Below are positions 1 through 64,000 of a stretch of DNA of 64,000 bases, in pieces (position 1 is the stretch's first letter; every line of letters begins with the position of its first letter). The notes under the pieces are model-generated. The model was not told the origin of the DNA. It made no database searches and was given only the letters and a program-made list of their open reading frames with translations. The translations under genes and the position numbers were made by a program. The DNA is from Paludisphaera borealis (GTDB lineage Bacteria; Planctomycetota; Planctomycetia; Isosphaerales; Isosphaeraceae), in the NCBI RefSeq assembly GCF_001956985.1, contig NZ_CP019082.1:372001-436000 (forward strand), in the 5' to 3' direction.

Positions 1-273
1 ATGGGCCGCCTCGACCCCCTCCGCGTTGAAGACCAGCTCGCGGTGGCCTCCGCCCGGGCAGATCAGCACCGCCGCGCCCGTCGCCTTGTCTTTAGGCGGG
101 AGGAAGACCGTGACCGACGGGTTGTGAATGTTCTTGACCCAGTAATCCTTCGCCTGTTCCGCCTCGTCGCGCCGGGCTTCGAAGCCGGGCGGGCCCTTCG
201 GCCAGAGCGGGACGACCTGGGGATCGTCGGCGGCAAACGCGGCGGTCAGGACGAGGGCGAGCGTCGTCAGCAT
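1..273 (-). CDS. Secreted alpha/beta hydrolase (esterase/lipase type), partial
   Basis: N-terminal 91 codons of a minus-strand gene whose 3' end lies outside the window. The product opens with a signal peptide (MLTTLALVLTAAFA, then ADDP), so it is exported. It continues with LWPKGPPGFE and reaches an ICPGGGH segment; a Gly-Gly-Gly-His turn of this type forms the oxyanion hole of acetyl-xylan-esterase-like and BD-FAE alpha/beta hydrolases. The nucleophile elbow is not in view. It lies just downstream of the DUF1552 and DUF1592-type genes on the same strand (46-nt gap) and may belong to that transcription unit. The family assignment is good; the substrate is unknown. Confidence 0.7.
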   Translation of the reverse strand, partial: MLTTLALVLTAAFAADDPQVVPLWPKGPPGFEARRDEAEQAKDYWVKNIHNPSVTVFLPPKDKATGAAVLICPGGGHRELVFNAEGVEAAH

Positions 274-319
274 GGGCGGGAACTCCGATCGATCCAGGGC
301 GTGCGAGGGCGTTCGCGAG

Positions 320-1714
320 TCAGACGTTGGCGAGTCGGGCGTCGGAATCGCCGAACCGCTCCACGTCGTGGAGCCCCATCCGGTCGGCCATACTCAGGTA
401 GAGGTTCGACAACGGCTTGGAGCCGTGCTTGACGTACCGCCCGGGCGTGAGGACGCCGCCGCCCGCGCCCGCCAGCACGACGGGCAAGTTATCGTGGGTG
501 TGGCGGTTGGCGTCGGCGTTGCCGCTGCCGTAGACGATCATCGAATTATGCAGCAGCGACTTGCCGTCGACGTCGTTCGTCGACTGGAGCTTCTCCAGGA
601 ATTTGCCGAACTGGCGGACGTACCAGAGGTCGATGTCGGCGACCTTCTGGACCCAATCAGGCCGGTTCTGGTGGTGGCTGAGGTCGTGGTGCCCCTCGGA
701 GATCCCGATCTGGTCGAACGAGCGGTTGCTGCCGTCGTGGGCCAGCAGCAAGGTCGCCACCCGCGTCGAATCGGTCTGGAACGCCAGGATCAGCATGTCG
801 AACATGAGCTGGACATAGTCGGCGAATTCCGGGGGGACGCCCTCGGGCGTGTCGCGCTGGGGGGCGCGCGCGTCGCCGAACCGCTCGGTCTTCTCGATCC
901 GGGTCTCGATGTCGCGGACCCCGCCGAGGTACTGGTCGAGCTTCCTGGAGTCTTCGGAGCCGAGCCGGCGCTGCATCGAGCGGGCGTCGTCGAGCGCGAA
1001 GTCGAGGATCGACCGCTGCTCGTGACGGCGGCGTTCCAGGTTCGCCTTGCGCTCGCCCGGCTTGCCGGCGCCGAACAAGCGCTCGAAGGCTAGCCGAGGA
1101 TTCGACTCCGGCGGCATCGGCGTCGTCGGCGAACTCCACGAGAGGTTGAACTGGTAGGCGCACGAGTACCCCGAGTCGCACGCCCCGGCTCTCCGGCCCG
1201 AGTCGCAGGCGAGCTCCAGCGACGGGAACCGCGTGAGGTGGCCGACCCGGCGGGCGATCATCTGGTCGATCGAGACTCCGGCGCGGATGTCGGTGGCGCT
1301 CTTCTTGAGCCGGACGCCGGTCAGGAACGTGCCATTGCCGCGCGCATGGTCGCCGGCGCCGTCGGGACCCCCCTCGGCCGTCTTGTGGTTCAGGCCGCCG
1401 CAGACCTGGACCAGCCCCTTGAGGGGTTCCAGCGGTTGGAGCGTCTTCTTGAACTGGAAGTCGGCCCCCTCGCCGCTGGGCCACCACGAGGCGGGGATGG
1501 CGCCGTTGGGGAAGTAGACGAACGCCGACCGCAGCGGCGCGCCTGTGGCGGTGGTCGCCAGGGCCTCGGCCCCTTCCGAGGCGAGCAGGCGGGGGGCGCC
1601 CAGCGACGCGAACGCCGGCAGCGCGATCGATGCGCCCAGGCCGCGAAGGAAAAAGCGGCGGCTGAGGTCGGCCGGGCGTCGCACGTCGGCGGATTCGAGT
1701 CCCGAGTTCATCAT
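320..1714 (-). CDS. DUF1552 protein with twin-arginine signal
   Basis: A 464-residue exported protein of the planctomycete DUF1552 family (PF07586). Residues 18-30 hold a twin-arginine signal (SRRFFLRG) followed by an alanine-rich hydrophobic stretch. The body has family features such as YFPNGAIPASWWP near the start, a conserved GGLNHKT segment, GVSIDQMIA, and the late MIVYGSGNADANRHTH segment. It lies 7 nt after the stop of the DUF1592-type cytochrome gene, the standard pairing for this family, so the two are probably co-transcribed and act together in the periplasm. No catalytic role is established for DUF1552; a part in exported polymer or sulfated-sugar breakdown is a guess. Confidence 0.93.
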   Translation of the reverse strand: MMNSGLESADVRRPADLSRRFFLRGLGASIALPAFASLGAPRLLASEGAEALATTATGAPLRSAFVYFPNGAIPASWWPSGEGADFQFKKTLQPLEPLKGLVQVCGGLNHKTAEGGPDGAGDHARGNGTFLTGVRLKKSATDIRAGVSIDQMIARRVGHLTRFPSLELACDSGRRAGACDSGYSCAYQFNLSWSSPTTPMPPESNPRLAFERLFGAGKPGERKANLERRRHEQRSILDFALDDARSMQRRLGSEDSRKLDQYLGGVRDIETRIEKTERFGDARAPQRDTPEGVPPEFADYVQLMFDMLILAFQTDSTRVATLLLAHDGSNRSFDQIGISEGHHDLSHHQNRPDWVQKVADIDLWYVRQFGKFLEKLQSTNDVDGKSLLHNSMIVYGSGNADANRHTHDNLPVVLAGAGGGVLTPGRYVKHGSKPLSNLYLSMADRMGLHDVERFGDSDARLANV

Positions 1715-1721
1715 CGAGTCC

Positions 1722-4340
1722 TTATTCGGAGGGATGAGACGCCCGGCCGGCGTCTGGGTCGGGGAGCTTCGCGGAGTCCGCCGTCGTCGATCGACGGCGC
1801 TTCTGGAACGGGACGGATTCGACGATCCCCGCGATCAAGGCGGAGGCGCGGCCTTCGCCCCCCTCGATCCGTCCCACGATCAAATCGACGGCCTCGACGT
1901 CGTACGCTTCGAGGCCGCGACCGAGCGCGTAAGTCAGCAGCTTCTCGGTCAGGCAGCGGTAGAACTCGCGGCGGTGGTTCTCGACCAGGAGCTTCTTCAG
2001 CTCGCGAATCCCCACGAACGATTCGCCCGAGACCAGCTTTCCCGAAGCGTCGACGGGGCCGGCTCGCTCGGCGTCGCGCCATCGCCCGAGCGCATTGAAG
2101 TTTTCGAGGGCCAACCCCAGCGGGTCCATCTGCGCGTGGCACGCGACGCAGGAAGGCTGGCTGCGGTGCAGGGTCATCAGTTCCCGGACACTCGGATTGC
2201 GGCCGGCGGCTTTCTTGCCGGAATCCTCCAGCGCCGGCAGGTTCGGCGGCGGCGGGGCCGGGGGCGAGCCCAGGATGTTGTCGAGGATGTAGAGGCCGCG
2301 CTTCACGGGCGAGGTTCGGTCGGGGTTCGACGTGACGGTCAGGACTGTCCCCTGCGTCAACACGCCGCCGCGCGGGCTTTCCTTGGGCAGCGTCACCCGT
2401 CGCATCGAATCGCCCGCGACGCCCTCGATCCCATAGGCTTTCGCCAACCGCTCGTTCACGAACGTGTAATCGCTGTCGAGCAGGTCCAGGAGCGGGCGAT
2501 TCTCCCGGACGACGTGCTCGAAGTACATTTCGGTCTCGCGCCGCATGGCGCGCCGAAGGTCGCCGGTCAGCTCGAACTCGCGGAACCGGCGGAACGAGCC
2601 GAAGAGCGAGCCGCGAGCCTGCTGCAGCTCTTTGTTCTCGGCCTCGCTGAGCGTTTCGGGCGGCTTGCGGTTCAGCTCGCGGAACCGATTGCGCCGCGCT
2701 TCCGCCTCGGGGTCCGGCTTCTGGTCGCGGGACATGACGGCGGGCGCGTTGATGACGACCGCTTCGACGTCGCGGGCCTGGAGCCACTGGCCGACGAAAT
2801 TGCGGATGAACTCCCCCGAACGCGGGTCGGCGAGCATCCGATCGACCTGGGCCTGGAGGTTCGCGCGGAGCTTGTGCGCGCCGGCCAGCCGGATCAGCTC
2901 GGCGTCGGGCATGGACGACCACAGGAAGTACGAGAGCCGCGACGCCAGGGCGTATTCGTCGATCAGCGGATATCGGTCGGTCGATCCCGCCTCGACGGTT
3001 TCTTCGCGGAAGAGGAACCGGGGCGAGGTCAGGACGGCCGCCATCGCTTGCGCCACGCCGGCCTCGAAGGTCGCCCCGTCCCGGGACGAGACGGCCTCGA
3101 CCAGGGCCGCGAGCCGATCCTTCGTCGCGTCGTCCACAGGGCGCCGGAACGCGCGCTCGGCGAACGGCCCGAGGATCTCGCGGGCGTAGAGTCGTCGGCC
3201 GTCGGCGTCGGCGGGGACCGCGCGCGGGAAGAACTTCGCGTAGTCGGGCGGGCGGACCCAGAACCGCTCGTCCATCGGCCCGCGCAGGGTCGCCGACCGG
3301 ATTCTGATCGACAGCGACCGGACCCGCTTCTCGTCGGGCGTGAGCGGCTGGACCTCGACCGTCAGCGTGTGCGGGCCGGACTTCCAGTCGCGATCGAACT
3401 CGAACCGAAACGACTTGCCTTCCTGCCGGACGAACTCGCGGCGGAGCAGCTCCTCGCCGTCGGCGCGAAAGACGAGCCGGCAGCGGTTGTAGTCGTTCTG
3501 GCCGTCGACGTAGCGTTCGTTCGCCGACAGGTCCAGGATCAACTGGTATCGGCCGTCGTGCTCGACCACGCCGACGGCCGACGCCGTCGACGCCTCGTAG
3601 TAAGACAACGAGGCCGGGCCCGCCTCGCCTTTCCCTTTGCCGTCGCCGTCCCGCCGGAAGCCGTGGATCACCTGCTCGGCGACGACCTTCGAGACCGTCG
3701 GCACGGTCCGGGAGATGATCGCATCGGCGGCCGCGAGGTACTTCTCCAGAAGCAACGGCGAGAGCGTGAGCACGTCGCCGATGTTGTCGAACCCGTGGCC
3801 CGAGTCGTCGGGCGGGAACTCGGAGGCGGTGTCGTAATCCACGCCGATCAGGTCGCGGATCGTGTTGCGGTACTCGACCCGGTTGAGCCGGCGGACCGTG
3901 ACGCGCCCCGGGTCGGGGTCTTTCGAGTCGATCCCGATCGCCCCGTACTTGATCCACTCCTCCAACCGCCGGAACTCGTCGGCCGTCGGCTTCGGCTTGC
4001 CGGGCGGAGGCATGATCCCGGATCGGAGATTCTTGATCACCGCGTGCCACACCTTGGGGGCGCTGCGCGCGGCCTCCTCATCGGCGACTTCGTCGAGGGC
4101 CAGCCCTCCCTTCTTCTCCCCCAGGCCGTGGCAGCCGTAGCAGTATTGCTCGAGGATCGCCTCGACGGCGTCGGAGGCACGGGCCGGGGCCAGATCGTCG
4201 CCCGCCGAGGCGCGACCGTCCAGCCCGCACCAACCGACCAGTCCCGCCGCCGCGAACCACGCAAGCCAGCGCGCGGCGCGAGCGCGCCTCGCCCCGCGAG
4301 TGGACTTTCCCCCCGGTATATCGCTCATTTTAGAGATCAT
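1722..4340 (-). CDS. Planctomycete c-type cytochrome protein (DUF1587/1592/1588/1585/1595 type)
   Basis: A secreted protein of about 872 residues with the standard DUF1587-DUF1595-DUF1592-DUF1588-DUF1585 series. A c-type haem motif CYGCH sits near the N-terminus (QYCYGCHGLGEKKGG). Later marks are RLNRVEYRNTIRDL (DUF1587), SRLSYFLWSSMPD (DUF1592), DYTFVNERLAKAYG and RGLYILDNILGSPPAPPP (DUF1588), and a second CVACH motif followed by MDPLGLALENF. The frame opens further upstream. I chose the ATG at 4340 because it gives a compact basic N-terminus before the hydrophobic segment and has a GGTGAG element just upstream. It precedes the DUF1552 gene by 7 nt. The role is probably periplasmic electron transfer linked to an unknown oxidation; the substrate is unknown. 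Confidence 0.92.
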   Translation of the reverse strand: MISKMSDIPGGKSTRGARRARAARWLAWFAAAGLVGWCGLDGRASAGDDLAPARASDAVEAILEQYCYGCHGLGEKKGGLALDEVADEEAARSAPKVWHAVIKNLRSGIMPPPGKPKPTADEFRRLEEWIKYGAIGIDSKDPDPGRVTVRRLNRVEYRNTIRDLIGVDYDTASEFPPDDSGHGFDNIGDVLTLSPLLLEKYLAAADAIISRTVPTVSKVVAEQVIHGFRRDGDGKGKGEAGPASLSYYEASTASAVGVVEHDGRYQLILDLSANERYVDGQNDYNRCRLVFRADGEELLRREFVRQEGKSFRFEFDRDWKSGPHTLTVEVQPLTPDEKRVRSLSIRIRSATLRGPMDERFWVRPPDYAKFFPRAVPADADGRRLYAREILGPFAERAFRRPVDDATKDRLAALVEAVSSRDGATFEAGVAQAMAAVLTSPRFLFREETVEAGSTDRYPLIDEYALASRLSYFLWSSMPDAELIRLAGAHKLRANLQAQVDRMLADPRSGEFIRNFVGQWLQARDVEAVVINAPAVMSRDQKPDPEAEARRNRFRELNRKPPETLSEAENKELQQARGSLFGSFRRFREFELTGDLRRAMRRETEMYFEHVVRENRPLLDLLDSDYTFVNERLAKAYGIEGVAGDSMRRVTLPKESPRGGVLTQGTVLTVTSNPDRTSPVKRGLYILDNILGSPPAPPPPNLPALEDSGKKAAGRNPSVRELMTLHRSQPSCVACHAQMDPLGLALENFNALGRWRDAERAGPVDASGKLVSGESFVGIRELKKLLVENHRREFYRCLTEKLLTYALGRGLEAYDVEAVDLIVGRIEGGEGRASALIAGIVESVPFQKRRRSTTADSAKLPDPDAGRASHPSE

Positions 4341-4450
4341 CGGCTCACCAGTGGGGTGGTGTGGCGGGATTTTTCGGCGGCGCAAGAGAAGTAGGCGACG
4401 AAATCACCGTGGCCGTGCTCGATAATATCCGAAAGGTCCGAAAAGGGCGA

Positions 4451-5452
4451 TCACCCGCCCGGCGCCGGGGCCGGCGCCTTCGCGGCGGCGGCCGGAACCA
4501 GCAAGGTTCGGTTGCTGTCGTCTTTCGCGTCGTCCGTCCTCGGATAATCGCGCCACAGCCAGCGAAGCATCTCGGGCATGATCGCCCCGCCCTGCTTGTT
4601 GGAATGCGTGCCGATGCCCCAGGTGAAATTGACGTCGTACTTCTTCTCCGTCAGCGCCTGGACCATCTTGATGTTCTGCGCATGCCAGTCGCGGGTCGGG
4701 TCGTAGCTTCCGTCGCGCCGGAGGCCGCGGTTGTCGTTGACGCCGTCTTGCAAGAAGATGCGGATCGGCTTGGGCTCGCTCTTGCGGATCAGGTCGGGGT
4801 AGACGTGCCCCCCCATGATGTTGGTGAAGCTGCCGATCGTGCTGACGACCTTGCGGAACTGGTCGGGTCGGTGCCAGGCCACGGTGAACGCGCAGATCGC
4901 ACCCGAGCTGGCCCCCGAGATCGCCCGGTTCTCCGGGTCGGGGGAGATGTTGTACTGCTTGGTGATCACCGGCAGCAGCTCGTCGACGATGAGCTTCGAG
5001 TACTTGTCGTCGAGCGCGTTGTATTCCACGCGACGGTTGGTGGTGCCGTCGCCCCAATTAGAGTCGGATGCTTCCTTCTGTTCGGAGGTGTGGCCCGGGT
5101 TGATGAAGACGCCGATCGTGACCGGCATCTCGCGCCGGTGGATCAGGTTGTCGAAGACATAGGGAATCCGGTAGCTTCCCTTCAGGCCGACGTAGGCGTG
5201 GCCGTCGAAGAAGACCATGAGGCACGCCGGCTTCGACGGGTCGTACTGGGCCGGGACGTAGACCCAATAATCGCGAGTGGTGTTCGGATAAACGGTGCTC
5301 GGCAAGGCGGCCGGCCCGACGACCTTGCCCTGGGGAACCCCCTCGTGGGGCTCGGAATCGGGACCGAGGTGGTAGACGTCGTCGGGGGGCGCGGCGAACC
5401 CGCTCGCCACGCCCAACAACATCGCCAGCGCGCAAGCCATTGCCATTTTCAT
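4451..5452 (-). CDS. Secreted esterase, Fes/esterase-D-like
   Basis: A 333-residue alpha/beta hydrolase of the putative esterase family (PF00756; enterochelin-esterase-like). The N-terminus is a signal peptide ([20 protein letters not shown]). The nucleophile elbow is GASSG, preceded by [19 protein letters not shown] and [10 protein letters not shown] are the family's first strands. A late THSNKQGG segment supplies a plausible catalytic His, and the DGVNDNRG turn a plausible acid. The C-terminus ends in a short Ala/Pro tail. It stands alone between the cytochrome gene and the DUF1080 gene on the same strand, 75 nt from the latter. Related proteins cleave feruloyl, acyl or siderophore esters; which one applies here cannot be read from the sequence. 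Confidence 0.85.
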
Positions 5453-5527
5453 ATCGCTGCTCCGGTTGAATTGGATCCGTCGCCGACGATAACCCGCGCG
5501 TGACGCCGTCGCAAGGGGCGGCGCGTC

Positions 5528-6253
5528 TTACGGTCGATCGGCCGGGGGCGTCCCCGACGCGGGGCCGAGGGGCCGGAGCTTGATGTTGCGGTACCAGCAG
5601 TCGGCCCCGTGATCCTGTAGGCCGATGTATCCCGCTCTCGGGTGGTCTTTGTAGGCGACGTCGAACTTGTGCGCCGAGCCGTCGGGGCGCTTGTTCGGCT
5701 CGTTCCACTCGTCGAAGTCGACGTGCGACACGCGCCGGCCGTTGACTTCCACGTCGATCCGGCTGCGGTCGGACGTGATCTGGATATGGTTCCACTCGCC
5801 GACGGGCTTCATCGCGTTGACCTCGGTGGCGACGAGGTCGTAGATCGCCCCCGTGGTGTGGAACCCCGGCCCCTCGGTCGCGTCGATGGCGATCTCGACG
5901 CCGTTGAAGCCGACGTCCTTGCCCGGCCGGGCCGTCAGCGGGTTGGTCCGGATGAAGATCCCGCTGTTGCAGTTCGGGGTGATCTTGAAGTCGAGGGAGA
6001 GCACGAAGTTTTCCAGCGGCTTCTCGTAAACCAGCATGTAATCGCAGGGATGGGGGTTCAGGCTGCCGTCCTGGACGTGCGACGCGGGCAGCGGCTTGCC
6101 CTTCGGCGTCATCCAGCCCTTGGTCGTCGCGCCGTCGAAAAGCAGCAGCCAGCCGTCCTTCATCTCCTGCGCGGTCAGCGCGTCGTCGTCAGCCCGGGCC
6201 GCGGTCGCCGACGTTCCGACCAGGACGAGGGCAATGATGAAACGAAGGAGCAT
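5528..6253 (-). CDS. DUF1080 (3-keto-disaccharide hydrolase domain) protein
   Basis: A 241-residue exported protein with a signal peptide (ending ATAARA) and one DUF1080/PF06439 concanavalin-like fold. Family marks are GWLLLFDGATTKGW at the start, FVLSLDFKITPNCNSGIFIR in the middle, then GPGFHTTGAIYDL, WNHIQITSDRSRIDVEVNG and YIGLQDHG. Members of this family have been linked to 3-keto-disaccharide hydrolysis, or act as carbohydrate-binding partners. The neighbouring esterase gene points the same way, toward secreted polysaccharide breakdown. The length is normal for a single-domain member. Confidence 0.9.
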   Translation of the reverse strand: MLLRFIIALVLVGTSATAARADDDALTAQEMKDGWLLLFDGATTKGWMTPKGKPLPASHVQDGSLNPHPCDYMLVYEKPLENFVLSLDFKITPNCNSGIFIRTNPLTARPGKDVGFNGVEIAIDATEGPGFHTTGAIYDLVATEVNAMKPVGEWNHIQITSDRSRIDVEVNGRRVSHVDFDEWNEPNKRPDGSAHKFDVAYKDHPRAGYIGLQDHGADCWYRNIKLRPLGPASGTPPADRP

Positions 6254-6463
6254 GATGTCACCTGTGTTGGTGTGGCGGATTCTCTCGGAGCGGCCAACCG
6301 TTGCGATATTCCGTTGCGCGGGGGGCGAGGAGCCGCACTTGGTAATGGCCGGGGGAGCGCGTCATGGGCTTGGCGACGGCCTCGTATCGACTTGTCCGAC
6401 GAGCGTCGAGCCGGATGATAGATCACGGCTCGACCGGCTTCAAGAGGATGGCACAGTGAGCCG

Positions 6464-6583
6464 GGCGAGGACGTCGCGGTGCTCGCGGGCCTGGCCGGAG
6501 CGCGGTGGATCAAGATCGAGGACGTCTTTCGACGCGTGCTCATGGTGTTGAAACCCGATGCGTTTCTGGGATGCTTCCTCGTG
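6464..6583 (+). pseudogene. Possible ISAs1-family transposase N-terminal remnant
   Basis: A 40-codon stretch with coding-like composition reads GEDVAVLAGLAGARWIKIED and then VFRRVLMVLKPDAFLGCFL. The second part resembles the N-terminal region of ISAs1/H-repeat transposases, where the pattern is HDTFxRVFxxLDPxxFxxCFL. No start codon or catalytic core is left, the frame soon stops, and no inverted repeats were found. It lies in the 437-bp gap between the divergent DUF1080 and DUF1592-type genes. The match is from memory of the family, so confidence is modest. Confidence 0.35.
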
Positions 6584-6690
6584 ACACGTTCGTTTGCGCC
6601 CGCCCTGCCTCTCATTACACTGTTAAACATTGTCTGGATCTGATACGATCGCATTACCAGACAGGGAGCCGTGACTGTGGGAGGAAGTCG

Positions 6691-8706
6691 ATGGTAAGGC
6701 GATGGCCCGCGCCGGTGCTGTTTTCCGCCCTCATGCTCGCCGCAGCGTTCACCGCCTTCATGCCGGTCGCCTTCGCGCAGGCGACCCGCGTGGTGGATGA
6801 GTCGTTCTTCGTCGAGAGCGCGTACCCCATGCTGCACGCCGTTCAGTGCGAACGGTGTCACAGCGACAATGGCGTGGCGTCCGAGGCGCGGCTCGCATTC
6901 CCCGAGACCGACGCGGGCCGTGACCAGATCACGGCGTTCGGGCTCTCGCTGATGGATCTGGTCGATCGGAAGAACCCTGAGCAATCGATGTTGCTGCGGA
7001 AGCCGACGAAGCGGGTGAAACACACCGGCGGCCAGCGAATCAAGCCGGGCAGCGACGAAGAAGCCGTGTTGCTGCGCTGGATCAACTACCTGGCCGGCCT
7101 TTCCGACGAGCAGGTGCGCCAGGCGCGCGAGCGAATCGCTCGGTCCGATCCGCGCGGGGTGGAGGCGTTGGCGGTGCGGCGTCTGACGCACAGCCAGTAC
7201 AACCAGACCGTGCGCGACCTGCTCGGCGATCAGATCCAGCCCGCCAGCGGCTTCCCGAAAGAGGACTTCGTCAACGGGTTCAAGAACCAGCTTGAGGGGC
7301 AGGGAATTTCGCCGCTCCAGGCGGAAGCCTACAGCAAAGCGGCCGAGCGACTCGCTCGGGCGGCCTTTCGAGGCGGCGACCAACACGGACTGATCCCCCG
7401 CCAGCCCGCGTCGCCCACGGACGCCGCATGCGTCGACGCGTTCGTTCGCCAGTTCGGCCTCAAGGCGTTCCGGCGCCCCTTGACCGACGACGAGGCTCGC
7501 CGCTATTCCGGCCTGTTCCTCGAAGAGGTCGGCCGCGCGAAGAACTTCCAGGCGGGGGCCTCGATGGTGATCGAGGCGATGCTTCAGTCGCCGCATTTCC
7601 TATTCCGCATCGAACGGGGAGCGGACAGCCCCGCCGCGCCCTTCGAGATCGCCAGCCGCCTCTCGTATCTCCTCTGGGGGACGACGCCCAGCGACGAACT
7701 GCTGCGCGCCGCTGGAAAAGGAGACCTGGCGACGGCGGAGCAGATCGAAGCCTCGGCCCGGCGGATGCTCGAAGATCCCCGCGCCCGGCCTGCGATGGAG
7801 GAGTTTCTGGCGCAATGGATGCGCTTCGACCGCGTCCTCGAAGCCACTCGCGATCGCAGGAGGTTTCGCGAATTCAACGCCGACGTCGCCGCGGCGATGG
7901 TGGAGGAGACGCGGCGGTTGTTCAGCCACCTGGTCTGGAACGATCAGAACTTCATGGAGTTCTTCACCGCCGACTACACCTTCGTGAATTCGGACCTCGC
8001 CCGGCTCTACGGTCTGCCGGCGCCCGGCGAGGAATTCGCGAAGGTGGAGTATCCGGCGGATTCCGGCCGTTCCGGCGTACTGGGGCACGGCAGTTTCTTG
8101 GTGTTGACCAGCACCCCTTCCGAAACCTCCCCGACCGCGCGGGGGCTGTTCGTCCGGAACCATTTTCTCGGCCAGGAAGTCCCGCCGCCTCCGGCCGGCG
8201 TGAACACCGTGCTGCCGAATATCACGGAAGACGCGCCGATGACCAACCGGCAGCCGCTGGCCGTCCACCTGAACAGCGAATCGTGCGCGAGTTGTCATCG
8301 CCTGCTCGACCCCATCGGCCTGGGTTTCGAGCAATACAACGCGATCGGCGCGTTCCAGAAGAAGATGGTCCTCCAGTTCCCGGGACCTCGGGGTGAAGAG
8401 GGCCGAGGGCGCAAGTCGACGATAAAAGAACTGGACGTCGACTCGTCCGGTTACATCCAGGGGATCGAGGATTCGGCTTTCTCGACCCCCCGCGAGCTGG
8501 GACGCTTGCTCGCCGCCAGCCCGACTTGCCAGAAGGCCATCGTCAAGCAGTTGTTCCGGTATGCGTTTGGTCGGCAAGAGACCGTGAACGACCAACCCGT
8601 CATCGACGCGCTGGTCGCCAAGTTTCGTGATTCCGGCTTCCGATTCCGCGAGTTGATCATCGCCCTGGTCACGTCGGAACTCTTCCTTCAGAAAGGCTCA
8701 GGTTAG
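6691..8706 (+). CDS. Planctomycete c-type cytochrome protein (DUF1587/1592/1588/1585 type), second copy
   Basis: A 671-residue paralogue of the 1.7-4.3 kb gene, on the opposite strand. The ATG at 6691 is chosen over upstream in-frame ATGs because a strong GGAGGAAG ribosome site lies 3-4 nt before it and a signal peptide follows (VLFSALMLAAAFTAFMPVAFA). It has CERCH near the N-terminus, LTHSQYNQTVRDLLG (DUF1587), SRLSYLLWGTTPSDE (DUF1592), DYTFVNSDLARLYG and RGLFVRNHFLGQEVPPPP (DUF1588), and CASCHRLLDPIGLGFEQYNAIG (DUF1585 region). It is about 200 residues shorter than the first copy: the insert between DUF1587 and DUF1595 is missing. It precedes a DUF1552 gene by 3 nt, the same pairing as in the first locus. 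Confidence 0.92.
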   Translation: MVRRWPAPVLFSALMLAAAFTAFMPVAFAQATRVVDESFFVESAYPMLHAVQCERCHSDNGVASEARLAFPETDAGRDQITAFGLSLMDLVDRKNPEQSMLLRKPTKRVKHTGGQRIKPGSDEEAVLLRWINYLAGLSDEQVRQARERIARSDPRGVEALAVRRLTHSQYNQTVRDLLGDQIQPASGFPKEDFVNGFKNQLEGQGISPLQAEAYSKAAERLARAAFRGGDQHGLIPRQPASPTDAACVDAFVRQFGLKAFRRPLTDDEARRYSGLFLEEVGRAKNFQAGASMVIEAMLQSPHFLFRIERGADSPAAPFEIASRLSYLLWGTTPSDELLRAAGKGDLATAEQIEASARRMLEDPRARPAMEEFLAQWMRFDRVLEATRDRRRFREFNADVAAAMVEETRRLFSHLVWNDQNFMEFFTADYTFVNSDLARLYGLPAPGEEFAKVEYPADSGRSGVLGHGSFLVLTSTPSETSPTARGLFVRNHFLGQEVPPPPAGVNTVLPNITEDAPMTNRQPLAVHLNSESCASCHRLLDPIGLGFEQYNAIGAFQKKMVLQFPGPRGEEGRGRKSTIKELDVDSSGYIQGIEDSAFSTPRELGRLLAASPTCQKAIVKQLFRYAFGRQETVNDQPVIDALVAKFRDSGFRFRELIIALVTSELFLQKGSG

Positions 8707-8709
8707 CTC

Positions 8710-10020
8710 ATGGCGACGCGAAATGAGTTGTCCCGCCGCACGTTTCTGAGGGGCGTGGGCCTGTCGGGGGCCGCGATTCGCATCGGATTGCCGGCGTTCG
8801 AGGCGATGTTCAATGCGGGCGGGACCGCGTACGCGGCCAGCGCGGGCGTCGCGGCCCGGCCGATCGAGACCCGGTTCGTGTACTGGTTCAACGGCAACGG
8901 GATCGTCGAGAAGTACTGGATACCGCGCGAGGACGGCGCCGACTACGAGATGACTCCCTGCCTGCAACCGCTGGCCCGGTTCCGCCAGGACGTCCACATA
9001 CTCAGCGGCGTTGACAACCCGGCGGCCCGCCTCCCCGGCCCGGGGAACGGGCACCACAACTCGATGAGCGGCCTCGTCTCCGGACAGGTGTTTTCGGGCC
9101 GAGGCGCCGGCGGCCCCTCCATCGACCAGGTGATCGCTCAGCGGATTGGCAACGACAGCCGCTTCCGCTCGCTCCAGATCGGCGTCTGCCAGGAGTCGTT
9201 CGGCGAGAGCATTCAGCGCAACATGAGCTGGGCCGGGCGCGACCGTCCACTGCCGCCGGAGATGATCCCGCACCGGCTGTTCGATCGCTTGTTCGGCTCC
9301 AGGGAGCCTTACTGGATCGACCGCAAGAAGAGCATCCTCGACGCCGTGAGCGATGAGGCGAGTTCGCTGAAGTCGGCCCTGGGACACGGCGATCAGCAGC
9401 GGCTCGACGAATACCTGACCTCGGTGCGCAGCCTGGAGCGTTCGGTCGCGAGCCTTCCCCCCGAGTACACTCAGGCTGTGGAGCAGCCGCCGGAAGGGGG
9501 CGATCTGAAGGACTGGCCTCGGATCGCGAAACTGCAAACCGACCTGCTGGTCCACGCTCTGGCCTCGCGTCAGACTCGCGTGGCGTCGTACATGCTGACC
9601 AAGTGCCAGGGACTCTCGCGGTTTCCCTGGCTGGGCCATACCTACGAACGGCACCACGAGTACACGCACGGCCGGGTGGAATCGCCCGAAGGCCAGCGGA
9701 TCTTGCGCGACATCAACCGCTGGCACGTCGAGGAGTTCGCCTACTTTCTCGCCAAGCTCAAGTCGATCCCGGAGGGCGACGGGACGCTGCTCGACCACAC
9801 TTGCGCGCTGTACGTCCACGAGCACGCCGAGGCGAATTCGCACAAGAACGCCGGCCTGGCCATGATCGCCGCCGGGCACGCGGGGAACCTGAAGACCGGG
9901 CTTCACACCCGGGTCGCCGGGACAGTGGGCGACCTGTATCTGACCCTCGCTGAAGAGGTCGTCGGCGCGCCGATCGGCGGCTTCCCCACGGGCGACAAGA
10001 AGCTGTCCCAGATCGTCTGA
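8710..10020 (+). CDS. DUF1552 protein with twin-arginine signal, second copy
   Basis: A 436-residue DUF1552 protein. Residues 8-15 form the twin-arginine motif SRRTFLRG, followed by a weakly hydrophobic stretch ending in [56 protein letters not shown] and the late [16 protein letters not shown] are the family's conserved blocks. It starts 3 nt after the stop of the cytochrome gene, so the two are an operon. It is clearly diverged from the first-locus DUF1552 protein, so this is an old paralogue rather than a recent duplication. Confidence 0.93.
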
Positions 10021-10038
10021 GTGGCGCGACGCCTAACT

Positions 10039-10246
10039 CGGTTTACTTTTTTGGGATGCAGGCGAGTCGGGGCCGAATTCCCTTCTCCCCGCATGCGGGG
10101 AGAAGGTGCCCCGAAGGGGCGGATGAGGAGGGGCTTCGATCGCCTCGGCCGTTGAAATCCCCCTCATCCGGCCGTTCCGGCCTCCTTCTCCCGTCGCGAG
10201 GGAAGAAGGCATGTTCGCGACAGCCTGCTTTGATTGCTGTATGCAA
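10039..10246. repeat. Dispersed repeat with 26-nt perfect palindrome between convergent genes
   Basis: This 200-bp intergenic element separates two convergent genes. It contains a perfect 26-nt palindrome at 10081-10106 (CCTTCTCCCC core arm), and an inverted counterpart at about 10156-10209 with the same CTTCTCCC / GGATGAGG words. A shorter diverged relative lies at 52464-52575: the first 45 bp (CGGTTTACTTTT, GATGCAGGCG, CGGGGCCGAA) align with few changes. It could act as a two-way terminator for the converging DUF1552 and LRR genes. Confidence 0.7.
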
Positions 10247-10247
10247 C

Positions 10248-11345
10248 TCAATTGCCGCCGCGCCTCGGCTCGGGGCTCGCGATCGCCGGCTTCTTCCACC
10301 AACTCACCAGGCAACCCGGCAAGGCGTCGCGGAGCGTCTGGGCCTGCTCTGGCGTGACGTCGCCGCCGCCGATGAAGAGCTGTTTCAGGCCCTTTTTCGC
10401 GGAGAGCTGCGTCAGCCCTTTCGCGGTGACGCTCGTCTCCGGCAGTTCGAGGACCTCCAAGGATTCCATCTTCAGGAAGACGGGAACCGCCGCGTCGTCG
10501 ATGCCTTTGGCTTTCCAGAGCTTCAGCCGCCGCAGCCTGGGCAAGCCGCTGAGAGCCGATATTCCCTTACTGGTCACCCGGGTCGCCCGGAGGTCCAGCG
10601 TCCGCAGGTTCTTCAAGCGAGCCAGCTCCGCGACGCCTCGATCCGACACATTGGTCTCGCCCAGATCGAGAACTTTCAACTGAGCAAGTTGCGCGATCTG
10701 GCCGATGTTGAAGTCCGTCACGGCGACGCTCCAGAGGCCCGAGTCGGTCCGCTGCTGGCCGGAGACGCTCAGTTCCTTGAGCGCGGGGAGCGACTTCAGA
10801 GTCGACAGCGCGGCCCCGCTCATCTTGTTTCCGCCGAACGCGAGATGTTCGAGGTGATCGAGGCTCTCCAGCAGCTCGAAGGAGTCGTCATTGACCCGGC
10901 TGTGGCCGACGTCGAGGAATCGGAGATTTGTCATCTGCGCGATGTGCTCGAACAGCGTGCTGGTCACCTTCGTGCCGCGCAGGTTCAGGTGTTCGAGGTT
11001 TTTCCAGTGCTTCAGGTGGGCGATCCCCTCGTCGGTGACGAACTCCGCATAGTACAGGTCGAGCGTTTTCACGTTCGTCAGCGGGGCCAGGTGCTCCAGG
11101 CCCTGGTCGGTGATCTTCGTATAAGCCAGGTTGACGCTCTCCAGTCGCGGCAGCCGCGCCAGCTTCGCCAGGTCGGCGTCCGTCACCCAGGAGTCGCTCA
11201 GATCGACGCCGATCGTTTCTCCGGCGGCGTTGCGGACGCAACGCGCGCCGAGCGCGGCGTCGGGACCGTCGTCGGCCGAGGCGGACGGCGACGCCAAGGC
11301 CACGCCAAGCCCCGCAAGCCACCAACACATCGCGCTGCGAACCAT
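10248..11345 (-). CDS. Secreted leucine-rich-repeat protein
   Basis: A 365-residue protein with a signal peptide (CWWLAGLGVALASPSASA) followed by about twelve bacterial LRRs of 23-25 residues, of the form L..L..L.LR.T.VTD.G. The ATG at 11345 is taken over upstream in-frame starts because AGGAG lies 6 nt before it and the hydrophobic signal follows directly. It sits 28 nt after the related 682-residue LRR gene and is probably the last gene of a minus-strand unit that begins with an esterase. LRRs of this class bind protein ligands; the partner is unknown. A short Pro/Arg-rich tail follows the last repeat. Confidence 0.88.
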   Translation of the reverse strand: MVRSAMCWWLAGLGVALASPSASADDGPDAALGARCVRNAAGETIGVDLSDSWVTDADLAKLARLPRLESVNLAYTKITDQGLEHLAPLTNVKTLDLYYAEFVTDEGIAHLKHWKNLEHLNLRGTKVTSTLFEHIAQMTNLRFLDVGHSRVNDDSFELLESLDHLEHLAFGGNKMSGAALSTLKSLPALKELSVSGQQRTDSGLWSVAVTDFNIGQIAQLAQLKVLDLGETNVSDRGVAELARLKNLRTLDLRATRVTSKGISALSGLPRLRRLKLWKAKGIDDAAVPVFLKMESLEVLELPETSVTAKGLTQLSAKKGLKQLFIGGGDVTPEQAQTLRDALPGCLVSWWKKPAIASPEPRRGGN

Positions 11346-11373
11346 GATTGCTCCTGCATGTGTTGAGGGTCGA

Positions 11374-13422
11374 TCAGCTTCGACGGCGTTTGGGATCGCT
11401 CGACTTCGCATCGAAGAGGATTTCGCACTGGGGCGCCGCCTCATGGATCCGGCGATGACCCTTCTCCGTGACGAACGTGTGGTAGAGGTTCAGATCGCGG
11501 AGCTTCTGGAATTTCGCCAGCCGCTCCGTGGAGCCGTCGCCGATGTTGGTGCTGTCGAGGCTGAGCCGCCGGAGGTTCGTCAGGCCGCCGAGCGCTTCCA
11601 GGCCCTTGTCGCCGACGTCCGTGTAATCGAGGTTCAGATCCACAAGTTCGGTGAAACGGCCGACGACGGGCATGCTCGCGTCGGTGATCCGGGTGCGGAT
11701 CAACGCCAGCTCCTGAAGCTGCTTGAGGGGTTCGAGCTTCGCCAGCGCCCCGTCGGTGACCCGCGTATAGTTGAGCAACAGAGCCTTGAGGCCCGACATC
11801 CGTCCCAGCTTCGCGAGCCCCTTGTCCCCGATGTCCGTGCCCGCCAGATCGAGCCGCCGCAGCGCTTTCAGCGACTCCAGGTAGGCCAGGCTGGAATCGG
11901 TCACGTCGGTATAAGACAGGTCGAGATCCCGCAGGGAGGCGACGCCCGACAGGTGAGCCAGTCCTTGATCGTTGACGGGTGAGCTGGACAGATTCAACCT
12001 TTCGAGTGCGAGGCCCCGCAGGTGCTTCAGGCCCGCGCCGGTGATCTGAGTGTGAGAGAGCCCCAGCTCGCGCAGGCTAGTCAGACCGGCCAGAGCAGCC
12101 AGGCCGTCGTCCGAGATCGTCGCGCCGTCCAGGTCCAGCGCTTCGAGGCTGGTCAGAGCCGCCAGGTGCTGGACGCCGAGGTTTCCGATCTCCGTCGATC
12201 GGAGCACCAGCTTTCGGAGGTGCTTCAAGCCCTCCAGGTTCCGGAGCAGATCGTCCGACACGCTCGTCGAGGCCAGCGAGATTTCCCTCAATTGGCCGTT
12301 CTCGACGTCGGCCCGGCCGCCGATCGAACGCACCCATCGGGCCACGATCTCGTCTCCCTGGCCGGCGACGATCCGGTCCGCCCCTTCGGGAAGGCTGGGC
12401 CGTACCGAGGGGTCGAGGAAGCTCACCTCGCACCGCGGCGCGGAGGCGCGCAGGCGGTCCACGCCCGCCCGGGTCACGCGCGTGTAGCGGAGATCGACGA
12501 CGCTGAGGTGCTTGAGGTCTTTGAGCACCTCGACGCCCACGTTGGTGACCTTGGTCCCGTAGAGGTTCAGTTCTTCCAGGTCGGCCATATTCGCCAGGTG
12601 CCGGGCTCCCTCGTCCGTCAGCGCGGCCCCTTGCAAGTTCAGCTTCTTCAGCTTCGTCATCCCTCGCAGGTGAGCGATTCCGGCGTCCGTGATCCGCGTT
12701 CCGCCGAGGTCCAGTTGCTCGACGTTCACCAGCCCGCTGAGGTTCCTCAGGCCCTCGTCGCTGATCACGGCGTCGCGAAGCAGAAGCCTGCGCAGCTTGG
12801 TGAGGCCCTTCATCTGCCGCAGGCCCTCGTCGTTCACGGGGCAATAGACGAGGTTGAGGGCTTCGAGATTCGTGAACGGAGCCAGATGACGGCCGCGCAC
12901 GTGAGTGTCTTCCAGACTCAGCACCCGGAGACTCGGCGCGAGGGCCGCGATCGCTTCGATCCCCTCGTCCTCGAACTTGATCGATTCGAGATAGGTGTAG
13001 CTGAATGTCAGTTCTTCGAGCGAGCGAATGCGCGCGAGATGGCGCAGCTCGCGGCTGTAATCGATGTTCGCCCCCGCGCTCGGGTTCCACATGGGGCCGG
13101 GAAGGTTCAGAATCTTCAAGCGGGTCAATTCGCTCAAGCGTTGCAGCTCGGGGGGATTGATATTGGTTCCCACCAGGTCCGCCAGCTCAAGATGAAAGTC
13201 GGCCGCCGGCAGCTCCGTCAGATCTCGAATCCGCTCGCCCCGCCCCTCAAGGCGCACCGAACCGCCCATCAGGATCACCCATTCGGCGACCTGCCGATCC
13301 AACGGCTGGGCCCGCAACGGCGACGACGCCAGGCAGATGACAAGGCAGAACCCGACCGCATGGATCACGGAACGAGCAAGCGAGTCGCGAGCCGTTGTTT
13401 TCATGGTTCGTGATCCGATCAC
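11374..13422 (-). CDS. Large secreted leucine-rich-repeat protein
   Basis: A 682-residue protein with a signal peptide (residues about 15-38, ending SSPLRA) and two blocks of about ten LRRs each, separated near residues 335-375 by a linker that repeats the N-terminal QxAEWVxxxGGxV pattern (here EIVARWVRSIGGRADVENG). This suggests an internal duplication. The start is a GTG at 13422 that overlaps the TGA of the upstream oxidoreductase (GTGA), with GGAGG 5 nt before it, so translation is probably coupled. An ATG at 13404 is the alternative. The function is likely extracellular or periplasmic protein binding. Confidence 0.88.
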   Translation of the reverse strand: MIGSRTMKTTARDSLARSVIHAVGFCLVICLASSPLRAQPLDRQVAEWVILMGGSVRLEGRGERIRDLTELPAADFHLELADLVGTNINPPELQRLSELTRLKILNLPGPMWNPSAGANIDYSRELRHLARIRSLEELTFSYTYLESIKFEDEGIEAIAALAPSLRVLSLEDTHVRGRHLAPFTNLEALNLVYCPVNDEGLRQMKGLTKLRRLLLRDAVISDEGLRNLSGLVNVEQLDLGGTRITDAGIAHLRGMTKLKKLNLQGAALTDEGARHLANMADLEELNLYGTKVTNVGVEVLKDLKHLSVVDLRYTRVTRAGVDRLRASAPRCEVSFLDPSVRPSLPEGADRIVAGQGDEIVARWVRSIGGRADVENGQLREISLASTSVSDDLLRNLEGLKHLRKLVLRSTEIGNLGVQHLAALTSLEALDLDGATISDDGLAALAGLTSLRELGLSHTQITGAGLKHLRGLALERLNLSSSPVNDQGLAHLSGVASLRDLDLSYTDVTDSSLAYLESLKALRRLDLAGTDIGDKGLAKLGRMSGLKALLLNYTRVTDGALAKLEPLKQLQELALIRTRITDASMPVVGRFTELVDLNLDYTDVGDKGLEALGGLTNLRRLSLDSTNIGDGSTERLAKFQKLRDLNLYHTFVTEKGHRRIHEAAPQCEILFDAKSSDPKRRRS

Positions 13423-14867
13423 ACCTGGCCCTCCGTCGGCACCACGAACGGGCGGCGGTATTCGCGGGTCAGCAAGGCATCGGCGTCCGGGTTGTTCGAG
13501 AATGCCTCCCGCTCGGAATCGATCCGCAAGAGTGGGCCGACGGTCAGCTTGTAGCGTTCCAGGTCGACCCCGTTGTCGCGGAGATGCTTCGTCATCTTCT
13601 CGAACGTTTTCCCCACCTCCGCGTTGAGTTTGGAATCCTCGATCCGTCGCGCAATCTCCTTCACACCCTCGGGCTGTCCCAGGCGCTGCGAGATGTTGCC
13701 GACGTGGCAGAGCGCGGTCGACTGGTGGCCCTCGCGGATGTCGGCCTTGAGGTCGCCCCGCCGACCATTACGGACCGCCTGGATGAAATTGACGAAGTGG
13801 TCCTCGGGTCGGCCTTCAAAAGTGCGGACGAGGTTGCCGTCTCGATCGAACAGGGACGACTCGGCGACGAAGCCTTCCGTGCCGTGGATGACGTGGCCGG
13901 CCTTGAACTTCGAGCTGAAGGGATCGGTCTTCAGCCCCCGGACCTCTTGCACGATCGTGGCCTTCCCGAAAGTGTGGGCGACCATCTGCGTGTTGGGCGT
14001 CTCGCCCGCGTCCTCGTACCCCAGCCGACCGCCGATGCTGAGCACCGAGTCTCCCAGGCCGTTGAGGTCCATCAGCCAGCGGCAGATGTCCACATAGTGG
14101 ATGTTGTTGTTCCCCAGCTCGCCGTTGCCGGTGTTCCAGACCCAGTGCCAGTCGTAGTGAAGGTTCGGGCGCGTGAGCGGGACGTCGGCGGCCGGTCCCA
14201 TGAACAGGTTGTAATCCACGTTCTTGGGAACCGTGTACGTCCCGCGCGGGCCGATGCTCCCGCGTTCTCCGTAGACGATGGTCCGCGCGAACGTCACGTC
14301 GCCGAGCTTCCCCTCGCGGATGAACTCGGCGGCCGCGGCGAGGGCGGTGTTGGAGCGATTCTGCGTCCCCGTCTGGCAGAGCCGGCCGGTCTTGTCCGCC
14401 ACCTGCACGATCCGCCGCCCCTCGGAAACGTTGTGGCTGACCGGCTTCTCGACGTACACGTGCTTGCCGGCCTGCATCGCCCAGATCGCCGCGAGCGCGT
14501 GCCAGTGGTTCGGCGCGGCGATCGAGACCGTGTCCACCGACTTGTCGTCGAAGATCACACGCAGGTCCTGGACGGCCTTCGGCCGGCGGCCGGTGGCCTT
14601 CTCGACCGAAGCGGCCAGCTCGTCGGCGAGCTGACGATCGGGATCGCAGACGTAGGCGATCTCGACCCCCTTTTGCCGGCCGAAATCCGCGGCGTGCACG
14701 CGCCCGCGCGTCCGGCAGCCGATCACCGCGTGCCGGATCGTATCATTGGCCGAGGCTCGCTTCGTTTCCTGCGCCTGCGTTCGCGGGACGTTCGAACCCA
14801 CGGCCACGGCGGCCGCCGTCGCGATCATCGATTCCTCGAAGAACTGCCGTCGAGTGGTGCGCGTCAT
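13419..14867 (-). CDS. Gfo/Idh/MocA-family oxidoreductase, exported
   Basis: A 482-residue NAD(P)-dependent oxidoreductase. A twin-arginine signal (TTRRQFFEES) opens the protein. The Rossmann segment is HAVIGCRTRGRVHA, a variant of GxGxxG, and the signature EKPVSHN carries the catalytic Lys; NWHALAAIWAMQAGKHVYVEKP is the usual run-up. The C-terminal half matches the planctomycete dehydrogenase dimerisation domain (NTGNGELGNNNIHYVDICRW). It lies between a double esterase upstream and an overlapping LRR gene downstream. Proteins of this class oxidise sugars or inositols; the substrate cannot be read from the sequence. Confidence 0.92.
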   Translation of the reverse strand: MTRTTRRQFFEESMIATAAAVAVGSNVPRTQAQETKRASANDTIRHAVIGCRTRGRVHAADFGRQKGVEIAYVCDPDRQLADELAASVEKATGRRPKAVQDLRVIFDDKSVDTVSIAAPNHWHALAAIWAMQAGKHVYVEKPVSHNVSEGRRIVQVADKTGRLCQTGTQNRSNTALAAAAEFIREGKLGDVTFARTIVYGERGSIGPRGTYTVPKNVDYNLFMGPAADVPLTRPNLHYDWHWVWNTGNGELGNNNIHYVDICRWLMDLNGLGDSVLSIGGRLGYEDAGETPNTQMVAHTFGKATIVQEVRGLKTDPFSSKFKAGHVIHGTEGFVAESSLFDRDGNLVRTFEGRPEDHFVNFIQAVRNGRRGDLKADIREGHQSTALCHVGNISQRLGQPEGVKEIARRIEDSKLNAEVGKTFEKMTKHLRDNGVDLERYKLTVGPLLRIDSEREAFSNNPDADALLTREYRRPFVVPTEGQV

Positions 14868-14913
14868 GAAGGTCTGACTCCTGTTGATCGCGATCTTGAG
14901 ACCGGCATGGGGA

Positions 14914-16917
14914 TCACGGGGATTTGGCCGCCGAGACCGTGAGAGCCTCGGAGCCGAGGGCGTGGTAGGCGGCGCGGGTCCAGTCGTACGGGCCGACGTC
15001 GGGGACGCGCAACGCGCACGGGCGTGGGGCGACGAGGCTGGCGATCTGCGGCAGGTCGCCGACGGCGAGCAAGCCGGGCGCTTCGGCCAGGGCCGAGCGT
15101 CCGCCGGCCTCGAACTGGGCGCGGTCGGTCGGAGGGAGGCTGGCGGCGACGGCGGCGATCTCCGGGGCCAGCGCGGCGGCGAACAGCACGGCCTTGCCCC
15201 AACGGCCGTCGCCCTTGAGCGAGATCGAGGCGGCGTCGCGGCGGGTCCTCCACAACTCGGCGACGCGGAGGACGTCGAACGCCTCCTGGCCGACGCGGGG
15301 CCGGCCGAGGAACCAGGCGGCGTTGTCGGTGCGGCGGCCTCCCCAATCCACCTCGCCGGTTCCGCGCGGCTCGACCACCAGCGCGGCCTTTCCGGCGGCC
15401 AGAGCCGACTCGACCTCGGCGCGCGACTGGGCCCGCTCGCCGACGATGAGCACGACGGGCAGCGGCCCCGCGCCGGCCGGCCGGAACTCGGCCACGGGGA
15501 TCGTGATGCCGGGCTCGGTCTCGATCGCGTGGAACGTGGTACGGACGCCCCCCGCCTCGGCGTCCCGGACGGCCCGGATGGTCGGCGGCTTCAGCCCGGT
15601 CGGCAGGCCGAGCTTCTTCGCCAGCGCGGGACGCGTCTTGGCGGCGTGGGCGGCGGCGTCTTCGCGGGTTCCGGGGGCGTGAGGAACCGGGATCTCGGCG
15701 ACCCATTCGCGGTAGACGTCGTGGTACGTCTTGTTTCCGGCGGGGAGGCCGACCCGGAGGGTTTCAAGCGGCTCGGGCGTGACCGGCAGATCGCCATTGA
15801 CCCCGCTCGGAGCGTGGAGCAGTTCCCGCTCGACCCAGGCGTAAAGCTCTTCGCGCTTGTCGGCCTGATAGCCGTGGCGGGTGGGCGACTCGACGTGCGT
15901 GATCTTGTCCCCTGCCCCATGGAGTTCATAGACCCTCTTCGCCCATCGGTAGGAGCGTTCGGCCTCTTCCCAGGGGAACTCCAGGTCGTCGGTCCGTCGC
16001 TTCGAGGTCACGATGAGCGTCGGCCTCGGGGCGTGGAGGGCCAGGAGGACGCCGATGTCGGCGACCCGTCGGGCCCCCGGCGGCCGCTGGTGCCAGTCCC
16101 AGTTGCGGTCGTTGTCGATCCAGTAGTCGAAGGTCGAGACCGAGCAGACCGGGACGCTGAGCTTGACGCGGTCGTCGAGGGCGGTGATCCAGTAGGTCGA
16201 GTTCGAGCCGCCGGATTCTCCCGTGAACCCGAGCCGGTCCGCGTCGACCTCGGGCCGAGCCGCCAGGACGTCGAGCGCGCGGCGGGCGTCGAGGATCTCA
16301 AGCGCCGTCGGGCACCGCTCGCTGAACGAGAAATCGCTGATGCCGTGGTCGTTGCCGCCGCCGTGCGGGACCGGGTCGTGGCCGTCGCCGTCGCCGCCGG
16401 TGTTCCGCTCGAAGCAGTTCATGTAGTCGTACGACAGCACCACGCAGCCGCGCCGGACCAGATTGACGTTCCGGGCCTGCACGAAATCGGCCGCCTTGCT
16501 CGCCTTGTAGTGGTGCCCGCTGATGCTGGCGACGCCCGGCGCCTTCTCCGGCGGAATCCGGTCGGGCACGTAAAGGAGGGCGGGGACCGCCATGCCGGGC
16601 CAGCTCTCGTAAGTCAACTTCTCGATCGTGTAGCCGTCGCGCCGGAGGGTCTCCCCGACGCGCGCCTGGAGCGGCCACGACGGCGGCCAGACCCCCCGCA
16701 GGCCGATGACGTCCAGCAGCGCCTCGCGGATCGCCGCGCGCCGAGCCTCCCAGTCGCGGATAGAGGTGCCCTCCGCGAGCGGGAGCGGAACGAGCTGGGC
16801 GTCGACCCAGCGCCGCATCGCGTTCTTGGCCACGTCGGGCGGAAGGATGGGGTCGTTGAACCACGCGTCCGGGAGGCTGCCGACCAGGGCGAGAACGATC
16901 GCGAGGTGGTTCATCAT
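14914..16917 (-). CDS. Acetyl-xylan-esterase-like alpha/beta hydrolase with duplicated hydrolase region
   Basis: A 667-residue protein. The N-terminal half is a full alpha/beta hydrolase: GESGGSNSTYW is the nucleophile elbow, ISGHHYKASK the oxyanion region, and THVESPTRHGYQ gives a candidate His. The C-terminal half (from about residue 400) repeats the fold in weaker form (VAEFRPAGAGPLPVVLIVGE) with no clear GxSxG; the equivalent position reads SISLKGDGRWGK, so it is probably non-catalytic. The signal peptide is short (MMNHLAIVLALVGSLP). It heads a minus-strand run of oxidoreductase and LRR genes. It is likely a deacetylase of plant or algal polysaccharide, by family only. Confidence 0.85.
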   Translation of the reverse strand: MMNHLAIVLALVGSLPDAWFNDPILPPDVAKNAMRRWVDAQLVPLPLAEGTSIRDWEARRAAIREALLDVIGLRGVWPPSWPLQARVGETLRRDGYTIEKLTYESWPGMAVPALLYVPDRIPPEKAPGVASISGHHYKASKAADFVQARNVNLVRRGCVVLSYDYMNCFERNTGGDGDGHDPVPHGGGNDHGISDFSFSERCPTALEILDARRALDVLAARPEVDADRLGFTGESGGSNSTYWITALDDRVKLSVPVCSVSTFDYWIDNDRNWDWHQRPPGARRVADIGVLLALHAPRPTLIVTSKRRTDDLEFPWEEAERSYRWAKRVYELHGAGDKITHVESPTRHGYQADKREELYAWVERELLHAPSGVNGDLPVTPEPLETLRVGLPAGNKTYHDVYREWVAEIPVPHAPGTREDAAAHAAKTRPALAKKLGLPTGLKPPTIRAVRDAEAGGVRTTFHAIETEPGITIPVAEFRPAGAGPLPVVLIVGERAQSRAEVESALAAGKAALVVEPRGTGEVDWGGRRTDNAAWFLGRPRVGQEAFDVLRVAELWRTRRDAASISLKGDGRWGKAVLFAAALAPEIAAVAASLPPTDRAQFEAGGRSALAEAPGLLAVGDLPQIASLVAPRPCALRVPDVGPYDWTRAAYHALGSEALTVSAAKSP

Positions 16918-17417
16918 TCCTCGATCGGGTTGAGGGTTGCCGGGACGACGTGTTCGAAGCCGATCCGGAGGGAACGGCGCTTCGACTCACCCGTCGGCAT
17001 CCCGCCTCGGATCTCGACAAGATGCTCGATGCGATCGAGTTTTACAAGGGTGTAGAATGACTCCTGGCCGGGAGCGAAGGCCCGTTCCACCGATCCGCTC
17101 GCGCGCCCTTCGCGAGTAGTTTGGGCCGCCTGAGATGACTACGGAGCGCGGGGGGGGGCAAGATGGGCGTGGAAGCAGTCCGACCGGCGTGACGGTAAAC
17201 CACGCGCCACGATCGGCGAACTCTTGAGATCGACGAACTACGGCGACTCGTCAAAGCCGCCCGCACCGTCCCAGCCTGGTGGAAACGGAAGGCGAACCCA
17301 TAAGCAAAGACTTTGCCGCACGCTGGGGACGGAACGAATCGAAATCCGTCGGGTTCTGGCGTGACGACGAGGTCGGACGGTCGGACGAGCAACCGGGCGG
17401 AGAGGCATCGACCCGAG
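16918..17417. other. Gene-free interval between esterase and tRNA terminator
   Basis: About 500 bp with no convincing coding frame on either strand. It contains a run of nine G near 17,150 and should hold the promoter of the minus-strand esterase operon, but I see no clear -35/-10 pair. Confidence 0.4.
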
Positions 17418-17445
17418 AAAAGACGGGGTTTGACGGCCCCCCGTC
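17418..17445 (-). terminator. Intrinsic terminator downstream of tRNA-Lys
   Basis: On the minus strand a 7-bp stem GACGGGG / CCCCGTC with a 10-nt loop is followed directly by TTTTC. It lies 15 nt past the tRNA 3' end, the expected place for a factor-independent terminator. Confidence 0.65.
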
Positions 17446-17460
17446 GGCCGAAGTGAAAAG

Positions 17461-17533
<73 letters not shown>

Positions 17534-17561
17534 GAATGCGGCAGGCGTATTCGACAGGTCT

Positions 17562-17590
17562 ATCATGACGGTTCCTCGCGCCGATTGCAA
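17562..17590 (-). promoter_or_regulatory. Sigma70-type promoter of tRNA-Lys
   Basis: On the minus strand TTGCAA (-35, 17585-17590) and CATGAT (-10, 17562-17567) are 17 bp apart, each matching 4 of 6 consensus bases. The expected start site is about 20 nt before the tRNA 5' end. Confidence 0.5.
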
Positions 17591-17743
17591 GATCGGCTTG
17601 GGAAGGAAAAGGGAGAATTGGAAACTCGGGGTGTGGTGTGGTGGAACGGGAGTAGGCTTGGACTTGCACCGGGGCTATAATCCTCAAGGAACGTGAATGT
17701 TCGGGCTCGGATCGGCTCGGGGAACGGCGCTCGGGGGCTGGCG

Positions 17744-18517
17744 ATGCGGAAGGATTTGGACGACGTCATCCAGGGGTGGCCGTACGACCCGGAGCCGGGC
17801 GAGGTTCTGGCTCGCGAGGTTCGGGCGCGCGACGGGCGGAGCGTTTTGCAGATCCGGATCGAACTTGGCGTGCTCCAGCTCGAGGTCGTCGGGCGGCCCG
17901 ACGGCAACCGTCCTCACGGCTCGACCACCTATCTCGAATACCTCCGATATCACGCCGCCAACCGCAGCCAAAGCGCCGACGGCAAGGGGCCGGCCTGGAC
18001 GATGTCGCAGCACCACTGCGTCGAGGCCGATCGCGAGTTCGTCCAGTTCTACCACCGCCGCATGGCCTGGCTGTCGCTGCGGCGGTACGAGAAGGCCGTT
18101 CAGGATTCCGACCACACCCTGGCCCTCATGGACTTCGTCCGCAAGTACGGCGGCGACGACGAATACATCGCCTCCCACGAGCAGTTTCGGGGGCTCGTCC
18201 AGTTCCACAGGGCCCAGGCCCAGGCCGCCATGTCACTCGAGCGGCGGCGGCCCGAAGAGGCCGTCGACGCCCTCCGCGAAGGCGTCGAGAAGCTCACCCA
18301 GCATCAGCGCCTCTGGTGGGAGGATCATGACCCATCCGAGTCTCCCAATCCGTCTCTGATCGAGCAGCTCCGCCTCAACGAGCAAGAGATCCGCAAGAAC
18401 TTCGCCGTCGAGAAGACCCTCCGCGAGCAGCTTGACGAGGCCGTGGCCCGCGAGGATTACGAGCAGGCCGCCCGCCTCCGCGACCAGATCCGGGCCCAGG
18501 CCAAGGCCCGGCGCTGA
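17744..18517 (+). CDS. UvrB/UvrC-motif protein
   Basis: A 257-residue cytoplasmic protein. Residues 1-60 (MRKDLDDVIQGWPYDPEPGE onward) form a small conserved beta-rich unit seen in planctomycete homologues. The middle is helical with a TPR-like tendency (LSLRRYEKAVQDSDHTLALM). The C-terminal 40 residues carry a UvrB/UvrC interaction motif (LREQLDEAVAREDYEQAARL). That motif is known from UvrB, UvrC, ClpC adaptors and McsA as a helical-hairpin contact. The frame extends upstream to a GTG at 17693; the ATG at 17744 has a G-rich ribosome site and gives the likelier N-terminus. The function is unknown. Confidence 0.85.
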   Translation: MRKDLDDVIQGWPYDPEPGEVLAREVRARDGRSVLQIRIELGVLQLEVVGRPDGNRPHGSTTYLEYLRYHAANRSQSADGKGPAWTMSQHHCVEADREFVQFYHRRMAWLSLRRYEKAVQDSDHTLALMDFVRKYGGDDEYIASHEQFRGLVQFHRAQAQAAMSLERRRPEEAVDALREGVEKLTQHQRLWWEDHDPSESPNPSLIEQLRLNEQEIRKNFAVEKTLREQLDEAVAREDYEQAARLRDQIRAQAKARR

Positions 18518-18545
18518 GTCCCCCCCTTCCCCGCAACGGCCGCCG

Positions 18546-19439
18546 TCAGTGCGACGGCCGCGACCAGTCGACCCGGTCGGCGGGGAAAACCGGGCCTTCG
18601 ACGCAGACGCGCCGGAGGTCGGGCTCGCCATCGGCCTGAAGGATCGGGGTCACGCAACTGAAGCAGGCGCCGAAGCCGCAGGCCATGTGGTTTTCGAGCG
18701 AGACGTCGCAGGGGATCTTGTGGGTCTCGACCAGCCGGGCGACGGCCGCGAGCATCGCCGGCGGGCCGCAGGCGACCACCCGACTCGGCCGCTCTCCGCG
18801 CTCGAGTCGCTCGGCCAGAAGCTGGGTCACGAAGCCGTGGCGGCCCGCCGAACCGTCGTCGGTCGCGATCTCCACGTCGATGCCGGCCTTCCGGAAGTCG
18901 TCCACGCCGGCCAGCAGCTCGGCCGTCCGCACCCCGTAAAGGAGCGTCGCCGACTCGACCCGGCCGCGGTCTTCCGTCCCGGCCCGATCGCCGTAGGACG
19001 CCGTTCCGAGCCAGTCGCGGCCCAGGGCCAAAAACGGCGTCTGGCCCACGCCGCCGGCCACGAACACGACCGGCCCCGGCCCGGGAGGCGGCCCGAACCC
19101 GTTGCCCAAGGGCCCCCAGACCGCCAGCCGCTCGCCCGCCCGACGACCGGCCAGCGACGCCGTCCCCCGGCCGATCACCAGGTACACGACGTCAAATGAA
19201 TAAGCGTTTCCTGATGCATTGCGGTGGACGTCGTATAGGGCGAAGGGGCGTCCGAGCAGGGGGTCGGAGGCTCCTTCGGCACCGGTCCGGATCATCACGA
19301 ACTGGCCTGGCAGGATGCGCCGAGCCAGCTCGGGGTCGGCGATCCTCAGCCGGTAGGTGTCGAGGGCGATCGCTTGGTTCTCGACGATCGTCGCCCCGGC
19401 GCGGACGACCGCGCTGGGGGCTTGGGCTTCGAGGCTCAT
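18546..19439 (-). CDS. pyrK: Dihydroorotate dehydrogenase electron-transfer subunit-like protein (PyrK type)
   Basis: A 297-residue ferredoxin-reductase-like protein. RRILPGQFVMIRT and GRPFALYDV form the FAD-binding barrel, VVFVAGGVGQTPFLAL starts the NAD-binding domain, and the C-terminal cysteines (CGFGACFSCVTP and RRVCVEGPVF) form the [2Fe-2S] site typical of PyrK. Its ATG overlaps the TGA of the pseudouridine synthase (ATGA), so the two are translated together. No catalytic PyrD subunit is in the window. The PyrK identity is by family pattern; a more general NAD-dependent electron-transfer subunit is possible. Confidence 0.85.
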   Translation of the reverse strand: MSLEAQAPSAVVRAGATIVENQAIALDTYRLRIADPELARRILPGQFVMIRTGAEGASDPLLGRPFALYDVHRNASGNAYSFDVVYLVIGRGTASLAGRRAGERLAVWGPLGNGFGPPPGPGPVVFVAGGVGQTPFLALGRDWLGTASYGDRAGTEDRGRVESATLLYGVRTAELLAGVDDFRKAGIDVEIATDDGSAGRHGFVTQLLAERLERGERPSRVVACGPPAMLAAVARLVETHKIPCDVSLENHMACGFGACFSCVTPILQADGEPDLRRVCVEGPVFPADRVDWSRPSH

Positions 19440-21298
19440 TCTTGGTCGCCCGCCTTGTGTCGTTTCACTCCGAGAACCTTACGAGGGGGGAGCCGCTTGG
19501 CCGCCGGCCGCTTGCGGAGTTTGGACGACGAGGAGCTGTCCGACGAATGCTCGGTGATCTTGGGGTCCAGACCGATGATCTTGCGGCCGGACCTCGGCGA
19601 CGGGTCGGTCGGAGCGGGTCCCGATTGCTCGGCGGCGGACCGGCGCTTCGAGGGAGGCAGTCCGAGCGGCGGCGGGACGTTCGAGCCTCCGCCCCCCTTG
19701 CGAGCGCGGCTGATCGGGCCCGGACCCGGCGGCGGCTGTTGTTGCGCGCCGGGACCTTCGGGACGCCTGCCCGGCATCTTCGGTCGATCGCCCGGGGGCC
19801 GACCCGGCCGTTGGTGTTCGCCCTGCGCGGCGTGTGGAGGGCGTCGGTCTTGCTGGCTTCGCGGACCGCCGGGACCGGGGCCGGGGCGTCCGGGACCTTC
19901 GTATCGATCACGTCCGCCTTGGGGAGGTCGTGGGCCCTGATTCGGCCGCGCCCCCTGGCCTGGCCGCGGGCCCTGGCCTGGCCGCGGGCCCTGACCTGGT
20001 CGCGGGCCCTGGCCTGGTCGCGGGCCCTGGTTCGGTCGCGGGCCCTGGTACGGTCCCTCGCGTTCGACCCGGGCGCGGGGGCCTTGCGGTCCCTGGGCTT
20101 CGGCGTCGTGCTCGGGGCCGTCGCCCCGGCGCGACCTGGGGCCGGGGGCTCCCTGATTCGGCCGTGGGTTGCGGCCACGCCCCGGCGCGAACGCGCGGTT
20201 TTGTTCGATGAACCTCGGGGGCGAGATCGCGATGCCGGCGGCCACCTTGCGGAGCATGTCGATTTCGGTCCGCGAGAGCGGCCGGTACTCGCCCACCAGG
20301 AGCCCCTTGAGGATGATCGGGCCGATGGCGACGCGCGTCAGGCTCATGACCTTGTGGCCGAGCTTGGCGAGCATCCGGCGGATCTCACGATTCTTGCCCT
20401 CGGCCAGCACCAGTTCGAGGACCGTCGCCTCGCCTTGCATGCCGACGATCCGCGACCGCCTGACCCGGGCTTTCCCTTCCGACAGCCAGATGCCCTCGGA
20501 GAGCTTCGTCAGGACCTCGCGGCTGGGCATGCCGGCGACCACCGCCCGGTAGATCTTCTCGACCCCGTACCGCGGATGCGCCAGGCGGTTGGCCAGTTCG
20601 CCGTCGTTGGTCAAGAGCATCAGCCCGGTGCTCTCCTCGTCGAGCCGGCCCACCGTGTAGACGCGCTCGGGCACCTCGGAAAGCAGGTCGACCACCCGGG
20701 GCCGGCCGGCGGGGTCGTCGTTCGTCGACACGTACCCCTTGGGCTTGTTGACCGCGTAATAGACCATCGTTTCGAGCTTGATCTTCTCGCCGTCGACCGC
20801 GATCGTCGCGTGCTCGGAATCGACTCGCGAGCCCAGCTCGCGCATGACCTTGCCGTCGACCGTCACCCGACCCTGGAGGATGTATTCCTCGCACGCCCGG
20901 CGCGAGCCGAGGCCCGCGTGAGCCAGGATCTTCTGGAGCCGCTCACCCTTCTCGGCACCGCCCGGGGCCCGCCCCGGCTTCCGTTGCGGCCCCTGCGGAC
21001 CCGGCGGTCGGCCTGGCGCGGGCGGACGATTCGCCACCTGCGGTCGACCTGGCCCTGGCGGTCGGCCCGGCGCGGGAGGTCGATTCGCTCCCGGCGGTCG
21101 GCCTGGCGCGGACGGTCGATGCGCTCCGGGCGGACGGCCCGGCCCCGGCGGTCGGTTCGGCCTGGGCTGATCGCGATCCCCTTGAGCGGCGCGCGCCGGC
21201 TTGCCTTTTCCATAGCCGCCCGGCGGCTTGCCCGGAGGGCCTCCCGACGACTTGCGCGGCGGACGACCGTCCTGGCGCGATGTTCTGCGAAATGCCAT
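19436..21298 (-). CDS. RsuA/RluB-family pseudouridine synthase with long Pro/Gly/Arg-rich ends
   Basis: A 620-residue protein of which only about residues 118-360 are the enzyme. The S4 RNA-binding domain (RLQKILAHAGLGSRRACEEY) spans about 119-165. The catalytic domain carries GRLDEESTGLMLLTNDGE with the catalytic Asp at residue 220, and EGKNREIRRMLAKLGHKV near 300. About 115 residues before and 250 after are low-complexity, Pro/Gly/Arg-rich and highly basic, with tandem PRPGQG units around 435-475. Normal RluB-type enzymes are 240-300 residues. It modifies rRNA, most likely 23S by family. The tails may bind RNA or form condensates, which is inference. Confidence 0.9.
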   Translation of the reverse strand: MAFRRTSRQDGRPPRKSSGGPPGKPPGGYGKGKPARAAQGDRDQPRPNRPPGPGRPPGAHRPSAPGRPPGANRPPAPGRPPGPGRPQVANRPPAPGRPPGPQGPQRKPGRAPGGAEKGERLQKILAHAGLGSRRACEEYILQGRVTVDGKVMRELGSRVDSEHATIAVDGEKIKLETMVYYAVNKPKGYVSTNDDPAGRPRVVDLLSEVPERVYTVGRLDEESTGLMLLTNDGELANRLAHPRYGVEKIYRAVVAGMPSREVLTKLSEGIWLSEGKARVRRSRIVGMQGEATVLELVLAEGKNREIRRMLAKLGHKVMSLTRVAIGPIILKGLLVGEYRPLSRTEIDMLRKVAAGIAISPPRFIEQNRAFAPGRGRNPRPNQGAPGPRSRRGDGPEHDAEAQGPQGPRARVEREGPYQGPRPNQGPRPGQGPRPGQGPRPGQGPRPGQGARPNQGPRPPQGGRDRYEGPGRPGPGPGGPRSQQDRRPPHAAQGEHQRPGRPPGDRPKMPGRRPEGPGAQQQPPPGPGPISRARKGGGGSNVPPPLGLPPSKRRSAAEQSGPAPTDPSPRSGRKIIGLDPKITEHSSDSSSSSKLRKRPAAKRLPPRKVLGVKRHKAGDQE

Positions 21299-21467
21299 GG
21301 CCCCATGCTCCTTCTCGATTCGATATCACGGCAGCGACCGGGCCACCGAAGCCGATACGACCGAACCCCGAACCGCGATCGGTCCCGGGGCGGCCAGATT
21401 CTTCCATCTTACGGTTTGTCGGGCCGAATTCACCAGCCGTCGCGCCCGACTCCTGCCCCGCCCCTCG
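21299..21467. promoter_or_regulatory. Likely promoter region of the pseudouridine synthase/PyrK operon
   Basis: Upstream of the minus-strand operon; AAGGAG precedes the start ATG by 10 nt. No coding frame is supported, and no clear -35/-10 pair stands out. Confidence 0.35.
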
Positions 21468-21966
21468 GAAATTGGGTTCGTCCGCGCGGTTTTCGCCATC
21501 TCTCCGCCCCGCCTCGGCTCTCGAAAATTGGGTTCGTCCGTCGCGATTTCGTCCGCCGTCCGTCCGCCGACCCCCTGCCCCGTGATTGGGTTCGTTCGTC
21601 GCGATTCCGCCCATGTGGGCCGTGGCGAAATTGGGTTCGCTCGCTCAAGATCGCGGTGGGCTTTGTTGGTCTTTGCGGCCTGGTTGGTGGTCTTGATTCG
21701 TCGTAAGCTGGATATTGGAAAGGAAATAAGTGCTGTCGAGTTCGTCCGGTCGTCGTCGAGGTCGCAGCGGAAATTGGGTTCGTTCGTCGCCGTTTCGGCT
21801 CGCGGCGACGGCTACGCGATTGGGTTCGATCGCCCCGATTTTCAACCTTGGGGCGCGCCCGGCCAGCCGGTCCGATTGGGTTCGATCGTCGCGTTTCCTC
21901 GGTTTCCCAACCACGACGTCCGCCGATCGCCGTCCGTCGAAATTGGGTTGGTTCGTCACCGCTTCG
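21468..21966. repeat. Array of eight ATTGGGTTCG-type direct repeats
   Basis: Eight copies of a motif close to AATTGGGTTCGTTCGTCGCG start at 21471, 21527, 21585, 21630, 21773, 21819, 21875 and 21942 (position of the ATTGGG core). Distances are 56, 58, 45, 143, 46, 56 and 67 bp, mostly not multiples of three, so this is not a coding repeat. The core ATTGGGTTCG is kept in seven copies and is ATTGGGTTGG in the last; the flanks vary. No cas genes or equal spacing are present, so it is not a CRISPR. Confidence 0.8.
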
Positions 21967-22241
21967 CGGTTGGTCCGGCCGTGCTGGGTCGGACGGGCCT
22001 CGTCGGAGAGCGCAGGCAATCGCGACTCATCTACTACTTATAGTGTACGACATGGGGGCGCTCCGCACTTTGATGATTGAGGCGGATCGTGGGCGGACGG
22101 CGAAGTCAATATTCTGGGGGCGTTCCAAGCGGTTTGCAATTGGGCAGCACACGTAGGGGCGTTCCTTGTGGGCGCCCGATCGGCGTTGGCAGCCGCGGCG
22201 GCCGGGCACCCACGAGGGGCACCCCTACAACGAAAATAGTC

Positions 22242-22405
22242 CCGCGAGGGGATGCCCCGATACAGCCCGAAGCGCCAGCGAGTGAATGGATTGATCTGAA
22301 AATGGCCTCGCGAGGGCCTGCCCCGATACAAGCTCGAAGCGCCAGCGAGTGGATGGATTCGACCCGCCGATCGGAAATTCACTCGCTGGCGCTTCGAGCT
22401 TGTAT
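22242..22405. repeat. Palindromic REP-like element, tandem copy
   Basis: Two tandem units 67 bp apart (22242 and 22309), each with CGCGAGGG...TGCCCCGATACA followed by AGCGCCAGCGAGTG. The second is completed by an inverted copy: the arms at 22326-22351 and 22380-22405 are a perfect 26-nt inverted repeat (core GAAGCGCCAGCGAGTG) around a 28-nt spacer. The same family recurs in at least six other places in this window, always between genes. Confidence 0.85.
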
Positions 22406-22531
22406 TCGGACCCTGGCCACCCCGAACCTCCATTTTCATGGGGTGGGGCGACCTTACTTCGACCTTACTTAAGGTCATGACTGTTGCTCTGAAAAAGACA
22501 TCCCAGGAATGCGTGTGCCGTAAGATCCATG

Positions 22532-22612
22532 GGTGCCACGGATTCCGTACTCGGACCCCGTGCTGGACCAAGCCTCGCCTACATGGGGGCCGAGTACGGG
22601 ACCCATGGCACC
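22532..22612. repeat. Imperfect inverted repeat
   Basis: Arms 22532-22559 and 22585-22612 (GGTGCCACGGATTCC... and ...CGGGACCCATGGCACC) are inverted with about five mismatches in 28 nt. A related word CTCCATTTTCATGGGG occurs on both sides (22428 and 22634). It belongs to a different family from the AGCGCCAGCGAGTG elements and does not code. Confidence 0.6.
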
Positions 22613-22678
22613 CCAAGAGGTTCCATGATCCCCGACTCCATTTTCATGGGGGCGGGCGTCCCAAACTGGCGGCATGAC

Positions 22679-22740
22679 GATTCGACCCGCCGATCGGAAA
22701 TTCACTCGCTGGCGCTTCGGGCTCGTATTCGGACCCGGCC
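22679..22740. repeat. Half copy of the palindromic REP-like element
   Basis: This repeats the spacer and right arm of the 22326-22405 element (TTCGACCCGCCGATCGGAAA then CTCGCTGGCGCTTCG) without a left arm. It lies just past the 3' end of the GH71/99-like gene. Confidence 0.65.
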
Positions 22741-22794
22741 GACGCGATGCCCATTTTGTCGCCTGCTGGAAGCGGCCCAGGCTCGCCAGGCGGA

Positions 22795-24114
22795 TTATTC
22801 GACCGGAACCGGCAGCGGGTCGGGGATCTTCACCGACAGGGGCGCGTCGCCACGGATCATCTTCGTTGCGGCACCGGTCAGCTTGAGGTAGAAATCGGAC
22901 GGCAGGCCGTCGTAGGTCGCGAAGTATTTCCCCTCGGGGATCTGGTTGGAAACCTTGTAGATCGCCGTGCCTTCGTCGACCTCGTCGAACATGCCGACGA
23001 AGACGGTGCGAACGCCCAGCTCGCGGAAGATGGCGAATTGCCGCCAGTAGAACTCCCCCTTGCGACGGGGGATCATGGTCTTTCCCGGCGTCGTCCTTCG
23101 CATGTTGTCCCAGCAGAACCCGGGAAAGGCCGTCGGCATGTAGTCCTTGCCCAGGGTTTTCAGTTCGGCCAGGTCGCCTTCCCAGACCTCTTTGCGGATG
23201 TGGTCCATCGAGGCGTCGTCGCGATATCGGCCGGCGTCCCAGGGGCTGACGGCGTCGAATGATCGATAGATCTTCGCCCATGCGGGTGCGGGGCGCGAGT
23301 CGCCGCGCAGCGTGCGCCAGAACGGGTCGACGCCGCCGATCAGGTAGACGCCGCCGTAGTTCGGGTCGTTCTTGAAGAAGTCGACCAGCTCCTCGGCCTG
23401 CTGTGGGGTCCACGGGCGGTCCTTGAAGCCGAGCCCCCAGAGCAGCACGACCGGCTTGCCCTGGTGGTGCAGATACCGCGAGTCCTCGCGGACCTTCACC
23501 CGATCGCAGAGGAATTTCCAGTCGTCCTTGACCATCTGGGTCGTGGCGCGGCGGCCCATGGAGAGGTCGAGCATCAGCGCCCAGACGCGGCCTTCGCGGT
23601 GGCAGCCCTCGCGGAGGTTGGCGAGCACGGTGTTGACGTGCCGGGCGCGGTTCGGGTCGGCCGCCTCGCCGACGAACCGGCTGACGAAGACGCCGTCGAT
23701 CCCGTACCGCCGCATCCAATTCGTGTGCAGCAGGACCGGCCCCTTGCGGAAGGCGCTGTAGAGCCGCGCGGGCGAGCCGTCGGGCATCTTCAGGCCGGGG
23801 ACGTCGCGGAGGTCGCTCGGGTCATATTCCGAGACGTCGGGCCAGAGGTCGACGGTGAACCGGCCCCGATCCGGCTGATCCAATCGCTGGCCCCAGTGCG
23901 TGAAGCCGAAATTGGTCCCGTCCCCCGGCGTGTTGAACCAACCCTGATAACCGCACAGCACCTTGCCGTCGATCGTCGAGGCGTCCACGTCGGCCCGGCT
24001 CGGCCCGTTGTACGGCCCGAGCCAGGGCTCATCCTCCGCCGCGAACGCGCCGGCCGTCAGGATCGCCAGCATGATCGGCGTCGCCGCCCACGATCGGGGA
24101 TTGAGCTTCACCAT
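22795..24114 (-). CDS. Glycoside hydrolase family 71/99-like secreted protein
   Basis: A 439-residue protein with a signal peptide (PIMLAILTAGAFA). The body matches the GH71/GH99-like TIM-barrel group: GKVLCGYQGWFNTPGDG at the start, MRRYGIDGVFVSRFVGE and GVYLIGGVDPFWR in the middle, then PTAFPGFCWDNMR and VFVGMFDEVDEGTAIYK near the C-terminus. The Glu/Asp-rich DEVDEG strand end could hold catalytic acids, as in GH99 endo-mannosidase relatives, but I cannot assign them with certainty. It stands alone, divergent from a small membrane protein gene. Confidence 0.85.
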   Translation of the reverse strand: MVKLNPRSWAATPIMLAILTAGAFAAEDEPWLGPYNGPSRADVDASTIDGKVLCGYQGWFNTPGDGTNFGFTHWGQRLDQPDRGRFTVDLWPDVSEYDPSDLRDVPGLKMPDGSPARLYSAFRKGPVLLHTNWMRRYGIDGVFVSRFVGEAADPNRARHVNTVLANLREGCHREGRVWALMLDLSMGRRATTQMVKDDWKFLCDRVKVREDSRYLHHQGKPVVLLWGLGFKDRPWTPQQAEELVDFFKNDPNYGGVYLIGGVDPFWRTLRGDSRPAPAWAKIYRSFDAVSPWDAGRYRDDASMDHIRKEVWEGDLAELKTLGKDYMPTAFPGFCWDNMRRTTPGKTMIPRRKGEFYWRQFAIFRELGVRTVFVGMFDEVDEGTAIYKVSNQIPEGKYFATYDGLPSDFYLKLTGAATKMIRGDAPLSVKIPDPLPVPVE

Positions 24115-24439
24115 GCGTCGGCGCCTTTCGCCTTCGTGCTATCATTTGCAAGAATCACCCCGGGGGCGAAACCCGGTTTTCATGAAATGAGGCAGTCATG
24201 TCCGATCGATTCCTCGGCGCTCTTGCCAGTCAGGCGCTCCCATTATGCGGCGGCCTCTACTTCACGCTGCTGGGCTACCGGAAGATCGGCAAGCGACTGG
24301 GAGAAGACCCCGGGCTGGACGCCCGCCACGCCCGCTTCGGGTTTCTGCTCCGCTCCCTGGGGCCTCTAATCATGATCACATCGGGTTGTCTATTGGTTTA
24401 TGACGTGTTTGTGCGTCGATGGCCGTGCGGGCGGCGGCG

Positions 24440-25888
<1,449 letters not shown>

Positions 25889-25919
25889 GGCGATCGCCCT
25901 TGAGGGAGGGTGCGGAAGG

Positions 25920-28790
25920 TCAATCGACGAACATCATCTCATTCGTCATCATCAAGACCTGCGCGAGCTGCGCCAGGCGGTCGAGCTTCGGCTGGTTCTT
26001 GGGGTCGTCGTTGCGGCTGTTCAGGAAGCCCTCGGCCATGCCGAGTTCGTCGGGGACGGCCGGTCGGGCGAGGATCAGGCGGTAGAGGCCCTGGATCTTG
26101 GCCTCGGGGGCGGCCTGGCCGGCGATCTCGGGCCGCGCGACGACCGCCCGGGCCTGCTCGATGACGAGCGGGGCGTTCATGCTGAAGAGCGCCTGCTGGG
26201 GGACGGTCGTCAGCGACCGGCGCTCGGCCGAGTTGTCGGGGTTGGCGAAGTCGAACGCCCGGAAGATGGCGGGGAGACTCTGGCGGTCGACCATCCCGTA
26301 AACCGTGCGGCGGCCGTTCGCGGGATCGCCCGCGACGTCGACAGGCTTGCCGAGCATCGTCGGGTCGAGCCGATTGGAGACCGTCAGCAGCGTGTCGCGC
26401 ATGGCCTCGAAGTCGAGCCGGCGGCGGTTGGCGCGCCAGAGGAGCCGGTTCTCGGGATCGACCTTGCGGCAGTCGGGGCGGTCGACGCTCGCCTGCTGAT
26501 ACGTGCTGGACAACACGATCATCCGGTGCAGGCTCTTGATCGACCAGCCGGTCTCCTGGAACCGGGCGGTGAGGTCGTCGAGCAGCTCGGGATGCGACGG
26601 CGGGGTGCTGCGGACGCCGAAATCGCTGGGCGTGGAGACCAGCGGTTCGCCGAAGTGGTGCATCCAGACCCGGTTGACGATCACCCGGCCGGTGAGCGGG
26701 TTCTTGGGGTCGGCGACGGCGTTCGCCAGGTCGAGCCGGCCGCTGCCGTGCGTGAACGGCTGGGGAACGTCGCCGGCCAGGACCTGGAGGAACCGCCGAG
26801 GGATGCGGTCGCCCGGTTGACCGGGGTTGCCCCGGACGAACACGCGGGGCTCGTACGGCTCCTCGGCGTCGTTCAAGACCATCGCCCGGGGGGCGATCGC
26901 GGCGGCCTTGGCGGTCATCCGGTCCAGCTCCACGGTCTTGCCGCCGTACATGTCCTTGTCGCCCCGCGACATATAAGCCGAGGTCTGACTTCTGCGGAAG
27001 TAGGCGGGGCCGTCCGGGCTTTCGAGGATGTCGAGGATCTGCCGACGCGGCTTGTCGGCCGGTTCGGGCTTGGCTTTCTTGGAATCCTCGTAGACGTGGC
27101 GGATCAGGTCGGCGTAGACGCGGGCGACGTCGGCCTTGGTCTTGATCGCAGCCTGGCCGAGGGCCGCGTAAACCAGGGGGTTGAGCGCCCCGGGCTCGGT
27201 CCCGGCCGATCGGCTCGACCACCGCGCGACGATCGCGCCGGCCTGCCCGGCGAGGGCGTCGTCGGCGCACTTCATCAACTCGGTCCAGGGGCCGAAGACG
27301 GGGTCGTCGGCGGTCGCTCGCTGCTTGAGGAACCGCCGCCATCGGCTGATCATCGGCGGGCGAAGCTGGTCAGGGTCCAGCGACATGAAGAAGATGGCCG
27401 TCTCCAGCGGGTCGACCGGCTTCGTCGCCGCGTGGACCAGGTAGTCGCCGCCGCGCTTGCGAGCCTCTTCCGACAGCAAGGCGTACTGGTCGTCGATGAA
27501 TTTCTTGATCTCCGCCCGCTTGGCGGCGGCCTGCGTCTCGAACGCCAGGCAGGCGGGGTTCTTCTCGGGCGCCTCGATCAGCGGCAGTTCGAGCGGCGGT
27601 TCCGAGCCGGCGAAGACGCCGTACAGCGAGTAGTAATCGGCGATCCCGATCGCGTCGTACTTGTGGTCGTGGCACCGGGCGCACGAGACCGTCAGGCCGA
27701 GCAGGCCCCGGCTCACGGTGTCGATCTTGTCGTCGATCTGGTCGTGGACGTTGTTGTCGAACATCCGCCCCAGCGTCAGAAAACCAAGCGCCGCCAGTCG
27801 CCAGGGCTGATCCTTGGGGGCCGTCGCGTCGGCGGCGATCTGCTCGCGGACGAACTGGTCGTAGGGGATGTCGTCGTTGAACGCCCGGATCACGTAGTCG
27901 CGATAGGTATACGCGTACGGTCGGACCCGGTCGTCGCCGAACATCAGCACGCCGTCCTTGGTGTCGGCGTAGCGGGCGACGTCCAGCCAGTGCCGCCCCC
28001 AGCGCTCGCCGTACCGCGGCGAGGCCAGCAGCCGATCGACCACCCGGGCGAAGGCGTCGCCGGCGCGGTCGGCCTCGAACGCCTTGATCTCCTCAAGGGT
28101 CGGAGGGACGCCGATCAAATCATAGTAGACGCGGCGGAGCAGCGTGCGACGGTCGGCCGTGGGCGACGGCGACAGGCCGGAAGCCTCCAGCTTGGCCAGC
28201 ACGAACCGATCAATGGGCGACGTCGACCAGGTTGGATTCGATACGGCGGGGGCCGCGTGGCGATGGACCGGCTGGTACGACCAGTGCCGCCGGGCCTTCG
28301 TGAAGTCGATGCCGCCCGACTTCGCCGCCGCCGGAGCGCCGGCCGTCGCGGTCGCGGGGAACGCCGCCCCGCTCGCGACCCACTGCTTGAGCACGGCGAT
28401 CTCGGCCTCGGGCATCTTCCGCTTGGGAGGCATCTTCACCGCGTCGTCGTCATACCCCACGGCCTGGATCAAGAGGCTCTCGTCCGGCTTGCCCGGAACC
28501 ACGGCCGGACCCGTATCGCCCCCCTTCGTCATCCCTTCCAGCGAATCCAGGGTGAGACTTCCCTTGATGCTCTTGGCCTGCCCCGAGTGGCACGAATAGC
28601 ACCGCTCGACCAGGATCGGCCGCACCTTGGCTTCGAAGAAGTCGGCCCGAGCCGCCTCGGCGTCGTCGGCCCGCGCGCACCACGGGACGCACATCAGCCC
28701 GACGACGATCCCCAGACCAAGACGCCGGCCCAGGCTCGCATCCCGGAACCCCTGCCCTGGCTGCTCATTCCGCCGAGTCAATCCAAGCAT
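25920..28790 (-). CDS. PSCyt1/DUF1549/DUF1553 cytochrome protein
   Basis: A secreted protein of about 956 residues. The ATG at 28790 is chosen because GGAAGGGG lies 6 nt before it and the signal peptide follows. The N-terminal PSCyt1 domain holds CYSCH in VRPILVERCYSCHSGQAKS. DUF1549 begins with PIDRFVLAKLEASGLSPSP and includes RYGERWGRHWLDVARYADT and SCARCHDHKYDAI, a second haem-like CxxCH. DUF1553 carries RVWMHHFGEPLVSTPSDFG, PELLDDLTARFQETGWSIKS and LFSMNAPLVIEQA. It forms an operon with the DUF1501 gene. The role is probably multi-haem periplasmic electron transfer. Confidence 0.94.
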   Translation of the reverse strand: MLGLTRRNEQPGQGFRDASLGRRLGLGIVVGLMCVPWCARADDAEAARADFFEAKVRPILVERCYSCHSGQAKSIKGSLTLDSLEGMTKGGDTGPAVVPGKPDESLLIQAVGYDDDAVKMPPKRKMPEAEIAVLKQWVASGAAFPATATAGAPAAAKSGGIDFTKARRHWSYQPVHRHAAPAVSNPTWSTSPIDRFVLAKLEASGLSPSPTADRRTLLRRVYYDLIGVPPTLEEIKAFEADRAGDAFARVVDRLLASPRYGERWGRHWLDVARYADTKDGVLMFGDDRVRPYAYTYRDYVIRAFNDDIPYDQFVREQIAADATAPKDQPWRLAALGFLTLGRMFDNNVHDQIDDKIDTVSRGLLGLTVSCARCHDHKYDAIGIADYYSLYGVFAGSEPPLELPLIEAPEKNPACLAFETQAAAKRAEIKKFIDDQYALLSEEARKRGGDYLVHAATKPVDPLETAIFFMSLDPDQLRPPMISRWRRFLKQRATADDPVFGPWTELMKCADDALAGQAGAIVARWSSRSAGTEPGALNPLVYAALGQAAIKTKADVARVYADLIRHVYEDSKKAKPEPADKPRRQILDILESPDGPAYFRRSQTSAYMSRGDKDMYGGKTVELDRMTAKAAAIAPRAMVLNDAEEPYEPRVFVRGNPGQPGDRIPRRFLQVLAGDVPQPFTHGSGRLDLANAVADPKNPLTGRVIVNRVWMHHFGEPLVSTPSDFGVRSTPPSHPELLDDLTARFQETGWSIKSLHRMIVLSSTYQQASVDRPDCRKVDPENRLLWRANRRRLDFEAMRDTLLTVSNRLDPTMLGKPVDVAGDPANGRRTVYGMVDRQSLPAIFRAFDFANPDNSAERRSLTTVPQQALFSMNAPLVIEQARAVVARPEIAGQAAPEAKIQGLYRLILARPAVPDELGMAEGFLNSRNDDPKNQPKLDRLAQLAQVLMMTNEMMFVD

Positions 28791-28897
28791 GACGCGCCCC
28801 TTCCGAATGTCAAACATTCCTTTGATCCTTGCGCCTTGCGGGGCGGCTGTCAAGGCGATGAGGGGATGTAAAATGTTTGGGCGTCCAAAAACATGAG

Positions 28898-28926
28898 TTG
28901 GCGCACAGGAATTTTGGATTTAAGAT
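28898..28926 (+). promoter_or_regulatory. Candidate promoter of the DUF1559 gene
   Basis: TTGGCG (28898-28903) and TAAGAT (28921-28926) are separated by exactly 17 bp, each matching 4 of 6 sigma70 consensus bases, 62 nt before the TTG start of the pseudopilin gene. It lies in a locally AT-richer stretch. Confidence 0.45.
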
Positions 28927-28987
28927 GCCGCTGTCGCCAATTTGGCATGATCGAGTTTTCGATTCCTGATCGCCGTGGAGGTGGGCC

Positions 28988-30046
28988 TTGAGAGTGAAGC
29001 CGGAACGGGAGGAGGGCGGATTCACGTTGATCGAGTTGCTGGTGGTGATCAGCGTGATCGCCGTCTTGATCAGCTTGTTGTTGCCGGCGGTGCAGGCGGC
29101 GCGGGCGGCGGCCCGGCGGACGCAGTGCGTCAACAATCTCAAGCAGATCGGCCTGGCGCTGGCGAACTACGAATCGGCGCTGGGGGTGTATCCGCCGGCG
29201 TACGTCGGCAATCCCAAGGCGGCCGGCTCGGCTTACGGTGTGAGTTATCCCGACGGCAACATGAACACCCTGCCGGGCTTCGCCTGGGGGACGCTGGTGC
29301 TCCCTTATATGGAGCAGTCGCCGTTGTACGCGAGCTTCAACATGAACCTGCCGTGCTGGGCGCCGGACAACACGACGGGGGCGACGACGAAGGTTTCGGG
29401 CTTCTTGTGTCCCTCGGCGACCGGCGGCTCGGACGGGTTCGCGTTGCACCACTACACCAACGGCGACTCGGGATCGCCGGACGACGGCGGCGAGTTCGTC
29501 CCGACCATTCGGTTCGCGCACAGCCATTACGTGACGAACGCGGGGGTCAACCAGCCCTGGGGCCGTACCACGGCCTATTCGTCCGATTTCGACGTTGCCG
29601 AGCCTCTCCCCAATGGCCTGCCCCACGTCATCGACGGTCCGTTCTATCGGAACTCGCGGACCCGGCCGGCGAGCGTGACCGACGGCCTGTCGAACACGAT
29701 CTTCATCGGCGAGCGGACGTCGTACCTGACCGACGCGACCTGGGTGGGCGTGGTCCCGTTCGCCTGCACGCCGGAGCGGCCGAAGTGGCCGTCCGACCCG
29801 AACAGCGGCGGCAACCTCGTCGGCGCGCACAGCGGTCCCGACGTCCGCGACCATCCCCAGGTCATCATCCACGCCCCGAACCACCCGTTCGGCCACACCG
29901 ACGAGATGTATTCCCAGGACGGCGACGGCGGCAACGTCCTGATGGGCGACGGCTCGGTCCGGTTCATCAAGCAGACGATTTACCCCTACACCTGGGTCGC
30001 CCTCTCGACCCGGAACGGCGGCGAGATCGTCCCGGGCGACTATTGA
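28988..30046 (+). CDS. DUF1559 type IV pilin-like protein
   Basis: A 352-residue planctomycete pseudopilin-like protein. The prepilin cleavage signal [15 protein letters not shown] is at residues 8-22, followed by a single hydrophobic helix and [18 protein letters not shown]. The C-terminal block [25 protein letters not shown] matches the family's H-X9-DG mark. The start is TTG at 28988: GGAGGTG lies 5 nt before it, and a GTG two codons on is too far from that site. It is followed by a small lipoprotein gene. The family is greatly expanded in planctomycetes; roles in the cell surface or macromolecule uptake are proposed. Confidence 0.92.
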
Positions 30047-30070
30047 TTGCGACGAAAGGGAAGTAGCACG

Positions 30071-30391
30071 ATGACAGGAAGACTACGGAAGGCGCTGGCG
30101 ACGGCGGTTCTCGCCTCGGCGGTCTGCGGCTGCTGGGGACCTCCCCAGATCGGCGGGGACGACGCGTCGTTCAAGGCCGTCGACGCCCTCTACACGGCGG
30201 TTTCGCTTCGCGAGGTCAAGCTGGTCGACCAGTGTCAGACGACGCTCAAAAGCCTCCGCGAAGCGGGCTCGCTCGGCGAGGACGCCTCCCAGTCGCTGGA
30301 GTCGATCATCGTCGAGGCGAAGGGAGGCGCCTGGGAAGACGCCCAGACGCGGCTGGCTCGTTTCATGGAAGGCCAGCGTCGGGGCCGATGA
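30071..30391 (+). CDS. Small lipoprotein downstream of DUF1559 gene
   Basis: A 106-residue protein with a basic N-terminus, a hydrophobic stretch and a lipobox-like LASAVCGC, so it is probably lipid-anchored. The mature part is a short helical domain (AVDALYTAVSLREVKLVDQC). The ATG at 30071 is preceded by GGGAAG at 7 nt. It starts 25 nt after the pseudopilin stop, and a small lipoprotein after a DUF1559 gene is a common layout in planctomycetes. The function is unknown. Confidence 0.75.
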   Translation: MTGRLRKALATAVLASAVCGCWGPPQIGGDDASFKAVDALYTAVSLREVKLVDQCQTTLKSLREAGSLGEDASQSLESIIVEAKGGAWEDAQTRLARFMEGQRRGR

Positions 30392-30492
30392 TCCGGCCTG
30401 TCCGACGGCTTGCGATTCGCTCCCAGGCGGATCATCATGGGCTTCGGTGCATCGTTCGCAATCCGCCTGGAAGACGAGAGGGATCAGAGACA

Positions 30493-30894
30493 ATGGTGAA
30501 ATCGCTGTACATCGCGTTGCCGGTGCTGTTCTGCCTGGCCCTGGGCTATCCGTCGTTCGCCGTCTCGAAGAAGGCTGACGCGCCGTATGCGCACATGGTC
30601 TTCTTCACGCTCAAGGACCACTCCAAGGAGTCGGTCGACGCGTTCATCGCGACGTGCGACAAGTACCTGTCCAAGCACGAGGGGACGAAGTACTACTCGG
30701 TCGGCGCCCGGGCCGAAGACTCCAACGAGGACGTCAGCGTCAAGGATTTCGACGTCGCGCTGCACGCCGTGTTCGAGAGCAAGCAGGCGTGTAACAACTA
30801 CCTCAAGAGCGAGCGTCACGACGGCTTCCTCGCCGCGACCAAAGGCCAGTTCGAGAAGGTCCGGGTCTTCGACTCGTACCTGGTCAAGCCCTGA
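30493..30894 (+). CDS. Exported Dabb (stress-responsive A/B barrel) domain protein
   Basis: A 133-residue protein with a signal peptide (ALPVLFCLALGYPSFA) and a single alpha/beta barrel domain (PF07876): HMVFFTLKDHSKESVDAFIA, then GTKYYSVGARAED, VKDFDVALHAVFESKQACNN and FEKVRVFDSYLV. The open frame begins far upstream, but the ATG at 30493 is the only start that yields a signal peptide. Dabb proteins form dimeric barrels; some are enzymes and others stress proteins. It may be the third gene of the DUF1559 unit (101-nt gap). Confidence 0.85.
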   Translation: MVKSLYIALPVLFCLALGYPSFAVSKKADAPYAHMVFFTLKDHSKESVDAFIATCDKYLSKHEGTKYYSVGARAEDSNEDVSVKDFDVALHAVFESKQACNNYLKSERHDGFLAATKGQFEKVRVFDSYLVKP

Positions 30895-30957
30895 CGGAGC
30901 GCCGAGCCGTGACTTCCACCCGAGCGGGGGGCGCCAGCCCTCTGCCCTCGGGGAGCG

Positions 30958-31055
30958 AAATACAAGCCCGAAGCGCCAGCGAGTGCATTCCTAGCCAGCG
31001 TGCTGAATCAGCAAACGCAAAATCATGCACTCGCTGGCGCTTCGGGCTTGTATTT
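30958..31055. repeat. Palindromic REP-like element between convergent genes
   Basis: A perfect 30-nt inverted repeat, 30958-30987 and 31026-31055 (core CCGAAGCGCCAGCGAGTG), with a 38-nt spacer. The spacer word CTGAATC(A)GCAAACGCAAAA is shared with the element at 35720. It lies between converging genes and could end transcription from both sides. Confidence 0.88.
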
Positions 31056-31105
31056 CGAGGGCGACGCACGAGCAAACCTCGGTCGGCCGGAATCCAATCT
31101 CGTCG

Positions 31106-32494
31106 TCAGAAATCGATCTTCATCCGGAGGCCGAACACAATCGCGGTGTCCACCGGCGCCAGGCCGGGGTGGAGGATTTGCAGGTCGGGCGTGAGGTGCC
31201 AGCCGGGGGCGACCCGCAGGTTGTAGAAGAGTTCGACCCCGCGCTCGTCGCGGAGGCCTGGGAACTGGCTCTTGGCCTTTGAGCTGAGCCCGAGGTCGTA
31301 GAACCCGACGCCGAGAAGATCCCCCTCGCGGCCCGGCAGCGGGCTGTTCCCGCAGAGGGCGACGCTCACGAATCCGCGAACCGGGTTCGGGTTGCCGTCG
31401 CCGAGGCCGGTCTGGACGTACAGGCCGAGGCCCCGGTCCGGGTCGTCGGGGTCGACCCAGAGCCGCTGCTCGGTGTGCCAGAGCAGCGTCCAGGTGCCGG
31501 CCTTCTTGGGCGAGGGCGTCGCCCCGACCGGCAGCTCGATGAACGACGCCGGAGCCAGGTCGGTGAACGACCCCGAGCCGTACAGGCCCGCGAACGTCTG
31601 CGTGCCCGGCAGGTCGAAAAAGGTCGTCGCCTGCTTCGCCTCGGCGTAGAGGAACACGCCGTTGCGGCCCAGGTTCTCGAACCCGCTGGTCCGCGGCGCA
31701 TTGTGCGAATCCAGCACCAGGAACGCCAGCGAAGGGCCGCGCTCCCAGCCCGTGTAGAATCCCGCGCCCGGCGTCGAGTACGGGTAGCGGTCAAGCGCCA
31801 GGTTGAAGTTGAACGCCCCGTTCCAGAACCGCGAGGTCAGCGGGTACTTGAGGAACTTCTCGCGATCGCCGTTGAGGGCGTTGAGCTTGCCGAAGAAGAG
31901 GCCCGTGCGATCGGTGATCGCCTGCGTGAACTTGAGCCCCGTGATGGCCGTGATCTGGGCGTCGGGCACGGGGAAGAACATCGCCAGGTTCGTCGGCGAG
32001 AACACCCCGGCGAAGCCGTCGACCGACTGGCCGAGCCGCGACTCGACGAAGAGATCGAACATCCCCCCTTCCCACAGGCCCAGCTTGTCGCTGTCGAGGT
32101 GCGCCAGGATGTCGAACTTGCCCCCCCAGCGGAACGCCTGCCGGAACCCGCCGGACGCCACCCCCTGCTCGAACTGGGTGAACGACGTATAGAAGGAAAC
32201 CCCGCGCTCCTCCCAGGTGGGCCGGAGGCCGAAGACGTCGCCCAGCAGGAACCGGCTCGACTTCGGGCCGTCGGGGTAGGGATCGGGGCCCGGCGGGGGC
32301 GTGACCGGCGAGGCGGGCGACTCCTGGCCGGCGTCGAAATTCGGGTAAACGCTGGTTCCGGACGGACGATCGGAGGAAGGCGAAGCCGCCGTCTCGGGCC
32401 CTCCCTCCTGTCCGAACGTGAGCCCGCCGAAGCCCATCGACCACGCGAGGACGGCCGACGCCACGATACTGGATCGACCAGCGGACGAACCCAT
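31106..32494 (-). CDS. OprB-like carbohydrate porin
   Basis: A 462-residue outer-membrane beta-barrel of the OprB family (PF04966). A signal peptide ends near GGLTFGQ; a Pro/Ser-rich linker follows (SPVTPPPGPDPYPDGP). The barrel starts around WEERGVSFYTSFTQFEQGVAS, and RWGGKFDILAHLDSDKLGLW, NLAMFFPVPDAQITAITGLK and ERGVELFYNLRVAPGWHLTPD are family blocks. The C-terminus ends in KIDF, with a terminal Phe as in Gram-negative porins. ATG 32494 has GAGG at 5 nt; the longer frame gives no signal. The role is probably sugar uptake across the outer membrane. Confidence 0.88.
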   Translation of the reverse strand: MGSSAGRSSIVASAVLAWSMGFGGLTFGQEGGPETAASPSSDRPSGTSVYPNFDAGQESPASPVTPPPGPDPYPDGPKSSRFLLGDVFGLRPTWEERGVSFYTSFTQFEQGVASGGFRQAFRWGGKFDILAHLDSDKLGLWEGGMFDLFVESRLGQSVDGFAGVFSPTNLAMFFPVPDAQITAITGLKFTQAITDRTGLFFGKLNALNGDREKFLKYPLTSRFWNGAFNFNLALDRYPYSTPGAGFYTGWERGPSLAFLVLDSHNAPRTSGFENLGRNGVFLYAEAKQATTFFDLPGTQTFAGLYGSGSFTDLAPASFIELPVGATPSPKKAGTWTLLWHTEQRLWVDPDDPDRGLGLYVQTGLGDGNPNPVRGFVSVALCGNSPLPGREGDLLGVGFYDLGLSSKAKSQFPGLRDERGVELFYNLRVAPGWHLTPDLQILHPGLAPVDTAIVFGLRMKIDF

Positions 32495-32655
32495 CCGGAC
32501 CTCGCGAAAGTGATGACGCCGAAACTCCTCGGCGCTTTCGAGGCGCGTGGGCGAATCTTCGATACAGACGGGCCGCAACCCTCATTCAAGTTCGACGTCG
32601 GCCGCCGTGAACTTGAACGATTCGGTCGGTCGTGACGCGGGCCGCTGGTGGGAGT

Positions 32656-33066
32656 TCAGATCGTCCAGTCCGGCGTCTTGCTCTGCTCGGCGAGCTGAGC
32701 GATCGAGGTGTGATTGAGAATATGAACCTGGGACGCCTGGATCTGCTCCCAGAGCTGGGAGAGGACCACGGCCGAGGCCCGACGCGGCGCCCGAGCCGAG
32801 TGGTCGCCGCCGTCGATCACGCGGAGCACGTCCCCCAACGAGATCTCCCCCGGGTCGCGAGCCAGCCGGTAGCCGCCGGACGAACCCCGGGTGCTGGTCA
32901 CCAGCCCCGCCCCCTTGAGCCGGATCAAGATCTGGGTCAAAAAGGTCTCGGGTATTCCGTGCGACTCGGCGATTTCACGGATCGGCACCGGCTTGTCGAG
33001 AAGATATCGGCTCGCCAGGGCGATCACTGCCAAGCATGCGTATTCCGCCTTCGCCGAAACCTTCAC
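32656..33066 (-). CDS. Rrf2-family transcriptional regulator without the cluster cysteines
   Basis: A 136-residue Rrf2 protein: KVSAKAEYACLAVIALA (helix 1), IREIAESHGIPETFLTQILI (winged-helix recognition region), then TSTRGSSGGYRLARDP and the wing. The dimerisation helix region carries no cysteine: the three residues that usually bind Fe-S are missing, leaving only one Cys at about residue 12. The start is probably the GTG at 33066, because AGGAGG lies 6 nt before it; the ATG two codons upstream touches the ribosome site. It is paralogous to the regulator at 34.5 kb; both end in DWTI. It may control the Met/Cys-rich gene between them. Confidence 0.9.
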   Translation of the reverse strand: MKVSAKAEYACLAVIALASRYLLDKPVPIREIAESHGIPETFLTQILIRLKGAGLVTSTRGSSGGYRLARDPGEISLGDVLRVIDGGDHSARAPRRASAVVLSQLWEQIQASQVHILNHTSIAQLAEQSKTPDWTI

Positions 33067-33093
33067 GGCCATCCTCCTGGACTCGTCGGGTCG

Positions 33094-33366
33094 TCAATTC
33101 CAGCAAGGCGCGTGAGCCTTCTGAAACCGCGAGGGCTCCAGGGCCGCCTGAGCCTGCTGGTAAGCAAGCCGATAGATCTGCGTCCAGGCGTCGCCCGCCG
33201 TGAATCCCCCGCGCACGGCGTGAACGAAGGCCCGAAGGCGACCGCCGCTCGCGGAAACGCCATCACCGCAAAACCCGACGGCGCGACCGCCGGAAGAATC
33301 GCCGTCGAGATCGAAGCATTCGAAGGGGCCGGGAAGGAGATCCGTGACATCGCGGCAAGACCTCAA
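33094..33366 (-). CDS. Small uncharacterised protein upstream of Rrf2 gene
   Basis: The C-terminal 40 codons read as a real protein (GDAWTQIYRLAYQQAQAALE, ending PCWN), with coding-like third positions. The N-terminal part is less convincing and the frame starts with TTG without a ribosome site. It ends 27 nt before the regulator's start, so the two are probably co-transcribed. Short planctomycete proteins ending in this Trp-Asn style occur, but I cannot name a family. Confidence 0.4.
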   Translation of the reverse strand: MRSCRDVTDLLPGPFECFDLDGDSSGGRAVGFCGDGVSASGGRLRAFVHAVRGGFTAGDAWTQIYRLAYQQAQAALEPSRFQKAHAPCWN

Positions 33367-33685
33367 GTTCGGTGGGTGATTCGTAAGCTCAAGGTAATGA
33401 TTACCATTCCTATCGCCTCAGTCAAGTTTGTCTTCGGTAACCTGATCGGTTTTCTTGAGATTGGTCGCCGGGGGTGTTGAGTAATCGCCTCGGAACTCCT
33501 GGGCGGACGCCGTTTTGGGCGATGTAAATACCAAAGGCGAAAGGATTTGTGGTTTGGGTTCGGCTTTGAGTCGGAAGCGCGCCGAGCGGAGGCGATTGGC
33601 GACTGGCGTGATAGGGATAAGGGCCCCGGACGCCGACGGAGAGGTCGGATAGCTTACCTTCCAGCTTACCATGGACGAATCTTGG

Positions 33686-33710
33686 CTATCCGATCAAATT
33701 GATCTGATAG
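33686..33710. promoter_or_regulatory. 25-bp near-perfect dyad, candidate regulator operator
   Basis: CTATCCGATCAA and TTGATCTGATAG flank a single central A. The 12-nt arms match at 11 positions. Rrf2 regulators bind AT-rich dyads of about this size, and two Rrf2 genes are adjacent, so this is a good operator candidate. It ends 139 nt before the ATG of the Met/Cys-rich gene. Confidence 0.55.
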
Positions 33711-33719
33711 GTCATGATC

Positions 33720-33737
33720 CATCAAAGTTTTTTGATG
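33720..33737. promoter_or_regulatory. Second small dyad
   Basis: CATCAAA and TTTGATG, 7-bp arms around GTTT, ten bases after the 25-bp dyad. It shares the ATCAA half-site word with it. It could be a second operator or a hairpin in the 5' leader. Confidence 0.4.
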
Positions 33738-33849
33738 AATCTGCTTGAAATGAGTTTGTCGATTCGTTATTAGTGAGTGGAGTGGGGGCCGAAAAAGGCT
33801 GGGCTCCGAATCGACGAGGCCGAGTTACACACGAACGGGAGTTACCACG

Positions 33850-34323
33850 ATGACCAGCGCGATGATGATGGAACGGGCCGGCATGGGCATGACGGGCATG
33901 GGCATGGGGATGGGCGCGACGGGGATGCCGACGGGCGCCTCGATGCCGACCGGCCAGCAGTGGATGATGGTCCCTCGCTGCACGATCACCATGGAGAAGT
34001 GCCCCGGCGGCATGAAGATGGTCTGCAAGAGCGAAGACAAGATGAGCGCCACGATGATGCAGAACCTCTGCAACATGATGGCCGGCGGCATGTGCAGCTG
34101 TTGCATGATGATGAACGGCATGATGATGTGCTGCTGCAACATGGCCATGGGCATGTGCAAGTGCGAGATGACCGAAGACGGCGTCTGCATCACCTGCACC
34201 AGCGGCGACGCCGAATGCTGCAAGATGATCCAGGCCTGCTGCGACTGCATGATGGCCATGAGCAAGGCCGGCTGCGTCTGCTGCGTTTGCATGAACAACA
34301 TGCCGGTCTGCTGCAGCTGCTGA
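33850..34323 (+). CDS. Met/Cys-rich putative soft-metal-binding protein
   Basis: A 157-residue protein with 38 Met and 26 Cys, about 41% sulfur amino acids. Residues 1-35 are a Met/Gly region (MGMTGMGMGMGATGM). From about 43 a cysteine-rich body follows, with CTITMEKCPGG, CSCC, MMMCCCN, CKCEMTEDGVC, ECCKMIQACCDC, CVCCVC and a final VCCSC. No signal peptide or membrane helix is seen, so it is probably cytoplasmic. GGGAG lies 8 nt before the ATG. Third codon positions are almost all G or C in this frame, which supports it over the His-rich frame on the same strand and a minus-strand frame. The thiol/thioether content suggests binding of Cu(I) or other soft metals, like a metallothionein; that is inference. 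Confidence 0.85.
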   Translation: MTSAMMMERAGMGMTGMGMGMGATGMPTGASMPTGQQWMMVPRCTITMEKCPGGMKMVCKSEDKMSATMMQNLCNMMAGGMCSCCMMMNGMMMCCCNMAMGMCKCEMTEDGVCITCTSGDAECCKMIQACCDCMMAMSKAGCVCCVCMNNMPVCCSC

Positions 34324-34362
34324 TCGCCGCTCGACGCGATTCGTCTCGTCGACCGTAACGAA

Positions 34363-34413
34363 ACCGACGCCGTCGCCCCGCTCGCGCGATTCGAGGGGGG
34401 CGACGGCGTCGGT
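34363..34413. terminator. Strong 17-bp hairpin between convergent genes
   Basis: ACCGACGCCGTCGCCCC (34363-34379) pairs perfectly with 34397-34413 around a 17-nt loop. It lies 39 nt after the Met/Cys-rich gene and before the converging Rrf2 gene's stop. The plus side is followed by CGATTTG and the minus side by TTCGTTA, so U-tracts are weak but present on both sides. A two-way terminator is likely. Confidence 0.65.
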
Positions 34414-34456
34414 CGATTTGGGAACGATCGAGTTTGCGGGCCGGTCGAAGTCCGGG

Positions 34457-34906
34457 CTAGATGGTCCAATCGGCGACGTAGAGATATCCGAGAGCGTGGT
34501 TTTCCTTCACGAGGTCGGCGAACGTGGTCTGGTCGACGACGTCGGCGATGGCCTGGCGGACTCGCCCCCAGAAGCCGAAGAACGGGCAGTTGCCCGGATA
34601 CTCGCACTGCTTCGGTCGCGACTGGCTGACGCAGTCGACGGGCGCGACGGGGCCGTCGATGAACCGGATGACCATCCCGATCGTGATGGTCTCGGGCGCG
34701 CGGGCGAGCAAATAGCCCCCTTCGGCGCCCCGGCGGCTGTTGACGAAGCCGCCCCCCTTCAACTGGCTGAGGATGGCTTCCAAAAACTTGATGGGGATGT
34801 GCTGCTGCTCGGCGATCTCGTTGGCCTTCAGCGGCGTGGTGGTCTTGTGTTCGGAGAGCGCGTAGATCGCTCTCAAGGCGTAGTAGCATTTGGCCGAGAC
34901 GGTCAT
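34457..34906 (-). CDS. Rrf2-family transcriptional regulator with three conserved cysteines
   Basis: A 149-residue Rrf2 protein: MTVSAKCYYALRAIYALSEH, ANEIAEQQHIPIKFLEAILS as the recognition part, and NSRRGAEGGYLLARAPE as the wing. The segment VDCVSQSRPKQCEYPGNC has spacing C-x8-C-x5-C, suited to bind an [Fe-S] cluster as in IscR, NsrR and RsrR; an extra Cys lies at residue 7. A longer open frame extends to 35257, but ATG 34906 gives the family's normal N-terminus. It is convergent with the Met/Cys-rich gene, and is probably a redox, NO or metal sensor for the locus. Confidence 0.92.
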   Translation of the reverse strand: MTVSAKCYYALRAIYALSEHKTTTPLKANEIAEQQHIPIKFLEAILSQLKGGGFVNSRRGAEGGYLLARAPETITIGMVIRFIDGPVAPVDCVSQSRPKQCEYPGNCPFFGFWGRVRQAIADVVDQTTFADLVKENHALGYLYVADWTI

Positions 34907-35106
34907 TCCAAGGCTCTTTGACTTTGAGTTGGGTCGAGCCGGCCACGCACGACGATGATCGGAAGAAGCGCCTGCGACGACGTTCTCGAGCTTCGACCTG
35001 GCCCGCAAGATGATTCGATCGGAATCCTCGACATTCCATCTTACTCGGGTGGAGCGGCCGTCAAAACCCCTTTCCGACGCATCGGGACCGACGCGGGGCG
35101 TTCCCC

Positions 35107-35664
35107 TCAGTTGGTCCGGGGGTCGTTGGGGATGTGCCGGGGGGCGACCAGCCCCTGGATTTCGCGTCGGCCGACGTCGGTCGCGGCGGCTTTCCAGAGG
35201 GCGAACGCGTCGAGGTCGCCGAAAACGTGGTCGGCGCTCGCCGGCAGGACGAGCCAAGTCCCTTCCTCAAGCTCGCTCTCAAGCTGTCCCGAGCCCCATC
35301 CCGAGTGGCCGATGTAGAACAGCGCCCGGCCCTCGACCGTTCCGGCCAGCCACTCCATCGCGTTCAGGGCGGTGGCGACGTAGAGGTCGTCCTGGACGAT
35401 CATGTCGGCCATCGGCCGCTGGTCGTGCAGCGCCATCAGGGTGCCGCCGACCGGCCCGCCGTGCCGCACCTTCTGGTCGCGGACGCACGGCTCGTCGCTG
35501 ATCTGGCCCCAGACCTCGGCGAGGCCCACCTCCAGCTCGCGATTGAGGATCAACCCCAACGCGCCGCTCTCGCCGTGCGCCGCGATCAGCACGACCGCCT
35601 GGTGGAAGTTGGGATCGACCAGGCTGGGGGAAGCGATCAGCAATCGTCCTCGAAGTGATTCCAT
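35107..35664 (-). CDS. YqgE/AlgH family protein (DUF179)
   Basis: A 185-residue protein. MESLRGRLLIASPSLVDPNF, then VVLIAAHGESGALGLILNRE, VRHGGPVGGTLMALHD, ALFYIGHSGWGSGQLESELE and GTWLVLPASADHVF are the standard DUF179 blocks. The frame continues upstream; the ATG at 35664 is the usual family start, and an ATG at 35682 is possible. A cytoplasmic protein of unknown biochemical role, often near transcription or Holliday-junction-resolvase genes. It follows a REP-like element. Confidence 0.92.
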   Translation of the reverse strand: MESLRGRLLIASPSLVDPNFHQAVVLIAAHGESGALGLILNRELEVGLAEVWGQISDEPCVRDQKVRHGGPVGGTLMALHDQRPMADMIVQDDLYVATALNAMEWLAGTVEGRALFYIGHSGWGSGQLESELEEGTWLVLPASADHVFGDLDAFALWKAAATDVGRREIQGLVAPRHIPNDPRTN

Positions 35665-35719
35665 GACGATCTCGCGTTCCATCGAGGGCCGCGTCAAGCG
35701 GCGCCGCCGTGGAGCAATG

Positions 35720-35810
35720 ACAAGCCCGAAGCGCCGGCGAGTGAATTCCCGGCCGGCGCGCTGAATCCGCAAACGCAAAACCAACGCACTCGCTGGCGCT
35801 TCGGGCTTGT
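35720..35810. repeat. Palindromic REP-like element
   Basis: Inverted arms 35720-35743 and 35787-35810 (core CCGAAGCGCC(A/G)GCGAGTG), one mismatch in 24. The spacer CGCTGAATCCGCAAACGCAA matches the spacer of the element at 30958, so the two are the same sub-family and not just the same palindrome. Confidence 0.85.
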
Positions 35811-35920
35811 ACTCGGAGATCTACTCGAACTCGCCGAGGCGCTACGGAGTGGAATCGTTCCGCGATCGGAACCGATCCCACTCCGGCACTGTACAACGGA
35901 CTTCGACCGCGCGAAACGGT

Positions 35921-38686
35921 CTACTTCTTTTCCGCGGCTTTCTTGAAGTCGCCGGCGGTGATCACCGAGAGGTTCTTGGGATCGAGGTATTTGCGCAGGG
36001 CGGCGTTGACGGCCGCGACGTCGAGCCCCTTGATCGCCTTCTCCAGATCGGCCTGGAACTGCATGGTCCGGCCGATGAAGAGGTTCGAGGCCAGCGTCGA
36101 GGCCAGCGAGCCGTCTTCGGTCCGGCCCATCTCCTGCTGGCGGAGGAAGCCGTCCTTGGCCTTCTTCAGCTCGTCGTCGGTGACGCCGTCCTTGAGAATC
36201 CGAGCGACCTCTTCATCGACGCCGGTCACGACCTTGGCGAGGTTCGACGGGTTGTAGATCGCGTAGATCATGATCGAGGCGCGGGGGTCGAGCGCGCTGG
36301 CGTTGAAGATCGAGGCGGCCGAGTACGACAGCCCTCCCTTGCCCCGCAGCCGGTCGGCGATCCGCGACGAGATCGAGCCGCCGCCGAGGATGAAGTTGCC
36401 CACGGCCGTCGCCGGGTATTCGGGGGCGTCGTCCTTCAGCGGGAAGATGGTCGCCGCGAAGTACACGGCGTTCTCCTTGTCGGGCGTCTCGATCGACTCC
36501 TTGACCGCCTTGATGTCGGGCTGGGCGGGCCGTTCGATGCGCTCGTACCCTTGCGACGCCTTCCAGCCCTCGAAGGTGCGGTTGAGGACCGCGAGAGCCT
36601 CGGACGGCTCGAAGTCGCCGACGATCGCCAGCTCGCCGTGCTCGGCGCCCAGGTACTCGCCGTGGAGCTTGCGAACCTGGTCGATCGTCGCGTCCTTGGT
36701 CCGCTGGATGTTCTCGTCGAGCGTCGGCACATAGCGGACGTCGTCGGGAGGATACTTCGACAACTGCCGCTGGATCCGGTTCGAGGCGATCGCGGTCGGC
36801 TCGGAACGCGAGGCTTCGAGCTGGGTGAGCTGCTCGGTCTTCAACACCTGGAACTCGGTCTCGGGCAGGAGCGGCTCGCGGAGGATCTGGCGGAGGATCT
36901 CGAGCGCGGCGGGAAGGTTGGCGCGCCGGGTCTGGATCGAGAACGTGATCGAGCCGGGGCCGCCCGGTCCGCGACCGCCGGAGATCCGGGCGAAGTTCTT
37001 ATCGAGCTCGTCCTGGACCTGCTGCCGCGAGAGGCTCTTGGTGCCTCCCCGGATCATCAACTGCTGGAGGAAGTCGGCCGCGTCGATCAGGCCCTTGAGG
37101 TTCTTGGCGTCGCCGTAGTGGAGCGTCAGGGTCGCGTGCACCGACTCGCCGCGGGTCTTCTTGGGCAAAAGCGCGAGCTTTACGCCCTGGATCGCGTCGG
37201 GCCGCTTCACCCGCGCCTCGATGGCCTCGGGCTTGACGTCGAACGCCTCGCCGGCGCTCTTGACCGTGCGGCCCTTGTAGTCGGCCAGCAGCTTGTCGAC
37301 TTCCGGCGTCGCCGGGATCGGCGTCCGCTCGGGCTTGGTGCTCGGGATGAAGAAGCCGACCGTGCGGTTGCTCGACGCGAAGTAGTCGGCGGCCGCCTTG
37401 CGGACCTCGGCGGGCGTCACCTTCTCGATCCGGTCGCGGCCGAGGAAGAACAGCCGCCAGTCGCCCTGCGCGGCGAGGTTGCTGAGCTGGATCGCGATCC
37501 GGTTGGGGTCGGCCAGACTCATTTCGTGGTTCTTGAGGTACTTGCGCTTGGCGCGGTCGACTTCCTCGGGGGTCACGCCGTCGCGGGCGACGTCGGCGAC
37601 GATCTTGGTGATCACGTCGCGGACCTTCTCAAGCTCGGCCAGGTCCTTGGTGTTGACCTCGGCGTCGATCCCGAACGTGCCGGGGTCGTGCGCGGCGTCG
37701 GCGTAGGCCGACACGCTCGACGCCTTGCGGGAGTCGATCAGCGCCTTGTAGAGCCGTCCCGAGGGCTGCGAGTCGAGGACGTCGGCCAGAACCTGGAGGG
37801 CCGGGAAGTCGGCGTGCGGGCCGGCGGGGATGTGGTACAGCAGGCCGACCAGGCCGACGTCGCCGACGCGCCGCAGGGTCACGGTGCGCTCGCCGTCCTG
37901 GGGCGGCTCCTCGGTGTAGGTCGTCGGCAGCTTGCGGTCGGGCTTGGGGATCGCGCCGAAGTACTTGACGATGTATTCGAGGGCCTTCTTCTCGTCGAAC
38001 TTGCCGGCGACCACCAGCATGGCGTTGTCGGGCTGGTAGAACTTCTTGTAGAAGGCGCGGAGGTTGTCGACCGGCACCTTCTCGATGTCGGAGCGGTTGC
38101 CGATGGTCGATTTGCCGTAGTTGTGCCACTCATACGCGGCGGCGGCCATCCGCTGCGAGAGGACCGCGCCGGGCGAGTTCTCGCCGCGCTCGAACTCGTT
38201 GCGGACGACCGAGAACTCGGTGGCGAGGTCTTCGGCCTTGATCGGGCTGTTGACCATCCGGTCGGCTTCGAGCTTGATGGCGAATTCGAGGTTGTCGTCG
38301 GTGGCCGACAGGGTCTCGAAGTAATTCGTCCGGTCGTTGCTCGTGGTGCCGTTGAACTGGGCGCCCCGCTCCTTGAAGACGGCCGGGATGTTGGGGTGGG
38401 TGGGAGTCCCCTTGAACACCATGTGCTCAAGCAGGTGAGCCATTCCGGTCTCGCCGTAGCCCTCGTGCCGCGAGCCGACGAAGATCGTCAGCGCCACGGT
38501 CACCTTGGGCCGCGACTCGTCGGGGAAGAGGAGGACCTGCAAGCCGTTGGGCAGGCGGTACTCGGTGATCCCCTCGACCGTGGCGACCTTTTTGGGGGCG
38601 TCCTGGGCGCGGGCCGTCGAGACGGCCGACCCCAGGGCCAGGGCCCAGGCCAGCGGCATGATCAATCTGTGCGCTGTCAGTCTCAT
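35921..38686 (-). CDS. Exported M16-family zinc protease (pitrilysin-like)
   Basis: A 921-residue secreted peptidase. A signal peptide runs to ARAQ (residue 28). The inverted zinc motif HLLEH is at residues 84-88 in GMAHLLEHMVFKGTPTHPN, and the distal ligand is expected in FSVVRNEFERGENSPG. The full-length single chain has two M16 halves: the first with the active site, the second (from about 500) inactive, with GDFEPSEALAVLNRTFEGWK and SSRIADRLRGKGGLSYSAAS. AAGGTGA precedes the ATG by 5 nt. It acts in the periplasm or outside on peptides; it stands as a single-gene unit. Confidence 0.94.
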   Translation of the reverse strand: MRLTAHRLIMPLAWALALGSAVSTARAQDAPKKVATVEGITEYRLPNGLQVLLFPDESRPKVTVALTIFVGSRHEGYGETGMAHLLEHMVFKGTPTHPNIPAVFKERGAQFNGTTSNDRTNYFETLSATDDNLEFAIKLEADRMVNSPIKAEDLATEFSVVRNEFERGENSPGAVLSQRMAAAAYEWHNYGKSTIGNRSDIEKVPVDNLRAFYKKFYQPDNAMLVVAGKFDEKKALEYIVKYFGAIPKPDRKLPTTYTEEPPQDGERTVTLRRVGDVGLVGLLYHIPAGPHADFPALQVLADVLDSQPSGRLYKALIDSRKASSVSAYADAAHDPGTFGIDAEVNTKDLAELEKVRDVITKIVADVARDGVTPEEVDRAKRKYLKNHEMSLADPNRIAIQLSNLAAQGDWRLFFLGRDRIEKVTPAEVRKAAADYFASSNRTVGFFIPSTKPERTPIPATPEVDKLLADYKGRTVKSAGEAFDVKPEAIEARVKRPDAIQGVKLALLPKKTRGESVHATLTLHYGDAKNLKGLIDAADFLQQLMIRGGTKSLSRQQVQDELDKNFARISGGRGPGGPGSITFSIQTRRANLPAALEILRQILREPLLPETEFQVLKTEQLTQLEASRSEPTAIASNRIQRQLSKYPPDDVRYVPTLDENIQRTKDATIDQVRKLHGEYLGAEHGELAIVGDFEPSEALAVLNRTFEGWKASQGYERIERPAQPDIKAVKESIETPDKENAVYFAATIFPLKDDAPEYPATAVGNFILGGGSISSRIADRLRGKGGLSYSAASIFNASALDPRASIMIYAIYNPSNLAKVVTGVDEEVARILKDGVTDDELKKAKDGFLRQQEMGRTEDGSLASTLASNLFIGRTMQFQADLEKAIKGLDVAAVNAALRKYLDPKNLSVITAGDFKKAAEKK

Positions 38687-38771
38687 GTTTTCACCTTTTC
38701 AAAATAAACGGTCGCGTCGTGCTTCGTCCCCAAGTCCGGCCGGAAAAGCCCGCTTCTCGGTCACCGATCAG

Positions 38772-39536
38772 CTAGTGGACGTCGCCTACCTGGTAAAACG
38801 TCTGGCCGAGCGCCCTGGCTATCGTGGCCGTGAAGGCCTCGGACGCCCGGATCGGCCACTCCTCTCGGGCGAAGGCCTTGCCGCAATCGACGACGACGGC
38901 GAACCGATATACGACGCCACCCGGACGACTGATCGGCTCGCCGGTGCGGCCGTCCCGCACCTGGGCGACGAATTCTTGTGGGCGGAAGGGCCTTCCGCAC
39001 GCCGGGCAGGCGCGAGGAATCCGGGCGTCGCCGAAGACGGCGATCGCTTCGATCGTCCCCTCGTCCCAGTACTCGTCCAAGTTCCGGCCGCACCGGCAGG
39101 CCGCATCGACGAACGGGTCGATCAGTTCGGATTGGTGGTAGACGAAATCTCTCGCCACGTGGATTTCGAGGTCGTAGGACGGGTCTCCCCACTCCGGGAA
39201 CGGATTGAGCGGGTATTGAAGGCCGGACTCATAGCTGCTCTCCACCGGCCAGACGAGCTTGAAGTCCTGCTCGCCCAGGGGGGCGACGTCCCGTGCCGAG
39301 CATGGGCACGGGAACGATGAGGAGCGTTGGTCCCTGGTCTGAGCGAAGCAGCCGGTCGTTCTGGCGTGCGCGTCGTCTGCGGTGGTCTTGAACGTACTGT
39401 TGTTGAAGGAATCCGTGCTCTCTCGGGGCACGAAGCCGCCGTCGAGCAGAGCGTCCACCAGCCTGCTCAACGCCTCGGCACCGGGCGCGTACGTGTTGTC
39501 TTCGGGGATCAGGTAGTGCTTGTATTCGACGCCCAT
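38772..39536 (-). CDS. Uncharacterised protein with paired cysteine knuckles
   Basis: A 254-residue protein. ATG 39536 has an excellent GGGAGGAG site 5 nt upstream and opens MGVEYKHYLIPEDNTYAPGA. The central part is aromatic and acidic (FKLVWPVESSYESGLQYPLN). Two CxxC-type pairs, CRCG in DAACRCGRNLDEYWDEG and CPACG in ARIPRACPACGRPFRP, probably bind one zinc. No signal peptide. I do not recognise a named family; it looks like a cytoplasmic domain protein of the type annotated hypothetical in planctomycetes and myxobacteria. Confidence 0.75.
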   Translation of the reverse strand: MGVEYKHYLIPEDNTYAPGAEALSRLVDALLDGGFVPRESTDSFNNSTFKTTADDAHARTTGCFAQTRDQRSSSFPCPCSARDVAPLGEQDFKLVWPVESSYESGLQYPLNPFPEWGDPSYDLEIHVARDFVYHQSELIDPFVDAACRCGRNLDEYWDEGTIEAIAVFGDARIPRACPACGRPFRPQEFVAQVRDGRTGEPISRPGGVVYRFAVVVDCGKAFAREEWPIRASEAFTATIARALGQTFYQVGDVH

Positions 39537-39614
39537 TGGACTCCTCCCAGCCGCCGTGATCGAATATTCGCACGAGTCGCCCCGACCGTCCATCCCCCGG
39601 GGAGAATTAGCCGA

Positions 39615-40415
39615 TCACGGGACCTCGGCGGGCTCCGGCTTCGGGACCTCCGGAGGCATCGGCGGCGCGGCGGGCTCGGGCGGCTCGGCCGGCTTCGGCT
39701 CGGCCGGTCGCGACGTGATCACGACCTTACCGTCCTTGATCTCGAACGACGCGATCTGGTGGAGCAGGTCGTCCCGGTCGCCCTGCTTGTCGAGTTCCAG
39801 GATGCTCGGCTTCGCGAACAGGTCGCGGATGTTGTCGGGCAGCGGCTTGCCGTCGACGTCGATCGATTCGACTTCGAGCCGCGCCGCTCCGTCCCGGATC
39901 GACGCCTTGAGTTCGGCCTCGCCGTTGAGGTAGCGGCCGCGCGTCAGACTGGTGTTGATGAACTCTTCCAGCGGAAGGCTGACGCGCGCCTTGATCTTGT
40001 CTCCCACGATCGTCAGGTAGACGCGGTCCTTGAGCTTGTCGGACTCCTGGACCAGGGCGTTGAGATCGTCGCCGGTCAGGACCAGCGGCTCGGTTTTGGC
40101 CTTGGCTTTGAGAGCCTCGCGGAACTTCCGGGCGCGTTCGACGGCGCTCTGCCGCTGCTGCTCGGTGATCTCGATCTTGGGCAAGGCGACCGGCGCCACG
40201 GCGGTGTAGTTTTCGACGTACTGCGTCAACGTCCGATAGATCACGAACGCGACGACGGCCAGGCCGAGGAGGACGACCACGAGCGAGACGATCGCGAATA
40301 CGCAGCCGTAGAACCAGCAGCCGTTGCGCCTCGGCGTCGGATTGAAGGACTCGGGAGTCGCCTTGGCCGCGTCCTGAAACTCGGGGTCGTAGCTTGGCAT
40401 GCGCGGTTGACTCAT
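39615..40415 (-). CDS. Single-pass membrane protein with Pro-rich tail
   Basis: A 266-residue protein with one transmembrane helix at about residues 36-62 (FAIVSLVVVLLGLAVVAFVIY), a short cytoplasmic N-terminus and a 200-residue outside part. The soluble part contains LTGDDLNALVQESDKLKDRV and KIKARVSLPLEEF, resembling small lipid- or ligand-binding repeats in other bacterial single-pass proteins. The end is a Pro/Glu/Ala tail (PAEPPEPAAPPMPPEVPKPE). No family name can be given. It is separated from the oxidoreductase by a REP-like element. Confidence 0.75.
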   Translation of the reverse strand: MSQPRMPSYDPEFQDAAKATPESFNPTPRRNGCWFYGCVFAIVSLVVVLLGLAVVAFVIYRTLTQYVENYTAVAPVALPKIEITEQQRQSAVERARKFREALKAKAKTEPLVLTGDDLNALVQESDKLKDRVYLTIVGDKIKARVSLPLEEFINTSLTRGRYLNGEAELKASIRDGAARLEVESIDVDGKPLPDNIRDLFAKPSILELDKQGDRDDLLHQIASFEIKDGKVVITSRPAEPKPAEPPEPAAPPMPPEVPKPEPAEVP

Positions 40416-40449
40416 GGGTGGCGGACAGCCGTCGCGAACAGACCTTCCT

Positions 40450-40534
40450 ACAAAGCCCGAAGCGCCAGCGAGTGAATGGTTGAGGCGTCCGGTTCCCCGG
40501 AGGCGATCCCCTCGCTTGCGCGTCGGGCTTGTAT
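40450..40534. repeat. Palindromic REP-like element, diverged arms
   Basis: The left arm GCCCGAAGCGCCAGCGAGTG (40455-40474) faces a right arm CTCGCTTGCGCGTCGGGCTT (40511-40530). Arms match less well than in other copies. The right half and the word AGGCGATCCC match the 62.4-kb element better, so it may be a recombinant of two sub-families. Confidence 0.7.
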
Positions 40535-40561
40535 TTTCGATGTTCTCGCTTCGCTTCGGTT

Positions 40562-41875
40562 TCAGACCACCTTGGTGACGCCCGGGATCGGAATGGGCGC
40601 GACCGGGTTGGCGCCGAACTCGTACTTGGCGGGGCTCATGTCGAGCTTGGAGTTGAGGATCTGGTCGGGGGTGATGTTCTCGCCGGTGTAAGCGGCGGTC
40701 CGGCCCATGATCGCCAGCAGCGTGCTGTTGGCGGCCTTCTCGCCGTTGTTGATCGGCTTGCCCGCGCGGAGGGCGGCGAACATCTCGTCGTGCTCGACCT
40801 GGTACATGTCGGGAGTCGCCGACTTCTTGCTTCCGCGACCGGGGCGGTAGCTCCAGCTCTCAGGGCCGGTGATGCTGTTGCCGAAGACGTCGGCCATGCC
40901 CTTGGTGCCGAAGATGTAGTCCTTCACCCGGTTCGGGGTGTTGACCCAGTGGCGGCACTGGTGGGTGGCGCGGACGTTGTTCGGGAACTCGTAGACGACC
41001 GAGAAGTGGTCCCAGATGTTGCCGTACTTGGCGTCGGTCCGCGACTGCCGGCCTCCCACGCCCCAACACTGGATCGGCAGCTTGTCGCCGAGCGCCCAGC
41101 CGATGGTGTCGATGCCGTGGATCGCCTGCTCGACGATGTGGTCGCCCGAGAGCCACGAGTAGTAATACCAGTTGCGCATCTGGTATTCCATGTCCGACGA
41201 GCACTGCTCGCGGGTCCGGCGAGGCTCCCAGACGCCCTGCGAGTTGTAGGTGGTCTCGATCGACACGATGTCGCCGATCTTACCGTCGAAAACGTGCTGC
41301 ATGGTCTCGCGGCGCGGGGGGAAGTACCGCCAGCAGAAGCCGTTGACCAGCGAGAGGTTTTTGGCCTTGGCGTCCTTGCAGGCCTTGATGTACATGCGAA
41401 GGCCGGGGCCGTCGACGGCCATCGGCTTCTCGACGAACGCGTTCACGCCCTTCTCAACCGCGTAGGTCAGGTGGATCGGCCGGAAGGCCGGCGGCGTGGT
41501 CAGCAGGACGAGGTCGACCTGGTCGATGACCTTCTTGTAAGCGTCGAAGCCGGTGTACTGCCGGTCCTTCTCGACGTCGACCCGCGAGCCGACGCCCGAC
41601 CCCTTGAGGGCCGAGAGGCTCTCCTCGATCCGGTCTCCGAACGCGTCGGCCACGGCGACCAGCTTCGTGGCGCTGTCGGCCGTCAGCGCCTGCTCGGCCG
41701 CGCCGGTGCCCCGGCCGCCCGCGCCCACCAGGCCGATCTTGATCACGTCGCTGCCGGCCGCGTGAACCATGGGAACCCACGAGGCCGCCGTCGCCCCCGC
41801 GCTCGCCACCGCCGCCGTACCCTTCAAAAACTGCCGTCGCGAGGGAGAGTCGATCGCATCAGGTCGTTCAGTCAC
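40562..41875 (-). CDS. Gfo/Idh/MocA-family oxidoreductase, exported
   Basis: A 437-residue NAD(P)-dependent enzyme with a twin-arginine signal (SRRQFLKGTAAVASAGATAA). IKIGLVGAGGRGTGAAEQAL is the Rossmann GxGxxG fold, VNAFVEKPMAVDGPGL carries the catalytic Lys, and HIVEQAIHGIDTIGWAL is the C-terminal domain block. It stands alone, facing away from the BlaI gene. A sugar or cyclitol is the likely substrate; its identity is unknown. It is clearly distinct from the oxidoreductase at 13.4 kb. Confidence 0.93.
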   Translation of the reverse strand: MTERPDAIDSPSRRQFLKGTAAVASAGATAASWVPMVHAAGSDVIKIGLVGAGGRGTGAAEQALTADSATKLVAVADAFGDRIEESLSALKGSGVGSRVDVEKDRQYTGFDAYKKVIDQVDLVLLTTPPAFRPIHLTYAVEKGVNAFVEKPMAVDGPGLRMYIKACKDAKAKNLSLVNGFCWRYFPPRRETMQHVFDGKIGDIVSIETTYNSQGVWEPRRTREQCSSDMEYQMRNWYYYSWLSGDHIVEQAIHGIDTIGWALGDKLPIQCWGVGGRQSRTDAKYGNIWDHFSVVYEFPNNVRATHQCRHWVNTPNRVKDYIFGTKGMADVFGNSITGPESWSYRPGRGSKKSATPDMYQVEHDEMFAALRAGKPINNGEKAANSTLLAIMGRTAAYTGENITPDQILNSKLDMSPAKYEFGANPVAPIPIPGVTKVV

Positions 41876-42112
41876 TACAGGTTCTCCTGATGAAGACGTT
41901 GTGCCGCCCAGCTCGTGAATCTCGACCCGAACGCGCGACAGGGCGGCCCGCCGAGACCCCGCCCGAGCCCATCCGTATGTTCCTGGATGGTTTGGGCGAC
42001 GGTTGGAACTTCACGCGCCATCCTAACCTGCCGCCCCTCCCCTTGCCAAACCATTCCACCCGCCGTCGCAAGCCCGACGACCCGAAGAATTCCTCCCGGA
42101 ACCCTCTTGTGG

Positions 42113-42180
42113 ATGCCTACGAGTGTAGGTAATGTTGCCGACGTCTGTAGGTGATGAGGGTCCGGATTTTGTAGACGACG
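42113..42180. promoter_or_regulatory. Candidate BlaI operators upstream of blaI
   Basis: Three TGTAG words lie in 60 bp. CCTACGAGTGTAGG (42116-42129) has perfect 5-nt arms; GACGTCTGTAGGTGATG follows at about 42140 and aligns with the first (TGTAGGTRATG shared); TTTTGTAGACGAC follows at about 42167. BlaI/MecI proteins bind dyads with TACA/TGTA words and usually repress their own operon, so autoregulation is likely. Confidence 0.5.
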
Positions 42181-42204
42181 GGGCATCCAACGGAGGGCCT
42201 TGGC

Positions 42205-42618
42205 ATGGCGGACGAGGACGTGGAGGGCGATTACGGGCCGTCGCCGTCGCAGGCGCAGCTCGCGATCATGCAGGTGGTCTGGGACCGCGGCGAGGCGACG
42301 GTGGCCGACGTCTGGAAGACCCTGGCCGAGGCCCGGCCGGTGGCTCGGAACACGATCCAGACGATGATGACGCGGCTTGAGGAGAAGGGCTGGCTGCGAA
42401 GCACGGCCGAGGGCCGCGCCTTCCTCTACCGGGCGGCGCGGACCCGCGAGCAGGTGCTGGGCGGCATGGTTAAGCGGCTGCTCGATTCGGCATTCGGCGG
42501 TTCGGCCGAGGGCCTGATCCTGACCTTGCTCAAGGAACGAGGCGTCTCGCCCGACGAGGCGAAGCGGATCCGGAAGATGATCGACGGCGTCAAGAAGACC
42601 GGAAGGAGCGACGGATGA
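42205..42618 (+). CDS. blaI: BlaI/MecI/CopY-family repressor
   Basis: A 137-residue winged-helix repressor: PSQAQLAIMQVVWDRGEATV, ARNTIQTMMTRLEEKGWLRS and AFLYRAARTREQVL are family blocks. In the BlaI/MecI scheme the linked M56 protease cleaves the repressor after a signal. GGAGGG lies 7-8 nt before the ATG. The stop overlaps the start of the M56 gene (ATGA), so the pair is translationally coupled. This is the general planctomycete BlaI-M56 arrangement; no beta-lactamase is nearby. Confidence 0.92.
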   Translation: MADEDVEGDYGPSPSQAQLAIMQVVWDRGEATVADVWKTLAEARPVARNTIQTMMTRLEEKGWLRSTAEGRAFLYRAARTREQVLGGMVKRLLDSAFGGSAEGLILTLLKERGVSPDEAKRIRKMIDGVKKTGRSDG

Positions 42619-45600
42619 GAAGCGCGGGATGGCTTGATCTCGGCGATGCGGCTTTCGCCCTGCTCGCCGGCGTGATGCTCGTATCCACGATGGCGATCGT
42701 CCTGGCCGGATTGATCGGCCTGGCGCTCAAACGCCGCGCCTCGGCCCGACACGCGGCCTGGCTCTGCGCCCTGGCCGTCGTCCTGCTCAGCCCGGCGTTG
42801 GCCTGGGTAGGCCCCACGCTCGCCCTGCCCCCGATCGCCTTGCCGAAGCTCGCTTCGACGATCGCGGATCGACCCGAGCGGGCGTCCTCGACCGACCCGG
42901 CTGGCGCTGGCTCATTCCCTGGAGCCGCGAGTCCGAGACGCGGGGCGAGAAGGGAAGTCCCGATCGAGGAGGTTCTGTCCTATGGACCCCCGCAGGGCGT
43001 CGTGGCCGAGAGCATCCTCTTCGTTGGAACGACCCTGCCCGCCGCCCCGGCCGCCGTTGCAGAGTCCTCTCGCTGGCCCCGGATCACCCGCGGCGCGATC
43101 GTCGCGATCTGGCTCATCGGCGCTCTGGGCCTGCTCGTTCGCCTCGCCTGGGGATGCAGAGAAGTCGCCCGGCTCCGGCGGTCGGCCCGGCCGTTCCGGT
43201 TCGGCACGGTCCTGCCAAGCGTGGCCTCCGCCCTCCGAATGAACGTCGACCGACTGCCGGCGATCGGCGTCTCGGACCGGACGAGCCAGCCGTTGACGCT
43301 CGGCCTGATCCGGCCGTCGGTTTTGATGCCGGAGGGGCTGGCGGCGAGTCTTCCGGCCGACGCCCTGCGCGACGTGTTGATTCACGAGTGCGCCCACGCG
43401 TTGCGGCGGGATACGTTGGTCGGGCTGCTCCAACGGTTCGCGGCGATCCTCTGCTGGCCGAATCCGCTGGTCCATCTGATGAACCGCGCGCTCGAATCGG
43501 CCCGCGAGGAGCTGTGCGACAACCACGTTCTGCGCGCCGCCGACCCGGCCGACTACGCGGCGAGCCTATTGGCGGTCGCCGAGCGCCGGCCGTTTGCGGC
43601 CGACTTCGACGCCCTGCTCGGCCTTCCCATGATCGCCCGTCGTGGCACCCTCGAATCGCGGATCGCCGCCTTGATCGACCCGCGCCGACATGCCGAAACC
43701 TCGACACGTCGCGGCACCGTCGCCGCCCTGGCCGTCCTGTTCCTCGCCGCCGGGGCCGCCGTCGCGGCCGTCCGATTCGGCGACGCCGAGCAGCCACTGG
43801 CCGTCGTCGCCTCTTCGAAGCCCCTCGATCCCACGAAGACCCGCATTGAGGGCGTGGTCGTCGACGAGTCCGGCAAGCCGGCGGCGGACGTAAACGTCGC
43901 GGCCTGGGGCTGGAACGAAATCCTCCGCGAAGCGCGGACGGCGGCCGACGGCCGCTTCCTCTTCGACGTCGATGCGAAGAAGTGGTTCAGCGTGGTCGCC
44001 TCGAACGCCGACGGCTCGCTGCAGGCCGTTGATCGACATGACGGCGGTGATCCGGCGATTTATCCGGAACTGAAGACGAGATTGACGCTCAAGCCTGCCC
44101 GCGAGACGACCGCACGCGTGGTCGACCTCCAAGGCGCGCCGATCGCCGACGCGACGGTCGCGGTCGCCTATCGTGGCTTCGCGACCTGGGAATACAAGAC
44201 CGATGCGAAGGGCGAGGCCCGCGTTCGAATCGCCCCGGATGCGGAGTTAAGCTCCGTCGCCGCCGTCAAACCCGGTGTGGGGCTTGATTACTTCGAGAGC
44301 GAGGTCTACTGGCCGGGGCCCAAGCCCGCCCCACTGCCCGAGACCATCGAACTCGTCCTCGACGGTGCGACGGCCTTCAAGGTCAAGGTCGTCGATGCGT
44401 CCGACTCGCCTGTCCCGGGAGTCTCGGTCCTCTTTCCGGGGTTCTGGAAGCTGGGCAAGCATAGGGGAGGCAACTTCATCGGACCTGCGTTTACCCGGGT
44501 CGCGGACGGTGCAGGGGTCGCCACCTTCGATTTCATCCCCAAGATGTCGACTCAGCCGGATTTCCTTTTGGTTGAGAACGAGGACTTCGCCGTCGTGCCG
44601 GCGCTTGGAGATCGGAAAGGTCCTGGTGAGAGCCTCGTCATGCGAGTGCGGCGGAACGCATCGGTCTCCGGTCGTGTGCTTTCGGCTGACGGCGAGCCGG
44701 CGCTGGGCGTCCTGGTCCGGGCCGAGGGCCAGGGCCGGCCGTTCGGCCCGAGCTCGAATTCGAAGCGGACGGGACCCGACGGGTCGTACCTCCTCACGCT
44801 CCAGCCCGGGGCGTCGTACCTGATCGGCGTGGACGACGACCATTGGTCCGCCCCGAGTCGGGGAGGGGTCCTCCCTCAAGACGGCGATCGGATCCGGGGC
44901 GTTGATTTTCGTCTGGCGCCGGGGGCGCTCGTGAAGGGGCGGGTCACGAAGGAGAATGGTGAACCCGCGGCGAGAGAAACCATCTGCCTCCTCGAGCGGG
45001 GCGTGAACGTGGAACACTTGACGGTGGAAGTGCGCGACGGCCAGACCACGGTCTACGGCTCCAGGACCGAAACCCTGAAGCGGTGGACCAAGACCGACGC
45101 CGGAGGAAGCTTCGCGTTCCGCGTCGGGCCGGGCTCGTTCGCATTGCCCGACGAGCGAGTGAGGACCGAGCTCCGCTTCGTCCCTGACGATCAGTACACC
45201 CGTCGTTTCCACGTCGAAGGCCGGGAGGTGATCGTCCGTGATTTCAAGCTCAGGGACCGTGCCGGGGAACTTAAAGAGGAGAACTCGGTCGCGATCACGG
45301 TTCGCGACAAGGCGCTTGGAGGGGCACCGGCGTCCGGGGCGCGGATCACCGTCGCCACGAGCAATTACGAGGGAAAGATCAGTTTGATCGATTCTTTATT
45401 TATGCAAACGGATGGACACGGAGTATTCCGGATCGAGAAGTGGGCGCGGCCTTTGTACATCTTCGCCCAGTCGATCGACGGCTTGCGCGGGGGCTTCGGT
45501 ACGATCGGCGTCGACGATTTCGAAGCGACGGTCTCGATCGATCAAGGGGCGACGGCCAGCGGGAGGGTGGTCTCGGAAGCCGGGGCGCCCATCCCCCGAG

Positions 45601-45878
45601 CCGTCCTGTACGCCTACCTCGTAGGACCTGCCGGTGTTCGGGACGAGTTCGAGGCGCTGAGTCCTACCCAGCGCAACGTCCCTCAGCTCATCGTGAAGAC
45701 CGACGCCCTCGGACGCTACACGCTGAGCGGGCTTGCCGCCGGCGCGCGGGGGCACGTGTACCAAGCCCCGATCCCCGGGAAGGGGCCGAACCAGGAGCTG
45801 GGCGCGATCGACTTCGTGGTCGAGGGCCTGAAGACCGTCTCGGTTCCCGACTTGGTGTTCAAGCCGGTCAAGCCCTGA
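42615..45878 (+). CDS. M56 (BlaR1-like) sensor peptidase with carboxypeptidase-regulatory-like repeats
   Basis: A 1087-residue membrane protein. Transmembrane segments lie at about 13-38, 47-70, 157-180 and 368-386. The M56 zinc site HECAH is at residue 257 (LIHECAHALRRD), with SAREELCDNHVL about 40 residues on. Instead of a penicillin-binding sensor domain, the extracytoplasmic part from about 405 is a row of some six carboxypeptidase-regulatory-like/Ig-like units (TRIEGVVVDESGKPAADVNV, ASVSGRVLSADGEPALGVLV, ALVKGRVTKENGEPAARETI, ATASGRVVSEAGAPIPRAVL). It probably senses an envelope or glycan ligand and cleaves the BlaI repressor. Coupled to blaI by ATGA. Confidence 0.9.
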   Translation: MRSAGWLDLGDAAFALLAGVMLVSTMAIVLAGLIGLALKRRASARHAAWLCALAVVLLSPALAWVGPTLALPPIALPKLASTIADRPERASSTDPAGAGSFPGAASPRRGARREVPIEEVLSYGPPQGVVAESILFVGTTLPAAPAAVAESSRWPRITRGAIVAIWLIGALGLLVRLAWGCREVARLRRSARPFRFGTVLPSVASALRMNVDRLPAIGVSDRTSQPLTLGLIRPSVLMPEGLAASLPADALRDVLIHECAHALRRDTLVGLLQRFAAILCWPNPLVHLMNRALESAREELCDNHVLRAADPADYAASLLAVAERRPFAADFDALLGLPMIARRGTLESRIAALIDPRRHAETSTRRGTVAALAVLFLAAGAAVAAVRFGDAEQPLAVVASSKPLDPTKTRIEGVVVDESGKPAADVNVAAWGWNEILREARTAADGRFLFDVDAKKWFSVVASNADGSLQAVDRHDGGDPAIYPELKTRLTLKPARETTARVVDLQGAPIADATVAVAYRGFATWEYKTDAKGEARVRIAPDAELSSVAAVKPGVGLDYFESEVYWPGPKPAPLPETIELVLDGATAFKVKVVDASDSPVPGVSVLFPGFWKLGKHRGGNFIGPAFTRVADGAGVATFDFIPKMSTQPDFLLVENEDFAVVPALGDRKGPGESLVMRVRRNASVSGRVLSADGEPALGVLVRAEGQGRPFGPSSNSKRTGPDGSYLLTLQPGASYLIGVDDDHWSAPSRGGVLPQDGDRIRGVDFRLAPGALVKGRVTKENGEPAARETICLLERGVNVEHLTVEVRDGQTTVYGSRTETLKRWTKTDAGGSFAFRVGPGSFALPDERVRTELRFVPDDQYTRRFHVEGREVIVRDFKLRDRAGELKEENSVAITVRDKALGGAPASGARITVATSNYEGKISLIDSLFMQTDGHGVFRIEKWARPLYIFAQSIDGLRGGFGTIGVDDFEATVSIDQGATASGRVVSEAGAPIPRAVLYAYLVGPAGVRDEFEALSPTQRNVPQLIVKTDALGRYTLSGLAAGARGHVYQAPIPGKGPNQELGAIDFVVEGLKTVSVPDLVFKPVKP

Positions 45879-45930
45879 TATCGGATCGCAAGGATGCGTC
45901 GCCATTGAATGGCCTTGGGCGGAGTCGAAC

Positions 45931-46008
45931 GATCCAAGCACGAGGCGTCGGCGAGTGAGCGTCCGGAGGCCTGGGCGGATTCACTCGCCGGCGCCTCGTG
46001 CTTGGATC
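45931..46008. repeat. Palindromic REP-like element, diverged sub-family
   Basis: Arms 45931-45958 and 45981-46008 (GATCCAAGCACGAGGCG... inverted), one mismatch in 28, with a 22-nt spacer. The core GGCG(T/C)CGGCGAGTGA is a variant of the AGCGCCAGCGAGTG family with different outer bases. It lies between convergent genes. Confidence 0.85.
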
Positions 46009-46050
46009 GCGGGTCGTCTGGATCGCCGACGATTCAGGCGTCCCGCTGAA

Positions 46051-47523
46051 TCACATCAAGGCCGAGATCGGCTCGCCGTGGTAGACGAAGTGGGGGCGGT
46101 CCTGGGGGTCGCGCCAGGAGACGTTGGAAGGGAGGCCGAGGGCGTTGTAGATGGTCGCGGCGAAGTTCTCGGGGGGGTGCGGGTCGGATCGCGGGTAGCC
46201 GCCGATCTTGTCGGTCGAGCCGATCACGCGGCCCCCTTGCACGCCTCCGCCGGCCAGAAGGACGCTCTGGGCCGGTCCCCAGTGGTCGCGGCCGGGGAGT
46301 TTGTAGAACTCCGCCAGCCTGGAGATTTTGGGCGTGCGGCCGAACTCGCCGGCCATCACGACCAGGGTCGAGTCGAGCAGGCCGGACGCGTTCAGGTCGT
46401 CGAGCAGGGCCGAGACGGCCTGGTCGGTCGGGGGGAAAAGCTTGTCCTTGAGGTGCGGGAAGATGTTGCCGTGGTTGTCCCACGTCTCGTTGTTGCCGAG
46501 GTTCACCTGGACGAGCTTCACGCCGGCCTCGACCAGTCGCTTCGCCATCAGGAGCGACCAGCCGAACGTGTGCCGGCCGTAGCGGTCGAGCACGGCGTCG
46601 GGGGCGTGGAGAACGTCGAAGGCCTGCTTGACCTTGCGGTCGGTGAGCAGCGAGACGGCCCCCTGGCGCTCGTCGTCGAACCCGCCGGCCGCCGCCGAAT
46701 TCTCGAGGGCCGAGCGCTGGCGGTCGAGCGTCGCGAGCAATCCCAGCCGGCCGGCGAGACGGCTCTCGGAGAAGCCTTCGGGCAGGCCGAGGCTCGGGGT
46801 CTGGAACCGCTTGGTCTTGGCCCCCGCCGGCGGGCGCTGCTGGTGGTCGAACTCGTACGTCGGATACGCCCCGTAGGCCGTGGGGTCGAACGGCGAGGCT
46901 TCGATGAACCAGGGGTCGTGCTTCGCCCCCATCTCGCCGCCGAACTGGCCGGGGATCGCCCGGCCGGTGGAGTGGATCAGCTTCTCGGGCAAGACCACGG
47001 CCGGCGGCAGGTTGTTCCTCGGCGGGCAGAGCGCCCCGGCGATCGACGCGATCGACGGCCAATCGCTCGGCCGGGGCTTGGTCGGATCGAAGCCCGACGG
47101 CAAGTCCGACCGCCCCGAAAGCATGATGTGGTGACCCGCCGAATGGTCGTTCGACGAATGCGTGAGCGACCGGACCAGCGACCAGAGCCCGCTCCGCTCG
47201 GCGAGCTTCGGCAAGTGCTCGCAGATCGACAGCCCCGGCGTCCGCGTGGCGATCGGCCGGAATTCGCCACGGATTTCCGCCGGCGCGTCGGGCTTGAGGT
47301 CGAAGCTGTCGAGCTGCGACAATCCCCCCGAAAGGAAGATGTAAATCACCGCCCGATCGTCGCGCCCCTTCGGCGTCGCGGGCCCGCCCATCGCCCGGAG
47401 CGCGCCGAGATGCTCGATCCCCAGGCCCAACAGCCCGACCGCGCCCGCCTGCACCGCGAGCCGCCGCGTCATCTGGGGATGCCAAGGCTGTGCTTCGCTC
47501 GTTCGCCCTGTGCGGCTCGCCAT
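46051..47523 (-). CDS. DUF1501 protein, unpaired
   Basis: About 490 residues of the DUF1501 family. The N-terminus has HPQMTRRLAVQAGAVGLLG, a weak twin-arginine-like signal with RR but no consensus Phe-Leu-Lys. Family blocks: VIYIFLSGGLSQLDSFDLKP, HSSNDHSAGHHIMLSGRSDL, VKLVQVNLGNNETWDNHGNI, STLVVMAGEFGRTPKISRLA and GRDHWGPAQSVLLAGGGVQG. The start is placed at the ATG 47523, with GGAG 9 nt before it; an ATG at 47538 is possible. Unlike the other DUF1501 genes it has no cytochrome partner next to it. Confidence 0.9.
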   Translation of the reverse strand: MASRTGRTSEAQPWHPQMTRRLAVQAGAVGLLGLGIEHLGALRAMGGPATPKGRDDRAVIYIFLSGGLSQLDSFDLKPDAPAEIRGEFRPIATRTPGLSICEHLPKLAERSGLWSLVRSLTHSSNDHSAGHHIMLSGRSDLPSGFDPTKPRPSDWPSIASIAGALCPPRNNLPPAVVLPEKLIHSTGRAIPGQFGGEMGAKHDPWFIEASPFDPTAYGAYPTYEFDHQQRPPAGAKTKRFQTPSLGLPEGFSESRLAGRLGLLATLDRQRSALENSAAAGGFDDERQGAVSLLTDRKVKQAFDVLHAPDAVLDRYGRHTFGWSLLMAKRLVEAGVKLVQVNLGNNETWDNHGNIFPHLKDKLFPPTDQAVSALLDDLNASGLLDSTLVVMAGEFGRTPKISRLAEFYKLPGRDHWGPAQSVLLAGGGVQGGRVIGSTDKIGGYPRSDPHPPENFAATIYNALGLPSNVSWRDPQDRPHFVYHGEPISALM

Positions 47524-47642
47524 CTTTAGGGACTCCATCGACAGCCAACTTTGTCGGCTATTTGTTGGATAGAGGTTCAACTTTACTCGATTCCGCCGCC
47601 CGATGCGAGAGCATCGACGGACGGTTGGCGGATGGAGGCGTC

Positions 47643-48392
47643 ATGGGTCGATCGATCACCGTCGAAATCTGCGTGGGCGACCTGCGCTCGGCGCTAGAAG
47701 CGGGTGAAGGAGGAGCCGACCGGGTCGAGCTGTGCGACCGCCTGGAGGTCGGCGGGACGACCCCGAGCGCCGGGACGATCGCCGAAGCGTGTCGGCGGCT
47801 GACGATCCCGGTCCACGTCCTGATCCGCAATCGCGCGGGCGACTTCGCGCCGAGCGAGCCCGAGCTGGCGGCGATGCACCACGATGTGGAAACGGCCAAA
47901 CGCCTGGGCGCATCGGGCGTCGTCTTAGGGATTCTCAAGAACGACGGGACGATCGATCGCGACGCGACCGCGCGCCTGATCGAGTTGGCCCGGCCGATGA
48001 GCGTCACGTTCCACAAGGCGTTCGACCAGACTCGCGACCTGGACGAAGCCTTGGAAACCCTTGTCGAGCTGGGCGTCGACCGCGTGCTGACTTCGGGAGG
48101 ACGGCCGTCGGCCGAAGCAGGCGCCGACGCGCTCGTCCGTTTGGTCGCGCGAGCCGGCGACCGCATCGGCGTCCTCGTCGCCGGCCGGCTGACGGTCGAG
48201 AACTTGGGTGGGATCGTGCGCCGGACCCGGGCGCGCGAGATTCATCTGGGCTCGGCGGCCATGGGTCTCAACGAGAGCCCCGCCGCCTTCGCGCCGCCCG
48301 ACGGCTCGACTCTCGACTGGCTAGGCGTCCGGGCCGAGAGGGTGCGGCGGATCATTGAGGTCGCGGCGGATTCTGAATCGACTCTCTGTTGA
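47643..48392 (+). CDS. cutC: CutC family protein
   Basis: A 249-residue TIM-barrel protein: VEICVGDLRSALEAGEGGADRVELCDRL at the start is the family signature, followed by IPVHVLIRNRAGDF, GVVLGILKNDGTID, MSVTFHKAFDQTRDLDEALE, GVDRVLTSGGRPSAEAG and EIHLGSAAM. CutC was linked to copper homeostasis in E. coli, though that role is disputed. GGAGG lies 4 nt before the ATG. It stands alone on the plus strand next to the decaying island. Confidence 0.93.
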   Translation: MGRSITVEICVGDLRSALEAGEGGADRVELCDRLEVGGTTPSAGTIAEACRRLTIPVHVLIRNRAGDFAPSEPELAAMHHDVETAKRLGASGVVLGILKNDGTIDRDATARLIELARPMSVTFHKAFDQTRDLDEALETLVELGVDRVLTSGGRPSAEAGADALVRLVARAGDRIGVLVAGRLTVENLGGIVRRTRAREIHLGSAAMGLNESPAAFAPPDGSTLDWLGVRAERVRRIIEVAADSESTLC

Positions 48393-48450
48393 GTTCCAGT
48401 CGGAGCGAAAGGGCGAATCCGCACCTACGGATTTTGCAGACGAGGCATTT

Positions 48451-49586
48451 ATGAACGAGGCACATGCCTTGCTGACCGGCGTCCAGCGCCGCCGGGTCAT
48501 ACGCCTGTTCGTCTCATCGACGTTCCGCGACTTCCAGGCCGAGCGTGAGCTATTGGCTAAGAACGTCTTCTCACAGCTCCGCGCCTTGTGTGAGTCGCGC
48601 GGCATCGCCTGCTGCGAGGTGGACCTTCGCTGGGGGATCACGGCGGAGGAAGCGAGGCGGGACGAAGTGCTGACGATCTGCCTCCAGGAGGTCCAGGAGT
48701 GCCAGCCTTACTTTATCGCAATGCTCGGCGAGCGTTACGGATGGGTGCCCAAGGTGTTCCCCGCCGCCCTTCTCGTCGAGCACCCGTGGCTGGCCGGGCT
48801 CGAAGGACTGTCGGTCACCGAGCTGGAGATCATCCTGGCGACGTTGAAAACGGCGCGAGACGCGTCGTTAGCCCCGCCGAAATGGGGAAGCTGGTCGTGC
48901 AGGATCTCCCGGCGCTGGTCGACCGCGAGTTTCCCGAGGCCACGACTCCCGACCAGATGCGGCGCGAGTCAGACACCCACGATTCGCTCGCGGCCGCCCA
49001 GGCGTATGTCTTCGTCGGGCGTCTCGACGAGATGGACCACCTCGACGCTCACGCCGACGGGGTCGGGCCGCCGCTCGTGGTGACCGGTCCGCCGGGCGTT
49101 GGGAAGTCGGCCCTGCTCGCCGCTTGAGCGAAGCGCTACCTGCGCCGACGGCAGGGAGAGCGGCGACGCCGGCTCCCGGTAGGCTCGCCCACGGGCATGG
49201 AATTGGCGTACCGGGCGCTCCTCGACGATCCCGGGGCGGATCCGGCCGCCGTCTGGGCCGCGTTGATCTTGCTGACCTAAAAGGGGGCGAACCGCGAGGC
49301 GATCACGACGGTCGAGCGACTCGCCGCCGCGAATGACGAGCCCCGGCTCGGGCAGGTGCTCGGGCTTCTCGCCCGGCTTCTCCGCGATCTAGGCCGGACG
49401 ACCGAAGTACTCGAAGCCCTGCGGAGGCAGGAGCCGCTCTGCGCGGGGGACCCCGCGGCTCTGGCGGCCTGCCTGGGGAACCAGGAGACGTTGCTCCGAG
49501 AGCTTGACGACCTCGACGGGGCTCTCGCCCTCTTCGGCCGCGAGCTTGTCCGGGGGGCCGTTCGAGGAAGGCGGACGCCGAGGTGA
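48451..49586 (+). pseudogene. Broken DUF4062/P-loop NTPase/TPR gene
   Basis: The N-terminus is intact for about 145 codons: VIRLFVSSTFRDFQAERELL, CEVDLRWGITAEEARRDEVL and FIAMLGERYGWVP are the DUF4062 domain. The frame then shifts near 48,885. The next frame holds LVVQDLPALVDREFPEATTP, RVGRLDEM-type linker and a Walker A loop VVTGPPGVGKSALLA, ending at a stop (49126). A fragment GMELAYRALLDDPG follows at 49197. After another stop come TPR units, ALRRQEPLCAGDPAALAACL. The ATPase core after the P-loop is missing. Full-length relatives are STAND-type NTPases, some linked to defence. Probably an inactive remnant. Confidence 0.75.
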
Positions 49587-50833
49587 ACGCGATCTGGAGC
49601 ATGAACTGGAACGGGACCAGGGACTCGCCCAACTCTAGGGCTAGCAGAGCCTCGGGCCGGGCGGCGAATTCCGCCTCGCGCACGCCGCTCCAGTAAACGA
49701 ATTCCGGCGGGAAGTCGATCGCGTTCCGGAAGACCTCGACCGCCGCCCGGAGCCCGGCCTCACGGCCGGAGCCGATTTCCAGGCCGAGCGGCGAGTCGAG
49801 CTCGGCGAGCTGGCGGTGGAACCGTGCGTTGAGGGACTTGACGAACTCGTCGAGATCGCCCGTCGGAGCGGCCTCGAGTATGGCATTGACCAGGCCGGCG
49901 TCGAAGTGCTCGGGCTTGGCCGTGAGCGGACTACGATCGGGGTCGCGAAGGCGGCCGACGTCCTTGATCGCCAGGCCGACCGTGCTCGCCAGGTTGACGT
50001 TCTTGAGGGTGAAACGCGCTCTCGCGAGCAAATCGGGATAGTAGTTTTCGGGGAACTTCATCAGATCGAGTAGTCTGCTCCGGCTCGTCTCACGAATCGA
50101 GTCGACGACGAGGACGCGATGCGCCCAGGCGAATTGATACAAGAGGTTGTGTGAGGCGACGCCCTCCGTCGCCTTGGACCGGAAGTCGGAGTCCCCGGTG
50201 AACTTGTCCACGAGCCGGTCGAGGTCGATGACCCTCGCCCCGAGGGGAGTGTCGACGAGCGTCGGGTGGAGCAAGTTTTGAGTTCCGGCAGCGGCTTGGC
50301 GGTGACCATCGTGAGGGCCAAGGGGCGGCCGTCGGCGGCGTAGTCGAGCGGTCGGCCAATTCCGGCGGCAGGGCGTCGGCGCTGCCGGAGAGCAACTGGC
50401 CGACAAGCTCACGGTCGAGGTCGTGCGTGGTCGCGGTCGTCTGAAACGACTTCGCCCCGGCGACGATCTTGGCCCGCAACCCGGACGATTTCGGCGCGGC
50501 CTGCTTCGCCTCGGCGTAGACCTTCCGGCCCGCGCGGGTGGTCGGGCCGTCGGAGAAGGCGTTCTGCTCGAAGACCCGCGACGCCGCGCTCTCGGCCGGC
50601 GTGAAGTTCGGACTCTCCGACATCGACGGCATCCGCCGCCACGGCGACTCGGGCCAGCGCGAGGCGCGTCACAAGACCTGGTTCCGGACCGCCGCGGCGC
50701 GGTAGGCGTACGACGGCGCCCCATCCGGGCGGGTCGGTCACCTGCTGCTCGAACTGCGAGGCGATCCGCCTGATCGCCGAGTCTTCCTCCTCTGACAGTT
50801 CGATGGGGTCTTCGGTCAACCCGGCCTTCACCG
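49560..50833 (-). pseudogene. Unrecognised large protein, frameshifted remnant
   Basis: Coding-like protein appears in several minus-strand frames in the right order. It starts at a GTG near 50,833 (LTEDPIELSEEEDSAIRRIA, then SQFEQQVTDPPGWGAPSYAY). It continues as SPNFTPAESAASRVFEQNAF, then LALTMVTAKPLPELK, then a 230-residue clean stretch with ARVIDLDRLVDKFTGDSDFR, LLYQFAWAHRVLVVDSIRET and VSGVREAEFAA-type C-terminal helices. Shifts fall near 50,690, 50,355 and 50,275. The 3' end collides with the TPR remnant of the opposite strand near 49,565. No family is recognised. Confidence 0.6.
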
Positions 50834-51079
50834 TTCCCAGTCGTCACGGGCTTGATCGACGCTGAGCCGGACCTCCAGTCGAGAGAGACTCGCGCGGACC
50901 TGATCGAGGTCGGCGACTCGGCGATCCACCCTCGGCGGTCGGGGCGAGGGGCGGCCACTCCGCGTTGTCCTTCAGATGCGGTGGGCGTGCACCGCGAGCA
51001 TGACGACCAGCCCAAGCGAGGCGAGCAGCCCCCAGGTTGGTCCAAAGCCGACGACTCGGTCGCGCCAGGAGCGCATCAT
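50831..51079 (-). pseudogene. Short membrane/coiled-coil gene, frameshifted
   Basis: ATG 51079 overlaps the TGA of the J-domain gene (ATGATG context). The first 35 codons give a basic start and one transmembrane helix (TWGLLASLGLVVMLAVHAHR), then a stop. Shifting one base, LKDNAEWPPLAPTAEGG reads on, and the original frame resumes with VADLDQVRASLSRLEVRLSV, a coiled coil, ending in a TGA that overlaps the next GTG (GTGA). The intact ancestor was probably an 80-85 residue single-pass coiled-coil protein. Confidence 0.5.
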
Positions 51080-51732
51080 AGCAGCCGGGGGACCCGCTTG
51101 GCGGGGAAGTCGATCTCCAGCCCCGCTCCCTCCTCGTGCTCGACCCGGAGCGAGTGCCTCGCCCTCGCCCGGCCGGCCTCGACGAGCGTGAAGTCCTTGG
51201 GGTACATGTACAGGAACGACGGGCAGAAGAGATCGGAAAGAGTTCCCTGAGGCAAGGTCAGGCGGGTCAGGTTCCTGATCTTGGAGGACCGGACCACGTC
51301 GATGACCCGTTCCGTTATGGCCTCGCCCCGGAGGAGCGAGGGCATAAGCGTCTGCGTTCGAAGACGGGCGTCCATCGGGGCGAGCAGGCGCTTCTCGTCC
51401 ACCTCGATATCGAGTGATTGGATCTCGCCCAGGATCTCGGCGATGCCGCGCACCGGCGGCGCGCCCCCGACCGCCTTGCCCATGTCGGGGATGACGCCTT
51501 GGTCGAGGAGGCGGTCGTACCGCGCACATCTCCCCTCGTCCTGGAGGATCTCGTACGACTCGGTGAACCGGTTGGACAGCGCGGCCGCCGCCACTTTCTC
51601 GGCCTCCCCGACCATGTCGGGGTGGCACGCGAGGGCGAGCTTGCGGTAGGCGTCGCGGATCTCGGCGGCGTTCGCCTCACGGCGAATTCCGAGGATCGCG
51701 TAGGAGTTCGTCGCACCTGGGACGGGGCTCAT
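51076..51732 (-). CDS. J-domain (DnaJ-like) protein
   Basis: A 218-residue protein. Residues about 10-75 are a J domain: SYAILGIRREANAAEIRDAY and LALACHPDMVG, with the invariant HPD. The remaining 140 residues (EIQSLDIEVDEKRLLAPMDA, LLRGEAITERVIDVVRSSKI, DLFCPSFLYMYPKDFTLVEA) match no domain I know. No Gly/Phe region or zinc centre, so it is a specialised type III co-chaperone, presumably recruiting Hsp70 to the client of this operon. Its ATG overlaps the upstream gene's stop (ATGA). Confidence 0.8.
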   Translation of the reverse strand: MSPVPGATNSYAILGIRREANAAEIRDAYRKLALACHPDMVGEAEKVAAAALSNRFTESYEILQDEGRCARYDRLLDQGVIPDMGKAVGGAPPVRGIAEILGEIQSLDIEVDEKRLLAPMDARLRTQTLMPSLLRGEAITERVIDVVRSSKIRNLTRLTLPQGTLSDLFCPSFLYMYPKDFTLVEAGRARARHSLRVEHEEGAGLEIDFPAKRVPRLL

Positions 51733-52049
51733 CGCGTGGCCTTCAAATAGCTGACGGGGACGGAATGTTTGGTCGCCAGGTTGATCACCCTCACCAGGTC
51801 TTCAAGGCGGCCGACCGACGCGATGACGTCCCCGCCTTCCGACTCGACGGCCAGAAGGCTCAGGCCCCGCGACGGCCGGTCCGCCAAGGCGATGCGCCGG
51901 ACCTCGCTGTATCGCACCTCCTGGCAATCCGTTCGCCCGAGGAGCAGGAGTCGGTCCTGTGTGAAGCAGAGGCACGCCTTCGCCTCGCCACTCGGCGGAT
52001 TCGCGACGGAGGCCGGAATCAAAGCTTCGACGCGGTTCCCCGCCCTCAA
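51729..52049 (-). CDS. Small PH-like domain protein, first gene of J-domain operon
   Basis: A 106-residue protein: ACLCFTQDRLLLLGRTDCQE, VRYSEVRRIALADRPSRGLS and ASVGRLEDLVRVINLATKHS fit a small bacterial PH-like barrel plus helix. The frame starts at TTG (52049) with no ribosome site, and another TTG lies nine codons on, so the true start is unsure or the 5' end may be lost. The stop overlaps the J-domain start by 4 nt. Confidence 0.6.
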   Translation of the reverse strand: MRAGNRVEALIPASVANPPSGEAKACLCFTQDRLLLLGRTDCQEVRYSEVRRIALADRPSRGLSLLAVESEGGDVIASVGRLEDLVRVINLATKHSVPVSYLKATR

Positions 52050-52457
52050 CAGCGAAGAGCCGTCGCCATCAGAAGAACAGCGACAAGACGCCAGTGGACT
52101 GATGAGTCCGTCATCGATGACACCTTGTCAGGCTTTCCCAAAATAGGGAGCCGGCACGGTTCGCGTTATCCCTGAGAAGGGCGACGGGTTGAGATGAAGA
52201 GCAATAGTCTCGGTCCATGTCAGCAAGAGTAAGCCAAGCTGTATTCAGGCGTTAGTGTTTCTTATGATAATCATCCCGCGTTGCATGAAAAAATGACAAA
52301 AGGTCGACGTCGACGAAGTTCGTGGAGCCGCGCCAGGCCCGCCGTTCGATCGGACCCGGAGCCCGGATTGTTCACGAATGATTTAGGTGGTCGACGTAAT
52401 CTCTTTGCCTTCGGGAGATTGTCGCCGATCTTACTCTTACTCAAGCAGCGACCCAGC
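52050..52457. other. Gene-free interval in the accessory island
   Basis: About 400 bp with no supported gene. Parts are clearly richer in A+T (CTTATGATAATCAT and GCATGAAAAAATGAC words near 52,260-52,300) than the surroundings, consistent with foreign or relaxed DNA. A promoter for the PH-like/J-domain operon may be here. Confidence 0.35.
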
Positions 52458-52586
52458 TTGGCGCGGTTTACTTTTGGGACGCAGGCGGGCCGGGGCCGAA
52501 ATCCCTTCGCCTCGCGAGGAGGGAAGGCGTGTGTGAAAAAAACATCTTTGGATTACTATGTGCAATCCAGTGGCAAACCGCGCCAA
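52458..52586. mobile_element. 129-bp MITE-like element with 12-bp inverted ends
   Basis: TTGGCGCGGTTT (52458-52469) and AAACCGCGCCAA (52575-52586) are perfect terminal inverted repeats. The inside is a shortened relative of the repeat at 10039-10246 (CTTTTGGGACGCAGGCG, CGGGGCCGAA, GAGGGAAGGCG words). No transposase and no clear target duplication are seen. Confidence 0.5.
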
Positions 52587-52781
52587 ATGCTAGGCCGATG
52601 TTCGGCACGAGGTCGGCTCGTCCGAACCCGTGGTGCGAGCCCCGGTTAGGGCCCCGGGGGTCGAGGACGACTCCAGACCGCGCAGGGGCCAGTTCATGAA
52701 CTTCTGACTCGCTGCGCTAATCGATCAATGGAAGCCGCGGAGGGTTACGAATCGGGTTTCTGAAAAATGGGGCTCGATGTG

Positions 52782-53433
52782 TCATGGCTTCGCTCCCAAC
52801 CCCAACTCGTGCCGGGCGGCTGTCAGGAAGCCGTCGAAGCGCCGTTGCAGTTCCCCATGCGTCATGCGGTATGTGTCGCATTCGACTTGGACGAGCGTCC
52901 GGAACTGGGCGTCGCGGGCGTTGCCGTGTTCGAGGATCAGGGCGGTGTGATAGGGGTAAGCCCCCCAACGGGAACCTCACGAGGACGTCGCCTCGATTGT
53001 AGCTCAAGGCGTCCGGATACAACTGCCCCGCGCCGATCACGGGATGCCAGGCGGCGGCGCGCAGGGCCGGTTCGAGGTCGTTTCGGATGAGGCCGAGCCA
53101 GCGCCTGGCGTTCTGTAGCGGGTGGGCCTTCCCCTTGTGCGACCGGGCGTCTCGCCGACACGTCCGGCAGAGCTTGGCCCCCGAGTAGAGCGAGCCCTTC
53201 GCCACCTCGTACCACCACTTCTGCTGCGAGGCCGTCCAGACTTCCTCCGACCCGCACGAGGCGCAGTTGAAGGGGACGTCGAGGTAATAGCCGCGCCTGG
53301 CGAAGTCGGGCGAGACGGGGCTGTTGCACGGGTCGAGGGCCGTGGGATCGACCAGGACGGCGTCCCGCAGTGCGGCTTCGTGGCGTCGCCGTTCCCGGTC
53401 CACCGCCTCGCGCCGCTTGCGGTTGTGGTTCAT
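52782..53433 (-). pseudogene. Zinc-ribbon protein with single frameshift
   Basis: The N-terminus (from ATG 53433, MNHNRKRREAVDRERRRHEA) is basic. A zinc-ribbon domain follows: CASCGSEEVWTASQQKWWYE and KLCRTCRRD, four cysteines in two CxxC pairs, like the PF13451 type. The frame is clean to about VLVRFPLG at 52,966, inside a run of six C. Dropping one base there restores AYPYHTALILEHGNARDAQF, FRTLVQVECDTYRMTHGELQ and a stop at 52782, for about 216 residues. It is either a true one-base frameshift or a homopolymer sequencing error. Confidence 0.7.
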
Positions 53434-53516
53434 GATCGATCCCGGAAAAACCAATTGCAGCATGTCTCCTGGGGGCGCAGACAGCGGCTACAATTCCAAC
53501 GTTCGCGTTTACCGCG

Positions 53517-56500
53517 CTAATCGATGAGCGGCTGGCCGATCCGCAGGTACGAGAACAGGTCGCGGAGCTGCTGGTCGGTGAGCGGGGCGAGGAGGCCTTC
53601 GGGCATGATCGAGGTCTTGGAGGGTTCCATCGTCTCGATCTCGTCGCGGGCGATGGTGAGCTCCTTGCCGTCGGAGCAGCGGAGGACGACGACGCGGTTG
53701 TCCTGGTCGGGGCAGGTGCCGGCCAGGACGCGGCCGTCGGTCGTGGCGACGACGAACGAGTTGTAGCCCTCGCGGATCTCGGCGTTGGGGTCGACGATCG
53801 ACAGCAGCATCGTGTCGACGTCGTCGCGGCGGTAGGTGGTCAGGTCGGGGCCGACCTTCCCCCCCTTGCCGAACAGCGTGTGGCAGCGGTCGCATCGTTC
53901 GAGGAAGATCTTCTGCCCCGCCTTGGGCGTGCCGGTCCCGGTCCGGACGAGGCTCGCGAGCTTGGCGACCTGCTCCCGAAGCTGGGGCGTGCCGGTCGGC
54001 GCGAGCGAGCCGAAATGGCGTGCGGCGAGGGCCGAGATCTTCGGGTCTTTCAGCAGCGGGAACCGCAACGCGATCTCCCGGGGGATCGTGCGGGGGTCGA
54101 CGCGGCCGGCGTCGACGGCTTCGAGCAACGCCAGCGCCCAGCTCCGGCGTGACGCGAGCAGGTTCTGCGCCGAGGCGAGCACGTCGTCGGAGAGCGAATC
54201 GTAGGTCTTGAGGACCTCGACGGCGACGGCCGGGTCGTCGGAATTCGCCAGGGCCGACAGCGCGGCCGAGCGGAGCGGGTTGACGGGCGACTGGCAGGCG
54301 AGGCGGAGGATCGCCGGCTGGCACGCCTTTATGCGGACCTCGCCGAGCACCCGGAGGTACTGGAGTTGCTTCTCCAGGTCGCCGTTGGGATCGCCGAAGA
54401 CCTTGAGCGCCGCGGCGATCGCCTCGGGCTTCCCTTGCCGTAGGCCGAAGGCGACCGACTGGCCGCTGTACTTGGCCATCGCGTCGGCCAGCGCCGGCGG
54501 CAGCCCGGCCAGCGATCGACCACTGTAGGCGGCTTCCAGGCCGGCGACGAGTCGCTTGGCATGGTCGGGCCCCGGCGCCAGCTTGAAGAGGCGGAGGCAG
54601 TCGTCCAGGTCCTTCCGACCGCCGGCGGCGGCGAACCGTCGCATCAGCCGCTCCGAGATCGTCGTCGCCACGATCGGCGCGTCCCAGAACGCCTTGTCGC
54701 GGAACAGGTCGATCACGGCCTCGGGATCAGACCCGACCTTGGCCTCGACGGCCCACCAGAGTAAGAGCGGCAGGTGGATGTCGGTCGCGTCCTCGGTGCG
54801 CGTGACCAGCCGGGCGACGATCGCCAGCGCGTCCTTCGCCGGCAGTCGCCGGGCCGAAGCGGCGAGCTGGCTGCGGACCTCGACGTTCGGCTCCGTCGCC
54901 GCGCGTTCAACGAGCTTTTGCGCGAGCTTCGGCGACGCTTCCCGATCGTCGCAGGAGAGCCGGGCCGCCCAGATCCGGACGAAGGGGTCGGCGTGGTCGA
55001 GGGCCGCGAGAGACGTCGCCTCGTCGAGCCCGCCGACGAGGTTCAACGCCCAGAGCGCTTCGAGGGCGTTTTGACCGGTCGTCTCGGTCAGCCGGCGCTT
55101 CAACTCGGGGGCGATCGAGGCGTCCTTGCGGTCGCCGATCAGCCGGAGGGCCGTCTGGCGGGTCCAGCGGTTCGGGTGGTTGAGGAGGTCGGCGAGGTCT
55201 TTGGTCGCGAGCTTGCCCATGTCGGGAAGCTTGCGCCGGGGCTCGGAGTAGCGGGCGCGAATGCGGTAGACGCGGCCCGAGCCGGGGTCGAGCTTGCCGT
55301 CGTTGTTGAGGCGGTGGCTGAGGTCGGCGTCGTACCAGTCGGCGACGTACAGGCAGCCGTCGGGTCCGTGGGTGACGTCGACCGGGCGGAACCAGCCGTC
55401 GGGCGTCGTCATCGCGTGGCCGACGTCGTGGGTCCGGACCGACGAGCCGTCGGGCAAGACCTCGCTCATCACGACGTGGTTGAGCAGCGGCGCGACGCCG
55501 AACAGCGTCCCCTGGTACTTCGACGGGAGCTGGTCCCCCTGGTAGAGCAGGAAGTCGTGGGTGAACCGCTGCACCGGTTCGTGCTTCATCGCCGGGAAGT
55601 AGCCGAACGCGTACGGGTTGGAGAGCGGGCCGTGCTTCTCGAATCCCTTCTGGAAGTACCCCCCCTGGACGTAGGCGAACCCGCGCGTGTCGCCGCCGTT
55701 GTGCCCCGAGAAGATCCGGCCGTGGGAGTCGATCTCGACGCCGAACGCGTTGCCGCCTCCCTCGGCGAAGATCTCGTAGCGGCGGGTCTCGGGATGATAC
55801 CGCCAGATGAGCTGGCCGAGCGAGTGGACCGGCTCCTTCCCCTTGTCGAGCACCGGCCGCGATACGTGGCCCGAGACGGTGCTCCCCTGCGCCGCGTAGA
55901 GCCAGCCGTCGGGGCCCCAGCTCAGGCTATTGACGACCGAGTGCGTGTCTTCGAGGCCGAACCCCTGCAGATGCACTTCGGGATCGCCGTCGGGGACGTC
56001 GTCGTTGTCCTTGTCGGGATAGAAGAGGAGGTACGGCGGGTTGAGCACCCAGACGCCTCCCCTCCCCCGCGCCGCGGAGGTGGCGATGTTGAGGCCGTCG
56101 ACGAACGTCTTGTGGTGGTCGAGGACGCCGTCGCCGTCGGTGTCTTCGTGGATCGTGATCTTGTCGAGCCCCTTGACGTGGTGCGGCGGCGGCAGAGGAA
56201 CCTTGTCGTACGTCACCCGCCAGACGCCGTCGCGGCTGAGAATCTTGAGGCCGGCCGGGTGCGGGTACTGCAAGTACTCGACGACCCACAGCCGCCCGCG
56301 CTCGTCGAAGCTGAGGCTCAGCGGCTGGCGGACGACCGGTTCGGCCAGCATGAGGTCGAGGGCCAGGTCATCGGGCGTCTTGAACGCCGCGAGCGCCTGG
56401 TCGGGCTTCAACGGGCCTTTCGGCTTGCCGGCGAGGGTCGCGGGGGGACGGTCGAGCGCCCAGAACACGGCGTTGCGCAAGAGGCGGCGGAACGCCGGAA

Positions 56501-57986
56501 TCGCGAAATCGTCGGGGTGGCCGAGCGACGTGTAGAACACGCGCGACTTGCCCGATTGATTGGTCCAGGCGACCGGCTCGGCGGGATGGCCGGCGATCGT
56601 CCCGATCAGCAGCGGGTGAGTCGAAGCCGCCAGCGGGTTGACCTTGTAGAGCGAGCCCTGGCCGTTGAACGCCGGCTCGACGCCCAAGAGGATCGGGTGG
56701 CTCGCCGCGCCGGGGGCTGGGACGATGCTCGGCTTGACGTCGTTGGCGTGGTGGCCCGTGTAGTGGCCGCCGATCACGTCGGGGTCGAACGTCGGCCATT
56801 CGACGTGACCCGCCGGCGCTTTGCCCCGGGCGTCGAACGCGTGGCAGGCCGTCCGGATGCCGACGACCGGCTTGCCCGACTCGATGTAGCGGCGGATCGT
56901 CTTCATCTCCCCGTCGGACGGGGCGCGGCGGCGGACGCTGACGACCAGTAGATCGGCGTCGTCAAGGGCCTCGATCCCCGGGAAGTCGTGCGGCTTCTTG
57001 GGGTCGGCGATCGCAAACGTGCATCGCACGCCCAGCGGCTCAAGCTCCGAGAGGGCGAACGCCGGCAGGGTTTTCTCGGTCTGGTACTCGTCCTCGCCGA
57101 TCAGGAACACGGCGCGGGGGCGGTCGTCGAGCTGGAAGGCGAACGCGGGCTGGCCGGTCAAATCGGTCGAGACGATCGTCGGGCAGACGAACTTCTCGAT
57201 GTGCTCGATGATCCGGTTCGTCCCCTCGAAATGGCTGACGTAGGGCCGGCTCCGCGAGTTGTACATCGTGTCGGTCAGGTCGCGGAGCAGGACGACGTTC
57301 TTGCCGTGACGCGACAGGTTCCGGAGCCCGAACGAACGCCCGAGCACGCACATGTTCGTGTGAACGCCCGTCAGCATGACGTTCGAGATCCCCCGGCTGG
57401 CGAGCAGGTTCCAGATCTCGGCGCCCGAGTCGCTGATCGCGTCCCCCTCCTTGATCTCGATAGCCGGATGCTCGCCCTTCCAGGCGGTGCGTTGGGGGCA
57501 AGGCGGGCCGTCGTCGCAGCCGCCGTCGGTCTGGTCGATCGGATAGATCCCGCGCTCCTCCGAGGGAATCTTGTAGCACCACGCGCCGATGTCCTTGGGG
57601 AGGTCGGCCGCCTTGGGCGCGTCCTGGGCGAGTCGCCGACCGGCGTGGTCCTTGTACGTCGCCATGCAGTCGCTGGGGGCGTGGATGATGAACACGCCCT
57701 TCGACCGGGCGGCGGCGACCGCGCGGTTGATGGCCGGGGCCAGCTCGCCGACGCGGCGGGTGGCGCCGCGGCACCAGTGCTCGTCCCAGACGTCGCAGAC
57801 GATGAGGGCGGTCTGCGACGGCTTCCACTGAAGGGTCGATTCGGCGGGTTGGTACGTATCGGCGACCGGCTTGCGAGACCGGGCGTGCAGCGTCAGGGAA
57901 CCCTTCACAGGCTCATCGGCGACGACGGCGGCGAGGCCGCCCGTCAAGACGACCGTGGCGAGCAAGGCGAAACGGGCCGACCGCAT
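53517..57986 (-). CDS. Giant fusion: isochorismatase - ThuA - beta-propeller - HEAT - cytochrome c
   Basis: About 1489 residues, exported (signal near residues 5-24). Domains in order: isochorismatase-like hydrolase about 55-265 (LIVCDVWDEHW with Asp65, GVHTNMCVLGRSFG with Cys213); ThuA-like about 288-512 (FYTSLGHPDDF, RLLRNAVFWALD); PVC-type sugar-dehydrogenase-like beta-propeller about 530-930 (RGRLWVVEYLQYPHPAG, DIGHAMTTPDG-type, HGPDGCLYVADWYDADLSHR); HEAT repeats about 940-1290; cytochrome c about 1340-1450 with CDRCH at 1365. ATG 57986 has AGGAG 9 nt upstream; the frame can begin at 58046. Last gene of the DUF1549/DUF1501 operon. It probably oxidises a carbohydrate or alcohol and passes electrons to haem. 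Confidence 0.9.
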   Translation of the reverse strand: MRSARFALLATVVLTGGLAAVVADEPVKGSLTLHARSRKPVADTYQPAESTLQWKPSQTALIVCDVWDEHWCRGATRRVGELAPAINRAVAAARSKGVFIIHAPSDCMATYKDHAGRRLAQDAPKAADLPKDIGAWCYKIPSEERGIYPIDQTDGGCDDGPPCPQRTAWKGEHPAIEIKEGDAISDSGAEIWNLLASRGISNVMLTGVHTNMCVLGRSFGLRNLSRHGKNVVLLRDLTDTMYNSRSRPYVSHFEGTNRIIEHIEKFVCPTIVSTDLTGQPAFAFQLDDRPRAVFLIGEDEYQTEKTLPAFALSELEPLGVRCTFAIADPKKPHDFPGIEALDDADLLVVSVRRRAPSDGEMKTIRRYIESGKPVVGIRTACHAFDARGKAPAGHVEWPTFDPDVIGGHYTGHHANDVKPSIVPAPGAASHPILLGVEPAFNGQGSLYKVNPLAASTHPLLIGTIAGHPAEPVAWTNQSGKSRVFYTSLGHPDDFAIPAFRRLLRNAVFWALDRPPATLAGKPKGPLKPDQALAAFKTPDDLALDLMLAEPVVRQPLSLSFDERGRLWVVEYLQYPHPAGLKILSRDGVWRVTYDKVPLPPPHHVKGLDKITIHEDTDGDGVLDHHKTFVDGLNIATSAARGRGGVWVLNPPYLLFYPDKDNDDVPDGDPEVHLQGFGLEDTHSVVNSLSWGPDGWLYAAQGSTVSGHVSRPVLDKGKEPVHSLGQLIWRYHPETRRYEIFAEGGGNAFGVEIDSHGRIFSGHNGGDTRGFAYVQGGYFQKGFEKHGPLSNPYAFGYFPAMKHEPVQRFTHDFLLYQGDQLPSKYQGTLFGVAPLLNHVVMSEVLPDGSSVRTHDVGHAMTTPDGWFRPVDVTHGPDGCLYVADWYDADLSHRLNNDGKLDPGSGRVYRIRARYSEPRRKLPDMGKLATKDLADLLNHPNRWTRQTALRLIGDRKDASIAPELKRRLTETTGQNALEALWALNLVGGLDEATSLAALDHADPFVRIWAARLSCDDREASPKLAQKLVERAATEPNVEVRSQLAASARRLPAKDALAIVARLVTRTEDATDIHLPLLLWWAVEAKVGSDPEAVIDLFRDKAFWDAPIVATTISERLMRRFAAAGGRKDLDDCLRLFKLAPGPDHAKRLVAGLEAAYSGRSLAGLPPALADAMAKYSGQSVAFGLRQGKPEAIAAALKVFGDPNGDLEKQLQYLRVLGEVRIKACQPAILRLACQSPVNPLRSAALSALANSDDPAVAVEVLKTYDSLSDDVLASAQNLLASRRSWALALLEAVDAGRVDPRTIPREIALRFPLLKDPKISALAARHFGSLAPTGTPQLREQVAKLASLVRTGTGTPKAGQKIFLERCDRCHTLFGKGGKVGPDLTTYRRDDVDTMLLSIVDPNAEIREGYNSFVVATTDGRVLAGTCPDQDNRVVVLRCSDGKELTIARDEIETMEPSKTSIMPEGLLAPLTDQQLRDLFSYLRIGQPLID

Positions 57987-58047
57987 CGGGCAGGTCTCCT
58001 GGGTGCTTGTCTGTAGGCGGGAATGAGGCGACGCGGAACGATTCATG

Positions 58048-59523
58048 TCAGGCCAGCAGCTTCCGGCAGACTCGGCCTTCGTTGACCGTCGGCCGCTCGG
58101 GACGGCCCTGGTGGCGGTAGATCAATTTCGAGTGATCGGCGCCGAGGCAATGGAGGATCGTGGCGTGGAGGTCGTGGACGTGCAGGCGGTCCTCGATCGC
58201 ATGCAGGCCGGCGTCGTCGGTCGCGCCGACGGTGACGCCCGGCTTGATCCCGCCGCCGGCCATCCACATCGTGAAGCCGTACGGGTTGTGGTCGCGGCCG
58301 TCGCCTTTCTCGGACATCGGCGTGCGGCCGAACTCGCCCCCCCAGACGACCAGCGTGTCGTCGAGCAGGCCCCGACGCTTGAGGTCCTTGATCAGGCCGG
58401 CGACCGGCTTGTCGGTGCTCCGGCAGATCGCGCCGTGGTTCTTTTCGATGTCTTGATGCGAGTCCCATCGCGAGCCGGCGCCGCAGTAAAGCTGAACGAA
58501 CCGCACCCCGCGCTCGACCAGGCGGCGGGCGAGCAGGCAGTTGCGGCCGTTGTTCTCGGTGGCCGGGTCGTCGAGGCCGTAGAGGGTGCGGGTCTCGGCG
58601 GACTCGTCGTCGAGGTCGACGGCCGCCGGGGCTTCGGCCTGCATCCGGAAGGCCAGCTCGAAGCTTTGAATCCGGGCGTCCAGCTCGGTCTGGTCGAACC
58701 GAGTCTCCAGGTGGCGGCGGTTGAGCCGGTCCAGCAGCGTGAGCTTCGCCTGCTGGCGGTCGGCGGCGATGGTCGCGGGAGGCAAGAGGTTGGGGATCGG
58801 CTCGGCGCCTCCTCCGATCCGCGTCCCCTGGTAGACCGCGGGCATGAAGCCGGCGCCCCAGTTCCGCGGCCCCCCGGCGACGGTCGACCGGGCGTTGTCC
58901 TGGATCACGACGAAGGCGGGGAGGTTCTGATTCTCGGTCCCCAGGCCGTACGACGCCCAGCTTCCCAGCGAGGGCCGGCCGCTCAGCGTCGAGCCGGTGT
59001 TCATCTGGGTCACGCCGCCGACGTGGTTGAGCCCGTTCGACCAGCACGAACGGATGATCGCCAGGTCGTCGACGCACTCCGTGATATGCGGCAGCCAGTC
59101 GGAGACCCACGCGCCGCTCTCGCCGTACTGCTTCCACTTGCGGCGCGAGGGGAGGATCGGCGAATAGAACTCGCCCATGGGCGTGATCACCGGCTTGAAG
59201 GCCGCCGGCATCCGCTGGCCCGCCAGCTTGTTCAGGAGCGGCTTGGGATCGAACAGGTCGATCTGGCTGGGGCCCCCTTCCATGAACAGAAAGATCACGC
59301 TCTTGGCCGTCGCCGGACGTCGCCACGACGGATCGCTCGCGCCCGCGCCGCCGACCGGCCTGGCGAGGATCTCGCCCGCCTGGCTGTCGCGGCTCAGCAG
59401 CTCGAACAGGGGCAACGCGCCGAAGCCGGCGCCGGCCCGTATCAGCCAGTCGCGCCTTGAAAGCGGGAGTACGCGATGCGCGGGGGGGCCGGACTCGCCT
59501 GAGATCACGTCGTGGTCGCTCAC
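58048..59523 (-). CDS. DUF1501 protein, operon partner of the giant fusion
   Basis: About 491 residues. A twin-arginine signal lies in LPLSRRDWLIRAGAGFGALP. Family blocks: VIFLFMEGGPSQIDLFDPKP, HITECVDDLAIIRSCWSNGL, VERGVRFVQLYCGAGSRWDS, TLVVWGGEFGRTPMSEKGDG and DHNPYGFTMWMAGGGIKPG. The GTG at 59523 is preferred because GGAAAGGGG lies 5 nt before it; a TTG at 59544 overlapping the upstream stop is the alternative. It is the middle gene of the three-gene operon. Confidence 0.93.
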   Translation of the reverse strand: MSDHDVISGESGPPAHRVLPLSRRDWLIRAGAGFGALPLFELLSRDSQAGEILARPVGGAGASDPSWRRPATAKSVIFLFMEGGPSQIDLFDPKPLLNKLAGQRMPAAFKPVITPMGEFYSPILPSRRKWKQYGESGAWVSDWLPHITECVDDLAIIRSCWSNGLNHVGGVTQMNTGSTLSGRPSLGSWASYGLGTENQNLPAFVVIQDNARSTVAGGPRNWGAGFMPAVYQGTRIGGGAEPIPNLLPPATIAADRQQAKLTLLDRLNRRHLETRFDQTELDARIQSFELAFRMQAEAPAAVDLDDESAETRTLYGLDDPATENNGRNCLLARRLVERGVRFVQLYCGAGSRWDSHQDIEKNHGAICRSTDKPVAGLIKDLKRRGLLDDTLVVWGGEFGRTPMSEKGDGRDHNPYGFTMWMAGGGIKPGVTVGATDDAGLHAIEDRLHVHDLHATILHCLGADHSKLIYRHQGRPERPTVNEGRVCRKLLA

Positions 59524-59540
59524 GGCCGGCCCCTTTCCCG

Positions 59541-62042
59541 TCAATCGACGTAGAGGAACTCGTTGGAATTCAGGAGCACGTGGCAGTAGTCGACGAGGGC
59601 CTCGCGCGGGTCGGGACGCCGCAGGAACGCCAGGCCGTCGGCCAGTTCGTCGGCCTCGGGCTGGCGGCCGAAGGCCAGCCGATAGGCCCAGGCGATCCGG
59701 GCCTGATCGCGATCGCCGCTCGCTTCAGCAGTCAGGCGGTCGAGCCGCCCGGCCATCGCCTTCGCCCGGGCGAGCGTCCACGAGCCGTTGATGAGCAGCA
59801 ACGCCTGCACGGGCGTCGTGCTCACGTTGCGTCGGCCGGCGCTGGTGAAGCCGTCGGGGGCGTCGAAGACTTCGAGAACTGGGTCGTGGGTGTTGCGCAT
59901 CACCTTGGCGACGACGGACCGGAGCGGCGTCTTGGGATCGACGCTCGGGCCGCTCGCGGCGGCGGTCAGCTCGCCCGAGACGGCGAGCATTGCGTCGCGG
60001 ACCTCCTCGGCTTCAAGCCGCTGGACGGTCTGTTTCCAGAGCAGGCGGACCTCGGGGTCGATCAGCCGCGCCGACTCGACCTCGCTCTCGGACCGCTCGG
60101 ACGACTGGCGATAGGCAGCCGAGGTCAGGATCAACCGATGCAAGGGCTTGAGCCGCCACCCGTCGGCCACGAACCGGCGCGCCAGCCAGTCGAGCAGCTC
60201 GGGGTGCGACGGCGCGTCGCCGACCTTGCCGAAGTCGTTCGAGGTTCCCACCAGGCCCCGGCCGAAGTGGTACTGCCAGATCCGGTTGACGATCACCCGG
60301 GTCGAGAGCGGGTTGTCGGGCCGGCTCAGCCAGTTCGCCAGCGCCAGCCGCCGGCCCGTCGATCGCGGCGCGTTGACGGGGGCTGGGACGGCCGCCGGCG
60401 CGGGGGCGAGGGCCGTCAGATACCCCGGCGCGATCTCCTCGGTCTTCCTGGCGCCCGGAATCGTCGTGGGAGGGGCCGACGGCCCGACGTCGCCGACCCC
60501 CAGGGCCTTGGCCGGCTCGGCGGGCTTGATCGCGTCGAACTTTTTGAGGTCGCCGACCAGCGCCTGCCATCGCTCGCGATCGGGCTTGGCGATCTTCGCG
60601 GCGGTGAGCGGTTTGTCGCGTTCGAGGGTGATCTGCCGGAAGGCCAGGGCCGCGAGCTGCGCTTCGAGCGGCGTCCGTTCGGCCTCGGGCCTGGCGAGCA
60701 TCGCCTTGACGTCGTCGGGGAACTTGACGATGGCGGTCGCGTCCTCCTGCTCGCGGATCGGGCGCTCGATCGCGTCGAGCTTCGCCCGGATCTCGGCCGT
60801 CGCCTTTTCCCATTCGGCCCGCTTCGCCTTGTAGTCGGACGTCTCCGAGGCTGTGGCCACGGAGAGGCCGTCGATGGGCAGGATCGGCGTAAAGAAGGCC
60901 TGGAGGCGGTAATAGTCTTTCTGAAGGATCGGGTCGAACTTGTGGTCGTGGCACCGCGCGCAGCCGATGCTCAGCCCCAGGAACACCTCGCCGGTGACGT
61001 CGGTCATCTCGTTGAGGATGTCGGTCCACTGGCCTCGCACGTTGCGCTGGTTCGCTTCGTACGGACCGAGGCGCAGGTAGCCGGTGGCGATCCGCAGGTC
61101 GGGGTCGCCGGGGTCGAGTTCGTCGCCGGCGAGTTGTTCGGTGAGGAAGCGGTTGTAGGGCTTGTCTGCGTTGAGCGAGCGGACGACGTAATCGCGATAC
61201 CGCCAGGCGTCGGGGCGGTAGGCGTCGGCGTTGTGGCCGTCGGACTCGGCGTAGCGGACCAGGTCAAGCCAGTGCCGTCCCCAGCGCTCGCCGTACTGGG
61301 GCGAGGCCAGCAGACGGTCGACCAGCCGGTCGTAGGCGTCGGGCGCGGCGTCGGCCAGAAAGCGGTCGATCTCCTCGGGCGTCGGCGGCAGGCCCGTCAG
61401 ATCGAAGGCGACCCGGCGGATCAAGGTCCGCTTCGACGCCTCGGCGGCGGGCGTTAGCCCCTTGTCGAGCATCGCACCGAGCACGAACCGATCGATCGGA
61501 TTCCGCGACCAGGCAGCCCACGGCGCGGGAGCGTCGGGCCCTTCGGGTTGAATGTCGCGGAGCGGCTGGAACGACCACAATTCGCGGTCCACCGGCGAGG
61601 CCGGTCCAGGCTTCGTCCCGGCGGTCGTCGCGCCCGGCGTCCAGAAGGCGCCTTGCTCGACCCATTGCGCGAGGATGGCGATCTGGTCGGCTTCGAGCTT
61701 ACCCGTCGGGGGCATTTCGAGGTCCTCGTATCGGACCGCCGCCACCAGCGGGCTTGCTTCGGGTTTGCCTGGCGCCACCGCCGCGCCGGTCTCGCCCCCC
61801 TTGAGAGCGGCCTCGCGCGAGTCGAGCCGCAGGCCCCCTTTTTGCTTGTCGGGGCCGTGGCACGAATAGCACTTCTCGGCCAGCAGCGGCCGGACCTTCT
61901 GCTCGAAGAACCGGGCGCGGTCGGCTTCGGCCTTGGCTTCGCCCGGCTCGCCGGCCGAGGTCGTTCGGGACGACGAAACGATCGCAAGGGCCAGGAAGGC
62001 CGCAACGAGGAGACGCGAGCGGGTCCGTGCGACGACATCCAT
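59541..62042 (-). CDS. PSCyt1/DUF1549/DUF1553 cytochrome protein, second copy
   Basis: An 833-residue secreted protein with a signal peptide (LVAAFLALAIVSSSRTTSAG). PSCyt1 haem motif CYSCH in VRPLLAEKCYSCHGPDKQKG. DUF1549 marks: WSRNPIDRFVLGAMLDKGLT, YGERWGRHWLDLVRYAESDG and GCARCHDHKFDPILQKDYYR. DUF1553 marks: IWQYHFGRGLVGTSNDFGKV, LLDWLARRFVADGWRLKPLH and VQALLLINGSWTLARAKAMA. It is about 120 residues shorter than the copy at 26-29 kb. It heads the operon with DUF1501 and the giant fusion. Confidence 0.94.
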   Translation of the reverse strand: MDVVARTRSRLLVAAFLALAIVSSSRTTSAGEPGEAKAEADRARFFEQKVRPLLAEKCYSCHGPDKQKGGLRLDSREAALKGGETGAAVAPGKPEASPLVAAVRYEDLEMPPTGKLEADQIAILAQWVEQGAFWTPGATTAGTKPGPASPVDRELWSFQPLRDIQPEGPDAPAPWAAWSRNPIDRFVLGAMLDKGLTPAAEASKRTLIRRVAFDLTGLPPTPEEIDRFLADAAPDAYDRLVDRLLASPQYGERWGRHWLDLVRYAESDGHNADAYRPDAWRYRDYVVRSLNADKPYNRFLTEQLAGDELDPGDPDLRIATGYLRLGPYEANQRNVRGQWTDILNEMTDVTGEVFLGLSIGCARCHDHKFDPILQKDYYRLQAFFTPILPIDGLSVATASETSDYKAKRAEWEKATAEIRAKLDAIERPIREQEDATAIVKFPDDVKAMLARPEAERTPLEAQLAALAFRQITLERDKPLTAAKIAKPDRERWQALVGDLKKFDAIKPAEPAKALGVGDVGPSAPPTTIPGARKTEEIAPGYLTALAPAPAAVPAPVNAPRSTGRRLALANWLSRPDNPLSTRVIVNRIWQYHFGRGLVGTSNDFGKVGDAPSHPELLDWLARRFVADGWRLKPLHRLILTSAAYRQSSERSESEVESARLIDPEVRLLWKQTVQRLEAEEVRDAMLAVSGELTAAASGPSVDPKTPLRSVVAKVMRNTHDPVLEVFDAPDGFTSAGRRNVSTTPVQALLLINGSWTLARAKAMAGRLDRLTAEASGDRDQARIAWAYRLAFGRQPEADELADGLAFLRRPDPREALVDYCHVLLNSNEFLYVD

Positions 62043-62395
62043 ATGGCGTGGCCCTCGGCTGGGATTTCCGAGTGATCGCGTGGACCGGAGGGGGGCCGGT
62101 CGTCGGGCTTCTCTAGGCTCTTTCTTCGGGGCGCATCATCTCATTCGCGGTTTCATCATAGGCGGAAGTCGCCGTCAATGCTACTTTTCGTTTTCACGCA
62201 ACCTCATTCGTGACAAAATTTCAGGACAAGTCCCCGAACGACGGAGCCACTGCGCCGATAATCCCAATCTTCAGAGGAGGTCGCCGTCGCCTTCGTATCG
62301 GCCTGGGGGCTGTCCACGAACCAATCGTCATGTCCCGGTTTGGGGCTCCCGACCTCATGATAATGGGCTCCGGGTCGTGTCGCGAGCGGCCACCC

Positions 62396-62475
62396 AATAC
62401 AAGCCCGACGCGCCAGCGAGGGAGTGTTTTCGAATCGCCGAGGCGATCCCCTCGCTGGCGCGTCGGGCTTGTATT
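62396..62475. repeat. Palindromic REP-like element
   Basis: A perfect 27-nt inverted repeat, 62396-62422 and 62449-62475 (core GCCCGACGCGCCAGCGAGGG), with a 26-nt spacer containing AGGCGATCCC. A sub-family with GACGCG instead of GAAGCG. The spacer word matches the right half of the 40.5-kb element. Confidence 0.88.
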
Positions 62476-62550
62476 CCGCTCCTCGATCGTCCCGCAGTTG
62501 GTCCCACGAGCGATTTTCAGAGAAAGTCCAATTGTCGGTACGAAGAAACT

Positions 62551-62644
62551 CACCACGGAGGACCCGGAGAATATGGAGGGGGAGCGATTCATGTGCAACC
62601 GTTTCCGAATCCTTCTCTGGTTCAGCTCCGTATTCTCCGTGGTG
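62551..62644. repeat. CCACGGAG inverted repeat
   Basis: CACCACGGAG...GGAGAATATGGAG (62551-62578) faces CTCCGTATTCTCCGTGGTG (62626-62644). The left copy has a nine-base insertion. A CACGGAG/CTCCGTG word pair of this kind is dispersed in many genomes; here it lies between the cupin gene and the DUF1549 operon and does not code. Confidence 0.6.
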
Positions 62645-62689
62645 TACGGGGGTGCTTTTTCGACTTGGATGGTGTTTGTGGCCGCCCCC

Positions 62690-63112
62690 TTACTCCGTCT
62701 TCGGCTCGGGGACGGCGATGAGCTTGGCGTCTCGCGGGTGCAAGACCAGGGCGAGGACGCGGGTCTTTCCCTTCGCGGCCGGGTTCTTCGACACCCGATG
62801 CAAGCTCCCCGTCGGCTCGTAGAACGTCTCGCCCACTTTGAGCACCTTGGCGGGCTGGTCGTCGACGCCCCACTCGTACTCGCCCTCCAAGACGTACCCG
62901 AACGCCGGGCCGGGGTGGCGGTGGGGCGAGCCCGCCTGGCCGGGCTCAAGGTTCACCTCCACGACGGTCGCCTTGGTCGCGTTGCCGTCCAGCTTCTCGA
63001 CGATGTTCCTCTCGGCGATGAGGGTTACTTTCCCGTCCTCGTGGTAGACCGCGGCCATCCCGCCAGCCCCGACGCCGATGCCAGCCGCGAGGGTCAACAA
63101 AGTCCGGATCAT
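62690..63112 (-). CDS. Exported cupin-domain protein
   Basis: A 140-residue protein with a short signal peptide or membrane anchor (TLLTLAAGIGVGAGGMAA) and one cupin barrel: VVEVNLEPGQAGSPHRHPGP with His residues for a metal, FGYVLEGEYEWGVDDQPAKV and ETFYEPTGSLHRVSKN, with the third His. AGGAGG precedes the ATG by 7 nt. Cupins of this class bind Mn, Fe or Zn; the function is unknown. It is a single gene flanked by repeats. Confidence 0.88.
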   Translation of the reverse strand: MIRTLLTLAAGIGVGAGGMAAVYHEDGKVTLIAERNIVEKLDGNATKATVVEVNLEPGQAGSPHRHPGPAFGYVLEGEYEWGVDDQPAKVLKVGETFYEPTGSLHRVSKNPAAKGKTRVLALVLHPRDAKLIAVPEPKTE

Positions 63113-63236
63113 GGCCTTTCCTCCTCACAAGATTGAAGATGCCGTACCCGCCGTTCAGCGACAAGGACGACGGGGCGGCCCGTTCCGTGACAAGGTGGTC
63201 GGTTTTCGAAGAATCCGCCGTAAGGCGCGGATTTGT

Positions 63237-63304
63237 AGCCGGCCTCTGTGAGGCCGGTCCGGTCTCACGGCAGCCGTCCCGGGGTCCATAGACCCCGGCT
63301 ACCA
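63237..63304. repeat. Cruciform repeat with two inner hairpins
   Basis: An outer stem GTAGCCGG (63237-63244) / CCGGCTAC (63297-63304) encloses two perfect 8-bp hairpins: CCGGCCTC-TGT-GAGGCCGG (63241-63259) and CCGGGGTC-CAT(A)-GACCCCGG (63281-63300). A REP/BIME-like layout, about 125 bp upstream of the cupin gene start. Confidence 0.7.
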
Positions 63305-63492
63305 TCCGGACTCGGTCCCACGCCCAGCTAGCGATTTCCGTTCATCACTCGGAAACCGATTCCGGGCGATCAGGATAATCGGGGTGATTCGCTTAAGCTG
63401 CAAGGATTGCGCGGCCGATACAGGTGTGGTGCGGGTTCTCCATATCGCAGGAATTGCGCGGCCACGCGCTGTTTGGATATTCGGGGCGTTTC

Positions 63493-64000
63493 ATGCTGAG
63501 AGACGAAGGGCCGCGCCGGCGCGCCCATTGGGCCATCGCGGCGGTCTTGACCTGTTGTGCGACGACTTCCGCGTGGGGGCAGGCGCCTGCTCCCACGCCC
63601 GCGCCGCAACCCGCCGCGACGGTGTCTCACGAGCCGACGGTTGAGGAGCGGCTGCGCGCCCTCGAAGAGACCAACAAGGCTCTCATCGAGCAGAATCGCC
63701 AGCTCTCCGGTCAGCTCGGCCGGATGAGCGAGCAGTACGGCAAGGTCAACCAGCAGCTTCAGTCGCTTTCCAGGGAGCTGGACGGGTCGGTTGTGCGAGC
63801 CCGTCAGGATCCTTCGGTCCAGCCGCCGCGCAGCGACCGCTCCGACGAAGGGGGCGCGGGGGCGCGCGACAACCCGGCCGAGCCTTCCGGCGGGGGAGGC
63901 GGCCCGGCGCAAAGCCTCGACGTGAGAGGCGGCGACGGCACCTTTCAGCCGCCGCGCAGCGACCGCTCCGACGAGGGAGGCGCGGGGGCGCGCGACAACC
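63493..64000 (+). CDS. Exported coiled-coil/porin-like protein, 5' part
   Basis: The first 169 codons of a gene that runs off the window. A signal peptide (WAIAAVLTCCATTSAWGQ) is followed by a Pro/Ala segment and a coiled coil (TVEERLRALEETNKALIEQN, GRMSEQYGKVNQQLQSLSRE), the layout seen before outer-membrane barrels of the porin-P/O type. Then a 42-codon tandem repeat begins at 63820 (QPPRSDRSDEGGAGARDN); the second copy starts at 63946 and is nearly identical. The barrel itself is not in view. Confidence 0.7.
   Translation, partial: MLRDEGPRRRAHWAIAAVLTCCATTSAWGQAPAPTPAPQPAATVSHEPTVEERLRALEETNKALIEQNRQLSGQLGRMSEQYGKVNQQLQSLSRELDGSVVRARQDPSVQPPRSDRSDEGGAGARDNPAEPSGGGGGPAQSLDVRGGDGTFQPPRSDRSDEGGAGARDN

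Follow-up and report, generated by a model that had tools for sequence, protein, structure and literature searches.

Why would a bacterium make a protein with sulfur in about 40% of its residues, and what cellular business would such a protein serve? The question is raised by a gene at 33850-34323 on the forward strand of the window, the whole 64,000-nucleotide stretch of Paludisphaera borealis DNA analysed here. Its product (157 aa, 16.66 kDa, defined by ORF translation and homologues) contains 38 Met and 26 Cys, or 40.8% on recount, in agreement with the 41% given in a first-pass annotation of this DNA, together with a single Trp and no His, Tyr or Phe. Met and Cys contribute sulfur amounting to about 12.3% of its mass, placing its sulfur residues far above those of normal proteins, as would be expected of a sulfur amino acid store. 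We know of no described bacterial protein with so large a share of sulfur-carrying residues.

A Met/Cys-rich gene and its family

The gene is real, far beyond what chance would produce, because all five of the other genus members searched carry a homologue at 78-83% identity and dN/dS across the core lies between 0.11 and 0.68 (Nei-Gojobori, 15 pairs from six genus members). The core is therefore under purifying selection. The first-pass annotation had argued for a real gene from codon third positions that are rich in G/C in this frame only, and had named a homologue search, an alignment of Cys and Met and a dN/dS estimate as checks; all of these bear it out, and GC3 is 0.95 in the gene frame, while the two alternative frames have 0.36 and 0.53. 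A chance ORF or an antisense shadow is ruled out by the homologues in 64/397 genomes of the class, the dN/dS and the frame-specific GC3, and a 404-aa antisense ORF at 33825-35039 on the reverse strand is taken to be the shadow. By eye, a GGGAG ribosome-binding-like site stands 8 bases ahead of the ATG, and the protein bears no signal peptide or other export signal. A search for known RNAs and riboswitches across 32600-35100 returned just four weak matches to microRNA models (E 0.35-0.76, far below cut-offs), all at 34363-34413, 3′ of the gene.

The protein is a member of an undescribed and scattered family. In line with the first-pass annotation, which saw no fit to metallothionein or Csp patterns, it matches no family in the collections searched: Pfam and NCBIfam at E up to 1 returned no family, metallothioneins included, and a profile run to E 10 against the sequences in PDB returned a single match, to an antigen receptor (E 0.85), and no Csp chain. 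A tblastn search of a plasmid collection up to E 0.01 was without match, and we found no paper on the family in the open-licence literature. Counting the source genome itself, homologues are present in 18/59 relatives and in 16/45 genomes of the taxonomic family. The 64 genomes of the class, identified by profile search, belong to 39/185 genera and fall to 62 without two weak matches, and just 5/392 genomes sampled across the phylum carry the gene. The two weak matches lie in longer frames (G518 C3:67339-67620, 312 aa, E 8.6e-5; G720 C259:745-1032, 527 aa, E 3.6e-4), are absent from the tblastn results and were excluded from the locus counts; they are possibly distant relatives of one repeat.

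The N-terminal tail (residues 1-41, 33850-33972, forward strand) is rich in Met and Gly, holds no Cys and is predicted to be disordered over residues 1-35; a tail with Met and without Cys is found in 29 of 33 members. Residues 42-157 form the core, which consists of an internally duplicated unit, as the profiles of its two halves match each other with a probability of 96.4 (E 1.2e-9, score 46.2), compared with a best score of 18.1 among 100 column-shuffled profiles. AlphaFold2, run on 29 rows, predicts 8 strands and 2 helices arranged as two beta-hairpin/helix/beta-hairpin units in tandem, with a block pLDDT of 81-92 over residues 41-157 (core about 90), a pTM of 0.65 and a disordered tail. 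In the first repeat (33982-34140, forward strand) the predicted strands span residues 45-51, 54-60, 82-88 and 91-97 around a helix at 64-76; in the second (34153-34314, forward strand) they span 102-108, 111-117, 143-148 and 151-155 around a helix at 121-139. When the predicted model was compared with solved folds, Foldseek gave nothing at E 0.001 or better and the VIA Z was low; such a weak or missing structural match is not to be read as evidence of a new fold.

In an alignment of 29 rows, from which the partial rows L018, L019, L021 and L022 were excluded, Cys is invariant in 5 columns and at least 90% conserved in a further 11. The cores of 33 members (L018 and L019 omitted) contain 3-37 Met and 17-34 Cys, together 27-47% of residues, and those of 46 further members (one of the 47 later members could not be cut to its core) contain 1-29 Met and 21-37 Cys. 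The Cys frame is thus the constant trait of the family and Met-richness depends on lineage, because core Cys stays high (17-37 across all members) while Met ranges from 1 to 37, some members having 1-5 Met alongside 25-37 Cys. Of the combined Met and Cys richness that had first drawn attention to the gene, then, the Cys part holds throughout the family and the Met part does not define it. Across the 33 cores, without correction for kinship, Met correlates negatively with Cys (r -0.82) and with Leu/Ile/Val/Phe (r -0.90). Cys and Met also interchange, being paired at mismatched sites 1.64 times as often as expected (1184 against 724), with Met the commonest substitute for Cys (36%); in BLOSUM62 the Cys-Met pair scores -1.

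Gene neighbourhoods, Rrf2 regulators and a small partner ORF

Neighbourhoods were compared across 79 loci in two sets. Set 1 comprises 32 loci (4.5-18 kb, mean 14.1 kb) from which the profile models were built, and set 2 comprises 47 later loci outside model building (4.2-16.5 kb, mean 13.5 kb), left from 52 fetched after removal of 3 duplicates of set-1 contigs and the 2 weak matches. For comparison, 40 control regions were taken at round-number coordinates from 11 set-1 genomes; at 16-18 kb they exceed the loci in mean length. Loci within the sets are not independent, with 6/32 from one genus and two or three from some genomes, and the distance between a linked gene and the family gene reaches 5-6 kb in some cases.

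In relatives the gene is recurrently linked to genes for Rrf2 proteins, for PALP enzymes of the cysteine synthase/cystathionine beta-synthase type and for OscA-like DUF2292 proteins. Rrf2 is found near 17/32 set-1 and 10/47 set-2 loci (27/79; controls 0/40), PALP near 7/32 and 11/47 (18/79; controls 1/40) and DUF2292 near 7/32 and 6/47 (13/79; controls 0/40), with set-2 Fisher p values, uncorrected for kinship, of 0.0013, 0.0042 and 0.021. When Pfam was run on 100 neighbour proteins from 24 loci, picked as near genes out of 183 listed, Rrf2 came first (11) and PALP second (6). At individual loci NCBIfam cut-offs are exceeded by a cystathionine beta-synthase (TIGR01137) and PRK07811 in L053 and by CysK in L066. 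The DUF2292 neighbours match PF10055 and fall below cut-off for the NCBIfam sulfur-starvation protein OscA, which is linked to the sulfur starvation response of Pseudomonas (Viti 2009, cited in PMC3596284).

Other sulfur genes occur at fewer loci. Cystathionine gamma-synthase/lyase is found at 3/32 and 4/47 (7/79; controls 1/40), a linkage that is not significant alone (Fisher p 0.23 in set 2 and 0.18 in both sets, uncorrected for kinship). A CysW-like permease, generically an ABC permease by Pfam, is near 0/32 and 5/47 loci (controls 1/40), and is read as a sulfate importer because in L196 it adjoins CysA, recognised by the CysA C-terminal domain. Cysteine dioxygenase, found twice among the 100 neighbour proteins and confirmed for each individually, is near 2 of the 24 set-1 loci scanned for it, and a model made from this pair picked up none in set 2 (0/47); both cases come from multi-copy genomes of one Isosphaeraceae genus. 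One of these, Aquisphaera insulae, has one family copy beside a small ORF, Rrf2, CBS and CGL genes and another beside the dioxygenase; the genomes carrying more than one copy include G437 (L025 and L030), G011 and G648.

Two gene orders recur, each spanning more than one taxonomic family. In the first, the gene, Rrf2 and a PALP of cysteine-synthase size follow one another in one direction (L066, L028, L199, L185, L186, L188, L192), and in the second, PALP and gamma-synthase/lyase lie upstream on the opposite strand (L053, L030, L064, L197, L198, L203, L205). Synteny alone is an unlikely source of the cysteine and sulfur theme, because such neighbours appear in several taxonomic families and in both orders. 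Taken across the 79 loci, the neighbours indicate cysteine and sulfur metabolism more than metal handling. No consistent pattern emerged from the composition and locus tables by which the Met/Cys ratio would follow the type of neighbouring enzyme, and this idea was set aside.

At the window locus the Rrf2 pair is the sole representative of these linked genes, and this locus is among the 48/79 that have no PALP, gamma-synthase/lyase, DUF2292, dioxygenase or CysW nearby (the dioxygenase having been scanned at 24/32 set-1 loci). The genome's cystathionine beta-synthase and cysteine-synthase-like gene are sited elsewhere. Both flanking regulators reported in the first-pass annotation are confirmed over the PF02082 cut-off, Rrf2 A at 32656-33072 (reverse strand, E 3.6e-30), which lacks cluster Cys, and Rrf2 B at 34457-34906 (reverse strand, convergent with the gene, E 2.6e-35), which carries a CX8CX5C motif resembling that of Fe-S Rrf2 proteins and also kept, among the set-1 regulators inspected, by those of L066, L028, L026 and L064. 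The 7.65 Mb genome has five Rrf2 matches over cut-off, and two of them flank this gene.

Upstream, the dyad CATCAAA-GTTT-TTTGATG (33720-33737), likewise noted earlier, lies 114-131 bases ahead of the gene, within a conserved block, and is a candidate operator. Of the six genus members, four (the window's included) share it unchanged, a fifth has an altered yet symmetrical version and the last one that is not fully symmetrical; the 7.65 Mb genome contains no other exact copy. Controlled expression, as first suggested, is plausible. An operator shared with the promoters of the genome's own CBS and cysteine-synthase-like genes was considered and rejected, there being no copy upstream of either by eye. 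On the side of the small ORF, a perfect palindrome, GGTAATGATTACC, at 33393-33405 is possibly a second operator; ATTACCATTCC, which adjoins it, is largely conserved in relatives by eye.

This small ORF (33094-33366, reverse strand, at most 90 aa with an uncertain start, ending in YRLAYQQAQAALEPSRFQKAHAPCWN) is a conserved and usually divergent partner of the family gene, about 70-90 aa in length. Rrf2 A follows it after 21 bases on the same strand, and the two probably form one operon. Within the taxonomic family, homologues of the small ORF are found in 15/16 gene-bearing genomes and in 0/29 without the gene, and all 16 matches lie at most about 1.1 kb from the family gene; the exception, G015, has the gene and its upstream side with no small ORF detected, and counts as a plain miss. 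The ORF is present at 24/32 set-1 loci (E<0.2), and in set 2 it is near and on the opposite strand at 30/47 loci at E<1, 25 at E<0.2 and 23 at E<0.05, compared with 0 of 40 controls at E<0.2 and 1 at E<1. It ends in Asn in 30/30 set-2 copies against 5/269 other predicted ORFs, a count with some bias because the search model contains the Asn column, and in 21/24 aligned copies, the exceptions being two copies from Verrucomicrobiota and the one from Fibrobacteres. The residue modified in microcin C is a C-terminal Asn. The members tried against Pfam and NCBIfam gave no match, and the structure model is confident for the C-terminal helical part alone, the protein having a YRLAYEQA-type helix. We presume that the partner and the Met/Cys-rich protein serve one process.

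Proposed role and rival explanations

We propose, tentatively and with a probability of about 0.42, that the Met/Cys-rich protein is a cytosolic, regulated, sulfur-rich sink or reserve, part of a cysteine-homeostasis module controlled by a CymR-like Rrf2 protein. Computation establishes the gene, its family, the duplication, the predicted fold and the Cys/Met interchange, and likewise the recurrent linkage to Rrf2, cysteine synthase/cystathionine beta-synthase and OscA-like genes, whereas for gamma-synthase/lyase, the dioxygenase and sulfate import the linkage either falls short of significance or comes without a control. A role in sulfur housekeeping, rather than as a simple metal store, is possible because family genes often lie near genes that make cysteine or regulate sulfur. 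The folded protein, with two hairpin-helix-hairpin repeats full of Cys and Met and a Met-rich tail, would provide a regulated sink or reserve for thiol and thioether sulfur. An Rrf2 protein, perhaps together with a cysteine synthase in the manner of CymR with CysK, would sense cysteine status, and its reading of that status would set the amount of the protein. Synthesis would then absorb surplus Cys and Met, and breakdown would give both back. A more specific version, in which the repeat protein and its small Asn-ending partner form a dedicated two-gene reserve of reduced-sulfur amino acids, with a cysteine-synthase/Rrf2 pair gauging filling and emptying, is more doubtful.

Among the nearest known counterparts are the CymR/CysK and mccAB loci of Firmicutes. 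According to PMC2869319, B. subtilis and S. aureus both have CymR, an Rrf2 repressor that forms a complex with CysK and, in S. aureus, acts directly on mccAB; according to PMC2940859, MccA (beta-synthase) and MccB (gamma-lyase) of B. subtilis convert methionine to cysteine. As in those loci, the Rrf2 proteins of relatives lie near cysteine-synthase-type enzymes or near a beta-synthase with a gamma-synthase/lyase, and both Rrf2 proteins of the window are PF02082 proteins with CymR as their second-best NCBIfam match. The two differ from CymR in scoring 85.1 and 98.0 bits, far below the equivalog cut-off of 195, and the window locus differs from CymR-type loci in having no PALP, which is present in 18/79 family loci. 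By analogy, we infer that the Rrf2 proteins of the window and the family may act as CymR does. To our knowledge no Met/Cys-rich protein is associated with the CymR/CysK and mccAB loci.

Several observations weigh against a sulfur reserve. Under CymR an ample cysteine supply brings repression of the targets, and a store controlled in that way would be shut off at the wrong time. A pure store also needs no fixed Cys positions, yet 5 columns are invariant and 11 highly conserved. The Met+Cys content of the core is inconstant (27-47%), with Met swapped for Leu, Ile, Val or Phe in some lineages. Furthermore, the genome's own CBS and cysteine-synthase-like genes are located elsewhere and have no dyad upstream by eye, and the 48/79 loci, the window's among them, lack the sulfur genes sought. 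Among other reserves, sulfur-rich seed storage proteins likewise enrich Met and Cys on a conserved Cys frame, but they are plant-derived and have a lower share of sulfur residues. IssA is similarly a protein reserve involving sulfur, set apart by storing inorganic iron and sulfur as thioferrate.

The main rival, somewhat unlikely in our judgement, is a soft-metal buffer whose core Cys and Met would hold Cu(I), Zn, Cd or Ag in thiolate/thioether clusters while the linked cysteine genes feed a burst of synthesis; it ranks first among the rivals because coupling to cysteine genes would equally supply Cys for a metallothionein-like burst. Putative metal binding is chemically plausible, and the buffer is favoured by Cys conserved by position, Cys/Met interchange, an MxM-type tail and, by eye, no signal peptide. 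In S. aureus, exposure to diamide or peroxide switches on CymR targets, and copper-efflux genes are more strongly expressed when cymR is mutated (PMC2869319), so that thiol supply and metal stress are coupled elsewhere. CopA-like proteins (E. coli query) occur in 1/32 and 2/47 loci, that is 3/79 against 0/40 controls, each more than 5 kb from the gene. Against this buffer, CueR (E. coli query) is found in 0/79 loci and 0/40 controls, no copper or metal family is among the Pfam families seen at least twice in the 100 neighbour proteins, and no metallothionein family matches up to E 1. The store for Cu, Ag, Cd or Fe-S precursors that the first-pass annotation had put forward finds no support in that form, the neighbours pointing more to cysteine and sulfur.

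Like bacterial metallothioneins, the protein is small, Cys-rich, presumably cytosolic and poor in aromatics, but it is longer, Met-rich and without family match, its repeats are predicted to be folded without metal, and its linkage is to sulfur genes rather than metal sensors. Like the Csp copper-storage proteins it gathers many Cys in one small protein, but those are four-helix bundles with Cys inside and the present model is beta-rich. Membership of either class finds no support, as there is no family match, no Csp match in PDB and no four-helix bundle in the predicted fold.

We consider improbable a redox or reactive-sulfur sink, in which exposed Met and Cys would be sacrificed to oxidants or Cys would carry sulfane sulfur. 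It draws on the very high Met and Cys content, on Rrf2 proteins including redox and NO sensors, with Rrf2 B bearing CX8CX5C, and on analogy with a methionine-rich hypochlorite scavenger, reportedly periplasmic and working with Msr (Melnyk 2015, listed among the references of PMC9751292). Extreme Met content and a possible sacrificial store are common to both proteins; unlike that scavenger, the present family keeps Cys constant, several of its members are almost free of Met in the core, and by eye no export signal is seen. MsrA (E. coli query) is near just 1/32 set-1 and 0/47 set-2 loci, the window's not included, and 0/40 controls; the sole case in the 79 loci, which counts in favour of such a sink, is L061, where a homologue at 10687-11184 lies close to the gene and its Rrf2. 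Least probable is an iron-sulfur or iron-thiolate holding protein for Fe-S assembly under IscR/NsrR-like control, which the CX8CX5C of Rrf2 B and four relatives would suit but which is opposed by the absence of Isc or Suf families among the Pfam families seen at least twice in the 100 neighbour proteins and by the lack of cluster Cys in the Rrf2 of the small-ORF operon.

If the sulfur reserve is real, bacteria would have a protein store for reduced sulfur beside their stores of carbon, nitrogen and phosphorus; a metal buffer would be a new family in an unusual, sulfur-linked setting. On either reading, culturable Planctomycetota would allow a test of how cysteine level, Rrf2 sensing and thiol-rich proteins are connected.

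Descent and patchy distribution

A GTDB scan gave 13 loci, among them 3 in Verrucomicrobiota, 2 in Phycisphaerales and 1 in a Fibrobacteres MAG. In the tree, the Verrucomicrobiota and Fibrobacteres rows, four in all, form one clade (support 99/94) nested among Isosphaeraceae rows, and this placement suggests that the gene was transferred between phyla; the fork above the clade is weak (87/84) and is drawn open. Finally, a protein cluster represented by a DDE_5 transposase-like protein lies near the gene in 12/47 set-2 loci (L190 6286-7371 and 11 others), and this neighbour may bear on the patchy distribution of the family.
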